Source of the DNA: a virus
IMG/VR virus record: IMGVR_UViG_3300036790_000321
Coordinates: 1-34,531 of that record
Direction: 5' to 3' (one strand)
DNA: 34,531 nt
Part shown: in pieces, positions 1 to 34,531 of the stretch
Layout of the letters: every line of letters starts with the position of its first letter
Numbering within the stretch: the first letter of the stretch is position 1
The notes under the pieces: generated by a model
Seen by the model: the letters and a program-made list of their open reading frames with translations, nothing else
Databases searched by the model: none
What the model was told of the DNA's origin: nothing
Translations under genes and position numbers: made by a program

Positions 1-127
1 GCCGACTTACCGGACGTGGACGTCGATGCTCAGCCGCTGCTACGACCCCCGGAACGCCTCGTATTCCGCATACGGAGCCAAGGGCGTCACGGTGTGCGAC
101 CGCTGGCGTGACTCGTTCGAGAACTTC
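1..127. repeat. Left copy of 127-bp terminal overlap
   Basis: The first 127 bases are identical to positions 34405-34531. The HNH reading frame continues exactly across the join, so this is best read as an assembly overlap of a circular or circularly permuted molecule, giving a unit length of about 34404 bp. The length of 127 matches a common assembler k-mer size, which argues against a physical terminal repeat. Confidence 0.93.
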
Positions 128-298
128 CTGGCGGACATGGGCGAGCGGCCCAGCCTCGACCACAGCATCGACCGCAGGGGAGCGGACGGGAACTACGAGC
201 CCGGCAACTGCCGCTGGCTCACCCGTGCTGAGCAGAACGCGCGCAGGAAGGACCCGGGCGGGTGGATAGCCCGCCGTGCCCGTCAGCGTTCGTGCTAG
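1..298 (+). CDS. HNH homing endonuclease 1, C-terminal part (continues from 34109)
   Basis: This is the 3' portion of a gene that begins at 34109 and crosses the circular join; the frame from 34109 enters this end at base 2. The joined protein is about 197 residues. The visible part holds the HNH core: a CYDPRN segment, VCDRW, an FENFLADMG block, a DHSIDRR segment and the GNYEPGNCRW signature with conserved Asn/Cys/Trp. These motifs are typical of free-standing phage HNH nucleases that nick or cut DNA at homing sites. It lies on the strand opposite to the surrounding tail genes and ends 19 bp before the stop of the minus-strand gene at 317. It is a paralogue of the HNH gene at 2035-2604; the FENFLADMGE and DGNYEPGNCRW blocks are nearly identical. 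Whether it is an active homing enzyme or a packaging-type HNH cannot be told from sequence; its position within tail genes favours homing. Confidence 0.9.
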   Translation, partial: PTYRTWTSMLSRCYDPRNASYSAYGAKGVTVCDRWRDSFENFLADMGERPSLDHSIDRRGADGNYEPGNCRWLTRAEQNARRKDPGGWIARRARQRSC

Positions 299-316
299 CA
301 CTTCCATACCTTTCTG

Positions 317-781
317 TCAGCCGCGCTTGATGAGCGTGGCGAGGCGGTCCTGATGAGCCGAGAAGTCTTCCGCCCAGCTGTCCGTGCTGCCGTGGACCAC
401 GGGCGCGGTGCCGCGGGGGTTACCGCGCCAGTCGCCGCCGGTCCGCAGCAGCAGCGGCGGCCGGGAGATCTTGATCCGGTGCTCGGCCTGCCGGAAGCAG
501 GGGAAGCCGGGGCCGTAGCTGAACGTCCACTGGGTGACGCCGGTCTTCTCGATCCGCGGCGGCCGGGACCTGTCGCGGACGAGGTAGTCGTACTGCCGCT
601 GCCCCAGGTCGGTGGAGGTGTCCACGACGGTCTGCCAGCCGTTGCGCCAGCCCTTGCACTCCACTTCCGCGCAGGCGGCCCTCCGCCAGTGCGTGGACAG
701 CGGGTAGCGCATCGAGTACGAGGTGAAGCTGGCCGCGCCCATCGGCGGCGTGACCCGGCTGAGCTTGATCGTGCCCGGCAT
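317..781 (-). CDS. Conserved actinophage tail-module protein of unknown function
   Basis: This 154-residue protein starts with ATG at 781, one base overlapping the stop of tail tube A. It has no membrane segment and no signal peptide. It is rich in aromatic residues and Arg, with a DLGQRQ segment, a GGDWRGN segment and a C-terminal DSWAEDFSAHQDRLA stretch. The overall pattern resembles proteins I recall next to tail tube genes in actinophages, but no function is known to me. Overlap with tail tube A indicates co-translation and a role in tail assembly or structure, which is inference. The next gene leftward on the same strand, across the circular join and beyond HNH 1, is tail tube B. Confidence 0.8.
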   Translation of the reverse strand: MPGTIKLSRVTPPMGAASFTSYSMRYPLSTHWRRAACAEVECKGWRNGWQTVVDTSTDLGQRQYDYLVRDRSRPPRIEKTGVTQWTFSYGPGFPCFRQAEHRIKISRPPLLLRTGGDWRGNPRGTAPVVHGSTDSWAEDFSAHQDRLATLIKRG

Positions 782-1527
782 CAGAAGACGACCCCCGCAA
801 CTGGATTGCGCATGAAGGCGACGGCGAAGACGGCGTTGCTGAACGTGCCGGCCGTGGTGACCTTCAGGTACTGGTCGACGGCGGTGGTGTTGGAGACGGA
901 CAGGCGCTGGGCGCCGATCGCCGTCATCGCGGACGTGGCCATCAGCGGGTTGTAGGTGCCGCCTGAGGTGGTCGCGTGCTCGATCCCGATGGTGACGCTC
1001 GTGCCGGTGAACGCGACCAGCTGGACGTACGCCTGGGCGCCGTAGGAGGTGGCCGCGGTGTCGGTGATGGCGGGGCCTGCGGTGGCGGCCTCATCAGTCC
1101 GGAGGCCGGCGGTGAGCATCTCGCCCCACTCCATGCCGTAGCCGCTGCCCTGGACCTCGACGGCGAGGGACAGGTTGCCGGAAGCGTCGCGGGTCGGGTC
1201 CATGTTGAGCTGCTTGCCGTTGATGGCAGCGGCCTTGTTCTGCAGCGCGGTGCCGCGGAAGTACATCCCGACCACGTCAGCCACGGGCAGCGAGTCGAGG
1301 GCGTTGAGGGCATAGCCCTGGCCGTCGCCGGAGGTGAACTCCCAGAACGAGGTGAACTGCCAGTCGCCCTGGCGGAGGCCGGGGATCAGCTCGTTGGCGT
1401 AGGACTTGATCCCGGTCACGTCGAGGGTCGCCGGGCCGCCGCCGAGCTGGCTGATGGCCGACACGTCCCCGGACAGGTCATAGCCCGATATGTAGAAATT
1501 GTCGCCGAGCCCGCTCTGCTTTCCCAT
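781..1527 (-). CDS. Major tail (tail tube) protein A
   Basis: This is 248 residues. The ATG at 1527 is chosen over an upstream in-frame codon because it follows a good Shine-Dalgarno sequence (GGAGGG) and overlaps the preceding stop as TAATG. The N-terminus KQSGLG and the segment DVTGIKSYANELI are shared with the protein at 33634-34065, which has KQSGLG and DVTGVDKSANELI. That motif pair is typical of actinophage tail tube subunits that polymerise into the inner tube of a long non-contractile tail. The C-terminal half (about 100 extra residues, Ala/Thr/Ser-rich, beta-type pattern such as GTSVTIGIEHATTSGG) is absent from the paralogue and may be a surface-exposed domain. It follows the tail terminator gene directly, which is the usual order. 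Confidence 0.78.
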   Translation of the reverse strand: MGKQSGLGDNFYISGYDLSGDVSAISQLGGGPATLDVTGIKSYANELIPGLRQGDWQFTSFWEFTSGDGQGYALNALDSLPVADVVGMYFRGTALQNKAAAINGKQLNMDPTRDASGNLSLAVEVQGSGYGMEWGEMLTAGLRTDEAATAGPAITDTAATSYGAQAYVQLVAFTGTSVTIGIEHATTSGGTYNPLMATSAMTAIGAQRLSVSNTTAVDQYLKVTTAGTFSNAVFAVAFMRNPVAGVVF

Positions 1528-1994
1528 TAGCCCTCCTGGACCCACATGTCGTTCACGACGACGGGGACCGTGATCGTGAAAATCCGGTACATCGTGCTGC
1601 CGATGGTCACGTAGCCCGCCTGGCCGCCGAGCTTCTCGCCGTACATGCCGAGCAGGTCGATGTTGCGGACGGTGCCGCCCAGGGTGAAGTCCGCGGAGTA
1701 CGCGCCGATGAGGACCGTCGCGGCGGTCATCAGGCGCGGGTCGACGTCGTCCTCCGGCTTCTGCAGCGCGTTCCCGTAGATACGGGCGTTCAGGAGGACG
1801 TAGCCGCTGGTGCTGGCCAGGCCGGACGCTTCGGCGATGGCCTCGATGTTCTGCGCCCAGATGGCGCAGCGCAGGCCCGATCCGGGCGCAGATTTTGGCT
1901 CGTGCTGGTTCACACTTCTGAATTGCCCTGTTTCCATGGCAATGCTGACAACACTAGCCATAAGCGCATTAACGGCTTCGACATCAAAGGCCAT
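1527..1994 (-). CDS. Putative tail terminator / tail completion protein
   Basis: The 155-residue protein starts with ATG at 1994 and is joined to tail tube A by a TAATG overlap. It lies between the gp10-like connector (2607-3038) and a tail tube gene, the usual site for the tail terminator that caps the tail tube and docks it to the head. The sequence has an N-terminal helix, a SGYVLLNARIYG strand region, a DPRLMTAATVLIGAY helix and a C-terminal beta-rich tail ending VVVNDMWVQEG. No diagnostic motif is visible, so the call rests mainly on position, size and predicted alpha/beta composition. The HNH 2 gene is inserted just upstream on the other strand, which separates this gene from its expected operon partner. 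Confidence 0.6.
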   Translation of the reverse strand: MAFDVEAVNALMASVVSIAMETGQFRSVNQHEPKSAPGSGLRCAIWAQNIEAIAEASGLASTSGYVLLNARIYGNALQKPEDDVDPRLMTAATVLIGAYSADFTLGGTVRNIDLLGMYGEKLGGQAGYVTIGSTMYRIFTITVPVVVNDMWVQEG

Positions 1995-2022
1995 AGCACA
2001 CTCCTTTTCGGCTCGTGTGCGT

Positions 2023-2037
2023 TATGATTGGCATATG
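2023..2037 (+). promoter_or_regulatory. Probable leaderless promoter of HNH 2 (TATGAT-N6-ATG)
   Basis: A TATGAT hexamer (2023-2028) is followed after six bases by the ATG at 2035. With the normal distance from -10 box to start site, transcription would begin at or next to the ATG, giving a leaderless mRNA; no Shine-Dalgarno is present. The same arrangement and spacing precede the paralogous HNH gene (34097-34111). Confidence 0.55.
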
Positions 2038-2604
2038 CCAAGTGGTGTTTATCAGCGCTCGGAATCTCAGCTCGAAGGAATGCGCGAGCGTTTCCGAGCT
2101 GCCGGAGCTATGACTAAGCCGTCCGAAGAGGCCAAGTCGAAGATGTCCGCCGAGCGCACGAAGCACGGGCATAACAAGCGAGTGGGCGGCAAGGGCTCGC
2201 CGTCGAAGATCTACCGGGTGTGGCGGAACATGCTGAACCGTTGCCACAACCCCAACGTTCCGGCCTACAAGAACTACGGCGGTCGCGGAATCACCGTCTG
2301 CGAGAGCTGGGAAAAGTTCGAGAATTTCCTCGCGGACATGGGAGAGCAGCCAGTAGGAAAGACGCTCGACCGTATCAATAATGACGGTAATTACGAGCCC
2401 GGTAATTGCCGGTGGGCGACTCCAGCTGAGCAGATCAGGAACCGTCGCACCACTACGCTCTTGACCTTCGGTGGCGTTACTCAGTGCATCGCCGACTGGG
2501 CCGCTGAAATCGGCATCGGCGATGCCACGCTGCGGCACCGGCTGAAGATCGGATGGCCTGTCGAAAAAGCGCTCACTACTCCGGTCAGGCGCAAGGATGC
2601 CTAG
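2035..2604 (+). CDS. HNH homing endonuclease 2
   Basis: This is 189 residues. ATG at 2035 is preferred because it sits six bases after a TATGAT -10 box; the frame is open further upstream but that part overlaps the opposite-strand tail gene. An N-terminal basic region with TKPSEEAKSKMSAERTKHG resembles NUMOD3-type DNA-binding modules. The HNH core follows: YRVWRNMLNRCHNP, YGGRGITVCESW, FENFLADMGE, TLDRINNDGNYEPGNCRW. The C-terminus (GGVTQCIADWAAEIGI, then DATLRHRLKIGWPVEKAL) is a repeat-like helix-turn-helix of the kind often fused to phage HNH nucleases for site recognition. The gene opposes late transcription, is visibly less GC-rich than its neighbours near its 5' end, and fills a gap between two tail genes, all signs of a late insertion. 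It is a paralogue of HNH 1 but has an extra C-terminal domain. Confidence 0.9.
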   Translation: MPSGVYQRSESQLEGMRERFRAAGAMTKPSEEAKSKMSAERTKHGHNKRVGGKGSPSKIYRVWRNMLNRCHNPNVPAYKNYGGRGITVCESWEKFENFLADMGEQPVGKTLDRINNDGNYEPGNCRWATPAEQIRNRRTTTLLTFGGVTQCIADWAAEIGIGDATLRHRLKIGWPVEKALTTPVRRKDA

Positions 2605-2606
2605 CG

Positions 2607-3038
2607 TCATGACATCCTCCGCACGTACGGGGCGAACGCCTTCCCGGCAATGCTGAGGGCCTCGCGGTCGAGCTGCTGGGCCGCGCGGCGGAACGAGTGA
2701 TAGCCCTTGAACCGGGTCGTCTCGTTCCTGGAGCCGGTACCTTCCAGCCACGGGCCGTATGTAGCAAGGTCGGCGGTTACGACCGTTTCGTTCTCGGCGG
2801 CGGCGACGGGCAGCGAGTACCTGCCGGTCTGGTACACCCGGCTGGAGCTGGTGGTAGTGACCGAGCGGACCGCCCTGCCGGAGTGCTCATCGTGAATCGA
2901 CCCGGCCAGGTTCATCCCGGCGATCTTCGCGCCCTCGGCGGCGAGCTTCCTGCGGATCGCTGCGGCCCCGTCGCGGGCAGCCCTCGCCGCGGTGCCGTCG
3001 AACAGCGGCCCTGAGAGCGTCACGTCGTCGTCAGACAA
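2607..3038 (-). CDS. HK97 gp10-like head-tail connector / tail completion protein
   Basis: This is 143 residues from a TTG start at 3038. I prefer this TTG because GGGGAGG lies 7 bases upstream and the start overlaps the previous stop (TTGTCTGA). A GTG at 3077 would give 156 residues but overlaps the upstream gene by 47 bp with no ribosome site. The N-terminal half is helical (AARAARDGAAAIRRKLAAEG) and the C-terminal half carries YGPWLEGTGSRNETTRFKGY followed by a helix, a pattern seen in gp10-type proteins that bridge connector and tail. It lies in the usual place between the connector gene and tail terminator. Confidence 0.68.
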   Translation of the reverse strand: MSDDDVTLSGPLFDGTAARAARDGAAAIRRKLAAEGAKIAGMNLAGSIHDEHSGRAVRSVTTTSSSRVYQTGRYSLPVAAAENETVVTADLATYGPWLEGTGSRNETTRFKGYHSFRRAAQQLDREALSIAGKAFAPYVRRMS

Positions 3039-4122
3039 CCCGCTGCCTCCCCTGCCGGCCGTAGGCCGTGTAGACACGATCGCGGAGGTCCGGCAGCGAG
3101 CCGCCGGGGACCGGCGACGATCCCGCCTCGCCCAGGGTGCGGGCGTAGCCGCTCGTCTTCTGGAAGACGTAGTTGAGGGACTCGGCGATGGCCAGCTCCC
3201 GCACCTGGCCGGGCACGAGCGAAGCGAGCAGCGCCGTGCCGGAATCGTAGGAGGCCGCCTCGGTGCCGCCGAAGCCGCGGATGACCGACAGCTGCCGCTG
3301 GGCGTACAGCTCCGGTGACTCGTGGACGGCGAGGACCGTGCCGCCGAAAGCCCGCTCGACCGTGAGGGCGTCCCCGGTGATGTTCGTGATGAGCATCTGC
3401 TCGGCGTCGATCATCAGCACCTCGCCCGGGGCGAAGGCGGTCCCGTCCGGGACGGCGAGGACGTCATCGGCGGACGAGGCCGTGGTGCCGCCCGAGGACG
3501 CCTGCACGGAGGTGTCGACGAAGAACATGTCGCTGACGAGCATCTGCTCGGTGCCGGCGATCAGCACGTCCCCTACGCCGATCGCGGCGGAGTCCGAGAC
3601 GATGACGGAGGACGAGGAGCTGTCCAGCGAGGACGGGACGGTACCGGCAGGACGGGTGCGGGACCAGTAGCCGACGACGGCGCTGACCGAGACATCCTCC
3701 TGGGGCGTGTTACTGAGGCCGTAGGAGTACGAGGTGGCCCGGTTGATCTCGATGGCGTTCCACGGGGGACCGTAGTTCCGCGGCTGCCAGAACAGGGCGG
3801 ACAGCGGGATCTGCTGCGGGGACGGGGACTGGACGCCGGTCAGGATCACGGGCGGGTAGGCAAGCGGCCCGGAGCCGTCCTTGTCGGCGATCTCCTTCTC
3901 GTCCGTCCAGATCCGCCACGGGTAGGCCCGCTGGAAATTAGGCCAGTCGTAGGCATTCGTCTCGACGGCGTTCCAGAAGCGGCGGTGGCACAGGCCCTCG
4001 ACGTCATCGACGGCGGCATCGATGCCGGAATCGACGTGGCGCACCATGTCCGCGGTAAAGCGGATGTCAGGCGCGCTCATCACGTCCTGCCTGGTGCAGT
4101 ACGTGGCGCGGAAGACTGCCAT
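3031..4122 (-). CDS. Head-tail connector / adaptor protein
   Basis: This is 363 residues. ATG at 4122 follows GGAGGTGA; an in-frame GTG at 4131 lies inside that ribosome site and is rejected. The N-terminus (TYCTRQDVMSAPDIRFTADMVRHVDSGIDAAVDDVEGLCHRRFW, described here in parts: a start with YCTRQDV and a helix ending VEGLCHRRFW) looks like gp6/adaptor proteins that bind under the portal ring. The central portion has two related segments, GVGDVLIAGTEQMLVSD and APGEVLMIDAEQMLITN, an internal duplication of a small beta domain about 60 residues apart. The C-terminus is helical and ends LRDRVYTAYGRQGRQRVV, typical of actinophage adaptors. The internal repeat makes it longer than ordinary adaptors. 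Confidence 0.7.
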   Translation of the reverse strand: MAVFRATYCTRQDVMSAPDIRFTADMVRHVDSGIDAAVDDVEGLCHRRFWNAVETNAYDWPNFQRAYPWRIWTDEKEIADKDGSGPLAYPPVILTGVQSPSPQQIPLSALFWQPRNYGPPWNAIEINRATSYSYGLSNTPQEDVSVSAVVGYWSRTRPAGTVPSSLDSSSSSVIVSDSAAIGVGDVLIAGTEQMLVSDMFFVDTSVQASSGGTTASSADDVLAVPDGTAFAPGEVLMIDAEQMLITNITGDALTVERAFGGTVLAVHESPELYAQRQLSVIRGFGGTEAASYDSGTALLASLVPGQVRELAIAESLNYVFQKTSGYARTLGEAGSSPVPGGSLPDLRDRVYTAYGRQGRQRVV

Positions 4123-4211
4123 TTCCCTCACCTCCTCCCTTGGCTCTTTTTCTGGCCCAGGCTGTCGTCGTACCAGCCGGAAAGCGGACTATTAAGTTGT
4201 GTTTCAGCAGG

Positions 4212-5333
4212 TCACATGCCAGACATCGAACTGGCGTCCCAATCTCTGGGGTACTGGAAGAAACAGAACGGGCAGTACAGGACGCCCGGCTCATCCGGCG
4301 GTCCCTCGCGGAACGGGGTCCCGTCCCTGGGGCACGCCACCGGCAGCGTGGTGTCGTAGAACTCCTGGTAGGCGGCGGCCTGCTGCAGCGTGGACAGCAG
4401 GTCATAGCCCATGACGCCGCCGCCGGCGCCTGAAGACGAGCCGGGCGGCAGGACCGAGCCCGTGAACGGGGCCGTGGCCGTCTCGCCGTAAGCGTCCGCG
4501 GCCTGCACGGTGAACGAGTACGTCTCGATCCGGCTCGGGGTACCGGACAGGACGCCCGTGGAGGCGTTCAGCGACAGGCCCGCCGGCAGCGACCCGGCCG
4601 TCACCAGCCAGGTGTACGGCGTCTCGCCGCCGGAAGCCGCGAGCGTGGCCGTGAAGGGGATGTTGAACTGCAGCCCCCCGATCTCCGGCGTGGTGACCGC
4701 GAGCGGGGCGTTCACGTACTTGTCGTAGGCGTAGCCGTCGAGCGCTTCCAGTTCCTGGGCCGTCAGCGCGGTGCCGTAGAACATCACCTCGGCGATGTCA
4801 CCCTGGTACTGCTGGGCGTTGTCGCCCTCGGAGCCGACGCAGATCTCCTGGCCGGGACCGTTGCCGGACCCGTTGCCCGTGGTAACGGCCCCGTTGGCGC
4901 GGATGACCGACGAGGCGCCGTTGACGACCATGCCGACGCGGGAGAGCCCGGACGGGAGCGTGCCGCCGCTGAAGCCGCCGCCGGAGTAGAACAGCGCGGC
5001 GTTGCCCTGGCCGAACCGGATGCCGGTGCCGAAGCTGCCCCAGCGCCCGCCGCCGGGGTTGTTCAGGATGAAGTAGGCGGAGACCGGCTGGGCGGTGAGC
5101 GAGCCGACCGTGGCGGTCAGGAACGAGTTCAGGTCGAACCGGACCACCGGGAACCCGTTGATCACGCCCGTGACGTAGACGGGCTCCACGGAGCCGCCGG
5201 CAGCGGAGGCAGTCAGGGTGTTGCCGTTGCCGGAGAGGTCGGGCCACGTCGCTACGCCGTCGCCGTCGGACAGCCCGGCCAGCTGGTCGGCGGCATACCA
5301 TCCCAGCAATCCTGCTGTCGGTATCACTGGCAC
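4212..5333 (-). CDS. LamG- and Ig-domain head protein with a connector-like, zinc-binding C-terminus
   Basis: This is 373 residues from GTG at 5333, with AAGGAGG 7 bases upstream. Residues about 1-215 look like a concanavalin/LamG-type lectin domain: AGLLGWYAADQLAGLSDG and WPDLSGNGNTLTAS at the front, GDIAEVMFYGTALTAQELE near the end. Residues about 216-295 form a bacterial Ig-like module (TPYTWLVTAGSLPAGLSL, TGVLSGTPS), similar to the He_PIG family. After a Ser/Gly linker the last 65 residues, starting MGYDLLSTLQQAAAYQEF, carry a CPRDG...CPFC pair, a likely zinc knuckle. I recall that last segment as a stand-alone small protein in other actinophages, so this looks like a fusion. It is probably an outer head decoration or carbohydrate-binding protein; this is inference from domains and position next to capsid genes. 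Confidence 0.62.
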   Translation of the reverse strand: MPVIPTAGLLGWYAADQLAGLSDGDGVATWPDLSGNGNTLTASAAGGSVEPVYVTGVINGFPVVRFDLNSFLTATVGSLTAQPVSAYFILNNPGGGRWGSFGTGIRFGQGNAALFYSGGGFSGGTLPSGLSRVGMVVNGASSVIRANGAVTTGNGSGNGPGQEICVGSEGDNAQQYQGDIAEVMFYGTALTAQELEALDGYAYDKYVNAPLAVTTPEIGGLQFNIPFTATLAASGGETPYTWLVTAGSLPAGLSLNASTGVLSGTPSRIETYSFTVQAADAYGETATAPFTGSVLPPGSSSGAGGGVMGYDLLSTLQQAAAYQEFYDTTLPVACPRDGTPFREGPPDEPGVLYCPFCFFQYPRDWDASSMSGM

Positions 5334-5374
5334 CTGGTCACCTCCTTCCGGCTCGGTACGGTCGTTCTCTCGGG

Positions 5375-5686
5375 TCAGGCTTTCGGCTTTGGCGGGACGG
5401 TGGCCTTCAGCGTCTGCGGCTGGGCAGGCGGCTCGGGCACGGGCGGCGCCGGGGGCTGCTCAGGCTCCTGCTGCTGCCCGTCCTGCTCCGTCTCAGGATC
5501 GTCCTGGACCGGGACGGACGGTTCCGGCTCGGGGACGGGCTGGGCGGGCTTGTCCTCCGCGGCGTTGCTGGCACCGCCGCCGGCAGTGATTCGGGGCACG
5601 GCTTCCTCCTTCGGGGTACGGCACATCGGGCAGAAGCCGAGGCTGCCGGCGATCTGCCGGCATCCGCAGTGCTCGCAGTCCCACAT
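5375..5686 (-). CDS. Small zinc-ribbon, proline-rich protein
   Basis: This is 103 residues from ATG at 5686 with an AGGAG site. The first 25 residues hold a Cys4 knuckle (CEHCGC...GFCPMC), expected to bind zinc. The rest is low-complexity Pro/Glu/Gln (PEPEPSVPVQDDPE, then QQEPEQPPAPPVPEPP) ending in KATVPPKPKA, so it is probably disordered. It lies between two head-module genes and has no recognised homologue. Roles as an assembly or decoration factor are possible but unsupported. Confidence 0.6.
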   Translation of the reverse strand: MWDCEHCGCRQIAGSLGFCPMCRTPKEEAVPRITAGGGASNAAEDKPAQPVPEPEPSVPVQDDPETEQDGQQQEPEQPPAPPVPEPPAQPQTLKATVPPKPKA

Positions 5687-5713
5687 GTCCTCGGCTCCTT
5701 CCTGCTGCTCGGA

Positions 5714-6187
5714 TCAGGCGACCGGGATGCGGATGTTCTCAGGCGTCCGCTGGACCGTGAGGTCGTAGAGGACTGCCATCGGCAGCGACGCGCCCGTGCC
5801 GGACACGGTGACGTTGATGTAGTCGCAGGCGTCGGCGAGCTGGCTCACCAGGAAGTCCACGTAGAAGACCGCGCCGGTCGTGGAGATCGGCACCGTCAGC
5901 ACGTTCGACGCCCAGGCCGAGGCCAGGGGCTGGGGCACCCATGCGGCAGTGTTCCCGGCCAGCCGCGTGTAGCCCTCACCGGGCTGCCCGAAGCCGTTCG
6001 CCGTGGTCCAGTTCTTCGTCGTGCCGCCCGAGAAGGCGGTCGATGCCGTCACCGTCAGGATCGCGGCGGTGGACGTGCCGTTGACCGCGACGAATCCGAT
6101 GCCCGACACATCCTTGAGGCAGATATTGAGCCCGGACGGACTCGGGACCACGTCGTAGACGCGCCCTAGTGCCCGCATGCCTGCCAT
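5714..6187 (-). CDS. Beta-rich protein next to the capsid gene, possible head decoration protein
   Basis: This is 157 residues from ATG at 6187 with AGGAG upstream. The sequence is rich in Thr, Ser, Val and Ala with alternating hydrophobic stretches (GIGFVAVNGTSTAAILTVTAS; ISTTGAVFYVDFLVSQLAD), as expected for a beta-sandwich. It is the first gene after the major capsid gene and its terminator-like hairpin. Many phages encode a capsid-stabilising decoration protein here, but I see no diagnostic motif. No signal peptide or membrane helix is present. Confidence 0.55.
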   Translation of the reverse strand: MAGMRALGRVYDVVPSPSGLNICLKDVSGIGFVAVNGTSTAAILTVTASTAFSGGTTKNWTTANGFGQPGEGYTRLAGNTAAWVPQPLASAWASNVLTVPISTTGAVFYVDFLVSQLADACDYINVTVSGTGASLPMAVLYDLTVQRTPENIRIPVA

Positions 6188-6242
6188 GTGTTGCTCCTAA
6201 CTGGTTCCTCGGAACCGGGCGTTACTGCGGTTTTGCTCACTC

Positions 6243-6270
6243 GGGCGGCGGGGTGTTAATGCCGCCGCCC
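6243..6270 (-). terminator. Hairpin after the major capsid gene
   Basis: A 9-bp perfect stem (GGGCGGCGG at 6243-6251, CCGCCGCCC at 6262-6270) with a 10-base loop lies directly after the capsid stop codon in the leftward direction. A smaller GGTTCC/GGAACC hairpin follows at 6203-6216. It may be a partial terminator or RNA-stability element that sets high capsid expression; there is no clear T-run. Confidence 0.5.
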
Positions 6271-6278
6271 TACTCGGA

Positions 6279-7739
6279 TCAGGAGCCGGCGCCCAGGCTG
6301 ACGAAGGCCGACAGGTTCGGGCCGCTGTTGTGCGGCTGGAGGGACTGCTGCAGCCACGGGCGCCCGTCGACACGCTCGATCAGGCGGTAGGCCATCTGGT
6401 CCTGCTGGAAGAACGCCTGGTCGCTGGCCGCCACCGCGACGGACTGGCGGTCGCCGATCAGGTAGTAGGACAGGTCCACGAAGTTCAGCGAGCCCGCGTT
6501 CGCAGCGGTGCCGGTGCCTTCCGTGCCGGTGTAGTTCGGGACCTTCTCGGTGAAGATCACCGGACGGCCCATGATGGTGACCGGCGGAGCGCCGGACGCC
6601 GGAGTGGCGTTGTAGCCGCCCATCCAGATGCCGGGCGTGCTCAGCGTCAGCGTGGCCAGCGCGGGGAACAGGTCGATCGAGGCGATCCACACCGCGCTGT
6701 CCAGGGAGGTGGGCAGCATCCGCGAGTACATCGAGGCGATGTCCGCCCAGGCCAACGCGTTGTCGGTCGGGGCGACGGTGACGGTGGCGGGGCCGTCCAG
6801 GAAGCCCTCGGGCTCGCCGGCGCCGGTGCCGGTCATGAACGACACGTCCTCGGACCAGGCCAGGCCCGCGGGGACGCGCGAGTCGAACCAGCCGGAGAAC
6901 GCGGGGGCGTCGGAGAGCAGCTCGTTCGGGACGCGGAAGAAGCCGGTCAGCTTCTTGGCGTCCAGGGCGACGCGGCCGAACTTCGCCGTCGACTCCTGCA
7001 GCTCTCCGGACTCCTCGGTCCAGTAGAAGACGACGCCGCCGAACAGGCTCGTGGTGTGGCTCGTGTCGTCCACGGTCGGGATCGTGGTCCGCAGCGTCGA
7101 CATCGGGATGACCGTGGCGCGCGACCGGGTGATCGACTTCTCCAGCGCGAGCTGCATCAGGTCCGAGCGCATGATCTCGGGGATCAGGAAGCCGCCCGCC
7201 GCCGGGTCCTCGGACCCGAAGGAGTTCTGGAAGGCCCGGACGTTCTCCAGCTTCTGGAGCAGGTCCTTGCGGTCCTTGCTGCTGGAAGGCGACCGCTCCT
7301 CCTTGATCGCCTGGCAGTACTCGCCGATCGAGGAGAACCGGTCCTCGGCGCGGAACTTCGCCTCGAACTGGGCGCCGGGCGAGTACCGGTTGTAGACCGC
7401 GCCCTTGCCCTTGCCGATCGCCGCGGTGCCGGCCGCGGACAGCGCGGGCCGGCCGTAGCCGTTCTCGAAGCCGAGGGCGCTGCCCAGATCGAGGTTCGGG
7501 CGCTTGCCGCCGCCGCTGTCGCGGACCAGGTCGAACAGCACTGACTGGACCTGAGTGCGCATGTCGTCGACGGTGTCGGGGTTCTTCTTCGCGTACACCG
7601 CGGCGTACTCGTCCAGGAATCCCTTGGTCGAGCCGTCCGCGACGGACTCGGCCGAGAAGTACTCCTTCAGCCGGGCGTGGTCGCCCAGGACTTCCTGCAG
7701 CCCGTCAGGCCCGGACGGGACCTTCAGCTTCGGTGCCAT
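6279..7739 (-). CDS. Major capsid protein, HK97 fold
   Basis: This is 486 residues from ATG at 7739 with GGAGG upstream. It belongs by pattern to the HK97-type phage capsid family. Residues about 1-150 are helical and charged and probably act as the scaffolding (delta) domain removed by the protease encoded next to it. After that come typical capsid features: GGFLIPEIM, a block of IPMSTLRTTIPTVDD, VVFYWTEESGELQES, LTGFFRVPNELLSD, and the late segment IMGRPVIFTEKVP followed by DLSYYLIGDRQSVAVAASD. It follows the protease gene by only a few bases. It is the main shell-forming protein of the icosahedral head. Confidence 0.92.
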   Translation of the reverse strand: MAPKLKVPSGPDGLQEVLGDHARLKEYFSAESVADGSTKGFLDEYAAVYAKKNPDTVDDMRTQVQSVLFDLVRDSGGGKRPNLDLGSALGFENGYGRPALSAAGTAAIGKGKGAVYNRYSPGAQFEAKFRAEDRFSSIGEYCQAIKEERSPSSSKDRKDLLQKLENVRAFQNSFGSEDPAAGGFLIPEIMRSDLMQLALEKSITRSRATVIPMSTLRTTIPTVDDTSHTTSLFGGVVFYWTEESGELQESTAKFGRVALDAKKLTGFFRVPNELLSDAPAFSGWFDSRVPAGLAWSEDVSFMTGTGAGEPEGFLDGPATVTVAPTDNALAWADIASMYSRMLPTSLDSAVWIASIDLFPALATLTLSTPGIWMGGYNATPASGAPPVTIMGRPVIFTEKVPNYTGTEGTGTAANAGSLNFVDLSYYLIGDRQSVAVAASDQAFFQQDQMAYRLIERVDGRPWLQQSLQPHNSGPNLSAFVSLGAGS

Positions 7740-7742
7740 GTG

Positions 7743-9461
7743 TCAGCCCTCCAGGCCGGACAAGAGAGCTGCGGAGAGCAGCCCCGGGTCGATGCGATCC
7801 GAGCTGGGCTCGTAATCGGGGTTGATGGTCTTCATGAGCTTTTCGAGGAGGCTCTCCGCCTCGCCCTTGTTCGTCAGGCCCTGCGTGGACGAGAGCCGGG
7901 CGAGCGCGTTGCGGACGCCCGCGGCGTTGGGCGCCGAGGACGGCGAGTACTTGTACGGCAGCGCCCAGGCGTCCTGAGTAGACGGGTCACCGGACTTGCG
8001 GCCCGCGCAGATGCCCTTGTAGAAGGCAGCCGGGTCATCGGAGGCGGCACCGGCCGCCCACGCCTTGCCGGCGTCCCACGGGGAGTTGTCCACGTCGGCG
8101 TTGAGGAGCTGCCGGTACAGGAAGTCGCCGACATCGCCGGGGCACGGCGGGATCACCTTGCCGGGCCGGAGCTTGCCCTGCGGCGTCCAGTAGTCGTGGT
8201 CGTAGTCCGTCTCCGGCTTGGAGTCGTCCTCCGGCGCTCCCTTGTTCGTGGGGTCGAACCGCCAGGCACCGTCAGGATCCTGCACCCAGCCCGAGGAGTC
8301 GGCCATCGACAGGCGCTTGCCGCAGGAGGCGCAGAACTGCTTGCCCGCCTCGTGCTTCGTGCCGCACGGCCCGCAGTACGCGGCGACGATCCTCACCTCA
8401 GCCGCGGCGCCCATGCCGGACTCGTTGACGTCGGAGCGGCCGACCAGCTTGGTGCCGCACTGGTCGCAGAACTTCGCGTCGGAGCCGTTCCAGCAGCGGC
8501 ACGACGGGCACTCGGCGGTCTCGCTGAACGTCCGCTGGTACGGCTTCGGCACGTAGATGGTGCCCAGGGCGTCGCTGGGGCCGTCGCCGGCCGGCGGCTC
8601 AGGCGCGGCGGGCGTCTTGTGGTGGCCGTGGGCGGCGTCTCCGTCGTGGGAGTGCTCGTGGGAGTGCGTCGAGTCGCTGCCCTGGGCGCCGTAGGCCGGG
8701 TGGCCGTGAGTGTGGCTGCCCTTCATCGGCGCGTGGTTGCCGTCCGCGTTGACGAGGACCGGGGGGATGCTGCTCGCGAGCGGGCGGTTCCAGTGGTCGT
8801 TCGTCCCGTTCCTGAGCCCGGTGGCGTACTTCGCGAAGACACTGAGGTCCCAGTCGTCGGACAGGGCGGGCTGCTTGCCGTGGATCTTGTCGGCCAGGCC
8901 GGAGTCCACCGCCTCCTGGTCGGAGTACCAGGTCTCGGCCTTCATCTGGCCGCGCCAGAAGGCGACCGGCTTGCCGGTGCGCTCGGCGTAGATCGAGGCG
9001 ATGTTGTCGGATGCCTTGTCGAGCAGCGCCGCGGTGTCGGTCATGTCGGAGGCGTTGCCGATCGCCATCGACATCGCGTCGTGGATCATCATCTGGCTGT
9101 GCGGCGCCATGGCCAGCTCGCCGGGCGACGCCGCCATCGCGATGAAGGACGCGGCGGACGCGGCGAGGCCGTCCACGACGACGGAGACGGTGCCCTGCCG
9201 CTGCTTCAGCGCGTTGAAGATCGCGATCCCGTCGAAGACGTCTCCGCCGGGGCTGTTGAGATGGAGGTCGATGTCGCCGTTGCCCTTGAGCGCGGCCAGG
9301 TCGGTGATGAAGGACTGCGCGCTGACGGCGAAGAGGCCGATCTCGTCGTAGATGTCGATGCGGGCCGGGCCGTCGGCCCGGTCCTTGATCGTGTACCAGC
9401 CGGGCATCTTCGCCTGCAGCGACTGCATCCGGCGGGTGGTCCGGAGTGGACGCTTGTCCAT
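7743..9461 (-). CDS. ClpP-type capsid maturation protease with double zinc-ribbon C-terminal extension
   Basis: This is 572 residues; ATG at 9461 overlaps the portal stop as TAATG. Residues about 35-200 are a ClpP (S14) fold: INSPGG-like LNSPGGDVFDG, nucleophile Ser102 in GLAASAAS, His127 in MMIHDAM, and a Glu176 where ClpP has the acidic third residue (ETWYSDQEAVDSGLAD). It should cut the capsid scaffold during head maturation. Residues 245-282 are a His-rich stretch (HTHGHP, THSHEHSHDGD, HGHH). Residues 318-335 and 363-381 are two Cys4 zinc ribbons (CPSC...CDQC and CGPC...CASC). The last 70 residues (PNAAGVRNALARLSSTQGL, EAESLLEKLMKTINPDYEP) form a helical tail seen in other actinophage proteases. 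Ordinary capsid proteases of this type are about 200-350 residues, so the metal-binding insert is unusual. Confidence 0.88.
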   Translation of the reverse strand: MDKRPLRTTRRMQSLQAKMPGWYTIKDRADGPARIDIYDEIGLFAVSAQSFITDLAALKGNGDIDLHLNSPGGDVFDGIAIFNALKQRQGTVSVVVDGLAASAASFIAMAASPGELAMAPHSQMMIHDAMSMAIGNASDMTDTAALLDKASDNIASIYAERTGKPVAFWRGQMKAETWYSDQEAVDSGLADKIHGKQPALSDDWDLSVFAKYATGLRNGTNDHWNRPLASSIPPVLVNADGNHAPMKGSHTHGHPAYGAQGSDSTHSHEHSHDGDAAHGHHKTPAAPEPPAGDGPSDALGTIYVPKPYQRTFSETAECPSCRCWNGSDAKFCDQCGTKLVGRSDVNESGMGAAAEVRIVAAYCGPCGTKHEAGKQFCASCGKRLSMADSSGWVQDPDGAWRFDPTNKGAPEDDSKPETDYDHDYWTPQGKLRPGKVIPPCPGDVGDFLYRQLLNADVDNSPWDAGKAWAAGAASDDPAAFYKGICAGRKSGDPSTQDAWALPYKYSPSSAPNAAGVRNALARLSSTQGLTNKGEAESLLEKLMKTINPDYEPSSDRIDPGLLSAALLSGLEG

Positions 9462-10867
9462 TACCGCCTCACAGGTTCGACGGGGACGTGGCCGTTCGCC
9501 AGCATCCTGCGGAGCCGCGCGGCCATGTCCTGGTCCTGCGGCGGCTGGTTGTCAGGGGCTGCGGGAGCCGGCGCGCCCGGTGCCGGGGCGGGAGTGCCCG
9601 CGACCCAGCCGGGCGGCAGCGCCGGGAGCTGCGTCGCCTTCTCGACGACGTCCATCGACGGCAGGCCGACGACTTCGAGGACGTCGTCCGGGTCCCACCC
9701 GGCGGTGACGAGGGTCGCGGCGGCGGTGGCCTTGACGTTCAGCTCCGTGACGGCGGCCTCCTGGTTGACGGGAGACGGGTCGTCGAAGTCGAACTCGATG
9801 CCCTGCCCGGACGTGCCGTACAGGGGCAGCAGCTTGTGGTTCAGGGTGTCGCGGCGGCGCTCCAGCCGCGGCAGGTCCTGCCACGAGACGAACGTCTCCT
9901 CCGCCGTCTGCGCGTTGGCGCGGTTGACGTCCTCGACGGTGCCGAGCATGGACTTGTGCATCCGCCATGCCTCGCGAAGCTCGTCGCGGTTGTTCAGGCG
10001 CAGGTTTGCGTAGTCCATGTCCTTGTTGTTCTGGCCGGTCGGCGCGAAGGTCGCGCCGTTCTCCAGGACGCCGACGCGCCCGGCCCGGGCGATGCCCTGG
10101 TGCATTTCCCGCCAGCGCTCGACCATCTCGTCGAAGTCGCGGGGCTGCATCTTGTTCGGGACCGTGATCATGCCGCCCGGGTCAGCGCCGTTGAGGAACA
10201 GGTTCCGCTGGTAGTCGGTGGCGTACCGCTGCTGCTGGATGTTCGGGATGATGCTCGCGACCGGGCCGGCGCCGCGGAACGGGTCCAGCGGGTCGGGCAT
10301 CTTCTCCTGGATGACCTCGTTCAGCCGCAGCGGCGTCTGGGAGCCGTCAGGGCCGGTGTAGATCCAGCCGATGAGGTAGTCGCCCGGGTCGGGGACGGGC
10401 TCCATCCGGTCGGGGCGCACGTACCACATGGAGGTGGGGAAGCCCACGGTCTCCATGTCCAGGACCCAGAACGTCTCGCCGGTCAGCTCGAAGTGCTGGT
10501 TGCAGCCCTCCCGGAACTCGAAACCGCTCATGAACTGGTTGGGCTTGTTCCACAGCTGCAGCGCCGGGTGGGTCATCACCTCCTGGCGCTGGTCCGAGCC
10601 GTCGTCGCTGGTGGCGTAGCGCGCCTGGGCGGACTGCGGGGACTTCTTGTAGACGTGCCAGCGCGGGGTGGCCGCCGACTGCTGCAGCAGCGAGACGATG
10701 GAGAAGACGGTGCCGGACTGGCCGTAGGTCCGCATCATCGTCTCGCGGTTCGCGCGGCCCGCGCCCAGGTCGAACATGAGGCCGCGGTTGGCGGCGCGGT
10801 AGGCGGACATCGGGACGGGCGGGCCGCCGGCGGCGTTGCGGAAGGTGCGCCGCCAGGCGGATCTCAC
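9461..10867 (-). CDS. Portal protein
   Basis: This is 468 residues from GTG at 10867, which overlaps the previous stop as GTGA. The sequence fits the HK97-type phage portal family: an N-terminal MMRTYGQSGTVFSIVSLLQQ helix, WHVYKK, a HPALQLWNKPNQFMSG core, an ELTGETFWVLD strand, the DPFRGAGPVASI turn, NGADPGGMITVP, and a C-terminal stem/crown region. Twelve copies form the vertex ring through which DNA enters the capsid and to which terminase and adaptor bind. Its place between terminase and protease is standard. Confidence 0.9.
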   Translation of the reverse strand: MRSAWRRTFRNAAGGPPVPMSAYRAANRGLMFDLGAGRANRETMMRTYGQSGTVFSIVSLLQQSAATPRWHVYKKSPQSAQARYATSDDGSDQRQEVMTHPALQLWNKPNQFMSGFEFREGCNQHFELTGETFWVLDMETVGFPTSMWYVRPDRMEPVPDPGDYLIGWIYTGPDGSQTPLRLNEVIQEKMPDPLDPFRGAGPVASIIPNIQQQRYATDYQRNLFLNGADPGGMITVPNKMQPRDFDEMVERWREMHQGIARAGRVGVLENGATFAPTGQNNKDMDYANLRLNNRDELREAWRMHKSMLGTVEDVNRANAQTAEETFVSWQDLPRLERRRDTLNHKLLPLYGTSGQGIEFDFDDPSPVNQEAAVTELNVKATAAATLVTAGWDPDDVLEVVGLPSMDVVEKATQLPALPPGWVAGTPAPAPGAPAPAAPDNQPPQDQDMAARLRRMLANGHVPVEPVRR

Positions 10868-11145
10868 CGGTACCTGCCGTTGTCGTCTTCGTCGTCCGCG
10901 GCGATGACGGACTCCAGCCACATGAGGGAGATGCCGGTGACGACGAGCCCGGCGATGGTGTTGCCGGCGAAGGCGGCGGCGTCGATGCAGCCGGCGCCCG
11001 CCAGGGTGAGGGGGATGGACAGCAGCACCGCGAGGGAGGCCCGGTGGGGGGACAGTATCTTTCCCGCAGCGGCGGCCAGCGAGGTGACCAGGCGGCTGCC
11101 GGTACGGCGCCATGCGCCGGGCGCGGGAATGTCAGCGACTGCCAT
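10864..11145 (-). CDS. Small membrane protein between terminase and portal
   Basis: This is 93 residues from ATG at 11145. Residues about 36-53 and 58-80 are hydrophobic (ASLAVLLSIPLTLAGAG; FAGNTIAGLVVTGISLMWL), giving two membrane helices; the C-terminus is acidic (AADDEDDNGRYR). There is no Shine-Dalgarno; the start lies seven bases after a TATCAT -10-like box, which suggests a leaderless transcript. It is the first gene of the head operon and overlaps the portal start. Function is unknown. Confidence 0.7.
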   Translation of the reverse strand: MAVADIPAPGAWRRTGSRLVTSLAAAAGKILSPHRASLAVLLSIPLTLAGAGCIDAAAFAGNTIAGLVVTGISLMWLESVIAADDEDDNGRYR

Positions 11146-11185
11146 CAGGTAGATGATACGTCAGGTATCTGCGGCGGTCTATACC
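11146..11185 (-). promoter_or_regulatory. Late-type leaderless promoter L1
   Basis: Read leftward, GGTATAG (11185-11179), nine bases, GATAC (11169-11165), seven bases and ATCAT (11157-11153) are followed by C-TACCTG and the ATG at 11145. TATCAT (11158-11153) is the probable -10 box. GATAC-CTGAC-GTATC is also a small dyad. The same elements with identical spacing precede the gene at 14836. Confidence 0.6.
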
Positions 11186-11218
11186 GCTGGTCCGGGCAGT
11201 ATCAGGGCGCTGACCTGG

Positions 11219-11236
11219 TACTAAGGTTTATTGGTA
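11219..11236. promoter_or_regulatory. 18-bp palindromic operator, site A
   Basis: The plus strand reads TACTAAGGTTTATTGGTA. It matches sites B (19621-19638) and C (20330-20347) with the shared central GGTTTA and TAYYAA/TTGRTA arms. It lies just after the terminase stop and upstream of late promoter L1, where a repressor could block entry into the head genes. Confidence 0.6.
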
Positions 11237-11240
11237 TAGC

Positions 11241-12575
11241 TCAGAACCAGCGCAGGCGGGTGCGCCCGGTGAGGTCGGTATGGGCGGTCATGTACCGCAT
11301 CTGATCCATGCCGTGATCGTCCTTTTTGAGCGGTACTTCCCGCTGTGTTGCGCCGCCTGATCCCGGGGCCGCAGACGGATCCCAGATGTAGCCCGTGATC
11401 TCGTCCACCGTGGACGAGGGCTTGCCGGCATCCGCGAGGGACTGGTCGCGGTCCGCGACGGCGTCACGGCACAGGTACAGCCTGGGCTTGCCGTCCGCCT
11501 GCACCCTCAGCCGCTCCTGCACCGCCTGGATGCCCTCGGAGACGGTCTTGTTCGCCGCGGTGGTGGAGTACCCGAGATGGCGCTCCAGGGTGGCGCGGTC
11601 CTCGGCGTCGTGGTCGCAGATCACCGCCTGGAAGCGTGGCTCCGGACCGTGCTGGGTCTTCATCATCTTCGCGATCTTCGCTGCGGCGTCCTCGACCAGC
11701 AGGCCGGTCTGGTAGATCTCCTTGTAGAGGTACAGGCGCCCGTCCGGGTCCTCGGTCCACCAGGCTGCGCACAGCGGGTTGCGGAATCCGAAGTCGACGG
11801 CGAGGTAGCGCGGCCAGTCCTGCGGCGGGTGCGACTTGTAGTTGAACCGGTCGGAGATGTGCACGGCCGGGTCGAACATCTCGTAGACGAGACCCTCGGC
11901 GGCGGTCCACTTGCCGTACCGGAGGCGCTCGCGGCGGGCACCGGTGAGCGCGTCGAGGCGGCCGAGGTACACCGATCCTTCCGGCGTCCAGTGCCCGTCC
12001 CGGAAATACCGGGGGTTGTCCTCGTGGCGGCAGAAGATCATCCGGGTCTTGCCCGCGTCGCAGCGCTTCTTCAGCCAGTGATTCGGGGTCGACGGGTTGC
12101 AGTCGGCGATGAGCTGCATGAACGGGGTCCGGCCGTTGCGGAGGCGGGTGGTGACCATCTCCCAGTCGTCCTCGATCAGCTCGGTGGACTCGCCGACGTA
12201 GACGATGTCGTACTCGCTGCTCATGATGCGGGTGGCGCGGTCCAGGCCGCCCACCGTGATGGTGGACCCGCTGGCGTAGTGGTAGGCGGCGGCCCGGTCG
12301 CGGGAGCCGGAGTAGAAGACCACCTCGCCGGACGCCAGCGCCTCGCGGGCGACGATCTCCCGGTAGGTGACCAGCGCGGTGCTGGCCAGGGAGACGGCGG
12401 TCTTGCGGAGGACGAGCGCGCGCATGCCCGGGTAGCGGAGGCACATCATGTGCACCTTTTCCAGGCACGCGCGCGTCTTGCCCGTTCCGGCAGAGCCCGA
12501 GAGCAGCACCTCGTCATCGTGGCTGAGGAACAGCTCGCGGGCGCTGCCGACAGGCTGATAACTGTGAGTGACCAC
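11241..12575 (-). CDS. terL: Terminase large subunit
   Basis: This is 444 residues from GTG at 12575. The N-terminal ATPase has a Walker A GSAGTGKT (27-34), an ATP-coordination strand RALVLRKTA, Walker B-like YDIVYVGESTEL (122-133) and a coupling motif LIADCNPSTPNHW (155-167). The C-terminal RNase H-like nuclease has AVDFGFRNP (Asp261) and VICDHDAEDRATL (Asp321), ending near KKDDHGMDQMRYM. The pattern resembles PBSX-type (Terminase_3) motors. The enzyme pumps DNA into the prohead and cuts it. It lies after the small subunit and an accessory gene, separated by a 78-bp gap in which I see only a weak TAATAC -10-like box. Confidence 0.93.
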   Translation of the reverse strand: MVTHSYQPVGSARELFLSHDDEVLLSGSAGTGKTRACLEKVHMMCLRYPGMRALVLRKTAVSLASTALVTYREIVAREALASGEVVFYSGSRDRAAAYHYASGSTITVGGLDRATRIMSSEYDIVYVGESTELIEDDWEMVTTRLRNGRTPFMQLIADCNPSTPNHWLKKRCDAGKTRMIFCRHEDNPRYFRDGHWTPEGSVYLGRLDALTGARRERLRYGKWTAAEGLVYEMFDPAVHISDRFNYKSHPPQDWPRYLAVDFGFRNPLCAAWWTEDPDGRLYLYKEIYQTGLLVEDAAAKIAKMMKTQHGPEPRFQAVICDHDAEDRATLERHLGYSTTAANKTVSEGIQAVQERLRVQADGKPRLYLCRDAVADRDQSLADAGKPSSTVDEITGYIWDPSAAPGSGGATQREVPLKKDDHGMDQMRYMTAHTDLTGRTRLRWF

Positions 12576-12653
12576 GGGCTGCTCTCACTGGCGTCTCCCT
12601 ACGGGAGCGGACCCATCGAATCCGCAGCTCAGAGGCTGTATTACTCTGCGTGA

Positions 12654-12974
12654 TCAGGAGGCCGGAGCGTCCGGGGCGACGGCGTTCGCGCTGCCCTGGC
12701 CTCCGGCCGGAGCGGGCTGCACGGTCACGGTGCTGGCGGGTACCTTGGCGAACTCGTTATGCGCGACGGTGATCAGCTCCGCCAGGGACTGCTCCACGTT
12801 CGCGGGCAGCACGGCGGCGAGGGCCGCGGCGACCAGCGGCGACTCGTCGGCCTTCTGCGCCCAGGCGGTCAGCTCCTCCAGGCGGGGGCGCACCTTCTCG
12901 TACTCGGCGGCGACGCCCTTCTCGGCGTTGTCCAGGGCTCCGCGCACGGCGGCCTCGATGCTGGTCAGGCTCAT
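12654..12974 (-). CDS. Small helical protein between terminase subunits
   Basis: This is 106 residues from ATG at 12974, overlapping the stop of the small terminase as ATGA. Residues 1-75 are a long amphipathic helical region (IEAAVRGALDNAEKGVAAEYEKV, in parts; then VEQSLAELITVAHNEF). The last 30 are a flexible Pro/Ala/Gly tail. No homologue is recognised. Its position suggests a packaging or assembly accessory role, without direct evidence. Confidence 0.62.
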   Translation of the reverse strand: MSLTSIEAAVRGALDNAEKGVAAEYEKVRPRLEELTAWAQKADESPLVAAALAAVLPANVEQSLAELITVAHNEFAKVPASTVTVQPAPAGGQGSANAVAPDAPAS

Positions 12975-13450
12975 TCCTGCTCCTCACTGGTATCTGGCAT
13001 GTCGGGGAAGGCTTCTGCGAGGTCCACGCCCACCAGCTCATGGCGCACCGAGCCGTCGAGGGTGATCTGGGACTTGTTGGGTATCTGCCCGAGTTCATCG
13101 GCGACGGCCCGCAGCGCGGACTGGCGGGCCAGTGACCACTGATGGTGCGCGGAGCGGAACTCCGTCGACAGCAGCTCGTACTCCGCCATGTACGCCTCGA
13201 TGCGGCGCTGCTTGTCAGCGATCCACAGGCCGGCGAAGTCGTCGTCGAGGTGCGCCTTTATGTCGTCGATCTCCCGGGCATGGCGCTCGGCGAAGTGGGT
13301 GATGGCCCCGGCCGTCACCCCGTAGCGGCGGGCCAGCGCCGTCCGCCTGATCTTCCGCTCGGCCAGGTCGCGGCACAGCTGGTGGCGCTCGTGCAGCGGG
13401 ATCCCTCGTTGAGGCGAGTCGTTGACCCCGTCGTCGTCGTAGTCGCTCAC
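12971..13450 (-). CDS. Terminase small subunit
   Basis: This is 159 residues from ATG at 13450, overlapping its neighbours by 4 bp on both sides. Residues about 20-58 form a helix-turn-helix (CRDLAERKIRRTALARRYGV, then TAGAITHFAERH) of the type used to recognise a packaging site. The following region is a long helix (DIKAHLDDDFAGLWIADKQR) as in the oligomerisation domain of small terminases. The acidic tail may contact the large subunit. The pairing with the large subunit two genes downstream supports the call. Confidence 0.72.
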   Translation of the reverse strand: MSDYDDDGVNDSPQRGIPLHERHQLCRDLAERKIRRTALARRYGVTAGAITHFAERHAREIDDIKAHLDDDFAGLWIADKQRRIEAYMAEYELLSTEFRSAHHQWSLARQSALRAVADELGQIPNKSQITLDGSVRHELVGVDLAEAFPDMPDTSEEQE

Positions 13451-13704
13451 GCCTGCTCACCTCCGGCCCCGTCCGGCGGCAGGGCGGCCATGTACTCCAG
13501 GACCGCCATCTCAGCTGCCCGCTCCTGAGCGAAGAACGTCCTGCGCAGGGCCGGGGACGGCTCACGGCCGTCGTCCGCCAGGCGCCGGATGTAGTCCCCG
13601 GTCCGGCTGGCCGCGTGCGTGAGCCTGCAGGCAGCGTCCCGCAGGAGCAGCATGCGGGCCTGCTGCCCGAGCATCATGCGGACCTGTTCCGCGGCAGCGC
13701 TCAT
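13447..13704 (-). CDS. Small helical protein, unknown function
   Basis: This is 85 residues from ATG at 13704 and overlaps both neighbours by 4 bp. It is Ala/Arg/Met-rich and helical (VRMMLGQQARMLLLRDAACR; ALRRTFFAQERAAEMAVLEY). No signal, membrane helix or motif is seen. It is in the pre-terminase operon. Confidence 0.55.
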   Translation of the reverse strand: MSAAAEQVRMMLGQQARMLLLRDAACRLTHAASRTGDYIRRLADDGREPSPALRRTFFAQERAAEMAVLEYMAALPPDGAGGEQA

Positions 13705-13943
13705 CGCCAGTGCAGCTCCTCGGCCAGGGCGGCCAGCTCCTGGGCGATGAGCGACCGGACAGCCTGCTGCACTCCCCCGGCCATGGCCTGCACGTCGTCC
13801 GGGGATTCCTGCTCCGGCTCCTGCAGGACGCTCTCGGCCAGCGACCTGGCGCGGGCGAGGAGGGCACGCTCGACGATCGCGGTGTCCACGTTCAGGTGCG
13901 TGCGGCGCTCGGTGCGGCGCGGCGGGTTAGCGGCGAATGCCAT
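13701..13943 (-). CDS. Small helical protein, unknown function
   Basis: This is 80 residues from ATG at 13943, overlapping the preceding gene by 17 bp. An Arg/Pro-rich start (NPPRRTERR) is followed by two amphipathic helices (IVERALLARARSLAESVLQE; GGVQQAVRSLIAQELAALAE). No family is recognised. Coupling by overlap places it in the accessory/terminase operon. Confidence 0.5.
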   Translation of the reverse strand: MAFAANPPRRTERRTHLNVDTAIVERALLARARSLAESVLQEPEQESPDDVQAMAGGVQQAVRSLIAQELAALAEELHWR

Positions 13944-14295
13944 CGGTGCTCCTGACTTCGAGGGTGCCGTTCGCGGTGAGGACGGCGCGGCCCGGCTCGC
14001 CTGCGGTGAGGGCGTCGCGCAGCCGGATGAGCTGGGCCAGCTCGTCGGACTCCAGGGCCTCCAGCTTGGCGAGCACCTCATCGGTCTTGCGGGCGCCGGT
14101 CATGCCGACGTAGGCGAGGACCGGCTGGGTCACTCCTGAGTACACGGTGAGGATGACCAGCCACCAGAACATGTGCGGGTCAGCCGCCGGGAAGATCAGC
14201 TCCAGGACCACGACGGCCATGCAGAAGGCGAAGGTCTGCAGGACGCCGCCGGCGGAGGCGAACCACACGCCGAAGCGGCTGATGACGCCGGTCAT
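13927..14295 (-). CDS. Membrane protein with two transmembrane helices
   Basis: This is 122 residues from ATG at 14295, overlapping the upstream stop as ATGA. Residues about 14-35 (AGGVLQTFAFCMAVVVLELIF) and 42-64 (FWWLVILTVYSGVTQPVLAYV) are hydrophobic. The C-terminal half is soluble and helical (TDEVLAKLEALESDELAQLI). The pattern loosely recalls small low-affinity iron permease-like proteins, but that similarity is weak. With the next gene it may form a membrane pair; a role in exclusion or lysis is possible and unproven. Confidence 0.62.
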   Translation of the reverse strand: MTGVISRFGVWFASAGGVLQTFAFCMAVVVLELIFPAADPHMFWWLVILTVYSGVTQPVLAYVGMTGARKTDEVLAKLEALESDELAQLIRLRDALTAGEPGRAVLTANGTLEVRSTDGIRR

Positions 14296-14591
14296 GCCGC
14301 CGCCCTCCGCTGGTCGATGCGGGAGCCGATCGTCACGCCCGTCCAGGTGCCCGCGTAGTCGGCGACGAGGCGGGCGGCGATCGTCACGAGGGTGAGGGGG
14401 ATGTTGCCGCCGACGAAGAGGGCGTCGCCGACCGCCCACAGGGTGGCGATCGAGCAGGCGTCATTCAGCACGTCCATCGCGGCCGAGCGGTGCGGCCGGT
14501 AGGCGGACTCCGCCTGCACCTGGATCGTGGCCACGATGTCCTGGCAGAACATCGCGGCGAACGCCACGGCGGGCAGCCACCAGCCGGTCAT
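14292..14591 (-). CDS. Small polytopic membrane protein
   Basis: This is 99 residues from ATG at 14591, which overlaps the upstream stop as ATGA. It has about three hydrophobic segments: WWLPAVAFAAMFCQDIVATI, VLNDACSIATLWAVGDALFV and IPLTLVTIAARLVADYAGTW. The ending GTWTGVTIGSRID with a glycine-rich C-terminal helix resembles short actinophage membrane proteins I have seen near packaging genes. Function is unknown. Confidence 0.6.
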   Translation of the reverse strand: MTGWWLPAVAFAAMFCQDIVATIQVQAESAYRPHRSAAMDVLNDACSIATLWAVGDALFVGGNIPLTLVTIAARLVADYAGTWTGVTIGSRIDQRRAAA

Positions 14592-14836
14592 CCGGTCTCC
14601 GCGTCCCGCCCGGCGTCCAGCGCCGCCCGCACGAAGCAGTCCTTGGCTTCCAGCAGCTTCCGGAGGCCGGCGGTCAGCTCGGGGCCGTCCGGCAGCCGGG
14701 TGAGGATGTGCTCGGCGAGGTCGGCGCAGGCCAGCGAGACGTGGCGCATCTCCCCCTGCGGCAGGTGGCCGTAATCGAAGTAGCGGGCCACGTGGACGGT
14801 GGCGGGATGGCGGTCGTGCAGCTGCTCCGGGGTCAC
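14588..14836 (-). CDS. Possible Acb2/Tad1-type hairpin protein (anti-CBASS/anti-Thoeris nucleotide sponge)
   Basis: This is 82 residues if started at GTG 14836, or 88 from ATG 14854. I prefer GTG because a promoter with ATCAT ends six bases upstream, the same layout as promoter L1. The core reads YFDYGHLPQGEMRHVSLACA, then ADLAEHILTRLPDGPELTAG, then LRKLLEAKDCFVRAAL. That is one short loop plus two long helices joined by a P-x-x-x-E turn. The pattern F-x-Y...P, then a basic residue and a helix, then PxxxE, then L-x-x-A, resembles my memory of the Acb2/Tad1 hairpin family, which forms hexamers that sequester cyclic nucleotides made by CBASS or Thoeris defence. This is recognition by pattern only. 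It heads the accessory operon and overlaps the next gene by 4 bp. Confidence 0.45.
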   Translation of the reverse strand: MTPEQLHDRHPATVHVARYFDYGHLPQGEMRHVSLACADLAEHILTRLPDGPELTAGLRKLLEAKDCFVRAALDAGRDAETG

Positions 14837-14875
14837 AGGTACATGATGCCTCATGTATCCGGATGCGGCTATACC
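14837..14875 (-). promoter_or_regulatory. Late-type leaderless promoter L2
   Basis: Read leftward, GGTATAG (14875-14869), nine bases, GATAC (14859-14855), seven bases and ATCAT (14847-14843) are followed by G-TACCT and the GTG at 14836. Spacing equals that of promoter L1. It would drive the accessory and terminase operon. Confidence 0.6.
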
Positions 14876-14904
14876 AGGGTGGACCGGGGTGGACCAGTGA
14901 GGCA

Positions 14905-14936
14905 GGACGGGCGCCCGGGCGGCAGAGCGCCCGTCC
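14905..14936 (-). terminator. GC-rich hairpin terminator
   Basis: GGACGGGCGC (14905-14914) pairs perfectly with GCGCCCGTCC (14927-14936) around a 12-base loop. It lies just after the stop of the 14968-15312 gene in the leftward direction and before promoter L2, so it would insulate the two transcripts. There is no T-run, which is common in high-GC actinobacterial terminators. Confidence 0.6.
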
Positions 14937-14967
14937 CTGGTATCTCCCCTCAGGAGACAGCCTCAGG

Positions 14968-15312
14968 CTAGCCCTCGTCCCAGCCGGACAGCTTCGGGTT
15001 CCTGCCCAGGGCGTCCATGAGGGCGTCCAGGTCACACTCCGGCTCGTTCTCCTCTTCCCACAGCGGTACCGACGCCCTCAGCGCGGGGCCGGTGGCGAGC
15101 CGGTACGGGCGCGGCGGCTCGGTGTGCGTGGCCGCGGCGATGACCAGGGCGCGGATGCACTTGCCGCAGATGAGGAACTCGTCCGGCCGCGGGCAGCCGG
15201 TCTCCGCGGCCAGCCTGGCGTCAGCCTCGGTGTGCCAGGGGGCTTCGAGCCGCGGCGGGTCGACGGCGAGGCAGGAGTCGCAGCGCGGGGTGCCGTCATC
15301 GGTCCATGACAT
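14968..15312 (-). CDS. Cys-rich (zinc-knuckle) protein, unknown function
   Basis: This is 114 residues from ATG at 15312. A CDSC pair near the N-terminus (residues 11-14) and a CGKC pair (about 49-52) could form one zinc site. Between them is an acidic/Ala region, and the C-terminus is acidic (EEENEPECDLDALMDALG). It is a single-gene transcript ending at the hairpin 14905-14936, and divergent from the plus-strand gene at 15414. No homologue is recognised; an early host-takeover or regulatory role would fit its place but is a guess. Confidence 0.62.
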   Translation of the reverse strand: MSWTDDGTPRCDSCLAVDPPRLEAPWHTEADARLAAETGCPRPDEFLICGKCIRALVIAAATHTEPPRPYRLATGPALRASVPLWEEENEPECDLDALMDALGRNPKLSGWDEG

Positions 15313-15376
15313 GTCATGCTCTTTTCTTTCGCTGAAGATCTCTCACTGTTTCCGGGGGTAAGCAGACTGCCCTGGT

Positions 15377-15394
15377 CTACCCTGGTGTTCTAGG
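15377..15394. promoter_or_regulatory. Shared divergent-promoter element, copy 1
   Basis: CTACCCTGGTGTTCTAGG lies in the 101-bp gap between the divergent genes 15312 and 15414. It matches 15 of 18 positions with the element next to the GntR gene (22804-22821). The gap also carries TCTCTCAC (15339-15346) and CCGGGG (15352-15357), which the other divergent gap also has. Confidence 0.5.
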
Positions 15395-15413
15395 TCGGGA
15401 GAAAGGGGACATC

Positions 15414-15989
15414 ATGGGAGAAGTCAGAGAGCCGGACCTGAGGACGATGTACGACCGGATCCACCGCGAGGTCAGCGATGCGCTCAGCCTCACGGACTGG
15501 GCCGAGGACGAGATAGAGCAGGCCCAGGCGCGGCACCCGGAGCAGGCCGACCTGCTCTACCACTCGTTCTCGCTGCTGTACCCGACGGTCGGGTCGCGGG
15601 CGTGGTCGACGGAGTTCGTGGTGCGCGGGCACGCCAGGGAGCTGCTGGAGCGGCTGGCGAGGGGAGAGGACACCCGGCCGGCCACGGCGGCGGAGACCTG
15701 CCTGATCATGTCCGAGGTCAGCAAGCGGTTCCCGCTGGGCGGGGCCGCAGCCGGGCTGTACCTGCGCATGTGGGCGCAGGCGTTCCCGGACTGCCCCGTG
15801 GGAGACGGCAGCAGGGGCGGGGCCTACGAGCGGATCTACGGCCAGCAGATCGATGAGTACGAGCGGCAGGTCCGCCACAAGGCCCGCCAGCGCAAGAGGG
15901 CGATGGGCGCCGTGGAGTGCGACGGGGAGCACTTCGGCGAGCCGGCGGTGTGCCGGTACGCCGCCCGGGACGCCCGGAGGACCGCGTGA
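15414..15989 (+). CDS. Helical cytosolic protein, unknown function
   Basis: This is 191 residues from ATG at 15414 with AAAGGGGA 7 bases upstream. The sequence is almost entirely helical and charged: LRTMYDRIHREVSDALSL, DWAEDEIEQAQARHPEQADL, and a C-terminal YERQVRHKARQRKRAMG. No catalytic motif is seen. It is co-transcribed with a lipoprotein gene through a GTGA overlap, an unusual pairing of a cytosolic helical protein with a surface lipoprotein. The shared promoter element suggests control with the GntR region. Confidence 0.65.
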   Translation: MGEVREPDLRTMYDRIHREVSDALSLTDWAEDEIEQAQARHPEQADLLYHSFSLLYPTVGSRAWSTEFVVRGHARELLERLARGEDTRPATAAETCLIMSEVSKRFPLGGAAAGLYLRMWAQAFPDCPVGDGSRGGAYERIYGQQIDEYERQVRHKARQRKRAMGAVECDGEHFGEPAVCRYAARDARRTA

Positions 15990-16369
15990 GGGGCGCGAGG
16001 ACGGCAGCCGCGGGGGCGCTGCTGGTCCTGTCCATCGGGATGGCCGGGTGCGCAGGCCAGGCTGCTGCGGGGCCGCAGGCGGCTCCTGCGACGGCAGCGG
16101 CTGCCGTCAGGCCATCCCCGGCGGAGCTGTGCAAGGAGGAGATCGAGGTGCAGCTCAGCAGCGACGTGCAGGCGATGGGCGAGGGCTACCCGGCGGGAGC
16201 GGACGCCACCGGGATGGAGCAGCAGTACGGGCCTGACAGCGCGGTGTGGCAGGCGTACGTCGCCGCGAAGTCGGTACTCGTCGAGGGGGCGGCGACGGAG
16301 GGAGTCAGCGCGTCCCTGGCGCAGGTGCTGCCGCAGCTGCAGGGCCTGTGCACTGAGTACGGAGCGTAG
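15986..16369 (+). CDS. Small lipoprotein 1
   Basis: This is 127 residues from GTG at 15986, overlapping the preceding stop as GTGA. Arg residues, then a hydrophobic stretch ALLVLSIGMAGC with Cys22 as the lipidation site (MAGC, a slightly atypical lipobox with Met at -3). A short Ala/Pro linker follows, then a helical domain starting PSPAELCKEEIEVQLSSD with a second Cys and a late LQGLCTEYGA Cys that could form a disulfide. It should be anchored outside the membrane in the lysogen. Such phage lipoproteins can act in superinfection exclusion, but nothing here proves it. Confidence 0.72.
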   Translation: MRGARTAAAGALLVLSIGMAGCAGQAAAGPQAAPATAAAAVRPSPAELCKEEIEVQLSSDVQAMGEGYPAGADATGMEQQYGPDSAVWQAYVAAKSVLVEGAATEGVSASLAQVLPQLQGLCTEYGA

Positions 16370-16687
16370 GCGTCTCGTTAACCGGACAAGCTCTGCGCAC
16401 CGGGTTTGCGGGTTTGCGGGTTTTATTCGGAGGTGATCCGGAGCGCGGACGCGGGTGGCGAGTGTCGAGTCTCGAAACGGACATATAGCCGCAGAGCTGA
16501 CTCGGTTCAGGAGGAGGCGAGTCAGACCGAGAAACCCTGAATAAAACCCGCAAACCCGGAAACCCACCTTTCGATAAGGTCAGAGAATTATATCGAAAGC
16601 GGGTTTTGGAGTACTGGTGGATTTTAAAACCCGCCAGGTCACGAGACGGTAACGCGACCTGGCGGGTTTTAGGCTGTCAGCGGGTTT
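16370..16687. other. Non-coding iteron region, putative replication origin
   Basis: This 318-bp gap between two convergent genes has no open frame that looks real. It holds three tandem octamers CGGGTTTG, CGGGTTTG, CGGGTTTT (16401-16424) and their inverted counterparts AAAACCCG, CAAACCCG, GAAACCCA (16543-16566). A perfect 20-bp inverted repeat joins 16409-16428 to 16539-16558. More CGGGTTTT copies occur at 16600, 16663 and 16681, and an inverted one at 16626. An 11-bp palindrome TCGAGTCTCGA (16465-16475), AGCTCTGC/GCAGAGCT arms (16389, 16491) and a CTTTCGATA/TATCGAAAG stem (16568-16599) enclosing the AT-rich GAGAATTATATC add to the structure. Iterons plus an AT-rich stretch next to a primase-helicase gene suggest an origin; this is inference. 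Confidence 0.55.
16625..16671. terminator. Bidirectional terminator between convergent genes
   Basis: A perfect 16-bp stem (16625-16640 with 16656-16671, arms TAAAACCCGCCAGGTC and its complement) closes a 15-base loop. It has an A-run on the left arm and a T-run on the right arm, so it can act as an intrinsic terminator in both directions. It stands just after the primase stop and faces the lipoprotein operon. Confidence 0.8.
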
Positions 16688-19204
16688 TCAGTGGCGGATT
16701 TCGATGCTCTCAGTCTTCGGCCGGAGCTGCGGGAAGTACGGCGACTCCTTCACCTCCACCCGCTTGAAGTCACGATCCGTGAGGGCCGCGTAGAACGAGT
16801 TGCGCCCCATCGGGGTCTCCTCGCCTTCCTTGCACCAGGCCGCGTACAGCTTCGCCAGGATTGATCCCTTGCTATCCGGGTGAGGCTCGGTCACTGTCAT
16901 GTCCACGTCGTAGAGTTCCGCTATCGCGCGGCCGAGGGCGTCCTCGGCATTGCGGTAGTCGTCCTTCGCGTCCTCGGCAGACTTCGGCGGGCACAGGCCG
17001 CCGCTGGCACGCCAGTCCTCCAGCCCGGCAAGCAGCCGGTTGAGGATGCCCGGTGCCTCCTTATACAACTTGGCGGCCAGCTGCTTGTCCTGCTTCCCGT
17101 CCGGGATGGTGACCGGCCACTTGATCAGGCGGATGCGGCGCCAGATGGCGGGATCCTGCGAGAGGTGGACCAGGTGGTTGCTGCTGAGGTGGATTTTCCC
17201 CGTCATCTTGAACTCGATGAACTCCTTGTGCAGGAACCGGGCCGCGACCGTCTCCCCTCCGGTGAGCTGCTTGACCAGGGCCTCGTCCAGCTGCTTGCCG
17301 GCCTTCGTCTCGCTCGCCTGCAGCAGCCGCGCTCCCTCCATCCGGGCGATGTCATTGCGCACTCCCTTGTCGCCGCGGCTGGCGATCAGCGTCTCCACCG
17401 GCACCGACTGGGCGTAGGCGCCCATCATCATGCTAATCACGTCGTTCGCGACGCTCTTGCCGTTGGCGCCCTTCCCGTGGTGCAGGATGATGGCCTGCTC
17501 GCGGACGCTCCCGGTCAGCGAGTAGCCCCAGATCCGGTAGAGGTAATCCCGGATCTCAGGATCAGGCTGCACCTGGGCGAGGAAGTCATCCCAGTCCGGG
17601 CACTTCGCGTGCTGCTCGTAGAAGACGCTGGCCTGCTTGGTCAGCATGTGACCGGGATGGTGATCGAGCAGCCGGCAGTTGTCGGCGTCCCACACGCCGT
17701 TGGCGAGGTTGATGAACATCGGGTTGACATCGAGCGACTTCGGGTTCATCCACATGACGGGCAACCGCGTCGCGCTGCGGACGGCCTTGGTGGGGGTGTC
17801 CACCGACTCCCACTTCCTGCACTGTTCCAGGAAACGGGCCCTGGGCGACCCGCCCTTGCCGTCCTCCTCCTCATCGGCCTCGTCCGGGTACTGCGGCCCC
17901 TCGACGTCCGGCAGCGAGTCGAGCATCATCTGGGCTAGCATCTCCGCCTTGCTGGCCTCATCGGATTTCGGGACGTCGCGCTCCCAGATGCTCCCGTCGT
18001 AGATCATCCAGCCGAGACCCGGGCACAGCCGCAGCACGTCGCCCCAGTGGTCGGCCAGCCGGTCGGCGAGCCCGCGGTCACTCCAGGCCCTGGGCGGGAA
18101 GTCTCCCTCCTGCTGCTTCCAGTCCACCTGCCGGGGCTGCGTCATGCCGATGCGCCACATATCGTCGAACAGCGAATTGAACTCACCGTCCGGCAGCCCC
18201 GTGGCGGCCCTCATGGCCGCACGGGCGGCTTCTTCGGTGACGAGCCCGACGGCACCCAGCTGGCCCAGGTTCTGGACGCCTTTCTTCATCTGGAGATGGC
18301 GTCCTCCTTCGGGCGGGATGGCCGCCAGCGACGCGGCCTCGTCCCGCAGTGCCCTCTCGCCGTAGGCACGCCGCACCCCGTTGGGCGCGACCTTGACGGG
18401 CATCAGGGGACGCTCGCCGCGGTGGACCTTCTTCTGGTCCTGGATCGCCTCGATCATCCAGTCCGGGGCCGGAGCGACGGCGGCGTCGCTGATGACCGCG
18501 TAGACGCCGTCCCCGTGCGGGGTGCCGGAGATGCTCGGGGGCGCGACGACATAGCCGGCGTTGCCCTTGACGTCGATGCCCTCGCCCCACGGGTGGAGCG
18601 TCGTGAAGTCGAACCCCGGCATCGTGAAGAACCAGTGCCTGCCGTCGGAGCCGGTGCGGTGCATCCGCGTCTCGGGCAGCGGCCTGCCGTCGGTGATCTT
18701 CTCCCAGAGCAGGTCGCCGCCATTGCGCGGGTCGATGTCCGGCACGAAGATGCCGGAGTGCTTGCCGGTCAGGATGCCGATGTTGGCGTTAGGGCGCGAG
18801 TCCGCCTGGGCGGTGAGCGGGAGCCCCCTCGTGTCACGCCACCAGCGGAGATCCTCCTCGGGGTTCTCTCCCGGCTTCTGCCACTGCTGCTCAACAGGAT
18901 GCTTGCCGGGCGATGAGCAGCCGGCATCCCCGCAGGAGCACCGGCCGCTTCCCACGTCGTGCACGGGGATGACCCGCCAGCCCTTCTCCTTCACGTAGAA
19001 GTACGCTGCGTCCCACAGCGCCTGGCGCCTGTCCTCGTCCACCAGGTCGGCGTTATCGATGTTGCCGCCGAAATCATCGGCCATCCACGATCCGGTTGGC
19101 GCAGGCGCGGAATCTTCGGTAGGATTATTGATAGCTGGAATACTCTCTTGCGAGACGGCCTCCGTGTGTGCGGGGGCCGTTTCGTCTTTTCCGCCGTCAG
19201 CCAT
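16688..19204 (-). CDS. Primase-polymerase / SF3-type helicase replication protein
   Basis: This is 838 residues; ATG at 19204 overlaps the HTH gene stop (ATGGCTGA). Residues about 65-280 fit a bifunctional primase-polymerase: GWRVIPVH, a Cys-rich CSCGDAGCSSPGKHP insert, the catalytic-type VPDIDPR (Asp156/Asp158), RMHRTGSDGRHWFF and GYVVAPPS. The middle links to a P4/D5-type region, and residues about 570-730 carry the helicase: Walker A HHGKGANGKSV, a GARLLQASETKAG motif, GGETVAARFLHKEF and a sensor IHLSSNHLVHL followed by AIWRRIRLI. Such proteins initiate and unwind at plasmid, AICE or phage origins. It is the only recognisable replication enzyme, so host polymerase is presumably used. The iteron region lies directly after its 3' end. 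Confidence 0.9.
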   Translation of the reverse strand: MADGGKDETAPAHTEAVSQESIPAINNPTEDSAPAPTGSWMADDFGGNIDNADLVDEDRRQALWDAAYFYVKEKGWRVIPVHDVGSGRCSCGDAGCSSPGKHPVEQQWQKPGENPEEDLRWWRDTRGLPLTAQADSRPNANIGILTGKHSGIFVPDIDPRNGGDLLWEKITDGRPLPETRMHRTGSDGRHWFFTMPGFDFTTLHPWGEGIDVKGNAGYVVAPPSISGTPHGDGVYAVISDAAVAPAPDWMIEAIQDQKKVHRGERPLMPVKVAPNGVRRAYGERALRDEAASLAAIPPEGGRHLQMKKGVQNLGQLGAVGLVTEEAARAAMRAATGLPDGEFNSLFDDMWRIGMTQPRQVDWKQQEGDFPPRAWSDRGLADRLADHWGDVLRLCPGLGWMIYDGSIWERDVPKSDEASKAEMLAQMMLDSLPDVEGPQYPDEADEEEDGKGGSPRARFLEQCRKWESVDTPTKAVRSATRLPVMWMNPKSLDVNPMFINLANGVWDADNCRLLDHHPGHMLTKQASVFYEQHAKCPDWDDFLAQVQPDPEIRDYLYRIWGYSLTGSVREQAIILHHGKGANGKSVANDVISMMMGAYAQSVPVETLIASRGDKGVRNDIARMEGARLLQASETKAGKQLDEALVKQLTGGETVAARFLHKEFIEFKMTGKIHLSSNHLVHLSQDPAIWRRIRLIKWPVTIPDGKQDKQLAAKLYKEAPGILNRLLAGLEDWRASGGLCPPKSAEDAKDDYRNAEDALGRAIAELYDVDMTVTEPHPDSKGSILAKLYAAWCKEGEETPMGRNSFYAALTDRDFKRVEVKESPYFPQLRPKTESIEIRH

Positions 19205-19502
19205 GGTTCGCCGACTGGGCCACTGCGGCGTCGATGAGGTCCTGCATCGTCGTGGCTTTCGCCGGGTCCATCCGGATGAAATCGATCGGGCTTTTCGCCG
19301 TCACGACCATCATCCGCAGGATGATGTCGGGCGTGTAGTTCCGCCCGCGCTTGAGCTGGCTGTAGGCCGGCGGCTTGATGCCCAGCACCTGGGCCATCTC
19401 CGCCTGGGTCCAGCGCCTCTTGTAGCGCACGTCCTCGACGGCCTCGAAAAGGCGCTTTTTGTCGAGCAGCACGTAATCGAGCTTCTCGTTGTAATAGATC
19501 AT
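19197..19502 (-). CDS. Cro/C1-type helix-turn-helix regulator
   Basis: This is 101 residues; ATG at 19502 follows GGAGG, so an upstream in-frame codon is not needed. Residues about 30-55 (RWTQAEMAQVLGIKPPAYSQ, then LKRGRN) form a Cro/C1 (XRE) helix-turn-helix, followed by helices up to DFIRMDPAKATTMQDLIDAA. No separate oligomerisation domain is evident. It heads the leftward primase operon, 120 bp downstream of operator B. It may be the protein that binds the three 18-bp operators, either as immunity repressor or Cro-like switch, or a replication-control factor. The operon position favours an autoregulated early gene. Confidence 0.78.
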   Translation of the reverse strand: MIYYNEKLDYVLLDKKRLFEAVEDVRYKRRWTQAEMAQVLGIKPPAYSQLKRGRNYTPDIILRMMVVTAKSPIDFIRMDPAKATTMQDLIDAAVAQSANHG

Positions 19503-19620
19503 GTGTCCTCCGTGCGGGTCCCTGAGCGGTGATATTGACCATGGTGGCACGCGGGCAGAAACTCGGCAAACAAAGTTACCGCTGATCGATTTAGCGCTCT
19601 GACCTGCAAGAACAGGCCAT

Positions 19621-19638
19621 TATCAAGGTTTATTGATA
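19621..19638. promoter_or_regulatory. 18-bp palindromic operator, site B
   Basis: TATCAAGGTTTATTGATA is the most symmetric copy (TATCAA-N6-TTGATA). It lies in the 249-bp divergent gap between the HTH/primase operon and the rightward small genes. On the minus strand a near-consensus GATAAT overlaps its edge. A weaker 13/18 match lies at 19116-19133 inside the primase start. Confidence 0.65.
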
Positions 19639-19686
19639 ACACCATCTGAGCTGCGGAAATGCCAGTGATGATGCCCGGAAGGCGAC

Positions 19687-19714
19687 TTGAAAAAGTTTTG
19701 CGAATCATTATTGT
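19687..19714 (+). promoter_or_regulatory. Rightward early promoter
   Basis: TTGAAA (19687-19692), a 16-base spacer and TATTGT (19709-19714) form a sigma70-like promoter. Its expected start near 19721 lies 31 bases before the ATG at 19752, which has a GAGAGAGGAAA ribosome site. Confidence 0.6.
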
Positions 19715-19751
19715 GGGGGTATTCACCGGGCCAGAGAGAGGAAACCGGGCC

Positions 19752-19901
19752 ATGACCATCGAGGAGGCCAGGGCGTACGTCGCGCAGAGCGCCGCCCGGG
19801 CCGAGCAGGACTACCAGGAGCAGGTGAGACTGCTCGCCGGGGAGCAGCCGCTCACCGAGTGGCTGCGGGCCGTCAGGATAGCCATCGAGGAGCAGGCATG
19901 A
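19752..19901 (+). CDS. Very small acidic helical protein
   Basis: This is 49 residues from ATG at 19752 after a purine-rich ribosome site. It is one long amphipathic helix with acidic character (IEEARAYVAQSAARAEQDYQ). The frame stays open upstream but that part carries the promoter, so the later start is chosen. It overlaps the next gene by ATGA. Excisionase-like or regulatory function is possible from place and size; no motif supports it. Confidence 0.55.
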   Translation: MTIEEARAYVAQSAARAEQDYQEQVRLLAGEQPLTEWLRAVRIAIEEQA

Positions 19902-20104
19902 GGATCTCGTGGTCGCTCCCGCTGCCGGGGCCGTTCCGGATCGGCGGGACGGTGTGGAGGTCGGGGCGCCGTCACAGGCGCGCGCCGCGGCGTGAGGTCT
20001 TCCGCGGGCAGCTGCCCGGGTGGCAGTGCCCGCACGAGCACAAGAGGGCCGACACCGCGCTGGCGTGCGCCGGGCGGGAAGCCAGGAGGAGAGCACGTGG
20101 ATGA
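19898..20104 (+). CDS. Small basic protein, AICE-like neighbourhood
   Basis: This is 68 residues from ATG at 19898, overlapping the previous stop. The start is SLPLPGPFRIGGTVWRS, followed by a very Arg-rich region and LPGWQCPHEHKRADTALACA with Cys/His spacing that could bind zinc. The GPFRIGGTVWRS and LPGWQCPH features remind me of small proteins beside actinomycete mobile-element genes, but I cannot assign a family. Nucleic-acid binding is likely from charge. Confidence 0.55.
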   Translation: MRISWSLPLPGPFRIGGTVWRSGRRHRRAPRREVFRGQLPGWQCPHEHKRADTALACAGREARRRARG

Positions 20105-20297
20105 CGAGACGGAGCGGCTGCGGCAGGCGCTGCTGACGGACCTCGACCGGATTAACCGGGCGTTCGACCCGTTCATGAAGTCCCTGACGGCCTGGGTCGC
20201 GGAGATGAACCGGCAGCTGGCCCCGCTCATCAGGGTGCTGGCGGAGGCGCAGGCCCGGGACGAGGCCAGGAGGCGCGACGGCAAGGACGGGCCATAA
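20097..20297 (+). CDS. Small helical protein
   Basis: This is 66 residues from GTG at 20097 with GGAGGAG 6 bases upstream; it overlaps the preceding stop by 8 bp. It is helical and highly charged (DDETERLRQALLTDLDRINR, then FDPFMKSLTAWVAEMNRQLA). Last of three tightly coupled small genes before the integrase. No homologue is recognised. Confidence 0.55.
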   Translation: MDDETERLRQALLTDLDRINRAFDPFMKSLTAWVAEMNRQLAPLIRVLAEAQARDEARRRDGKDGP

Positions 20298-20329
20298 TTC
20301 GGGGGTCCTGCGGAAACGTCTCTCGCCCG

Positions 20330-20347
20330 TATCAATAAACCTTGGTA
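20330..20347. promoter_or_regulatory. 18-bp palindromic operator, site C
   Basis: The plus strand reads TATCAATAAACCTTGGTA, the complement of the same consensus as sites A and B. Read in the direction of the transcript it would control (rightward here, leftward for A and B), all three sites have the same polarity. It lies about 130 bp upstream of the integrase start. Confidence 0.6.
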
Positions 20348-20378
20348 GAGTGGGAGCACGGAAGCCCAGGTCAGCAGG

Positions 20379-20443
20379 GGGCGATGTCCGGCTCCTCCCG
20401 GGAAGTCGCGGGGGAGCCGGAGACATAATTGTCATTATCGCCC
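20379..20443 (+). other. Nested stem-loop in the integrase leader
   Basis: An outer GGGCGAT/ATCGCCC stem (20379-20385, 20437-20443) encloses a perfect 9-bp stem TCCGGCTCC/GGAGCCGGA (20387-20395, 20413-20421). A second inverted repeat, ACCTGGCGT (20451-20459) with ACGCCAGGT (20499-20507), encloses the integrase ribosome site and ATG. It could be an attenuator, translational control element or part of an attachment site. Confidence 0.5.
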
Positions 20444-20479
20444 ACGAGTGACCTGGCGTTATACCCAGGAGACCGTGGT

Positions 20480-21481
20480 ATGGACCATAATTCGCGATAC
20501 GCCAGGTACGCTGGCCGCAGCCCCTCATCCCTGCGCTCCCCCTCAGCGCCCGGCCGGAGTCGTCACCACCGACCCCAGCCGAAGGCAGCCGTGGACCGCA
20601 CCCTCATCACCGACTTCGGGACCCGCCTGGCAAGCCAGGGCAAGTCCCGCCACACCCTGGCGGCGTACACCCGGTACGTCACCTCCCTCGCCGACCACGC
20701 CGCCCAGGCCGGGGCCGGGGACTGGGACAGCATCCGCCAGCTCGACTGCGAGGCGTGGCTCGCCGCGGGGATCCGCGAGCGGGGCTGGTCGCTCACCACC
20801 CGCAACGTGGCCCTCGCCTCGGCCCGGGCGTTCTTCTCCTTCCTCGAAGACGAGCTGTGGCACGGCGAGCACGTCTCCCCCGTGCGGAAGATCACGTCCG
20901 TCCGGGTCACCGCGAAGGTCCCCGAGCCGATCGGCGACGGCGAGCTGTCCAGGGTCATCGCCGCCTCGGCGAACGGGCAGACGAAGTTCACCCGGGCCCG
21001 CGACGAGGCCCTGATCCGGCTGATGCTCGACTCCGGGCTGCGCCGGGAGGAGGCCGTCTCCGTCACCACGGCCGGCCTGGACTTCACCACCAGGCGGGTC
21101 ACGGTCACCGGCAAGGGCGGGAAGCAGCGCCGGGTGTCGTTCGGCACCAGGACGTCCATGTCCCTGCGCCGCTACCTGAAGCTGCGGGAAGGGCACCGGC
21201 ACGCGGCCCGCCCGGAGCTGTGGCTCGGGACGATGGGGCCGCTCGGCGTCAAGGGCGTCTACCACGTCGTCACCGTCCGCGGGCAGCAGGCCGGGGTGAA
21301 GATCCACCCGCACCGGCTGCGCCGGTCGTGGGCGGTGCGGGCGGACCTGGACCTGGTCGAGCTGATGGAGGTCGCCGGCTGGGCCGGGCCGGAGATGGCC
21401 CGCCGGTACCGCAGCGAGAGCCTCGCCGTCGAGGCGGCCGACAAGAACAGCACCAATTCCGTCATCGACCGGCTGGGCTGA
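20480..21481 (+). CDS. int: Tyrosine integrase
   Basis: This is 333 residues; ATG at 20480 has AGGAG 9 bases upstream, better than a TTG at 20429. The N-terminus is a short arm/core-binding region (SRHTLAAYTRYVTSLADHAA). The catalytic domain has the full tyrosine recombinase set: Arg188 in DSGLRREEA, Lys212 in GKGGKQRR, His278-x-x-Arg281 in HPHRLRRSW, Trp301 in GWAGPEMA and nucleophile Tyr310 in RRYRS. It resembles short XerC/D-like phage and AICE integrases and would insert the genome at a bacterial attachment site. No attP core could be identified with confidence. It is followed within 4 bp by the DUF2637 gene. Confidence 0.93.
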   Translation: MDHNSRYARYAGRSPSSLRSPSAPGRSRHHRPQPKAAVDRTLITDFGTRLASQGKSRHTLAAYTRYVTSLADHAAQAGAGDWDSIRQLDCEAWLAAGIRERGWSLTTRNVALASARAFFSFLEDELWHGEHVSPVRKITSVRVTAKVPEPIGDGELSRVIAASANGQTKFTRARDEALIRLMLDSGLRREEAVSVTTAGLDFTTRRVTVTGKGGKQRRVSFGTRTSMSLRRYLKLREGHRHAARPELWLGTMGPLGVKGVYHVVTVRGQQAGVKIHPHRLRRSWAVRADLDLVELMEVAGWAGPEMARRYRSESLAVEAADKNSTNSVIDRLG

Positions 21482-21484
21482 GCG

Positions 21485-22072
21485 ATGGCATCCCCCTCAG
21501 GAAACAGCACCCTCGTGTCAGCCGCCGTCCTGCTCGGCGTCCTGACCGCCATCACCGGCGCCGTGTCGTGGGAGCACGCCCACGGCATCGTGCTGGCCAC
21601 CGGCAGCACCGGGCTCGTGTCGGACCTGGTCCCGTTCGTCCCGGACCTGATGATCGCCACCGGCAGCCTGGCGCTGCTCGACGCGGCCCCGGACGGCGGC
21701 AGGCCCGTGACCGCCTGGGCGTCGGTGGTCACCGGCATCGGCGCCACCCTCGCGATGAACATCCTGTCCGGGCTGCACGGCGGGCCGGGCGGGGCGATGG
21801 TCGCGGCGCTGCCGCCGGTCGCGTTCATCCTGTCGCTGGAGACGCTGCTCGGCATCGTCCGGCGCAGGAGGGCAGCGGGCCCGGCGGCGGAAGCGGCGGG
21901 GGAAGTGCCCGCCGGGCACGAGGCCGCGCTCCGGGCGGCTGCGGCGTGGCAGGCGGAGCACGGCAGGACCATCACGAGGGACGCGCTGCGCCAGGCGCTG
22001 GGCGTCTCGACATCGAAGGCAACCGAACTGCTGCGGGCCGTCCGGCCCGCTCTCACTCAGGAGACATCATGA
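21485..22072 (+). CDS. DUF2637 (SpdA-like) membrane protein
   Basis: This is 195 residues from ATG at 21485, three bases after the integrase stop. Residues about 10-125 contain the family signature: AVSWEHAHGIVLATGSTGLV, a long DLVPFVPDLMIATGSLALL helix, WASVVTGIGATLAMNI and GGAMVAALPPVAFILSLETL. These give about four membrane helices. Residues about 155-190 are a helix-turn-helix (GRTITRDALRQALGVSTSKA). Proteins of this family are associated with plasmid spread (Spd) and mobile elements of Streptomyces and relatives. Its presence in a phage genome, coupled to integrase, is a sign of exchange with AICEs or plasmids. Confidence 0.82.
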   Translation: MASPSGNSTLVSAAVLLGVLTAITGAVSWEHAHGIVLATGSTGLVSDLVPFVPDLMIATGSLALLDAAPDGGRPVTAWASVVTGIGATLAMNILSGLHGGPGGAMVAALPPVAFILSLETLLGIVRRRRAAGPAAEAAGEVPAGHEAALRAAAAWQAEHGRTITRDALRQALGVSTSKATELLRAVRPALTQETS

Positions 22073-22512
22073 AGAAGATCATCATCGCCCTCGGGATCCT
22101 CGCGCTCGCCGGGTGCGGCACGCCAGCCGCCGGTGCGCAGGCCGCCGGCGCTCCCGCCGTCCCGGTCGTGCAGGCGCAGTCGCAGGGCTCCGTGCCCGCG
22201 AACCCGGAGCCGCTGCTGGCGAGGACCGGCGTGACGATGGCCGGGGCGCAGGGAGTGTCCGCGGACATCTACGGCGACCGCTACGACTGCGCGTACTTCG
22301 GCGGCGACGCCGGCGAGGAGGTGTGCGCCGAGACCTACCGGGACGCGGCCGGGGAGCAGGCGGACCTGCAGCGCAACGCGTCGCCCTCGGACGGGTCGGT
22401 GCCGGCCGTGGTGAGCAGCACGTCGATCGTGTGGGTGACGCCCGTGCAGGAGGCGGACGGCACGTTCGCGTTCTCGCCGTCAGCCGCTGTCATCGCCGCC
22501 CGCGTCCGCTGA
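22069..22512 (+). CDS. Small lipoprotein 2
   Basis: This is 147 residues from ATG at 22069, overlapping the preceding stop by ATGA. MKKIII, then ALGILALAGC with a canonical lipobox LAGC (Cys16), is a clear lipoprotein signal. An Ala/Gly/Pro-rich linker is followed by a small domain with DIYGDRYDCAYFGGDAGEEV containing paired Cys (likely disulfide) and a C-terminal VSSTSIVWVTPVQEADG strand region. It is unlike lipoprotein 1 in sequence. A surface role in the lysogen, such as exclusion, is plausible only by context. Confidence 0.75.
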   Translation: MKKIIIALGILALAGCGTPAAGAQAAGAPAVPVVQAQSQGSVPANPEPLLARTGVTMAGAQGVSADIYGDRYDCAYFGGDAGEEVCAETYRDAAGEQADLQRNASPSDGSVPAVVSSTSIVWVTPVQEADGTFAFSPSAAVIAARVR

Positions 22513-22767
22513 CGGCAGCGGGTCGGCGACCGACGAGCCCCAGCCCTGGACTGTCTCTACGAGGCCCTCCTGCTGGAGGGCCTCGTAGACATGAACTGCG
22601 GTATTCCGGCCGATCCCGTACTCCTGCACCAGTGCGGTGATCGAGGGCAGGCGGGAGCCGGGGGCGCGCTTTCCCGCCAGGATCTCGTCGCGGAACATCG
22701 CGGCGAGCTGACGGTAGGGCGGCTGCGCGGCGTCTCGGTCGATCTGCACCAGCACACCGTAAACCAC
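22480..22767 (-). CDS. GntR-family regulator, DNA-binding domain only
   Basis: This is 95 residues from GTG at 22767. Residues about 16-80 are a GntR winged helix: PPYRQLAAMFRDEILAGKRA, then PGSRLPSITALVQEYGIGRN, then TAVHVYEALQQEGLVETVQG. There is no effector domain after it, only an acidic tail. Such short GntR proteins, like KorSA of pSAM2, repress transfer or replication genes in actinomycete elements. Its 3' end overlaps lipoprotein 2 by 33 bp on the opposite strand. It is divergent from the gene at 22857; the gap holds the shared element at 22804-22821, a probable autoregulatory operator. Confidence 0.85.
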   Translation of the reverse strand: MVYGVLVQIDRDAAQPPYRQLAAMFRDEILAGKRAPGSRLPSITALVQEYGIGRNTAVHVYEALQQEGLVETVQGWGSSVADPLPSADAGGDDSG

Positions 22768-22803
22768 CAGGTCACAGCCTCTCTCACCGGGGAAGTGCAG
22801 GCA

Positions 22804-22821
22804 CTACCCTGGAAGTCTAGG
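22804..22821. promoter_or_regulatory. Shared divergent-promoter element, copy 2, with plus-strand promoter
   Basis: CTACCCTGGAAGTCTAGG matches copy 1 at 15377-15394. Its core with one more base, CCCTGGA-AG-TCTAGGG, is a nearly perfect palindrome, as GntR operators usually are. Eight bases downstream is an extended -10 element TG-A-TACGGT (22829-22837) for the rightward genes. TCTCTCAC (22780-22787) and CCGGGG (22787-22792) are also shared with the 15.3-kb gap. Confidence 0.5.
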
Positions 22822-22856
22822 GCACAGGCTGATACGGTTATGGCTCCAGCGGAGCG

Positions 22857-23045
22857 ATGAGCAGGGGCAGGACAATGGGCGGCGCGGAGCGCGAGGTCAT
22901 GATGCTGAGCCTCGACGAGAAGGCCACAGGGCTGCTCTGGCTCGCCCGCGTCTACCCCCGCATCGCGATGGAGCTGGTCTCGAATGCCCGCGTCCTGGGC
23001 GCCCCTGACGCGCAGGACGCGGCGCACGGGGGAGAGCTGCCGTGA
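22857..23045 (+). CDS. Small helical protein
   Basis: This is 62 residues from ATG at 22857, or 56 from ATG 22875. The upstream six-codon frame ATGGCTCCAGCGGAGCGATGA (split here as an ATG at 22839 and a TGA at 22857-22860 area) overlaps the start and may couple translation. The body is helical (VMMLSLDEKATGLLWLARVY, then PRIAMELVSNARVLGA). It overlaps the next gene as GTGA. Function unknown; early expression under GntR control is likely from position. Confidence 0.5.
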   Translation: MSRGRTMGGAEREVMMLSLDEKATGLLWLARVYPRIAMELVSNARVLGAPDAQDAAHGGELP

Positions 23046-23281
23046 GCCCCGCCGCCCACGCCGTCCAGCCCGCCAGGGGGACCGTCATGCGCGAGCGCGA
23101 CGGCGGCACCGCGAGCCTCTTCGACCCCGGCGACTACCCGCTGGCCGCCGCCTGCATGACCTGCGGGCGGCCCATCCGGGCGCTGGCCATGTACGGCACC
23201 GCCGGGGACTGGGAGCACTCCGGCGGCGGCGCCGCGGTGACCTTCATTCACAGGCCGCCGGAGACCAGGCGCCTGTCATGA
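23042..23281 (+). CDS. Small CxxC protein
   Basis: This is 79 residues from GTG at 23042, overlapping the previous stop. It carries CMTCGRPIRALAMYGTAGDW with a single CxxC pair and a His-containing tail (WEHSGGGAAVTFIHRPPE), so a C2H2-like metal site is possible. Its 3' end overlaps by 34 bp the convergent gene at 23248-23496. No family is recognised. Confidence 0.5.
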   Translation: MSPAAHAVQPARGTVMRERDGGTASLFDPGDYPLAAACMTCGRPIRALAMYGTAGDWEHSGGGAAVTFIHRPPETRRLS

Positions 23282-23496
23282 TCATCCAGCTTGCGGTCAT
23301 GGGCGTCCAGGGTCTTCCCGACTGAGTCGAGCTTCTTCGTCAGGTCCCGCAGCGCGCGGGTGTTCTCCCGCTGGACGCGGGAATGCTCCTCGTCCTCGAT
23401 CCAGCGCTTCCGGACGGCCTTCATGATCTGCATCACCGACCACACCATGCCGGCCAGTGCCGCGCCGCAGGCGATGACGATGTAGGCGTCGCTCAC
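23248..23496 (-). CDS. Single-helix membrane protein with coiled coil, holin candidate
   Basis: This is 82 residues from GTG at 23496, overlapping the upstream stop as GTGA. Residues about 4-22 (AYIVIACGAALAGMVWSVMQ) form a membrane helix; residues about 30-78 are a charged coiled coil (DLTKKLDSVGKTLDAHDRKL). It is the last late gene on this strand. Small one-helix proteins with a coiled coil often belong to lysis cassettes (holin or XhlA-like), but here the order of the two parts is reversed relative to XhlA. No endolysin lies nearby. Confidence 0.55.
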   Translation of the reverse strand: MSDAYIVIACGAALAGMVWSVMQIMKAVRKRWIEDEEHSRVQRENTRALRDLTKKLDSVGKTLDAHDRKLDDHDRRLVSGGL

Positions 23497-23804
23497 TTGC
23501 ACCCGTCCTCGCGCTCCCAGTACAGCAGCCCCAGGTAGAACTCGTACGTCTGCTCCCTCGCGGGCTCCGCCTCCGGGTCCGCGGGCTCCGGGTACGGCTT
23601 CGCGGTGAGCAGCTCCAGGGCGCGGCAGGCATGCCGGGCGTACTCCTGGGTGGTCTGCTGCGCCTGCCGGGCCGTGTCGTTCACCCGCCAGGTGGCGTAG
23701 GCGACCGGGACGCCCGTCGCCACCAGGAACGAGCCGCAGAAGACGGCGATCCACTTCCGGACGCCCGGCAGCCGCGGAGGCTGAGGGGGAGCCTCGCTGT
23801 CCAT
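23493..23804 (-). CDS. Single-helix membrane protein, possible lysis component
   Basis: This is 103 residues; ATG at 23804 overlaps the upstream stop (TAATG). A Pro-rich cytosolic start is followed by a membrane helix at about 17-37 (WIAVFCGSFLVATGVPVAYA) and then a helical outside part (NDTARQAQQTTQEYARHACR) and a C-terminal YEFYLGLLYWEREDGCK segment. It may pair with the next gene to act in lysis or envelope interaction. No motif identifies it. Confidence 0.55.
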   Translation of the reverse strand: MDSEAPPQPPRLPGVRKWIAVFCGSFLVATGVPVAYATWRVNDTARQAQQTTQEYARHACRALELLTAKPYPEPADPEAEPAREQTYEFYLGLLYWEREDGCK

Positions 23805-24109
23805 TACGTCGGCCCGATGACCGCGGCCTGGGTCGTCTCGTAGACGTAGGCGCTCGCGGGCTGCGGGTAGGTCGACGGCGGCAGGCCCGTCAGGTAGATC
23901 TCCGCGAGGGCGTTCGCGTCCGCGATGGCGGCCTGGACGGAAGGGCCGTCCTCAGTGCTGTAGCCGGAATACGTCTCGAAGTCAGCAGCGGTGGTGCCGG
24001 AGGACCAGGCGTACAGGTTCTGCACCTCCTGGAGGGCGTTGCGAAGGCTGGCGAGCCGGCTGACGATATTCGCTGCGACCTGTGCGGGCGGCATTTGCGG
24101 TGCGACCAT
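23804..24109 (-). CDS. Conserved tail-tip neighbour protein
   Basis: This is 101 residues from ATG at 24109 with GGGAGAG upstream. It starts APQMPPAQVAANIVSRLASL and ends AEIYLTGLPPSTYPQPASAY, then VYETTQAAVIGPT. I recall similar short proteins directly after tail fibre genes of actinophages. It is helical, soluble, and likely a tail or fibre accessory; there is no direct evidence of role. Confidence 0.6.
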   Translation of the reverse strand: MVAPQMPPAQVAANIVSRLASLRNALQEVQNLYAWSSGTTAADFETYSGYSTEDGPSVQAAIADANALAEIYLTGLPPSTYPQPASAYVYETTQAAVIGPT

Positions 24110-24117
24110 GACTCTCC

Positions 24118-27100
24118 CTAGCTGACCGGTATCCGGATCGTGTTGGTGATGTTGACGCCGCTGCCGAACGTGGACTCGAAGTCGCACTCGACTCTTCCCG
24201 GCGTCGCGGTGCTGGCGCCGAAGACCCGGACCTCGCACTGAGTGGCGGAGTTGTTGTAGCCCAGCGGGTAGGACCGCGCGTAATTGCCCGGGAACTGGTA
24301 CTCGGACGAGAGGGCGTTGGCGAAGACATAGGACCCGGCCGTGATAGTGCCCGTCAGGGTGAACGCGAGGTCAATCTCGCACCTGCCGTCGTTCGTCAGC
24401 TGGTACCGGGCTTCCTGGATCGTGAGGCTGCTGCCCGGGCTGGACGTGAAGCTGCCCAGGCTGTGCCAGGTGTCGGTGGTGATCAGCGTCGGGCTGGACG
24501 CGGTGCCGCCCGTTGACGTGACCGTGCCCGACACCGAGACGTTGCCGGTGACCGTCATCGCGCCGGTCGCGTCGCCCGTGACATTCGCGCTGCCGGACGT
24601 GGTGCCGAAGAAGTTCAGGCCCGCGTCGTAGCCGTTGCCGTAGGCGTCGGTGCCCGACGCGGCAGCGATGGCGAGGACGAGCTTGCGCTCGACGGCGGCG
24701 ATGATGAGCTTGCCGTTGGCGCCGGCGGCACCCGCGCTCTCGCCGTAGTAGCCGCCGCCGCCTCCGCCGCCAGGTGCTGATCCGGCCGTCGCAGCGGTCG
24801 TGCTGTAGGTGCCGCCGTGGCCGCCGTTACCGCCGCCTGAAGGGGCGGTGCCGCCAGGGCCCCCTGCCGCCGTCGTGGTGCTGCCGCCGTCTGCGCCGCT
24901 GCCTGACGGGCCGGCGGACGAGCCGCCGCCCCCGCCGCCGCCGTCATCGGTGCCGGGGATGGTGTAGGTGATGGTGACCTGGCCGGCGCCGCCTGCGCCG
25001 CCGGCTTTGCCTGCCGCCGACGTGGACCCGCCGCCGCCGCCCCCGCCTCCGCCTGGCGCTCCGGCGTTGCCGCCGGTGGTGGGCGAGCCGGTGCCCCAGC
25101 CTCCGCCCGCGCCGGAGCCTCCGCCTGACGGCGGTGCTGTCCCGGCGCCGGGAGTGGAGCTGGAGCTGTCAGTGCCGCTGGTTCCGGCTGCCGCTGTCCC
25201 GGCTGACGTGCCGCCGCCCGAGCCGCCCGTGGATGTGGCCGAGCCGCCGTTGCCGCCGGAGTACCCAGTGATGCCAGAGGAGGGAGCACCGCCGTGCCCC
25301 ACGCTGCTCAGCGTGGCCGCGGTGCCGCCTCCGGCTGAGTACGCGGTACCGCCGATGGTGACCGAGGATGTCCCGCCGTTGCCGCCGAGGTTCCCGGGCG
25401 ATCCTGCCGCGCCTCCCGCGCCGACGGTAACCGACCACACCTCGCCGCCGATCGACCCACCGGCACCTACCTGCCCGTACGCGCCGCCGCCGCCGCCCTC
25501 GCCGCCCCCCGCGCTGGATTCGGCACCGCCGGCGCCGCCCGCGCCAGCCCCCCAGAACCGCGCCGTAGCTGAGTCCGCGCCAGACGGCACCGTCCACGAG
25601 TACGTCCCCGGGGTGCTGAACGTGACTGTTTCCGTTGTCGGGCTGGCAGGCGAGGAAGGGTCGCCCGAGCCGCCGCTGCCGCCGGGGAAATGGATGGAGT
25701 TGCTGCTGCTGTCACCTCCGGCGCCGCTGTTGTTGACCAGCAAGCCGTAGGCGCCCCCGTAGGCCGCGACGGTTACCGAGTCTCCGGTAAACGCCGTGTT
25801 GCCGCCGTTGGTACCGTCCTCGGTCGGAGTCCCGCCCGTTCCCGCCGCGCCGACAGAGTAGCTGTAAGAGTCACCCGGCGTGACGGCGAGCTGCGGCTCC
25901 TCGGCGTACTCCCCGCCGCCCCCGCCCTGGCTGCCGAGAGTGCTGTTCGCGTCACCGCCGCCCCCGCCGCCCCACGCCTGGACCCGGGCGTACAGCGTCC
26001 CGGCCGGAGCAGTCCACGAGCCGGAGCCGGACGTGTAGGTGGTGACGGTGTCCGTCTGCTCGTAGACGAGGATGTCCCCGCCGTTCTGGCTGTCGATGAC
26101 GAACGAGGAGTTGGAGATCGTGCCGCCGGACATGGTGGCGGCGATGATGCTGGCGGCGCCGATGGAGACGGCGGTGATCGAGGCGGCGGTGATCGTGCCG
26201 CCGTTGATCTGCGCGGCGTTGATCACGGTGCCGTCCACCGCCCCGGCGATGACCAGGCCCGCCGCGAGCAGCGAGGCGTCGATCGTGCCCGCGGTGATCA
26301 GGGACGCGTCGATCGTCCCGGCGCTGATGACGCTGTCCGCGTCCCAGGTAATAGGGTTCCACTGCGTGCCGTCGAACTGGGTCAGCTGGTAGCCGTTGGA
26401 GGCATTGATCCAGATGTCGCCCGCGTTGGGATCGGACGGCTGCGTCTGGGAGATCGTCGTGGTGATGCCGCCCAGGGCGGTCGCCGTCACCGAGCCGTCG
26501 AGCAGGGTGACCGAGATAGAGCCGCCCGCCAGCACTGAGGTGCCGTCCCAGGTGACGGGCACCCACTCGGTGCCGTCCCACTGCTCCATCTGGTAGCCAT
26601 TGGAGGCGTTGAACCAGATGTCACCGGTTACGGGATCAGCCGGGGCCGCGGAGCTGATCACCGTGCTGATGCCGCCAAGGCTCCGGGCACTGACCGCCGT
26701 GCTGAGCGCCCCGGTGCCGACCGATCCGACGGCGAGCTGCGCGCCGGAGATCGTGCCGGACTGGCCGCCGGTGACAGGAGTGCCGATCGCCTGCCCGGAG
26801 ACCGTCGTGCCGGGACTGAAGTCACTTTCCCACGGCGACTCGGGGATCGCGTTCCAGGTGATCGTCCACGTGAAGTTGTTGAGGGTCTCCGACCGGCCCC
26901 ACTGCAGCTGCCTGCTGGTGCCGCCGCCCATGAACGAGGGCATGTTCGTGATCTCGAAGTAGTCGCCGACGCGCAGGGACGGGACCAGCGAGAACAGCGA
27001 GGCGGCGGCGCTGCGGGACAGGTCGACGGGGACAGTCGGGTACCGGTTGTCGGTGACCACGCCGGAGAACAGCGCCTGCTCGATGACATCGTCGAGGTCG

Positions 27101-28701
27101 GCGTCGGCGTTCGCGTTCGTGCTCCGCGAGTACGGGTACGGCCCCGCGCCGTCCGGCGACGCGAGGACGGACCTGGTACCGGTGGCCAGGTAGGCGTTCA
27201 GCGAGTAGCCGTCCGCGTTGGTGAACGTGATGTTGTTGCGGATCAGCTGGTCGTCGAACACCGGCGCCAGCGACTGGGCGATCTGCGCGGCGGAGTAGTC
27301 GAGGGTCAGGGCCGCGGACTGGTCCTGCATCGACGTGCGGGTGCGGTAGCCGAGGCCGAGCTGGTCCTGCGTCTCGTACAGCAGGCCGCCGTCGGTGTTC
27401 TCGATCGTCTGCAGGACGTTCGCGAAGGTATCGTCCAGCTGCGGTCCCATCGCGATGGACCCGGAGCCGATGGTCTCGTAGCCGATGCCCTGCTCAGTGC
27501 ACAGGCGCCCGAAGCGGGCGACGGCGGTTTCCCCGGCGTGGCCGCCCAGGGCGGAGGCGGCGGTGACGTAGTCGCTGGCCGCGCTGGCGTAGAACACCGC
27601 GAGCTGCCCGGCCGCGACGTCGGTGAGGGCGTTGCCCGCCGTCGCGGGGGCGGCGCTGGGCGCGAACGTGAAATCGGTGAGGCCGGAGACGGTGCCGGCG
27701 TAGGACCCGCTGATGGTCTGCCAGGCGGAGGTGTCGCCCGGCCGGATGAGCTGGATCTCCCAGTCAGCGCTGGAGCCGGAATGGTTCAGGTAGAAGCGCA
27801 CCAGCACCGGGACGCCCGTCACGGCGGTGTCCAGTACCTGCGTGGCGATGATGACGTCCCTGGACGAGTTGTACATGTTGGCGTACAGCTGGCCCGTGGA
27901 GCCGTCCAGGGAGATCACCGTGTAGGCGATCGTCCCGCCGTCCTGGATCATCACGATGTCGCGGTTGGCGCCCTGGGCGCCGGAGTCGCCGCCCGCCGGG
28001 ACGGACAGGGCGAACCAGCACTCGGTCTGCGTCGTCGTGTCCGGCGTGGTGATCGTGGCGGTCAGCTCGGAGCCGTTCAGCTCCATGATCGCGTCGGAGC
28101 CCTTGAAGTCGCTGTTCGCGGCGAGCGACGGTGCCGGTGCCGGAGAGGCGGGCCAGGTGAGGGGACTGGCGGTGCCGACCGGGGACCCGGCGAAGCTCAC
28201 GGAGCCGGTGCCGTCCTCCATGGACCAGTAGGCCACCATGGGGATGCTCGTCAGGGAGCTGACGTACCGCGTCATCGCCGAGCCGATACTGGTCTGGTCC
28301 TGGCTCAGGCGCCGCCAGATCCCGGAGACCGTGACCTGGACGTAGATGTCGGATCCGGTCGGGTCCCACAGCACCGGCCACTCGGAGACCTCGCCCCAGA
28401 ACCGGTACCCGGAGTAGCTGGTGCCGTCCGCGGAGGAGCTGTCGACGGACAGGCGCATCTGCGTGTTCAGCTGGACGTACGGGTACCAGGCACCGTCGGC
28501 GTTGTCGGGGGTGAACCGGCCGTCCCGGTTGTTCAGGGTCAGCGTCATTTCCCCGGCCTGGACCGAGCCGGACTCGTCGGGGCGGCCGATGTCGCTGATC
28601 GAGATGGCGGCGCGCTGGTAGACGTAGTCCGTGATGTCGGTCCAGGTGCCGTTAACGTCCAGCTCGGCCTTGATGCCGAGGACCGTCTGCGGGAACGCCA
28701 T
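24118..28701 (-). CDS. Tail hub / adhesin with LamG, collagen-like polyglycine and receptor-binding parts
   Basis: This is 1527 residues; ATG at 28701 overlaps the tape measure stop (TGATG). Residues 1-150 resemble distal tail/hub proteins (DITDYVYQRAAISISDIGRP, MTLTLNNRDGRFTPDN). Residues about 160-350 look like a LamG/concanavalin module (MVAYWSMEDGTGSVSFAGS). A hub-like part follows to about 640. Two repeats GDIW(F/I)NASNGYQ (about 690 and 760) resemble carbohydrate-binding turns, then a beta-helical stretch of AGTIDASL-type repeats (790-870). Residues about 890-1340 are polyglycine, with two SWTxPxG...WGxGxGG modules similar to phage adhesins built on polyglycine II helices. The last 190 residues form a separate beta domain ending NTIRIPVS. 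It probably forms the tail tip and binds the host surface. Confidence 0.8.
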   Translation of the reverse strand: MAFPQTVLGIKAELDVNGTWTDITDYVYQRAAISISDIGRPDESGSVQAGEMTLTLNNRDGRFTPDNADGAWYPYVQLNTQMRLSVDSSSADGTSYSGYRFWGEVSEWPVLWDPTGSDIYVQVTVSGIWRRLSQDQTSIGSAMTRYVSSLTSIPMVAYWSMEDGTGSVSFAGSPVGTASPLTWPASPAPAPSLAANSDFKGSDAIMELNGSELTATITTPDTTTQTECWFALSVPAGGDSGAQGANRDIVMIQDGGTIAYTVISLDGSTGQLYANMYNSSRDVIIATQVLDTAVTGVPVLVRFYLNHSGSSADWEIQLIRPGDTSAWQTISGSYAGTVSGLTDFTFAPSAAPATAGNALTDVAAGQLAVFYASAASDYVTAASALGGHAGETAVARFGRLCTEQGIGYETIGSGSIAMGPQLDDTFANVLQTIENTDGGLLYETQDQLGLGYRTRTSMQDQSAALTLDYSAAQIAQSLAPVFDDQLIRNNITFTNADGYSLNAYLATGTRSVLASPDGAGPYPYSRSTNANADADLDDVIEQALFSGVVTDNRYPTVPVDLSRSAAASLFSLVPSLRVGDYFEITNMPSFMGGGTSRQLQWGRSETLNNFTWTITWNAIPESPWESDFSPGTTVSGQAIGTPVTGGQSGTISGAQLAVGSVGTGALSTAVSARSLGGISTVISSAAPADPVTGDIWFNASNGYQMEQWDGTEWVPVTWDGTSVLAGGSISVTLLDGSVTATALGGITTTISQTQPSDPNAGDIWINASNGYQLTQFDGTQWNPITWDADSVISAGTIDASLITAGTIDASLLAAGLVIAGAVDGTVINAAQINGGTITAASITAVSIGAASIIAATMSGGTISNSSFVIDSQNGGDILVYEQTDTVTTYTSGSGSWTAPAGTLYARVQAWGGGGGGDANSTLGSQGGGGGEYAEEPQLAVTPGDSYSYSVGAAGTGGTPTEDGTNGGNTAFTGDSVTVAAYGGAYGLLVNNSGAGGDSSSNSIHFPGGSGGSGDPSSPASPTTETVTFSTPGTYSWTVPSGADSATARFWGAGAGGAGGAESSAGGGEGGGGGAYGQVGAGGSIGGEVWSVTVGAGGAAGSPGNLGGNGGTSSVTIGGTAYSAGGGTAATLSSVGHGGAPSSGITGYSGGNGGSATSTGGSGGGTSAGTAAAGTSGTDSSSSTPGAGTAPPSGGGSGAGGGWGTGSPTTGGNAGAPGGGGGGGGGSTSAAGKAGGAGGAGQVTITYTIPGTDDGGGGGGGSSAGPSGSGADGGSTTTAAGGPGGTAPSGGGNGGHGGTYSTTAATAGSAPGGGGGGGYYGESAGAAGANGKLIIAAVERKLVLAIAAASGTDAYGNGYDAGLNFFGTTSGSANVTGDATGAMTVTGNVSVSGTVTSTGGTASSPTLITTDTWHSLGSFTSSPGSSLTIQEARYQLTNDGRCEIDLAFTLTGTITAGSYVFANALSSEYQFPGNYARSYPLGYNNSATQCEVRVFGASTATPGRVECDFESTFGSGVNITNTIRIPVS

Positions 28702-31700
28702 CAGGCAGCCACCCCCGCCTTGCCGAACGCGGCCTGCACCCTGCCGCCGCCCTTGACGCGGACGGTCTCCCGGAGCCACTTCAGCATCAGCGCGTCGAAC
28801 GCGGCGTCACCCGTCGAGCCGATCTCGAAGGTGATGTTCCCGTCTGACCCGGCGCCCATCTGGCGGCCGACCGGCTCCAGTCCCCCGGTGCCGTTGTAGG
28901 CCATGTTCCAGCCCGGCTTCAGCCAGCCGCCGCCGTCGTACCAGCCCGCGGACATCTCGTGCGCCCAGGCCGCCCCAGGGTTGCCGTAGCGCTGCTTGAT
29001 GTAGTTGAGCATGCCGGTGATCTGGCCCGCGGCGGTGTTCACGTTGCCGCCGTACTGGGCGTACTCCGACGGGCCGTTGATGAACTGGGCGAGGCCGTAG
29101 GCACCGGACGAGGCGTTCGTGGCGTGCAGGTTGTAGCCCGCCTCGCGCATCTCCACGTTGTTCAGGTCGGTCCACTGGGTACCGGTCCAGCCCACCGATG
29201 CGGCCATCGACTGCATCAGCTTCTGGATCGTGGCGCCCGAGCCGGTCGGGTGCAGGCTGCTGCTGCCGCCCCCGGCCAGTCCCTTGACGAAGCCCGCGAT
29301 GGAGGAGACCGCGGTGGAGATGATCTTCCGGGGGATGCCGGTCATCATCGTCGCCAGCTCCCCGGTGGCGTCCGTCCCGACGAACTTCTTCAGGTCAGTG
29401 CCGAGCGCGGCGGTGTTACCGGTCAGCAGCGCCGACCCGACAGAGGTGACGTCCTTGATGCCGTTCCAGATGCTGCCGAACAGGCCGCCGCCGGAGAATC
29501 CCGGCACGCCCATCGACTTCAGGAGCGGTGCGTACTTCGCGGTCGTGTACTTGTCCACGACCGCCTCGCCGTCTTCGAGCAGGGCAAGGTTCCGGTCGCC
29601 GCCGCCGAAGCCGGGGAGCAGGCCGCCGGAGGCCAGCGTCGAGACCTTGGGCAGGTCCGGGCCGCCGATCTTGCCCATGATGTCGTTCCAGAACGTCCTG
29701 ATCCCGTTGTCATAGACCGTGCCGATCAGGAAGTTCACCGGCTTCTTGAAGATGTTCTCAAGATCGTTCCAGGACGACTGCGCGCCCGACTTGATGCTGG
29801 TCCACTTGTTGCCCATCCAGCTGCCGAGATCGCTCAGCTTGGTCGTGATCCAGCTGTAGGCGTTCTTGACCGGGTCGACCATGTGGTCGTAGATCCAGTT
29901 CCAGGCGCCCTGGACGTCGTTCTTGATGACCGACCAGGTGTTTGCCATGCCGGACCGGAGATCGTCTATCTTGCTGCTGACCCAGTTGTAGATGTCGTTC
30001 CAGATGCCCCTGAAGAACGAGTAGATGGCGTTCCAGGCGGAAGCGATGCCGCCGGAAATGTCATCCCAGGTCTTCTCGAAGAAACTGGCAAGGGCGGTCC
30101 ACGTGTCGACGGCCCAGTTGCTGATGTCCTTGCCCGCGCCGGTGAACACGTTCTCGATGTGGCCCCAGATGCCGACGAAGAAGCTGGAGATGTCATTCCA
30201 GATCCTGACGATGAAGTCCCAGATCTGGGTGTGGTACTTCACGATGATCGCGGCCACGACGACGATGGCGGTGCCGATCAGGATGAACGGGTTCGCTTCG
30301 GCGATCACGTCCAGGATCGCCATGGCCGCCGAGAAGGCGCCGATGCCCAGGGCGATGGCGGTCAGGACGCTTGGGGGGATCTTGGAGACCAGGTCCGCGA
30401 GGGCGGACACGACCGCGGCGAGAACGGAAACGACTGACGGGGCAATGCCGGCTATCGCTGCCGCCATGACGCCGACGGCGGTCGCGATGGCGCCCAGTAC
30501 CTGCGCCCCGACCTTCGCGACCAGGTTCGCCAGCTGGGTCACCAGGCTGGTGATGGCGCTGATCATGCCCGGCGTGGCGAGCGCCGTGGCGATGGAGGCG
30601 ATGGCGTCCCCGATGGTGGTGATGATGGACGGCGCTACCTTGGCGACCATGTCCGCGAGCTGGGTGACCAGCGTCGTGATAGCGCTGATCATGCCCTTGC
30701 TGGTCAGGGCCTCGGCTACCTTGACGAACGCCTGGGCTACGGTGGGCAGCACGCCCGCGATGGACTTCAGGACGGTGCCGGCGAGCTGGGCGAGCGGCGG
30801 CAGGATGCTGGCGATGGCGCTGCCCAAGCCGCTGGCGAGAACCCCGACGATCTTCGAGAACGCGCTGGCGATGACCGGCAGGACCGGGGCGAGGTCCTGC
30901 GCGAGGGTGCCGACGAACTTGCCGAGCGGCCCTGCGATGCTCTCGATAACGTCCCCGAACAGGGCGAAGACGCCCTCGTTCTCCAGGGCGGAGAAGACCG
31001 AGCCGAACGCCTTCGCGAGGGCGTCCAGGCCGGGGGCGGCAGCCTTGATCGCGGATCCGGCCGCCTCCAGGACCGAGACGAGGTCGCCCATCACGGCCCC
31101 GGCAAAGGAGGCGATCACCCCGCCGATGGTGGTGAAAACCGGCAGCAGCGACTTGAGCGCGCCAGCGAACGTGGAGAAGACCGGTGCGAGGGACGTGGCG
31201 AAGATGGAAGCGAGCTTGCCGATGACCGGGAACAGGGCACCGACGACGTCGCCGAGGGCCTGGAAGATCACGGAGCTGGACTTGATGGCCGGCGCCATGT
31301 CCGAGAGCATCCCGCCGACGTCCTTGCCGAGCGTGCCGATCACCGACGACAGGGCACCGAACGCAGGAGCGGCGGCCTTGATGATGGCGACCAGGCCGGG
31401 CAGCAGCCCGGAGACGAGGCCCTCGATCGCGGACACGAGCGGTTTCACCAGCGGAGTGGCGGCGGAGAACATTTCCCCGAGTTCCGGGCCGATCTGCCTG
31501 GCGAACGAGCCGAGCTGCGTCATGGCCGACTCAAGCGGGCCGGTGAGCGGCTTGACTGCGGAGGTGATGACGGACTCGGCGGTCTTGCCGAGCGACGACA
31601 GGTCCGAGGCGAACTTCGTGTTGGTCTTGTCGAGGGTGACGAACGCCCCGCCGATGGCCCCGATCCCGGCACCGACCGCAGCGATAGCGGGCAGCGCGCC

Positions 31701-32717
31701 CAGCAGGGACGCGCCCAGGCCGGTGATGGTGGCCGCGGTGCCGGAGATGCCGGTGATGCCGGGCAGCGCACCTCCTGCCACTCCCCCGGTGTTCAGGGCG
31801 CTGGTGATGGCCGACTCGCCCTCGCCGCCGCCTCCCAGCAGGGCCAGGACGCTGCCCGAGTTGCCTCCCCCGCCGCCGCCCTTCTTGCTGCCGCTGCCCC
31901 CGCCGATGCTGCCCAGGGCTTTCAGGAAGCTGCTCGCGAACGAGGTACCCGACCTGGACCCGGAGCTGCCCGCGTCGGACTCGATGTCCCTGAAGACGCC
32001 ATCACCGCCGGACTTGACGGTGTCCTCAGCCCTGGAGGTGAAGCTGGTGCCGTAGTCCTGGCCCGCTTCCTCGCCGACCGCCTTCACGTCGGCGGGGTTG
32101 ATGACCTCCCTGATCGTGTCGGTGGTGGAGAAGTTGCCCGGCTTCGTGCCCTCGACGACCTGCTTGATGATGTCGTCGGTCGTGATGTTGCCGGGCTTGG
32201 TGCCCTCCAGGATCTGCTTGATGTAGTCGTCGGTGGTGACGTTCGACGGGCCGCTGCCCTGCATCACCTGCTTGATGAAGTCCTCGGTGGTGACGTTTCC
32301 GGGGCTGCTGCCCTGCACCGACTGCTTGATGGCGTCAGACGCGGACTGGTTCCCGCTGGCGTTCGCGCCGCCGAGCAGGGACAGGCCGCCGTTCTCCCCC
32401 GCAGAGCGGATCTGGTTCTTCAGCATCGAGATGAGGGAGGTGTCCCCGCCGGTGCCGAGGATCCCGATGCCGCCCGGTGTGTTGGCGTAGGACTTCAGGC
32501 GCGACATGAGGCCGGAGTCGCTGCCGCCGATCCCGCCGGTCGAGTCCAGCCTGTCCTTAACGGTGGAGGTGGCGCTGGCGCTGGCCTTCACCCTGAACGC
32601 GTCGTTGAACGCGTCCGCCGCCTGGGCGCCGGCCTTCGCCGCCTCCAGCCGGATCTTCGAGAAGGCATCGGAGGTGGAGTAGTTCGCCCGGACGGTGACC
32701 GCGACGATGTTCGCCAC
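28701..32717 (-). CDS. Tape measure protein with transglycosylase-like domain
   Basis: This is 1338 residues from GTG at 32717 with GGAGG upstream. Residues 123-212 are five tandem 18-residue repeats of the type N-V-T-T-x-D-x-I-K-Q. A Gly/Ser linker and a long hydrophobic helical region (about 300-830) follow, typical of tape measures whose length sets tail length. Residues about 840-990 are Trp-rich helical repeats (WDFIVRIWNDISSFF-type). The C-terminal region (about 1170-1280) is an SLT-type transglycosylase: MREAGYN with probable catalytic Glu1192, SGAYGLAQFINGPSEYAQYG and MLNYIKQRYGNPGAAWAHEM. It likely digests cell-wall peptidoglycan during DNA entry. Confidence 0.93.
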   Translation of the reverse strand: MANIVAVTVRANYSTSDAFSKIRLEAAKAGAQAADAFNDAFRVKASASATSTVKDRLDSTGGIGGSDSGLMSRLKSYANTPGGIGILGTGGDTSLISMLKNQIRSAGENGGLSLLGGANASGNQSASDAIKQSVQGSSPGNVTTEDFIKQVMQGSGPSNVTTDDYIKQILEGTKPGNITTDDIIKQVVEGTKPGNFSTTDTIREVINPADVKAVGEEAGQDYGTSFTSRAEDTVKSGGDGVFRDIESDAGSSGSRSGTSFASSFLKALGSIGGGSGSKKGGGGGGNSGSVLALLGGGGEGESAITSALNTGGVAGGALPGITGISGTAATITGLGASLLGALPAIAAVGAGIGAIGGAFVTLDKTNTKFASDLSSLGKTAESVITSAVKPLTGPLESAMTQLGSFARQIGPELGEMFSAATPLVKPLVSAIEGLVSGLLPGLVAIIKAAAPAFGALSSVIGTLGKDVGGMLSDMAPAIKSSSVIFQALGDVVGALFPVIGKLASIFATSLAPVFSTFAGALKSLLPVFTTIGGVIASFAGAVMGDLVSVLEAAGSAIKAAAPGLDALAKAFGSVFSALENEGVFALFGDVIESIAGPLGKFVGTLAQDLAPVLPVIASAFSKIVGVLASGLGSAIASILPPLAQLAGTVLKSIAGVLPTVAQAFVKVAEALTSKGMISAITTLVTQLADMVAKVAPSIITTIGDAIASIATALATPGMISAITSLVTQLANLVAKVGAQVLGAIATAVGVMAAAIAGIAPSVVSVLAAVVSALADLVSKIPPSVLTAIALGIGAFSAAMAILDVIAEANPFILIGTAIVVVAAIIVKYHTQIWDFIVRIWNDISSFFVGIWGHIENVFTGAGKDISNWAVDTWTALASFFEKTWDDISGGIASAWNAIYSFFRGIWNDIYNWVSSKIDDLRSGMANTWSVIKNDVQGAWNWIYDHMVDPVKNAYSWITTKLSDLGSWMGNKWTSIKSGAQSSWNDLENIFKKPVNFLIGTVYDNGIRTFWNDIMGKIGGPDLPKVSTLASGGLLPGFGGGDRNLALLEDGEAVVDKYTTAKYAPLLKSMGVPGFSGGGLFGSIWNGIKDVTSVGSALLTGNTAALGTDLKKFVGTDATGELATMMTGIPRKIISTAVSSIAGFVKGLAGGGSSSLHPTGSGATIQKLMQSMAASVGWTGTQWTDLNNVEMREAGYNLHATNASSGAYGLAQFINGPSEYAQYGGNVNTAAGQITGMLNYIKQRYGNPGAAWAHEMSAGWYDGGGWLKPGWNMAYNGTGGLEPVGRQMGAGSDGNITFEIGSTGDAAFDALMLKWLRETVRVKGGGRVQAAFGKAGVAA

Positions 32718-33292
32718 CTACTGTGCCTCCTCCTGCTTCGTGCCGAGCTTCTCGATCTTCATCAGCCGGATGATCCCGGCGTCCTCGGCCAGCGCCTCGC
32801 CGGGCAGGCAGTGGAACCGGTCGCAGACGCCGAGGATCACCTTCGCCTCGATCAGCTCGGCAGGCTCACCGATGGCGCGTCCAGTCCGAGCATCAATTCC
32901 TCCTCCGACTTCCCGCCAGAGGACGAGTCGCTGTTCGAGGCTTTTGGGACGGACGCGATGGCCTGCATGTAGCCGGACATGATCTGCATCACGAACCCGA
33001 AGTCCTGCTTCTTCAGGCCGCCGAAGTCAGCGGCCACCGGCTCGCCGTCCTCGTCTTCGAGGTTCCACCGGACGATCAGCTCGCCGATGACGGTGAACTG
33101 CTTCTCGATGTTCTCCGGCGTGCGGCCCTCAGGTGTTTCGAGCGCGGCGGACAGCTGGGTGATCTCGATGAACTTCTCCAGCGAGACGCCTGCCATCAGG
33201 CACTCGAAGCCCTCCATGTCCTCGTCCTCGAAGCTGAGGAGGTACTTCTTCTGCTCGCGCTTGTAGCCGCCCCGCCGCGATTCCTTGCTCAT
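32718..33292 (-). CDS. Tail assembly chaperone, -1 frameshift product (GT-type)
   Basis: After the first chaperone frame there is an overlapping open frame, shifted by -1, that ends with TAG at 32718-32720 next to the tape measure start. It reads ...GIDARTGRAIGEPAELIEAK, then VILGVCDRFHCLPGEALAED, then AGIIRLMKIEKLGTKQEEAQ. It has no start of its own, and it stays open back to about 32916. A -1 ribosomal slip would fuse it to the upstream protein to give about 191 residues. The slip site is not certain; GGCGGGAAG (complement of 32909-32917) or the GGAGGAGGAA just after it are candidates, neither a textbook heptamer. This gpG/gpGT arrangement is conserved in long-tailed phages. Confidence 0.75.
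32852..33292 (-). CDS. Tail assembly chaperone (G-type)
   Basis: This is 146 residues from ATG at 33292. It has a basic start, then FEDEDMEGFECLMAGVSLEK, helical PENIEKQFTVIGELIVRWNL and FGFVMQIMSGYMQAIASVPK, ending in a Ser-rich linker. This is the typical shape of the short chaperone that loads the tape measure before tail tube assembly. Its 3' end overlaps the frameshifted second frame. A 13-bp hairpin lies just upstream at 33328-33364. Confidence 0.82.
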   Translation of the reverse strand: MSKESRRGGYKREQKKYLLSFEDEDMEGFECLMAGVSLEKFIEITQLSAALETPEGRTPENIEKQFTVIGELIVRWNLEDEDGEPVAADFGGLKKQDFGFVMQIMSGYMQAIASVPKASNSDSSSGGKSEEELMLGLDAPSVSLPS

Positions 33293-33327
33293 CTCTCTCC
33301 TAAGTGGGCCCGGTAGCCCGGATTCGG

Positions 33328-33364
33328 GCGCCTGCCCGGCACCGGGCCAGGGCCGGGCAGGCGC
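33328..33364 (-). terminator. Perfect 13-bp hairpin between tail tube and chaperone genes
   Basis: GCGCCTGCCCGGC (33328-33340) pairs with GCCGGGCAGGCGC (33352-33364) around an 11-base loop. It lies after the stop of the 65-residue gene. It is probably a partial terminator that reduces expression of genes after the abundant tail tube; there is no T-run. Confidence 0.6.
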
Positions 33365-33367
33365 GTC
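33352..33367. repeat. 16-bp direct repeat, copy 1
   Basis: GCCGGGCAGGCGCGTC at 33352-33367 also occurs at 33607-33622. In both cases GGTCAGGC follows about 10 bases later and ends a minus-strand gene, so a short 3' segment was duplicated together with a gene boundary. Copy 1 forms the right arm of the 13-bp hairpin. Confidence 0.7.
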
Positions 33368-33378
33368 TGTGGCGAAGG

Positions 33379-33576
33379 TCAGGCTCGTCCGATGAAGTGC
33401 TTGCCGGAATCCTCGTGGAAGTCGACCCGCAGGCCAGTGCGCTCCAGGCTGCGCAGGTCGTGGAGGAAGTACTGGACGCGGATCTCCCCGAGCAGGGCAC
33501 GGGCGGTCTTGCCGGCGTGGCGCACGGTCTCCTTCGCTTCCCTGCCGACGATCTCCGCAGAGTCCTTGATGTTCAT
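33379..33576 (-). CDS. Small protein after tail tube B, unknown function
   Basis: This is 65 residues from ATG at 33576 with GGAGA upstream; the frame is open further upstream without ribosome site. It is basic and helical (EIVGREAKETVRHAGKTARA, then LLGEIRVQYFLHDLRSLERT) and ends DFHEDSGKHFIGRA. No family is recognised. Location between tail tube and chaperone genes suggests a tail assembly role. Confidence 0.55.
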   Translation of the reverse strand: MNIKDSAEIVGREAKETVRHAGKTARALLGEIRVQYFLHDLRSLERTGLRVDFHEDSGKHFIGRA

Positions 33577-33606
33577 CTCATTTCTCCGTTCAGTTGTTCT
33601 TGACGA

Positions 33607-33622
33607 GCCGGGCAGGCGCGTC
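33607..33622. repeat. 16-bp direct repeat, copy 2
   Basis: This is the second copy of GCCGGGCAGGCGCGTC, just after the stop of tail tube B. It lacks the matching left arm, so it does not form the same hairpin here. Confidence 0.7.
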
Positions 33623-33633
33623 ATTGACGGGGG

Positions 33634-34065
33634 TCAGGCGGAGTTGGTCCAGGTGGGGACGACGCCGTCGCAGCCGACGCCGGGCACCTGGAAGGTCAGC
33701 TCGCCGGTCGCGGCGCGGGTGAGCTGGTAGTCGGTGAACAGCAGGTTGGCGTTGAACACCGGGTAGGCGCTGGCCGTGGGCTGCAGCGAGTTGGCGCGCT
33801 GGGCGCTGGTGGACGGGGCCGTGGAGAAGACCTCGTGGCTCATGTCCGCGGCGTCGTTGAACACGCCGTTGTAGGTCATCGAGATGGTGGACAGGAGCAG
33901 GATCAGCTCGTTGGCCGACTTGTCCACGCCGGTCACGTCCTGGGTGGCGTGCGGGGTGGACAGCGTCCAGTTGGTGATGTCGTTGGTGATCGTCTGGACG
34001 GTGCCGGCGGAGTCAGCGACGGTAATTACCTCGCCAAGGCCACTTTGCTTAGAAATTGGAACCAC
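33634..34065 (-). CDS. Major tail (tail tube) protein B
   Basis: This is 143 residues from GTG at 34065; the ribosome site (AAAGGGA) is unusually close, so the start is less certain. KQSGLGEVITVADSAGTVQT at the N-terminus and TQDVTGVDKSANELILLLST are close to tail tube A. The rest has the beta-sandwich pattern MSHEVFSTAPSTSAQRANSL and a C-terminal GELTFQVPGVGCDGVVPTWT, shorter than A by about 105 residues. Its place directly before the chaperone genes is the standard one for the major tail protein, so this copy may be the main tube subunit and A a variant or decoration. The divergent HNH 1 gene begins 44 bp upstream. Confidence 0.8.
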   Translation of the reverse strand: MVPISKQSGLGEVITVADSAGTVQTITNDITNWTLSTPHATQDVTGVDKSANELILLLSTISMTYNGVFNDAADMSHEVFSTAPSTSAQRANSLQPTASAYPVFNANLLFTDYQLTRAATGELTFQVPGVGCDGVVPTWTNSA

Positions 34066-34096
34066 TCCCTTTCATCTGCGGATATACCGAAGCCTG

Positions 34097-34111
34097 TATG
34101 ATGTAGGTATG
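34097..34111 (+). promoter_or_regulatory. Probable leaderless promoter of HNH 1 (TATGAT-N6-ATG)
   Basis: TATGAT at 34097-34102 is followed after six bases by ATG at 34109, the same arrangement as before HNH 2. No Shine-Dalgarno is visible. Confidence 0.55.
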
Positions 34112-34531
34112 ACTGCGAAAGCTACAGATGGGCTTACGAAGGCTCAGCGCTATTACGCTGCGCACCGTGACGAGATCCTTCAGCGCAAGAAGGCCAAGAC
34201 CGCTGGCCGGGTTCCTGAGCCGGGCAATCCGTGCGAATGCGGCTGCGGGGAGATGGCGGCGGCGGGGCGCCGTTTCGTCAACCATCACAACTCCCGCGTG
34301 GCGCATCCGATGAAGGGCAGGCACCACACGGACGAGACCAAGACGAAGCTCGCTTCCTACAAGGGAGAGCGCGCTAGCTCCTACAAGCACGGCTGGGCGA
34401 ACACGCCGACTTACCGGACGTGGACGTCGATGCTCAGCCGCTGCTACGACCCCCGGAACGCCTCGTATTCCGCATACGGAGCCAAGGGCGTCACGGTGTG
34501 CGACCGCTGGCGTGACTCGTTCGAGAACTTC
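34109..34531 (+). CDS. HNH homing endonuclease 1, N-terminal part (continues at 1)
   Basis: This is the first 141 codons of the HNH 1 gene; the window end repeats bases 1-127, so the gene runs on to 298. Residues about 40-60 hold a Cys cluster (PCECGCGEMAAAG) followed by FVNHHN. Next is HPMKGRHHTDETKTKLASYK, a NUMOD3-like DNA-binding module, then the start of the HNH core (YRTWTSMLSRCYDPRN). The Cys cluster is not present in HNH 2, so the two paralogues have different front ends. The whole protein is about 197 residues. Confidence 0.9.
   Translation, partial: MTAKATDGLTKAQRYYAAHRDEILQRKKAKTAGRVPEPGNPCECGCGEMAAAGRRFVNHHNSRVAHPMKGRHHTDETKTKLASYKGERASSYKHGWANTPTYRTWTSMLSRCYDPRNASYSAYGAKGVTVCDRWRDSFENF
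34405..34531. repeat. Right copy of 127-bp terminal overlap
   Basis: Identical to 1-127; marks the point where the assembly closes on itself. Confidence 0.93.

Follow-up and report, generated by a model that had tools for sequence, protein, structure and literature searches.

Acb2 and Tad1 are characterised signal sponges that bind cyclic oligonucleotides or gcADPR and inhibit CBASS or Thoeris, and Sequestin and Lockin are other sponge families. For a small gene in a 34.5-kb viral record, it had been proposed from the letters of the DNA that the product is a new actinophage member of the Acb2/Tad1 group, i.e., an anti-CBASS/anti-Thoeris nucleotide sponge. This raises the question whether the gene belongs to that superfamily and, if so, whether its product would act in the way the known sponges do. 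In the following, the window means the whole stretch of DNA that we have analysed (34,531 nucleotides). It carries a 127-bp direct repeat at 1–127 and 34405–34531, which is consistent with a circular or terminally redundant genome, and the ORFs at both window ends share sequence across this repeat.

The hairpin gene and its family

The gene, which we call the hairpin gene, lies at 14588–14836 on the minus strand and runs from a GTG start at 14836 to a stop at 14588. It encodes 82 amino acids, MTPEQLHDRHPATVHVARYFDYGHLPQGEMRHVSLACADLAEHILTRLPDGPELTAGLRKLLEAKDCFVRAALDAGRDAETG (GTG as M), and the product described in the original prediction is thus borne out. An in-frame ATG at 14854 is a possible alternative start that would give 88 amino acids, while the GTG start is favoured since many relatives begin only a few residues ahead of RHP. 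Residue numbers refer to the 88-aa form throughout. In this numbering the layout that had been proposed is also found, i.e., F26-x-Y28...P32, a helix, a P55-x-x-x-E59 turn, and a further helix with LLEA.

Relatives of the hairpin protein have been found in 310 viral-contig stretches, 351 phage records, and 199 bacterial-genome stretches. As they are so widespread in viral, bacterial and phage sequences, the hairpin gene is a real gene, far beyond chance. The protein matches PHROG 5120 (E 5e-29) and PHROG 1761 (E 2e-22), which are the hairpin family itself and are both annotated as of function unknown. Hundreds of phage genomes carry a gene of this family as a 'hypothetical protein'. The hosts include many actinobacteria, as well as proteobacteria (Acinetobacter, Vibrio, Erwinia, Ruegeria), and the family is also present in MAGs or genomes labelled Chloroflexota, Planctomicrobium, Verrucomicrobiales, Gemmatimonadales, and the cyanobacterium Stenomitos. 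Its members share a core of ~60 amino acids, YFxYxHLPxxLQxVSKPxxDLAxxMxxxLPDGPExTAGLRKLLEAKDCFVRAAL, in which E59, R65, L67, L68, K71 and D72 are invariant in 67 diverse members.

Direct searches of Pfam, NCBIfam and PDB sequences with the hairpin protein were empty or gave chance matches. The best PDB sequence match, Gp22 (E 0.018–0.033), was dismissed as a weak and partial match to a large protein. The labels 'Occludin homology' and 'phosphomannomutase', which appear on relatives or on true Acb2/Tad1 members, were rejected as annotation noise. We have also rejected the label 'anti-TRAP', which is found on the protein of Ochrobactrum phage vB_OspP_OH (L286:209-577) and reflects the fused cysteine-rich, zinc-ribbon-like part that precedes the hairpin there. 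Other fusions were observed as well. In Rhodococcoides fascians (L166:4992-6866), an ORF of 625 amino acids has the hairpin at its N-terminus, with prohead protease and capsid protein sequence after it. In Erwinia phage Y3 (L086:1758-2180), it stands C-terminal to a P-loop-like fragment (GPVGCGKS), for which the matches in Pfam were all weak. In two Acb2/Tad1-type relatives (L193:1001-1690 and L205:1001-1726), the hairpin ORF runs on into a hydrophobic stretch that resembles a membrane protein.

Genomic context and upstream region

Downstream of the hairpin gene, and overlapping it by ATGA, lies a minus-strand gene of 99 amino acids (14292–14591), followed by one of 122 amino acids (13927–14295, minus strand). 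Both have a hydrophobic segment by hydropathy, and neither has a Pfam or PHROG match. The terminase, portal, head maturation protease and major head genes of the window come after the hairpin gene on the same strand. On the other side, a same-strand ORF of 114 amino acids (14971–15312, minus strand), again with no Pfam or PHROG match, ends 134 nt upstream of the hairpin gene.

It had been claimed that the hairpin gene stands first in an operon that has a promoter of its own. This part of the original prediction was not confirmed. The 'first gene' status is uncertain because of the upstream ORF, and no sigma-70-like promoter was found upstream of the hairpin gene, a negative that carries little weight in an actinophage-like genome. 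Two other elements were observed in this region. Two overlapping copies of CCCTGGTCTACCCTGGT, with 2 and 3 mismatches, lie at 14873–14899 on the minus strand, 36–62 nt upstream of the GTG, and an exact copy of this 17-bp element lies at 15370–15386 on the plus strand, upstream of a divergent ORF that starts at 15414. Three near copies of the element were reached in none of 100 shuffles. In addition, a perfect 10-bp inverted repeat with a 12-nt loop (14905–14936) stands between the upstream ORF and the hairpin gene, and the terminator scan reported no terminator there. The repeated, operator-like element near oppositely transcribed genes suggests shared regulation and is not proof of a promoter; together with the inverted repeat, it speaks in favour of a separate regulatory region for the hairpin gene.

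Across the family, the upstream gene is on the same strand at 103 of 109 non-redundant loci and the downstream gene at 104 of 106, and overlaps are common. The genes upstream have matches to families of endolysins, terminase large subunits, portal proteins and head morphogenesis proteins, the most frequent single one being an endolysin family (phrog_1493, 10/70). On the downstream side, 28 genes are small and have a hydrophobic segment. Actually, the position is not fixed: some members stand in tail modules, others have endolysin on one side and small membrane genes on the other, and a large Acinetobacter phage has its copy in the interval from topoisomerase to RNA ligase. True PF24729-type genes occupy similar slots, with Jace gp19 between endolysin and holin and Chidiebere gp24 after the portal gene.

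Elsewhere in the window, three plus-strand ORFs (2110–2604, 26–298 and 34253–34531) lie antisense to the surrounding minus-strand genes and have a motif in common, G..GxTVCxxW..FENFLADMGExP...GNYEPGNCRW as seen in the ORFs at 2110–2604 and 26–298, which is reminiscent of proteins associated with phage homing endonucleases; two of the three ORFs were scanned and gave no Pfam match. Two minus-strand ORFs (781–1545 and 33634–34065) begin with similar sequence (KQSGLG...DVTGxxxxANEL) and are perhaps paralogous tail proteins.

Remote homology to the Acb2/Tad1 hairpin

Membership in the curated family PF24729 (Acb2_Tad1_hairpin) means a match above the Pfam cut-off of 27 bits. None of 66 proteins, including that of the window, matches this profile, and no match was found in the window DNA, while the positive controls T4 Vs.4 and LoneWolf gp49 match at 2e-20 and 6e-19. 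Sequence-profile searches of the PDB with the family found no Acb2/Tad1 chain either. Since features that define Acb2 and Tad1 were looked for and not found, the hairpin family should not be filed under either name.

A more distant relationship is visible when families rather than single proteins are compared. For this comparison, we used 16 PF24729-type phage proteins of the FxYHPP kind, three of which were checked individually in Pfam (3e-18 or better). With hhalign, 76 family members match these 16 proteins with a probability of 94% (E 1.2e-7, score 41.5), whereas the controls reach at most 19.5 in 300 column shuffles, 10.0 for the reversed alignment, and 11.0 among seven unrelated small phage families. 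Circular shifts (up to 47.2) and shuffles of 7-column blocks (up to 42.0) are poor null models here because they keep the motif together. The probability is 93.4% when the most divergent family members are left out, and falls to 68% with the alignment of 66 close relatives (A1) alone. The signal also depends on the chosen representatives, since an Acb2-dominated set, used at first, gave a non-significant 1.4% and the FxYHPP-type set 94%; a mixed set still reached 89.5%.

Searches of single sequences point the same way in both directions. An HMM of the 16 Acb2/Tad1-type proteins places 66 of the 76 family members above the best true decoy (E 0.49), with the best members at 3e-7 and the window protein at E 0.0059; the nominal decoy dec_L125_10 is a genuine family member and was not counted as a true decoy. 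In the reverse search, the family profile places 13 of 17 FxYHPP-type proteins above the best true decoy. In a scan of the whole library, the next PHROG after the family's own two was phrog_1454, which 41 of the 66 members match (best E 0.0034). Pfam-confirmed Acb2/Tad1-type proteins match phrog_1454 at 5e-27 to 8e-32 and, reciprocally, two of them match phrog_1761 at 0.003–0.02. Searched against six whole phage records, the family profile gave two matches, both on the Acb2/Tad1-type gene (Ibantik and Jordennis), which was the sole match in each record. This test is not symmetrical, since the Acb2/Tad1-type profile (A6) found nothing in 16 family-bearing records.

Overall, these profile comparisons strongly support a remote homology between the hairpin family and the Acb2/Tad1 hairpin. 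The profile match that the original prediction had looked to is therefore absent in its direct form, against PF24729, but present as profile-profile similarity to the 16 hairpin proteins of phages.

Predicted fold

AlphaFold2, run on the hairpin protein with 67 sequences, predicts helices at 17–26, 35–53 and 58–87 (mean pLDDT 91, pTM 0.80). Because of this model, the helical hairpin fold can be regarded as well supported, and the two long helices are expected to pack antiparallel. No strands are predicted, and an N-terminal beta-sheet as in Tad1 is absent. The model of a true PF24729-type protein has the same order of helices (2–6, 14–37 and 42–65). Acb2 has been described as one short N-terminal helix and two long antiparallel helices (PMC10419184), and the predicted layout of the hairpin protein fits this description.

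In Foldseek searches against the PDB, the window model retrieved no Acb2/Tad1 chain and nothing significant. This negative is meaningful, since the model of a true member retrieves Vs.4 first and Tad1 next. Against BFVD, an 'Acb2/Tad1 hairpin domain-containing protein' appears at rank 8 with a probability of 0.97, below the family's own relatives and unnamed entries, and five further 'Acb2/Tad1 hairpin' proteins are among the top 50. Taken together, the claimed relationship to Acb2/Tad1 is retained as remote homology, through profiles in both directions, reciprocal PHROG matches and Foldseek against BFVD, but not as a match to PF24729 or to a solved structure, nor in the conserved Acb2/Tad1 positions, which are replaced.

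Exchanged residues

In a joint alignment, the two groups share a framework of F26, Y28, A47, P55, E59, G/A63, K66, L67, E69 and A70. Against this common background, the Acb2/Tad1 signature columns (Y11, K26, R67, T74, M81 and W) are changed in the hairpin family, and only the Y column is kept. K26 of Acb2-like proteins (96%) corresponds to S40 (92% Ser), R67 (92%) to P58, T74 (96%) to R65 (99%), M81 (100%) to D72 (97%), and the tryptophan (92%) to C73 (78%). Two of the signature residues, Y11 and K26, contact cGAMP in Acb2. The hairpin family has its own near-invariant replacement set of S40, R65, K71, D72 and R76, with H30 and E59. As one conserved set is swapped for another, the exchange points to a changed ligand or a changed function more than to decay. 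It had been predicted that a related protein should be a two-helix hairpin with conserved pocket residues; the hairpin is what the AlphaFold2 model shows (pLDDT 91), but the pocket residues of Acb2/Tad1 are replaced.

Possible function and alternative explanations

We tentatively favour the explanation that the product of the hairpin gene is a divergent member of the Acb2/Tad1 superfamily, i.e., a branch with a short N-terminal helix, an FxY loop, two long antiparallel helices and a rebuilt pocket, which would probably serve as a signal sponge. The protein would assemble into an oligomer like Acb2, which is a homohexamer, and Tad1, bind a nucleotide-type immune signal that the host makes, and withhold it from the effector late in infection. 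Since a near-invariant set stands in place of the conserved Acb2/Tad1 positions, the ligand is probably handled differently than in Acb2, and may be a different ligand. In a wider form of this idea, which we consider unlikely, the family would be a large unannotated clade of the superfamily in phages of actinobacteria, proteobacteria and several further phyla, whose rebuilt, charged pocket sequesters an immune nucleotide signal outside the targets of the known sponges.

The same homology and the same exchanges can be read in other ways. The hairpin may have been exapted to serve the phage late in its cycle, for example as a chaperone or an accessory in head assembly, and bind a phage protein instead of a nucleotide. 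Given the structural and lysis neighbours and the fusion to a prohead protease and capsid protein in Rhodococcoides, a role in morphogenesis would fit equally; the frequent terminase large subunit, portal and head morphogenesis genes upstream and the replaced signature positions also agree with it. However, the slot is not fixed, extending to lysis genes, tail modules and the topoisomerase/RNA ligase interval in the large Acinetobacter phage, and two true Acb2/Tad1-type genes (Jace gp19 and Chidiebere gp24) hold the same slots, so that we regard exaptation as doubtful. The endolysin families upstream and the small hydrophobic genes downstream could instead suggest a lysis-timing or holin-associated regulator, yet many members adjoin terminase, portal or head genes, and in the window the terminase region follows downstream of the gene, which leaves this role highly unlikely.

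The original prediction itself, that the protein is an Acb2/Tad1 sponge of the classical kind and takes up the known CBASS or gcADPR signals as Acb2 and Tad1 do, is in agreement with the remote homology and with the kept FxY loop and turn glutamate. It is quite improbable all the same, as the equivalents of K26, R67, T74, M81 and W are S, P, R, D and C, and neither PF24729 nor the solved structures in Foldseek give a match. At the other extreme, the family could be an unrelated helical hairpin with a mere resemblance to Acb2/Tad1, for helical hairpins are common in many unrelated proteins and Foldseek against the PDB found nothing significant. The profile matches in both directions, with their shuffle, reversal and decoy controls, make such a coincidence very improbable.

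The link to the sponge superfamily turns a family of hypothetical proteins into a testable candidate counter-defence family. The swapped signature and the strongly conserved new residues predict a changed ligand or partner, and they name the residues to mutate.

Comparison with known systems

Tad1 (PDB 7uav, 8kbe) shares with the hairpin protein the two-helix hairpin, which forms its C-terminal part. Tad1 carries an N-terminal beta-sheet (PMC12043709), whereas the hairpin protein is without it and matches Tad1 neither in sequence nor in Foldseek. The likeness to Acb2 (T4 Vs.4, PDB 7uq2; Pseudomonas phage Acb2, PDB 8h2j) lies in the overall helical layout and in Y28 as the counterpart of Y11. 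In contrast, the hairpin family has S40, P58, R65 and D72 for K26, R67, T74 and M81, lacks the insert between the helices, and gives no Foldseek match.

The closest resemblance is to the PF24729 proteins (Jordennis gp50, Xandras gp101 and Jace gp19), which have the same short N-terminal helix, F-x-Y loop and two antiparallel helices, as well as the P-x-x-x-E turn and K-[LI]-x-E-A in the second helix, and are likewise small phage genes, some of them in the same slots of late operons. The hairpin family differs from them in being missed by the Pfam model, in a loop that is ~4 residues shorter, and in the columns R (helix 1), T, M/F, W, N and A, which have become S, R, D, C, V and R. Xandras gp101, which matches PF24729 at 5e-16, has been reported as an actinophage member of the Acb2/Tad1 superfamily (PMC11953737). 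The claim of a new actinophage member thus holds for a divergent branch but not for a first member, since Xandras gp101 and others already match PF24729, and what is new is the separate, unannotated branch together with its exchanged residues.
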